A stretch of DNA of 12,440 bases. Source: Sphingobacteriia bacterium. GTDB lineage: Bacteria; Bacteroidota; Bacteroidia; Chitinophagales; Chitinophagaceae. Below, in pieces: positions 1 to 12,440 of this stretch. The DNA lies in assembly GCA_004294465.1 (NCBI GenBank), contig REAV01000176.1:1-12440 (forward strand), in the 5' to 3' direction. Below the pieces are notes generated by a model. It searched no databases, was not told the DNA's origin, and saw only the letters and a list, made by a program, of their open reading frames with translations. Position numbers and translations under genes: made by a program. The first letter of the stretch is position 1. Each line of letters opens with the position of its first letter.

Positions 1-138
1 TTTATTGGTCATCACATTTCCCATCGCCTGCATTACTTGTAAGCTGGTGAAGTTTTCTGACGCAATCAATTCAATTCCATGACGTTGTCTTTCTAATTCC
101 TTGCGAATGAGGTCAAAAACCAGGGTATCTCTCTGCAT
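1..138 (-). CDS. glyA: Serine hydroxymethyltransferase, N-terminal 46 codons (runs off the window)
   Basis: GlyA is the PLP enzyme that interconverts serine and glycine while loading tetrahydrofolate with a one-carbon unit in the cytoplasm. Only the N-terminus is present, reading leftward from ATG at 138. It begins [14 protein letters not shown] and contains the family hallmark [11 protein letters not shown] followed by a [12 protein letters not shown] segment, matching the start of GlyA proteins. The frame is open to base 1, so the protein continues outside the window, and the catalytic lysine and PLP site are not visible. A TAnnTTTG promoter box lies about 15 bases upstream of the start, so it is probably transcribed from its own promoter with a short leader. 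It is divergent from the nucleotidyltransferase gene. Identification rests on the well-known ELIASEN block and is secure despite the short length. Confidence 0.93.
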
Positions 139-152
139 GTAAAAATTTTTGC

Positions 153-184
153 CAAAGTTAATCCATCACATCGTCTGAACCATA
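153..184 (-). promoter_or_regulatory. Probable glyA promoter
   Basis: On the minus strand TAACTTTG (160-153) is an exact match to the Bacteroidota -7 element TAnnTTTG. TATG (184-181), 20 bases upstream, matches three of four bases of the -33 element TTTG. The inferred transcription start is near 149, leaving a leader of roughly 10 bases before the ATG at 138. Confidence 0.5.
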
Positions 185-200
185 TTTTAATAACCCATTT

Positions 201-232
201 TTAACCATGATTTCCCCACAATAGTTGGTTAA
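201..232. repeat. Short inverted repeat between divergent promoters
   Basis: TTAACCA at 201-207 is the exact reverse complement of TGGTTAA at 226-232, separated by 18 bases. It sits between the glyA and nucleotidyltransferase promoters, where an operator acting on both genes would be expected. Arms this short and AT-rich can occur by chance, and no T-tract follows on either strand, so it is not an intrinsic terminator. Confidence 0.22.
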
Positions 233-261
233 TTCGTGTTATTTGCTATTTTCACAGTCCA

Positions 262-293
262 TTTGGCTTTTGTGTGAGTTGTACATATCTTTT
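262..293 (+). promoter_or_regulatory. Probable promoter of the nucleotidyltransferase gene
   Basis: TTTG (262-265), 20 bases of spacer, then TATCTTTT (286-293), seven of eight bases of TAnnTTTG. The inferred transcription start near 297 gives a leader of about 30 bases to the ATG at 328. It also lies downstream of the alternative GTG start at 274, which would therefore not be transcribed from this promoter. Confidence 0.5.
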
Positions 294-327
294 TAAGGGG
301 CCATTTGGAGTGATAAAGAACCTAAAA

Positions 328-1320
328 ATGAAAGCAATTATCCCCGTTGCTGGTGCTGGAACTAAACTCAGACCGCATACATATACTCAACCAAAGGCCT
401 TAATACCGATTGCCGGTAAAACCATCTTAAGTTTTATTGTAGACCAGCTAAAAGATGCTGGAATACATGAATTTATTTTTATTGTAGGGTATTTGGGAGA
501 AAAAATTCAGGATTATGTAAATCAAACTTATCCAGAACTCAGTACCCATTTTGTGTTTCAAAATGAAAGACAAGGAACAGGACATGCCATTGAACTCACT
601 AAATCGATAGTAGGAACAGATGAGGTTTTTGTTGTTTTGGGAGATACTATTTGTGAATACGATGTGCAAGAAGTAGTGAATAGTCCTTATAGTATGCTGG
701 GTATTAAAAAAGTAGACGACCCTAGAAATTTTGGTGTTGCTTCTATTAATGAAGAAGGATTTATTGACCAAGTAGTAGAGAAGCCTGCTATTCCAAAAAG
801 CAATATGGCCTTGGTTGGTTTATACAAAATTAAAGAAACTCATTTTTTGTTTGAATGTTTACATCATTTGTTTTTGCAAGACATTAAAACACAGGGAGAA
901 TATAATTTAACTGATGCCCTCGACTGTATGATTAAAAGAGGGGCGCAGTTCAAATCATTTAAAGTAAAGAATTGGTTTGATTGTGGTAAAAAAGAATCTT
1001 TATTAGAGAGTAATGCAACATTGTTAAAGAAGTTTGGAGGGAATACTGATTATAACCACGGGTATTTAAATACCATTATTATTCCACCAGTTAGTATTGG
1101 AGCAGGCTGTGATATAGCTAATTCCATTATTGGTCCGCATGTAGCCATTGGTGCCAATACAAGTATTAAACATTCAATAGTTCGTGAAAGTATCATAGGA
1201 TCTTATACCAATTTATTTGAAGTAGTTTTGGATAACTCACTGATAGGAAGTGATGCTTCTGTTAAAGGACTTAGTAGAAGTTTAAATATCGGAGATAATA
1301 CAGAAATAGATTTTGGATAA
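328..1320 (+). CDS. Sugar-phosphate nucleotidyltransferase with left-handed beta-helix tail
   Basis: A 330-residue NDP-sugar pyrophosphorylase of the RmlA/glucose-1-phosphate thymidylyltransferase superfamily. Such enzymes join a sugar 1-phosphate to an NTP, releasing pyrophosphate, to make activated sugars for polysaccharides. The N-terminal Rossmann-like catalytic domain (about 1-235) shows the nucleotide loop GAGTKLRP (9-16), PKALIPIAGK (22-31) with the expected catalytic Lys23, metal-binding Asp106 in LGDT, EKP at 151-153 and a second acidic site, WFDCG, with Asp218. Residues about 250-325 contain isoleucine- and valine-rich hexapeptide-like turns typical of a left-handed parallel beta-helix, as in the long RmlA and GlmU-type enzymes. 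Arg in the usual GTR signature is Lys here. An in-frame GTG at 274 would add 18 residues, but it lies upstream of the probable -7 box and the conserved sequence starts exactly at MKAIIPVAGAG, so ATG 328 is chosen. The nucleotide and sugar cannot be assigned from sequence alone. Confidence 0.85.
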   Translation: MKAIIPVAGAGTKLRPHTYTQPKALIPIAGKTILSFIVDQLKDAGIHEFIFIVGYLGEKIQDYVNQTYPELSTHFVFQNERQGTGHAIELTKSIVGTDEVFVVLGDTICEYDVQEVVNSPYSMLGIKKVDDPRNFGVASINEEGFIDQVVEKPAIPKSNMALVGLYKIKETHFLFECLHHLFLQDIKTQGEYNLTDALDCMIKRGAQFKSFKVKNWFDCGKKESLLESNATLLKKFGGNTDYNHGYLNTIIIPPVSIGAGCDIANSIIGPHVAIGANTSIKHSIVRESIIGSYTNLFEVVLDNSLIGSDASVKGLSRSLNIGDNTEIDFG

Positions 1321-1363
1321 AGCGCATGTATTAGCTTTATAGCTCAAACCTCAATAATTAAAA

Positions 1364-2329
1364 ATGGATCAGGCAATAACTGCAAAGCCATCTCGTATTA
1401 CTGCCCTTTTCAATATTCAATATCCAATTATTCAAGCTGGAATGATCTGGGCCAGTGGTTGGAGATTGGCAAGTGCAGTAAGTAATGCAGGCGGATTGGG
1501 TTTGATTGGAGCTGGTAGTATGTACCCGGAGGTTTTAAGAGAACATATTCAAAAATGTAAAGCTGCAACTAGCAAACCTTTTGGGGTAAATGTGCCATTA
1601 TTGTATCCGAATATTGAAGAAATTATTCAAATTATTATTGAGGAAAAAGTACCCATTGTTTTTACCAGTGCTGGAAATCCAAAAACATATACTTCACGTT
1701 TACAATCACATGGTATTAAGGTAGTGCATGTAGTAAGTAGCAGCAAATTCGCTTTAAAATCTCAGGAAGCTGGATGTGATGCGGTTGTTGCAGAAGGGTT
1801 TGAAGCAGGAGGGCATAATGGTCGTGAAGAAACCACTACCATGGTATTGATACCAGCAGTTAAAGCTGCTATTACTATCCCTTTAATTGCAGCAGGTGGA
1901 ATTGCAACTGGCAAACAAATGTTGGCTGCAATTGCTTTAGGTGCAGATGCAGTTCAAATAGGGAGCAGATTTGTGTGTAGTACAGAAGCATCTTCTCACG
2001 AAAATTTTAAAAATGCAGTGGTTAATGCTGCTGAAGGGGATACGCAGTTAAGCATGAAAAAATTAGTTCCTGTTCGATTATTAAAAAATGATTTTTTTAA
2101 AGTTGTGAATGAGGCAGAAACAAAAGGTGCAGACGAAAATCAATTGAAAGAAATTCTTGGGCGGGCAAGGGCAAAACGTGGCATGTTTGAAGGAGATATG
2201 GTAGAAGGAGAATTAGAAATAGGGCAGGTTTCATCACTTATTACCACAATTAAACCTGCCGCTGAAATTGTACAAGAAATAGTAGCAGAATACAATACTA
2301 CCATACAAGCTTTTCGGCATACTATATAA
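1364..2329 (+). CDS. Nitronate monooxygenase / FabK-like FMN flavoprotein
   Basis: A 321-residue TIM-barrel flavoprotein of the 2-nitropropane dioxygenase family. Members oxidise toxic alkyl nitronates (nitronate monooxygenase) or, in the FabK branch, reduce enoyl-ACP. The N-terminal PIIQAGMIWASG (21-32) and SNAGGLGLIGAG (40-51) are the usual first strands. EGFEAGGHNG (144-153) carries the likely catalytic His151. AAGGIATG (176-183) and ALGADAVQIGSRF (191-203) form the FMN phosphate-binding end of the barrel. Length is normal. It starts 43 bases after the nucleotidyltransferase stop on the same strand, so co-transcription is plausible; there is no obvious functional link. Its last 8 bases overlap the end of the convergent DsrE-like gene. 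Motifs fix the family firmly, but the choice between nitronate oxidation and enoyl reduction is not decided by what I can see. Confidence 0.85.
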   Translation: MDQAITAKPSRITALFNIQYPIIQAGMIWASGWRLASAVSNAGGLGLIGAGSMYPEVLREHIQKCKAATSKPFGVNVPLLYPNIEEIIQIIIEEKVPIVFTSAGNPKTYTSRLQSHGIKVVHVVSSSKFALKSQEAGCDAVVAEGFEAGGHNGREETTTMVLIPAVKAAITIPLIAAGGIATGKQMLAAIALGADAVQIGSRFVCSTEASSHENFKNAVVNAAEGDTQLSMKKLVPVRLLKNDFFKVVNEAETKGADENQLKEILGRARAKRGMFEGDMVEGELEIGQVSSLITTIKPAAEIVQEIVAEYNTTIQAFRHTI

Positions 2330-2804
2330 ATAACATATGCGTGCCAAGACCACTCCCTTGTTTATAGAAATCTCCTACAGTAATTACATCGTTTACTCCT
2401 TCGTATAAATCTTCCTTTTTATAATGGAACATTTCCATTGCTAATTTGCAGGCCCAAAGCTTTACTCCGGATGCAGTAAGAATTTCCAAAAACTCATGTA
2501 CATCAGGCATGTCAATTTTTTCCATTTCTTTTTTCATCATAGATGTTGCCAAAGCTTCCATTCCTGGCAAGCCTCCTAACATAGTAGGCATGTGCATTGC
2601 AGGGTTGCCTACTGTTGCTACATGCAAATGTTCTAGTTTCTTTTTGTGAATCGCCTCTAATCCAAAAAATGTAAAAAACATTTCTGCTTCAATACCTTCC
2701 ATCCTTGCACCATTTGCTAATACAAATGCTGCATAAACATTCTCTAAAGTTGCTTTAGAAAGAATGATCATCATTTTTTTGATTTCACCATTAAACTCGT
2801 TCAT
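2322..2804 (-). CDS. DsrE2-type (DsrE/DsrF/DrsH-like) sulfur-carrier protein
   Basis: A 160-residue protein of the DsrE2 (DrsE_2) family. Related DsrE/TusD proteins carry sulfane sulfur as a cysteine persulfide and pass it to TusE/DsrC partners. Visible features are a conserved start of fold, MMIILSKATLENVYAAFVLANGA (from residue 11); a methionine-rich central segment containing GNPAMHMPTMLGGLPGME (66-83); and GVKLWACKLAMEMF (113-126), whose Cys119, the only cysteine, sits where the family's sulfur-accepting cysteine is expected. Methionine makes up 16 of 160 residues, which I recall as usual for this family. The frame stays open to a further ATG at 2858, but that start would overlap the TusE gene by 35 bases. 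ATG 2804 leaves a 19-base gap and is preferred; a start at residue 11 is possible. It is the last gene of the sulfur cassette, convergent with the flavoprotein gene. Confidence 0.85.
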   Translation of the reverse strand: MNEFNGEIKKMMIILSKATLENVYAAFVLANGARMEGIEAEMFFTFFGLEAIHKKKLEHLHVATVGNPAMHMPTMLGGLPGMEALATSMMKKEMEKIDMPDVHEFLEILTASGVKLWACKLAMEMFHYKKEDLYEGVNDVITVGDFYKQGSGLGTHMLFI

Positions 2805-2823
2805 AACATTTTTTTTAATTGAT

Positions 2824-3132
2824 TTAAATACAGCTAGCGGGCTTTGGTATTCCAGCAATTTTAGTTGCTGTTTTTAAAGGTGCATTTGGAAATAATGCAT
2901 AGAATTCTTTAATATCTACGATGCCGCTTTTACCTATTCTACGAATACTTAATGCTACTTCGTTTTTGTGTTCTTCCTGTAAATAGTTGATTACTTCCCA
3001 ATGACGAGGGGTGAGTTCAATGTTTACTTCGTTGGCAATGGCGTCTCCAATAGATTTATCCCATTGAGCGAAATTGGTTAAATAACCTTCTTCATTTACT
3101 GTAATTGCTTTTCCAGCTAATTGCTTTTCCAT
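2824..3132 (-). CDS. tusE: TusE/DsrC-family sulfur relay protein, single-cysteine form
   Basis: A 102-residue member of the TusE/DsrC/DsvC family, small cytoplasmic proteins whose flexible C-terminal arm carries persulfide sulfur. Matching features are VNEEGYLTNFAQWDKSIGDAIA at the N-terminus, ELTPRHWEVINYL (39-51) and the C-terminal arm KIAGIPKPASCI (91-102). The penultimate Cys101 corresponds to the active CysA. The position eleven residues earlier, occupied by CysB in true DsrC proteins that work with dissimilatory sulfite reductase, is Thr90. The protein therefore resembles TusE, which acts as a persulfide carrier (in E. coli, towards MnmA for tRNA 2-thiouridine), more than DsrC, which forms an intramolecular trisulfide. 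It lies 14 bases after the SQR-like gene and 19 before the DsrE2-like gene, clearly one transcription unit. No tusBCD or dsrAB genes are in view. Confidence 0.9.
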   Translation of the reverse strand: MEKQLAGKAITVNEEGYLTNFAQWDKSIGDAIANEVNIELTPRHWEVINYLQEEHKNEVALSIRRIGKSGIVDIKEFYALFPNAPLKTATKIAGIPKPASCI

Positions 3133-3146
3133 AACATAGTTTTTAT

Positions 3147-4382
3147 TTATTCAAAATTTTTTCCTGCTTCCTGCATAGTTGCTGAAACAAATGGAATATG
3201 AGTTCCTTTTAATAAAACATTCCAATATATCCACTTGAATGCAAGCTTGCCCATATGGTTCATCCTGCTTTCTTTTAGTAAACGCAGTGGTCCTATTCCA
3301 GGAAAAGGGAATGATCCTTCTACTGGTTCGTGGGTATAATTAAAATCAATCAATAAGGCTTTCCCGTTTCCGGTTTCAATAAAGCAGTTTGCATGTCCAT
3401 CAAATTCTTCTTTCAATAGTTCCCCTTTAATGAAACGGATAATGTTTTCAGTTAAAATTTCTGCTTCAAAGTGAGCAACAGAACCCGCTTTTGATGCAGG
3501 AAGGTTGCTTGCGTCTCCCAAAACAAATATGTTTTTAAAAGCAAGGGATTGAAGTGTTGCTTTATTGGTTGGAACATAATTTAAATCATCTCCTAATCCA
3601 GATCTTTCCATTAATTCATCCCCTTTGTTGGTAGGTACTGTAACCAATAGGTCAAAATCAATGGATCTGCCTCCATAGTCAATTATTTTTTTATTGTCAT
3701 TGTCCACTTCGGCAATGGCAAAGTCACTTTCAATTTCAATATTTTTTTCAGATAATAAATGTTCTAAAGCATCAGTTGCTTTGGGTTTTGTAAATGCACC
3801 GCTTAATGGGGTCACATAGGTAATACTTACCTCATTGCGTATATTTTTGTGTTTGAAAAAAGAATCTGCCAAAAATGCAAATTCTAAAGGCGCAACAGGG
3901 CATTTTATGGGCATTTCTGTTATATGAACTACCAATCTTCCTCCAGGCCAATCCCTTAGTTTATTTCTTAAAGCAAATGCTCCTTCGAAAGTGTAAAAAT
4001 CAAAAACTGATTTTTGCCACTCTTTTCCTTTCATACCAGGAATTTCTTCAGGAGCAATTTTTGCGCCAGTAGCAATAATTAATACATCATACAAAATGCT
4101 ATTCCCATCTTTCAAGATTACAGTATTATTAGCAGCATCAATTTTTTCAATTTTTGCAGTTAATAAATTAACCCCCTTGGGAATAAATTCCTTGACGGTC
4201 TTAATGATATCACTTGGAGTATATATATCAAATGGTAGAAAAAGATAGCCAGGTTGATAATGGTGTTCTTCTCTTTCATCAATGATTTGAATTTCCCACT
4301 CTTTTTTATCGAGCTCATGATGGAGATGGTTGGCCATCATTGTTCCAGCTGTTCCTGCTCCCAAAATAACTAGCTTTTTCAT
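3147..4382 (-). CDS. Sulfide:quinone oxidoreductase-like FAD flavoprotein
   Basis: A 411-residue two-dinucleotide-binding-fold flavoprotein of the SQR/FCSD branch, which oxidises sulfide to sulfane sulfur or polysulfide and passes electrons to quinone at the membrane surface. FAD binding is shown by GAGTAG (8-13), IIATGAK (102-108) and NIFVLGDASNLPASKAGSVAHFEA (from residue 284). There are only two cysteines, Cys161 in PIKCPVAPLEF and Cys333 in GHANCFIETG. They occupy positions expected for the conserved redox pair that bridges sulfur. The third cysteine of classic SQRs, near residue 125, is absent. The aromatic C-terminal segment MGKLAFKWIYWNVLLKG (377-393) resembles the amphipathic membrane-binding helices of SQR. 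It heads an operon with TusE- and DsrE2-like sulfur carriers, which supports a sulfide substrate. Alternatives are a sulfur- or persulfide-processing flavoprotein that is not quinone-linked, or a type III/V-like SQR subtype; placement needs a phylogeny. Confidence 0.82.
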   Translation of the reverse strand: MKKLVILGAGTAGTMMANHLHHELDKKEWEIQIIDEREEHHYQPGYLFLPFDIYTPSDIIKTVKEFIPKGVNLLTAKIEKIDAANNTVILKDGNSILYDVLIIATGAKIAPEEIPGMKGKEWQKSVFDFYTFEGAFALRNKLRDWPGGRLVVHITEMPIKCPVAPLEFAFLADSFFKHKNIRNEVSITYVTPLSGAFTKPKATDALEHLLSEKNIEIESDFAIAEVDNDNKKIIDYGGRSIDFDLLVTVPTNKGDELMERSGLGDDLNYVPTNKATLQSLAFKNIFVLGDASNLPASKAGSVAHFEAEILTENIIRFIKGELLKEEFDGHANCFIETGNGKALLIDFNYTHEPVEGSFPFPGIGPLRLLKESRMNHMGKLAFKWIYWNVLLKGTHIPFVSATMQEAGKNFE

Positions 4383-4401
4383 ATTGCTTTGTTTTACAAT
4401 A

Positions 4402-4409
4402 CAAAATTA
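4402..4409 (-). promoter_or_regulatory. -7 box of the sulfur-cassette promoter
   Basis: TAATTTTG on the minus strand (4409-4402) matches TAnnTTTG exactly. No TTTG is present 19-22 bases upstream; the nearest is 26 bases away. The inferred transcription start near 4398 leaves a leader of about 15 bases to the ATG at 4382. A missing -33 element together with the palindrome at 4429-4448 suggests an activator-dependent promoter. Confidence 0.5.
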
Positions 4410-4428
4410 GAGCGTTATGTATGGGTGG

Positions 4429-4448
4429 ATTGTTACAAATGTTACAAT
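4429..4448 (-). promoter_or_regulatory. Candidate Crp/Fnr-type operator upstream of the sulfur cassette
   Basis: The minus strand reads ATTGTAACATTTGTAACAAT. The five-base ends ATTGT and ACAAT are perfectly complementary, and the core fits TGTnA-N6-TnACA, the geometry bound by Crp/Fnr-family dimers (E. coli Crp: TGTGA-N6-TCACA). The same bases can also be read as a direct repeat: TGTTACAA occurs at 4431-4438 and again at 4440-4447 on the plus strand. The centre, 4438.5, is about 40-42 bases upstream of the inferred transcription start, the class II activator position. No regulator gene is in the window. Confidence 0.5.
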
Positions 4449-4452
4449 AGCC

Positions 4453-4473
4453 TATGATATGATGAATATCATA
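4453..4473. repeat. Perfect 8-base inverted repeat, candidate second operator
   Basis: TATGATAT (4453-4460) and ATATCATA (4466-4473) are exact reverse complements around a 5-base spacer. It lies 19 bases after the SDR gene stop and is centred about 65 bases upstream of the inferred sulfur-cassette transcription start. The arms are AT-only except for one pair and no T-run follows on the minus strand, so an intrinsic terminator for the SDR operon is unlikely. An upstream operator is more probable. Confidence 0.35.
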
Positions 4474-4491
4474 AAAACAGGTGATTTAGGA

Positions 4492-5247
4492 TTATTTATG
4501 CAAATAAAAAGAGTTGGCCTGCGATAAACAGGTAACCGTTAAATCGTTGATACATACATGCTCCGGTAAATTAGCGGTATAAAAAACGATATCCGCTACA
4601 TCTTTTGCTGCCAAAGCTTTGTATCCATCATATACCATTTCTGCTTTTTGTTCATTTCCTTTGAATCTAACTAATGAGAATTCAGTTTCTGCTGCTCCAG
4701 GGTGAACAGCTGTTACTTTTACCTTATAAGGCAATAAATCAATTCGCATTGCTTTGCTAATAGCATCTACCGCATGCTTGGAGGCGCAATACCCATTGCC
4801 ATCTTTATATACTTCTTTACCAGCAGTTGATCCAATATTTATGATATGTCCTTTTTGTTGTTCCATAAAAATGGGTAGCACTGCTTTAGTAACATACATT
4901 AATCCTTTTACATTGGTATCGATCATGGTATCCCAATCATCGAGGGATGCATTTTCAAAACTATCTCTACCTAAAGCCAAGCCTGCATTATTCACCAATA
5001 CATCTATTGATCTCCATTCAGCAGGTAAGTTGTCAATCGTTTCAAAAACTGCTTTTCTATCTTGTACGTCAAAGCAGCAAGACAATACTTTTATATTGAA
5101 TTGACTGGTGAGTTGATTGGTCAATTCGGTCAGGCGATCAGCCCTTCTTCCAGTAATGATGCAGTTCCAACCTGCAGCAGCAAATGTTTCAGCAATAGAT
5201 TTTCCAAAACCCGATGTAGCACCAGTAATTAAAATAGTTTTAGGCAT
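4492..5247 (-). CDS. Short-chain dehydrogenase/reductase (SDR), NAD(P)-dependent
   Basis: A 251-residue classical SDR that would oxidise or reduce a hydroxyl/carbonyl pair with NAD(P)(H) in the cytoplasm. The cofactor loop is TGATSGFG (8-15) and the basic residues GRR (33-35) after strand two favour NADP(H). NNAG is at 86-89 and Asn112 lies in DTNVKG. The catalytic triad is Ser140 in NIGSTAG, Tyr153 and Lys157 in YCASK, and HPGAAETEF (182-190) is the usual motif after strand six. The overall pattern resembles YdfG-type 3-hydroxy acid/serine dehydrogenases, but the substrate is not determined. The frame extends upstream to 5316, deep inside the hydrolase gene. ATG 5247 is chosen because MPKTILITGATSGFG is the canonical N-terminus and it leaves an 8-base gap to the hydrolase stop. 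It is the last gene of the guaB-lnt operon. Confidence 0.87.
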   Translation of the reverse strand: MPKTILITGATSGFGKSIAETFAAAGWNCIITGRRADRLTELTNQLTSQFNIKVLSCCFDVQDRKAVFETIDNLPAEWRSIDVLVNNAGLALGRDSFENASLDDWDTMIDTNVKGLMYVTKAVLPIFMEQQKGHIINIGSTAGKEVYKDGNGYCASKHAVDAISKAMRIDLLPYKVKVTAVHPGAAETEFSLVRFKGNEQKAEMVYDGYKALAAKDVADIVFYTANLPEHVCINDLTVTCLSQANSFYLHK

Positions 5248-5255
5248 ATAATTGT

Positions 5256-6047
5256 TTATAAATAAGGTTTGATAAAAGTTAATACTAATTGATTGATCTC
5301 CTGAGGTGCTTCCCACATTCCCATATGTCCAACGCGCTCTAAAATATGAAAATCAATAAAACGGGATAAAATAGATTGTTCTTTTAAGTCTTTCAAAGGA
5401 GCAGCAATATCTTCTGTTCCTGCAATGAGCAGGATGGGCACTTGTGAATTACTAATTACATTGGTTCTATCTGGCCTGGTCATCATTGCATGGCAATAAG
5501 CTTGTAATGAAGTATTGCTAAAACTTTTGCTTTTTTGAATTAATTCTTCCACCGACTCTTCGTTGTTAAATTTAAATTTTACACTAAATAAGTTAGGAAT
5601 CGTGTTTTTTAAGAATGAATAGCCGCCATATTCTTCAATAATATCAATGCTCTTTAAGCGGTTCTTTTTCTTCTCTTCATTATCTGCATAAGCAGTTGAA
5701 TGAATCAAGCCAAATCCTTTTAAGCTTTGAGGATATTTTTCTGCAAAAGCAAGTGTAATATATCCACCCATGCTATGACCCAATACAATACATTGATTGA
5801 TATTTTCATCATCCAATAATTGTTTGATATCATCTGCCATTGCTTCAATGCTTAGCGTAGATTTATCTTTCATTAATGGCGATGATCCCGTTCCTTGAAG
5901 ATTCGGAACGATTAATTGACAATGAGTACTTAAAAAAACAATTTGGTTATTCCATATAGAATTGTCTTCACCAAAACCATGTAATAAAATAACAGGAAAT
6001 CCTGTTCCGTATTTGTTGTATTGCAATGTTGATTTCGCTTGATTCAT
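5256..6047 (-). CDS. Alpha/beta-fold hydrolase
   Basis: A 263-residue alpha/beta hydrolase with a complete catalytic set: oxyanion motif HGFG (23-26), nucleophile elbow GHSMGG with Ser92, acid Asp213 in AGTEDIAAP, and His241 in RVGHMGMWEAP. The sequence between about 120 and 185 is a helical cap, with KNRLKSIDIIEEYGG resembling esterase, lactonase and MhpC/BioH-like members. There is no signal peptide, so the product is cytoplasmic. It sits 27 bases after lnt and 8 bases before the SDR dehydrogenase, so it is probably translated from the same mRNA. A pairing of hydrolase and reductase could act in sequence on one metabolite, but nothing in the sequence names it. Family assignment is firm; the substrate is unknown. 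Confidence 0.88.
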   Translation of the reverse strand: MNQAKSTLQYNKYGTGFPVILLHGFGEDNSIWNNQIVFLSTHCQLIVPNLQGTGSSPLMKDKSTLSIEAMADDIKQLLDDENINQCIVLGHSMGGYITLAFAEKYPQSLKGFGLIHSTAYADNEEKKKNRLKSIDIIEEYGGYSFLKNTIPNLFSVKFKFNNEESVEELIQKSKSFSNTSLQAYCHAMMTRPDRTNVISNSQVPILLIAGTEDIAAPLKDLKEQSILSRFIDFHILERVGHMGMWEAPQEINQLVLTFIKPYL

Positions 6048-6074
6048 TTTAATGATTAATTGGAATGAGTTATA

Positions 6075-7649
6075 TTAAATGAATCGTTTTTTAATTTTAT
6101 TATATATGCCCAATATGATAATCAATATAGAACCAATCAATCCTATTAAAAATATATAATCACCATGTTTAACATAAAAGGTGATTTCATTGTTTAATGG
6201 AATATTGTATTTAATAATCGCAGCTTTGTTCCAAGGTTGCTGTTCTACAATCTGGCCCTTCTCATTGATAATTGCTGAAATGCCTGTATTGGCACTTCTT
6301 GCAACCCATCTTCTGGTTTCTATAGCACGTAATTTTGCATAAGCCAAATGTTGCAAATGCCCCGGAGTATTGCCCCACCATCCATCATTGGTAATGATGG
6401 TCAATAAATTGGCGCCTTGTTGAACATAACTGTTTACATATTCGCCATATATACTTTCATAACAAATAATCGGGGCCGCAATGATTTCATTTCCATTTGA
6501 TTTAAAAACAGATGATGAAGCTGATCTTCCATATCCGCCAGTACTTCCTCCAAATTGTTCGAAAACAGGGCTCATGAAACGAAGAAAAGATGGCAAAGAT
6601 TCAACACCAGGTACTAGTTTACTTTTATTATATAGTTGAATGGGCTCTCCTGCTTTGATGGCAATCGCTGCATTAAATGCATCGTAGTACATGCCTGAAG
6701 AACTTGCATGTGCGGTAGGCGTTTCTTTTATTGATCCATAATTTTTAAAAGTTTCGATTCCAGAAAGTATGGTAATATTCGGGTGCTGTCTTGCAAATTC
6801 AAAAATGGGTTGATAATATGGGTTACCCGTAATGTTCTCTTGCCATTCGGCTACACTCATAGCTGTTTCGGGCCAAATAATTAATTGAGTATTACTGTCT
6901 AATGCAGATGTTGAAAGCGATAATAATGAATTGATTTGCTGACTTGCATTGCTTAATTCAAATTTTTGATAAGGATCTATATTGGGTTGAACAACAATGA
7001 TGTTTTTATAAGCAGTTTTTTTTTCGCGATTAACTAAAGCGTTAAAATTAAAAATAGCGGTTAAAATAATTGGTAAAAGAAGAATCAATGTATATAATAC
7101 CCCCTTTTTTATTGTTCTTTGCTTATTTAAATCATTGTTGAATGAATAGCTTACTAAATTAAAATACAATACCAATAAAGATCCGCCACCAACACCTGTA
7201 TATTCATACCATTGTACATAAGTGGGATGACCTGCAAAAACATTGCCTAGTGTAAGCCATGGCCAGGACAGTTCCCAATTCAGGTGAATGTATTCAAAGC
7301 CTAACCAGAATAAACCTAACGCAACCAAGGAATATGGTTTACTGAATTTCGATTTGCAGATTGCATAACCCCACCAAGGCAAACACATCAATAAACTATT
7401 GGCTATAATGGCTGCAATTGCTCCAACGCTTGTTGAATTCCATAGCCACCAGGTGGTGGATGCATTCCAGATAAGCATTGTGATAAATGTGTAGCCAAAT
7501 ACTTCTTTTGGACTTTTTGAATGGTCAGCGACAAAAAGCAATGGTACAAAAGCAATAAAAATTAGAAAAGTAAAGTTCACATTGGGCCATGCAGCAAAGA
7601 GCAGCAAACCCGAAAGAACAGAGAGGACGAGCTTAAGTGTTTTTTTCAA
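6075..7649 (-). CDS. lnt: Apolipoprotein N-acyltransferase
   Basis: Lnt transfers an acyl chain from a phospholipid to the N-terminal cysteine of apolipoproteins, the last step of lipoprotein maturation in the inner membrane. The 524-residue protein has an N-terminal bundle of about seven hydrophobic segments between residues 5 and 205, including the WELSWPWLTLGNVFAG signature (125-140). A periplasmic nitrilase-like domain follows (about 214-485), then a final membrane segment (about 498-516) with a basic tail. The catalytic triad is visible as Glu261 in IIWPETAMS, Lys342 in YNKSKLVPGVE and Cys397 in PIICYESIYGE. TNDGWWGNTPG and RAIETRRWVARSANTGISAI are also diagnostic. It begins 21 bases after the guaB stop and is probably co-transcribed with it. 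Length and motifs are normal for a functional enzyme. Confidence 0.95.
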   Translation of the reverse strand: MKKTLKLVLSVLSGLLLFAAWPNVNFTFLIFIAFVPLLFVADHSKSPKEVFGYTFITMLIWNASTTWWLWNSTSVGAIAAIIANSLLMCLPWWGYAICKSKFSKPYSLVALGLFWLGFEYIHLNWELSWPWLTLGNVFAGHPTYVQWYEYTGVGGGSLLVLYFNLVSYSFNNDLNKQRTIKKGVLYTLILLLPIILTAIFNFNALVNREKKTAYKNIIVVQPNIDPYQKFELSNASQQINSLLSLSTSALDSNTQLIIWPETAMSVAEWQENITGNPYYQPIFEFARQHPNITILSGIETFKNYGSIKETPTAHASSSGMYYDAFNAAIAIKAGEPIQLYNKSKLVPGVESLPSFLRFMSPVFEQFGGSTGGYGRSASSSVFKSNGNEIIAAPIICYESIYGEYVNSYVQQGANLLTIITNDGWWGNTPGHLQHLAYAKLRAIETRRWVARSANTGISAIINEKGQIVEQQPWNKAAIIKYNIPLNNEITFYVKHGDYIFLIGLIGSILIIILGIYNKIKKRFI

Positions 7650-7670
7650 TCCAATTTATTTTAGAAGGTT

Positions 7671-9170
7671 TTATTTCCTGCTATAATTAGGCGCTTCTTT
7701 GGTAATATCTATATCATGTGCATGACTCTCTTTCATACCAGCATTGGTGATTTTAATGAATGTAGCTTTTTGCAATGCATCAATATTTTTTGCACCGCAA
7801 TAACCCATTCCAGATCTTAATCCACCAACGTATTGATAAATGATCTCGCTCAAACTTCCTTTATAAGCAACTCTTCCTTCAATTCCTTCTGGTACAAATT
7901 TTTTGATATCGGCTTCCACATCCTGAAAATAACGATCGCCACTTCCCTGGCTCATGGCCCCTAAGCTTCCCATGCCTCTATACTCTTTGAATTTTCTTCC
8001 TTCATAAATGATGGTTTCACCAGGGCTTTCTTCAACACCAGCAAACACACTTCCCATCATTACCATATTTGCTCCAGCAGCCAATGCTTTAACCATATCT
8101 CCAGTATAGCGAATACCACCATCTGCAATCAATGGAATACCCAATGGCTTTAGAGCAGCAGCAGCTTCCATCACAGCAGTTAATTGTGGTACACCTGCAC
8201 CTGCAACAATTCTGGTTGTGCAAATAGAACCTGGTCCTATTCCCACTTTAACACAATTGGCACCAGCAAGCGCTAAAGCTTTAGCACCTGCAGCGGTTCC
8301 TACATTGCCTGCAATAATTTGTAAATTTTTGAAATTCTTTCTCAATGCTTTCAAAGCTTCAATCACTCCCTTGCTATGGCCATGAGCACTATCTAATGTT
8401 ACTACATCTACCCCTACTTGCTGTAATGCATATGCTCTGTCCATGAGATCTTTGGTAATCCCTAATGCAGCGCCAGTAAGCAATCTGCCTAAATTGTCTT
8501 TTACCGCATTCGGAAAATTGCGGATTTGTAATATATCTCTATAAGTAATTAATCCAATTAACTTGCCTTGTTTATTTACTACAGGCAGTTTTTCGATTTT
8601 ATAATTTTGTAATATTTTTTCGGCTTTTTTAAGGTCGGTACCTTCAGGAGCAGTGATGAGATTTTCTTTTGTCATCACTTCTTTTACTTTCCGTTTTTTA
8701 TCGGTCTCAAAACGTAAATCTCTATTGGTTAATATGCCTACTAATTTTCCACCACCATCAATAATTGGAATTCCCCCAATTTTATTATCCTTCATTAATA
8801 ATAATGCATCTCCAATGGTTGCATCAACTAATAAAGTGATCGGATCTATGATCATGCCACTTTCACTACGTTTTACTTTACGTACTTGTTCGGCTTGTTT
8901 TTCAATCGACATGTTTTTGTGCAAAATGCCTAAGCCTCCTTCTCTTGCAAGGGCAATGGCCAAATTGGCTTCGGTAACAGTATCCATAGCAGCCGATAAA
9001 ATGGGCACATTCAGAATAATGTCTTTGGTAAGATGAGCACTAATGTTCACTTCTCTGGGAAGTACTTCGCTGAATGCGGGCATCAGCAGAACATCGTCAA
9101 AAGTTAATCCTTCACCAAATAAACGGGAAGTGGTTTTGCTTTTTGTGGAGCGGTTGAGGTTTGTTGCCAT
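7671..9170 (-). CDS. guaB: Inosine-5'-monophosphate dehydrogenase
   Basis: GuaB oxidises IMP to XMP with NAD+, the committed step of GMP synthesis. The 499-residue protein has the usual order: N-terminal barrel start with [18 protein letters not shown] (21-38), tandem CBS domains (about 105-220, each ending in a TNRD/TYRD-type turn), then the rest of the barrel. The active-site loop [11 protein letters not shown] (310-320) carries catalytic Cys317. DGGIR (350-354), GSVFAG (373-378), the flap after [10 protein letters not shown] (398-407) and the Arg413-Tyr414 dyad in GDRYFQD are all present. The frame stays open upstream to 9284 inside the divergent transporter gene. ATG 9170 is preferred because it gives a standard length and lies immediately downstream of a promoter box. 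It heads the guaB-lnt-hydrolase-SDR unit. Confidence 0.97.
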
Positions 9171-9173
9171 GTG

Positions 9174-9206
9174 CAAAGATAGTCTTGTGATCAAATTCCC
9201 TCCAAA
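9174..9206 (-). promoter_or_regulatory. Probable guaB promoter, possibly giving a leaderless mRNA
   Basis: On the minus strand TTTG (9206-9203), 21 bases, then TATCTTTG (9181-9174) match both elements of the Bacteroidota consensus exactly. Only three bases separate the -7 box from the ATG at 9170, so the usual start about four bases after the box would coincide with the first base of the start codon. Confidence 0.6.
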
Positions 9207-9217
9207 AATATTTATAG

Positions 9218-9225
9218 TAACTTTG
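9218..9225 (+). promoter_or_regulatory. Probable -7 box of the MFS transporter gene
   Basis: TAACTTTG matches TAnnTTTG exactly, and the inferred start near 9229 gives a leader of about 27 bases to the ATG at 9256. There is no good TTTG at the expected -33 distance, so the promoter may be weak or regulated. It lies 11 bases from the guaB -33 element in the opposite orientation. Confidence 0.4.
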
Positions 9226-9255
9226 CTGCATTTCCAAAATTGACTGCTCCTAACA

Positions 9256-10458
9256 ATGTCTGAATTAAAGCCAACTGCTACCACACCCTATTTTACTTTT
9301 CAGTTTGCGCTTCTATGTTTGAGCAATTTCCTGTTTGCCACTAGTTTTAATATGATGATTCCTGAGTTGCCAGGCTATCTTACTTCTTTAGGGGGAGCTG
9401 AATACAAGGGATTGATTATTGCTTTATTTACTTTAATGGCAGGTATTTCCAGACCCTTTAGCGGAAAACTTACCGATACTGTAGGAAGGGTTCCGGTAAT
9501 GATTTTTGGTTCATTGGTCTGTGTAGTATGTAGTTTATTATATCCTATGCTTACCAGTGTAGCAGGCTTTTTATTCCTTCGATTTTTACATGGGTTTTCC
9601 ACTGGGTTTAAGCCAACAGCAACTGCAGCATATGGTGCAGATGTAGTACATGAATCAAGAAGGGGAGAAGCATTGGGCGCATTGTCGATTGGGTATACTT
9701 TAGGATCTTCTGCCGGCCCCATGATTGGCAGTTATTTAGTAGACTATTTTAGTTATAACGTCATGTTTTATGTGTCTGCAGGCTTTGCCCTTGCATCTGT
9801 AGGGATTTTATACAATGTTAAAGAAACATTGAAGGATCCTCAGCCATTTAAGCTACAATTATTGACGATTAATAAAACAGAAATATTTGAAAAAACTGCA
9901 TTAAGGCCAGCCATTATTACTTTATTACTTTGTTTTTCAATCGGAACAATTCTAACGATAGCGCCCGATCTAAGCGAACATTTGGGATTGCACAATAAGG
10001 GATTATTTTTTGCATTTTTTACGATTGCTTCTTTATTAATCAGAGTGGTGGCTGCTAAAGTATCTGATCGATTTGGAAGGGTGCCCGTTTTGTTGGTATC
10101 TTCTTTTGTATTGGTAATCGCATTGATTGTTTTAGCATTTTCAAATTCAGTACCATTAATGATGATTGGATCGGTTATTTATGGTTTAAGCTGGGGAATA
10201 AATAGTCCTGCTTTGAGTGCATGGACGGTTGATCTTTGCGCTCCAGAAAATAGAGGAAAAGCGATTGCATCTATGTACATTGCTTTAGAAATTGGCATAG
10301 GTACTGGGGCCATTTTTTCTGCATGGATATACAATAACAATGCGGATCATTTCACCTATGCATTTTTGTTGCCCGGTTTTTTTGCGCTGCTTGCTTTTTT
10401 CTTATTGATTCGATGGAATAAAAAAGCTAAGCGAGCGCAATCTTTTTCCCAGGGATAA
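9256..10458 (+). CDS. Major facilitator superfamily transporter
   Basis: A 400-residue polytopic inner-membrane protein with about 12 hydrophobic segments in two six-helix halves, separated by a polar linker near residues 188-215. MFS motif A appears in both halves, as [12 protein letters not shown] (69-80) after helix two and [11 protein letters not shown] (267-277) in the second half. A motif C-like [16 protein letters not shown] (146-161) lies in helix five, a feature of drug- and metabolite-efflux antiporters, so export is more likely than import. The substrate cannot be told. The tail KKAKRAQ is basic and cytoplasmic. It is divergent from guaB with an 85-base shared intergenic region, and its last 32 bases overlap the end of dprA on the opposite strand. 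The start at ATG 9256 fits the promoter box at 9218. Confidence 0.9.
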
Positions 10459-11521
10459 CTTGAATCATTTGCTGAAGTTCTAAATTAAGGATGATTCCAG
10501 CCATTTTACCAGCGTTGAATCCTGTTTTAATCAACAATTCTTCCATAGAAATAGACGACTCTTTTTGCAATAGCTCAATCAGTATTTTTTCTTCATGATT
10601 TAAAGATTCGAATAGTTCCAAATGTTTTTTAAAGGGGTCTTTTTTTGCTGACCAGTTTAATGTTTCTAATAAATGTTCGGGGGAAGAAAATAATATGGCT
10701 TTGTTTTCTTGAATCAGTTTTAAACATCCACTACTTTTTGGGTCGTTGATTTTTCCGGGTACTGCAAATAATTCTCTGTTATAATGAAAAGCCAAATCTG
10801 CAGTAATCATACTCCCCCCTTTTACAGCAGTTTCAATAACAACGGTTGCGTCAGACATGCCAGCTACAATGCGGTTCCTTCTTGGAAAATTGTATTTATC
10901 TGTTGGCGTATTGCGATTAAACTCTGTGAGTAAGCCACCTTGTTCAATCATTTCCTTCGCTAATGATCGGTGTGCTCTTGGATATAAATTATCCAATCCA
11001 TGTGCTAATACGCCAATGGTGTTTTGCTTGTTTTTAAGTGCTGCTCTATGAGCAATTGCATCTATGCCAAATGCCAGACCACTAATTACTGTAGTGTTTG
11101 ATGGTAATTGTTCAATTAATTTTTCGGTGACTGATCTTCCATAATGAGAATTGGTTCTGGTGCCAATAATACTTATGATTCTTGTTTCATTCAATAATGC
11201 ATTGCCTTTATAATAGAGTAATGTTGGAGCATCATAACAATTCATTAAACGCGTAGGATAAAAATGATCGCCAATCATTAATGGTTGTATAGCATGCTTT
11301 TGGATGAAATTCATTTCTTCATCTACTCTTTTAAAATCGTTCCAACCTTTAATATTACTAGCTGTCCATTCACCAATGCCATCTATTTGACATAAGGCTG
11401 TTTTAGATGCTTTAAAAATATCCGCTGGATTAGAAAAATGTTCCAACAATTTTTTTTGTAAGACTGGTCCAATGGTAGGAACCATCGTAAGGGCAATCCG
11501 ATGCCTTAAATCTGCATGCAT
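10427..11521 (-). CDS. dprA: DNA-processing protein DprA
   Basis: DprA binds single-stranded DNA entering during transformation and loads RecA on it; many non-competent bacteria also keep it. The 364-residue protein has an N-terminal helix-hairpin-helix region (about 5-60, with IDGIGEWTASNI), the extended Rossmann fold (about 85-285) and a C-terminal winged-helix-like domain (about 305-360). Diagnostic motifs are IIGTRTNSHYGR (118-129), SGLAFGIDAIAHRAAL (147-162), GLDNLYPRAHRSL (175-187), FPRRNRIVAGMSDATVVIE (212-230) and KGGSMITADLA (234-244). All core elements look intact. It follows the OmpA-family gene by 56 bases on the same strand, without a clear promoter of its own in that gap, so read-through is possible. 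Its 3' end lies inside the 3' end of the convergent transporter gene. Confidence 0.95.
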   Translation of the reverse strand: MHADLRHRIALTMVPTIGPVLQKKLLEHFSNPADIFKASKTALCQIDGIGEWTASNIKGWNDFKRVDEEMNFIQKHAIQPLMIGDHFYPTRLMNCYDAPTLLYYKGNALLNETRIISIIGTRTNSHYGRSVTEKLIEQLPSNTTVISGLAFGIDAIAHRAALKNKQNTIGVLAHGLDNLYPRAHRSLAKEMIEQGGLLTEFNRNTPTDKYNFPRRNRIVAGMSDATVVIETAVKGGSMITADLAFHYNRELFAVPGKINDPKSSGCLKLIQENKAILFSSPEHLLETLNWSAKKDPFKKHLELFESLNHEEKILIELLQKESSISMEELLIKTGFNAGKMAGIILNLELQQMIQVIPGKKIALA

Positions 11522-11577
11522 AAAATCTTTATACCAAAATGCAATAAAAATGAATCAGGGTATAGCGTATAAATACT

Positions 11578-12440
11578 TTAAATCTGGGTGATAGTAACGG
11601 TGATTCTTCTGTTTTTAGCTTTCCCTGATTCTGTTTTATTATCCCCAATGGGTTGGCTATCACCAAAACCTTTGAATCGAAGTCGATTGTTAGTAATGCC
11701 TTTATTAATCAACCAGTCTACAATGGATTTGGCCCTGTTTTCGGAAAGTAGTTGATTATCTGACTGTTTGCCAACATTATCGGTATGTCCGCTAATGAGT
11801 ACTTGAAGAGAAGGATTTTCTATGAGTACCTGTAATAATTTTTCTAATTCAATATATGCATCTTGTGGAAGCTGGTATGAATTGGTGGTAAATTGAATAT
11901 TTCTAAAAGTTAATGAAGCGTTTAACTCAATAGGTTGTAATGCAATATCTTTTTGATAAACACTGTCTGCTTGCTTATTGCTGAGTTCGTATAACTCATT
12001 AAAGTATAAATATCCTTTTCTATTTACAGAAAAGGTATAGTCTTTACCTATCGGTAGCGTAATAAAATATTCACCTGTTTCATCTGTTTGAACTTTCATC
12101 AACACGGTTCCAGTTGCATTATTAATCAACTCAACTGAAGAAGGTAATTTTTTGCCCGTTTTTTTATCGATGATTTTTCCTTTTACATATAAGGTTCTGT
12201 TGGGTCTTATATCTGGTCGCATTTCAAATTTATACAAATCAAGTTGCCCTCTGCTATCACTTCGGTCACTTGCATAGTATGCAGTTAAGCCATCTGCAGA
12301 AACTGCCAAACTGCCTTCATTTTCTATTGTATTAATTGGATAGCCCAGGTTTTCCGGAATACCCCATTCTCCTTTATTGTTTTTTCGAACGATGTATAAG
12401 TCTGTTCCACCATATCCAGGTAAACCATCTGAAGTAAAAT
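11578..12440 (-). CDS. OmpA-family envelope protein with PD40 and regulatory-like domains, N-terminus outside the window
   Basis: The frame is open to the right edge (286 whole codons visible), so only the C-terminal part is seen and no start should be assigned. Reading from the edge there are two PD40/WD40-like beta-propeller strands with the SDG...GGTDLY and SADGLTAYYASDR...LDLY pattern (12438-12220). A carboxypeptidase-regulatory-like beta-sandwich follows (about 12195-11990, VKGKIIDKKTGKKLP...DETGEYFITLP). Last is an OmpA C-terminal peptidoglycan-binding domain (about 11913-11587) with SGHTDN (around 11787), a LLSENRAKSIVDWL helix and the final NRRITVTI. This domain order matches PorE, a peptidoglycan-anchored lipoprotein of the type IX secretion system, but many Bacteroidota paralogues share it and the N-terminal TPR region that PorE has is not in view. 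It should sit in the periplasm, attached to the outer membrane. Confidence 0.87.
   Translation of the reverse strand, partial: FTSDGLPGYGGTDLYIVRKNNKGEWGIPENLGYPINTIENEGSLAVSADGLTAYYASDRSDSRGQLDLYKFEMRPDIRPNRTLYVKGKIIDKKTGKKLPSSVELINNATGTVLMKVQTDETGEYFITLPIGKDYTFSVNRKGYLYFNELYELSNKQADSVYQKDIALQPIELNASLTFRNIQFTTNSYQLPQDAYIELEKLLQVLIENPSLQVLISGHTDNVGKQSDNQLLSENRAKSIVDWLINKGITNNRLRFKGFGDSQPIGDNKTESGKAKNRRITVTITQI

Follow-up and report, generated by a model that had tools for sequence, protein, structure and literature searches.

A conserved gene cassette of SQR, TusE and a DsrE2-like protein in Bacteroidota as a candidate sulfur relay

The locus described here raises the question of where the sulfur of a sulfide:quinone oxidoreductase (SQR) is delivered when the SQR gene is followed directly by genes of two protein families known as sulfur carriers. 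SQRs are widespread in heterotrophs, and their sulfur has usually been assigned to a dioxygenase, to rDsr or to sHdr (PMC12345210, excerpt). Within the 12,440 nucleotides analysed from contig REAV01000176.1 (in the following, the window), the original prediction had recognized three genes and proposed that sulfide sulfur passes from the flavoprotein via DsrE2 to TusE, for detoxification, tRNA thiolation or cofactor synthesis.

The cassette and its gene products

The three-gene cassette is real and consists of three minus-strand ORFs with family matches for each (Table 1), and a re-count has given the same gaps of 14 (sqr-tusE) and 19 bases (tusE-dsrE2, both from ORF coordinates). For the dsrE2-like ORF, the ORF tool has also offered a longer TTG start at 2858, which would overlap tusE. 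Two of the predicted family names have held, as the SQR exceeds the cut-off of NF049943 (643.6 vs 525 bits; "type III SQR, selenoprotein subtype", a label that is the name of the NCBIfam model) and the TusE that of TIGR03342 (83.7 vs 53.5 bits), whereas the third protein is named only DsrE2-like because its score against the DsrE2 equivalog NF047629 lies under the cut-off (106.1 vs 210 bits).

Table 1. Features of the cassette and its upstream region in the window
Feature	Position	Strand	Description	Match or location
sqr	3147-4382	(-)	sulfide:quinone oxidoreductase, 411 aa	NF049943 643.6 bits
tusE (TusE/DsrC-family carrier)	2824-3132	(-)	102 aa	PF04358 95 bits, TIGR03342 83.7 bits
dsrE2-like (DsrE-fold carrier)	2322-2804	(-)	160 aa from ATG	PF13686 120 bits
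Crp/Fnr-type inverted repeat TATGATATTCATCATA, putative operator	4458-4473	(.)		far end 91 bases before sqr ATG

Whether the flavoprotein belongs to the SQR group had been made decisive beforehand, and both the NF049943 score and the fold place it inside: its nearest solved structure is human SQOR (Foldseek best match, TM 0.86), although the sequence identity is 25%. C161 (codon 3900-3902) and C333 (codon 3384-3386, in a HANC motif) align with the two catalytic cysteines of human SQOR, have been found in 111/111 distinct rows (114/114 with duplicates), and are predicted from the sequence to form the redox pair. Human SQOR gives its sulfur to small thiols or sulfite, and we know of no TusE or DsrE2 that accompanies it. 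In the selenoprotein SQR, selenocysteine has been located in an HxxU motif (PMC13188914, excerpt); the SQR of the window carries no selenocysteine and represents the cysteine form of the model, with TGC at 3384-3386, and no in-frame stop has been detected in any of the 73 over-cut-off NF049943 matches.

The two cysteines on which the predicted relay depends are correctly positioned. TusE contains a single cysteine, the C-terminal C101 (codon 2830-2832), with a threonine 11 residues before it. This penultimate cysteine is retained in 103/104 distinct rows, the window's included, and the exception (L146, genome G278) has a tyrosine, so that the last transfer step would be dispensable there, or the gene is decaying. 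The second DsrC cysteine, 11 residues upstream, occurs in none of the 104 distinct rows (Thr 72, Ser 19, Ala 13), and by its absence the protein is not a DsrC proper, the partner of DsrAB; the same cysteine is missing in most family members from organisms without DsrAB (PMC3397948, excerpt). The DsrE2-like protein likewise has one cysteine, C119 (codon 2448-2450), conserved in 103/103 distinct rows, and its nearest fold is 2qs7 (SSO1126, E 7e-12; DsrEFH 2hy5_B, E 2e-4; Foldseek). SSO1126 is a DsrE2B (PMC4175335, excerpt), the group of the Metallosphaera cuprina DsrE2B.

Conservation, distribution and the upstream repeat

The neighbourhood search across Bacteroidota, on which the prediction had been staked, has confirmed the adjacency. 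In a phylum sample of 296 genomes, 73 contain an SQR over the cut-off, and after exclusion of the 45 that belong to family f32, the order and strand of SQR-TusE-DsrE2 are the same in 28/28 genomes from 15 families. Among the best 80 of 239 relatives, ranked by SQR similarity, TusE follows just downstream in 80/80 and DsrE2 in 79/80, in the same order; in the remaining locus (L031) the contig ends after tusE. As these 80 loci were chosen by SQR similarity, they favour close relatives, and the 296-genome sample is the fairer count; taken together, the linkage in both sets argues against chance adjacency. Two of the 80 loci (L068, L081) are labelled planctomycete, which reflects either transfer or a binning error. 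At locus L138, genes resembling soxY, soxZ, a cytochrome and a second flavoprotein (named by eye) lie just downstream.

SQR and TusE also co-occur in an all-or-none manner: of 40 related genomes, among them that of the window, 4 combine an SQR over the cut-off with TusE and 36 have neither. Outside f32, 28/29 genomes with a TusE over the cut-off carry the cassette. The pairwise distances of the three proteins are correlated (Spearman 0.87-0.91 over 106 rows), to which shared ancestry contributes. Because three locus pairs had identical proteins (L019/L158 and L051/L154, in both of which the contigs are also equally long, and L071/L076), counts are reported for distinct rows, in which related loci are still counted separately; the values change little. 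The cassette is found in the cultured Ferruginibacter paludis, Hydrotalea sandarakina, Lacibacter cauensis and Flagellimonas species, and in none of the 15 records, all gammaproteobacterial and 33-38% identical, returned by a plasmid search for TusE. The open-access literature, represented mostly by titles and abstract openings, has yielded no description of SQR-TusE-DsrE2 in Bacteroidota.

Upstream of sqr, the repeat at 4458-4473 provides the window's sole TGAYNNNNRTCA, of which 1.02 would be expected by chance. Inverted repeats of the form TGA-N6-TCA with at least 4/6 complementary pairs have been observed in 67/107 distinct upstream regions, compared with a mean of 5.1 and a maximum of 11 in 100 shuffles. 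A Crp/Fnr-type site also precedes hydrogenase-like genes, 13/14 evaluable persulfide-dioxygenase-like (PDO-like) genes and 5/7 TauE genes. The putative operator probably serves a Crp/Fnr-type regulator that controls the cassette along with other sulfide-response genes. Some Crp/Fnr-type regulator copies encoded nearby carry a CxxSxxC motif that could act as a persulfide sensor; a relative of one candidate Crp/Fnr protein has not been found in the window's genome (G000) at E 1e-15. The -7 promoter box motif TAnnTTTG, present in only 16/80 upstream regions vs 6.3 on average across 50 simple shuffles, has been set aside as too weak. Consensus promoters in the region number 11, close to the shuffled mean of 9.4.

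Genome-wide partners and known systems

The usual partners had been described as missing from the window, in which ORFs 6075-7649, 7671-9284, 10427-11521 and 11578-12438 lay outside the family-library search. Genome-wide, this has proved correct for TusB/DsrH (0/31 cassette genomes), for dsrA (0/31 over the cut-off; weak matches in 7/31, at most 44.5 vs 392.85 bits) and, with one exception in 31, for TusA, in genomes with a completeness of 70.6% (G000) or at least 93% (the other 30). Judged by TusB/DsrH and TusA, the cassette genomes lack the TusABCDE tRNA relay. The absence does not extend to the persulfide dioxygenase (PDO): an MBL-rhodanese protein at G000:C129, 54% identical to the PDO-like neighbour of a relative, is likely a PDO encoded in the window's genome. 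None of the families tried has provided an acceptor gene that every cassette genome shares.

The cassette is a variant of the known SQR-DsrE-TusA and dsr-island arrangements in which TusE replaces TusA. In the sulfur island of M. cuprina, the SQR (Mcup_1723) adjoins a DsrE homologue (DsrE4, Mcup_1724) and a small sulfur carrier (TusA, Mcup_1722), a likeness in gene arrangement; in contrast to the cassette, the carrier is TusA and not TusE/DsrC, the organism is archaeal, and its genome has an Hdr-like cluster (PMC4175335, excerpt). The rhd-tusA-dsrE2 and dsr island of green sulfur bacteria likewise unites DsrE2 and DsrC with an SQR that matches the same NCBIfam model, but includes TusA, DsrA and DsrH, a rhodanese, DsrB and DsrL (these three by eye) and a two-cysteine DsrC, and its DsrE2 is 34% identical to the DsrE2-like protein of the window. 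One f32 genome (L165, G216) contains such an island in the order sqr-rhd-dsrE2-tusA-dsrN-dsrC-dsrA-dsrB-dsrL (partly named by eye), and f32 is called green-sulfur-like by gene content alone. The f32 SQRs are 46-48% identical to that of the window (11 loci); flanks of up to 1.5 kb at these 11 loci contain no TusE or DsrE2 match, and in several f32 genomes DsrC- and DsrE2-family genes lie on the same contig. The earlier description of the system as under-described still fits, yet has to be tempered by these archaeal and f32 precedents.

A DsrE-fold protein is also combined with a TusE/DsrC carrier in TusABCDE of E. coli and in DsrEFH-DsrC of A. vinosum, from which the cassette genomes differ by lacking TusB/DsrH in 31/31 and TusA in 30/31; the cassette carriers would be fed by SQR, in contrast to IscS or TusA in those relays. 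The staphylococcal cst operon (CstR, CstA, CstB, Sqr) resembles the cassette in placing SQR beside sulfane-sulfur proteins (L179), but there the SQR is joined by a sulfurtransferase and a dioxygenase instead of TusE and DsrE2.

Proposed relay and alternative destinations

We consider it rather probable that the cassette forms one functional unit for sulfide oxidation in which sulfane sulfur stays protein-bound and is carried by the DsrE2-like protein and TusE; the conserved linkage without the usual carrier partners suggests a short, self-contained relay. SQR, probably membrane-associated, would oxidise sulfide via C161/C333 and FAD and pass the electrons to quinone while the persulfide stays on the enzyme. 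The sulfur, not merely released as polysulfide, would reach C119 of the DsrE2-like protein directly or via a small persulfide, then C101 of the single-cysteine TusE, and from there an acceptor encoded outside the cassette. Of the relay as predicted, the SQR with both cysteines, the tight conserved linkage and the lack of TusB and dsrA in the 31 cassette genomes searched have been borne out; the transfer steps are predicted, as is their direction, which cannot be read from linkage alone. Such a step has a parallel in vitro, since a related DsrE complex passes sulfur to the penultimate cysteine of DsrC (PMC3397948, excerpt). Gene context also speaks for the relay, with the SQR at the start of a dsr island in one f32 genome (partly named by eye) and the sox-like neighbours at L138 (by eye). 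Two published results speak against it: M. cuprina DsrE2B was inert to every sulfur compound offered and accepted no thiosulfate from the proteins it works with (PMC4175335, excerpt), and A. vinosum DsrEFH and DsrC took no sulfur from small persulfides (PMC3397948, excerpt).

The alternative with the best standing, though rather unlikely, is detoxification, in which TusE or DsrE2 would pass the sulfur from SQR on to an MBL-rhodanese dioxygenase whose gene lies elsewhere and TauE would export the resulting sulfite. A search confined to forms with a rhodanese domain gave MBL-rhodanese matches of 200 bits or more in 22/31 cassette genomes, among them that of the window. Genes for PDO-like, YeeE-type and rhodanese proteins and for TauE each occur in the fetched flanks of 8-17 of 110 distinct loci, and the Crp/Fnr-type site precedes most of the PDO-like and TauE genes, as given above. 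However, 9/31 cassette genomes have no such match and 5/5 cassette-free relatives do, so PDO and cassette are not tied, and PDO as an obligate acceptor is weakened. Sulfur oxidation via sHdr or reverse Dsr encoded elsewhere appears very unlikely: in one green-sulfur-type genome a dsr island begins with the SQR, and CCG-domain (HdrB-like) proteins are present in 27/31 cassette genomes, but PF02754 is too broad to assign these to sHdr, the other 4/31 have none, and dsrA is confined to the weak matches given above. It is highly improbable that, as in E. coli, TusE supplies sulfur for tRNA 2-thiolation or for making cofactors, even though it belongs to the family of that relay (TIGR03342; relay in PMC3397948, excerpt), as TusB/DsrH and TusA are missing as described and the patchy occurrence (4/40 genomes) is unlike a housekeeping role; the genome searches for TusB/DsrH, TusA and dsrA speak against dsrAB partners as well as against tRNA thiolation, one of the destinations first proposed, and both have been rejected. 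Equally improbable is a persulfide gauge or protein regulator made of TusE and DsrE2 in place of a bulk carrier, for which one may cite that the one-to-one linkage is stable although no terminal enzyme belongs to it, and that one TusE has no cysteine, against the almost invariant Cys101 and Cys119 and the separate Crp/Fnr-type repeat that could already provide control.

For the SQR to DsrE2 to single-cysteine TusE relay, a conserved SQR with two dedicated carriers and no known terminal enzyme suggests that an acceptor is missing from the picture. Tentatively, heterotrophic Bacteroidota may possess a self-contained relay of this kind to an undescribed terminal acceptor or oxidase, switched on by a Crp/Fnr-type regulator and forming one arm of a regulon to which PDO-like, sulfite-export and, in Flagellimonas-type genomes, uptake-hydrogenase-like genes would also belong. 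If true, TusE/DsrC would have a role that is part of neither tRNA thiolation nor the Dsr pathway, partly in bacteria that are already in culture.

Composition of the cassette

The gaps that the original prediction gave between the three cassette genes are borne out by the ORF positions (Table), and the 3' end of the DsrE2-like ORF overlaps a convergent FabK/nitronate-monooxygenase-like gene by 8 bases. The flavoprotein, SQR-like in the original prediction, is an SQR by its match to NF049943 (type III sulfide quinone reductase, selenoprotein subtype), which reaches 643.6 bits against a cut-off of 525, and human SQOR is its top PDB match both by sequence and by fold (TM 0.86, from a structure model with pLDDT 91.8). 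C161 and C333, which align with two cysteines of human SQOR, have been kept in 111/111 distinct rows. Passages of a 2026 review (PMC13188914) give HxxU as the motif of this selenoprotein family; the window SQR carries HANC with the codon TGC and is therefore the Cys form. An in-frame stop has been found in none of the 73 over-cut-off SQR matches of a 296-genome Bacteroidota sample. Among the matches listed, those with a name that come closest belong to a Chitinophagaceae MAG and to Ferruginibacter.

Regarding the carriers, the penultimate Cys of TusE is present in 103 of 104 distinct rows, and the position 11 residues before it is never Cys (0/104; Thr 72, Ser 19, Ala 13), in agreement with the single-Cys pattern that sections of PMC3397948 describe for most DsrC-family members in organisms without DsrAB. 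At locus L146 (genome G278) Tyr replaces the penultimate Cys, the rest of the cassette being intact. The third protein has a DsrE fold (predicted model, pLDDT 87.1; closest structure 2qs7) and C119 in 103/103 distinct rows, and misses the DsrE2 equivalog cut-off (106 vs 210 bits). No sulfur link has been found among the other window proteins searched with Pfam (nucleotidyltransferase, alpha/beta hydrolase, MFS), and the source assembly (1.78 Mb, 233 contigs, 70.6% complete) contains one DsrC-family match.

Table. Positions of cassette, control-region and neighbouring features (L, gene loci)
Feature	Position or loci	Strand	Remark
SQR	3147-4382	minus	ORF, first of three consecutive
TusE/DsrC	2824-3132	minus	ORF, 14 bases after SQR
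DsrE2-like protein	2322-2804	minus	ORF, 19 bases after TusE/DsrC
FabK/nitronate-monooxygenase-like	1364-2329	convergent with cassette	
Short-chain dehydrogenase	end at 4492	same as SQR	upstream, 109 bases from SQR start
TATGATATTCATCATA	4458-4473		perfect inverted repeat, Crp/Fnr-type
TGAYNNNNRTCA	4460-4471		within the repeat
TusE with Tyr	L146:5681-5986	minus	
Crp/Fnr-family proteins with CxxSxxC	L006:12501-13148, L014:12333-12950, L032:1004-1621		and five others
DUF1641-type gene	L132, L133, L136, L138, L144, also L106 and L141		SQR-TusE gap, deeper lineages
Hydrogenase-/Hyp-like genes	L054, L056-L058, L060, L069-L073, L076, L078		after cassette

Conservation and genomic surroundings

With each species represented by a single genome, a scan has yielded 239 SQR relatives, and in all of the best 80 of these TusE lies directly downstream in the same order, followed by DsrE2 in 79; at the sole exception, L031, the contig stops after TusE. 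SQR exceeds the cut-off in 73 of the 296 sampled genomes, 45 in the green-sulfur-bacterium-like family f32 and 28 elsewhere (own included). The linkage across Bacteroidota for which the original prediction asked has been observed, in the order SQR-TusE-DsrE2, in 28/28 of the latter, from 15 families. Outside f32, TusE exceeds its cut-off in 29 genomes, the 28 cassette genomes and G199, which has no SQR match at E 1e-50. G199 encodes two divergent DsrC-like proteins (L170 on G199:C73, L171 on G199:C75), one with the C-terminus QCLCE. Of 40 genomes (own included), 4 possess both an over-cut-off SQR and TusE and 36 neither of them (Fisher p 1e-5, uncorrected for relatedness), 18 of these 36 having below-cut-off distant flavoprotein matches. 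Two planctomycete-labelled MAG contigs (L068, L081) carry a Bacteroidota-like cassette with 69-71% SQR identity, reflecting either transfer or a binning error.

The match gap between SQR and TusE widens to 732-836 bases in 7/28 cassette genomes; it is occupied in five by a one-cluster protein, of which one member searched with Pfam is DUF1641, and in two by a similar reading frame, judged by eye. TusA, oxidoreductase and DUF1641 genes also adjoin on a haloarchaeal plasmid. DUF1641 is a possible partner protein of SQR.

Among the 31 cassette genomes searched for partners, TusB/DsrH and over-cut-off dsrA are found in none (weak dsrA-profile matches, at most 44.5 bits, in 7) and TusA in one, G227. 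CCG-domain proteins, known at domain level, occur in 27 and are absent from 4, and MBL-rhodanese matches of at least 200 bits occur in 22 (own included) and also in 5/5 cassette-free relatives. In the flanking sequence retrieved for 110 distinct loci, genes occur for rhodanese (17 loci), PDO-like (persulfide dioxygenase-like) MBL-rhodanese (11), YeeE-type (11 and 10), Crp-like (10) and TauE proteins (8), named from one Pfam-searched member each. A hydrogenase small subunit-like gene lies ~6 kb downstream of the cassette, with Hyp-like genes in between, at 12 Flagellimonas, Muricauda and Allomuricauda loci (by eye; two with identical cassette proteins). In G044, soxY-, soxZ-, cytochrome- and second-flavoprotein-like genes follow the cassette (by eye). 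In the f32 genome G216, SQR is the first gene of an island sqr-rhd-dsrE2-tusA-dsrN-dsrC-dsrA-dsrB-dsrL..dsrH, in which dsrE2, TusA, DsrC, dsrA and DsrH have been confirmed by searches and rhd, dsrN, dsrB and dsrL named by eye.

Sulfur transfer and related arrangements

The SQR reaction itself is established chemistry. DsrE-to-DsrC sulfur transfer has been established in vitro for A. vinosum, according to sections of PMC3397948, and by analogy the trio would combine both steps, along the originally proposed relay from sulfide via DsrE2 Cys119 to TusE Cys101. The inertness in vitro of archaeal DsrE2B, reported in parts of PMC4175335, and the Cys-less TusE of L146 argue against such a transfer. 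Passages of PMC4175335 also describe SQR-TusA-DsrE4 in an archaeon and rhd-tusA-dsrE2 in sulfur oxidisers, and cst operons are a further related arrangement known previously. The portions of open-access literature searched yielded no description of a stand-alone SQR-TusE-DsrE2 unit.

A Crp/Fnr-type repeat upstream of SQR

The far end of the inverted repeat is situated 91 bases upstream of the SQR start, and the short site within it is the only one in the window. Since a mean of 1.02 such sites is expected by chance in 12.4 kb, this single occurrence is itself unsurprising, and the case for a control site is built on conservation. A TGA-N6-TCA repeat with at least 4/6 complementary pairs has been found in 67/107 distinct upstream regions of 250 bases (68/110 with duplicate loci kept), where 100 dinucleotide shuffles gave 5.1 on average and never more than 11. 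It precedes 65/112 SQR-family ORFs vs 121/695 of the remaining ORFs (150 aa or longer) at the same loci. It also precedes 13/14 evaluable PDO-like, 12/12 hydrogenase-like and 5/7 TauE genes; certain further neighbours have their intergenic region in common with SQR.

Ten Crp-like ORFs have been found across 10 loci, eight with CxxSxxC in the sensor domain, and these are possible thiol or persulfide sensors. A relative of one Crp-like protein is present in 19/31 cassette genomes vs 7/12 others and is therefore not cassette-specific; it has not been found in the incomplete source genome, and its congener G021 has one. We infer that this Crp-like protein would bind the TGA-N6-TCA-type site before SQR. 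The genes preceded by the repeat (SQR, PDO-like, TauE and hydrogenase-like) constitute a candidate sulfide-response regulon of Bacteroidota.
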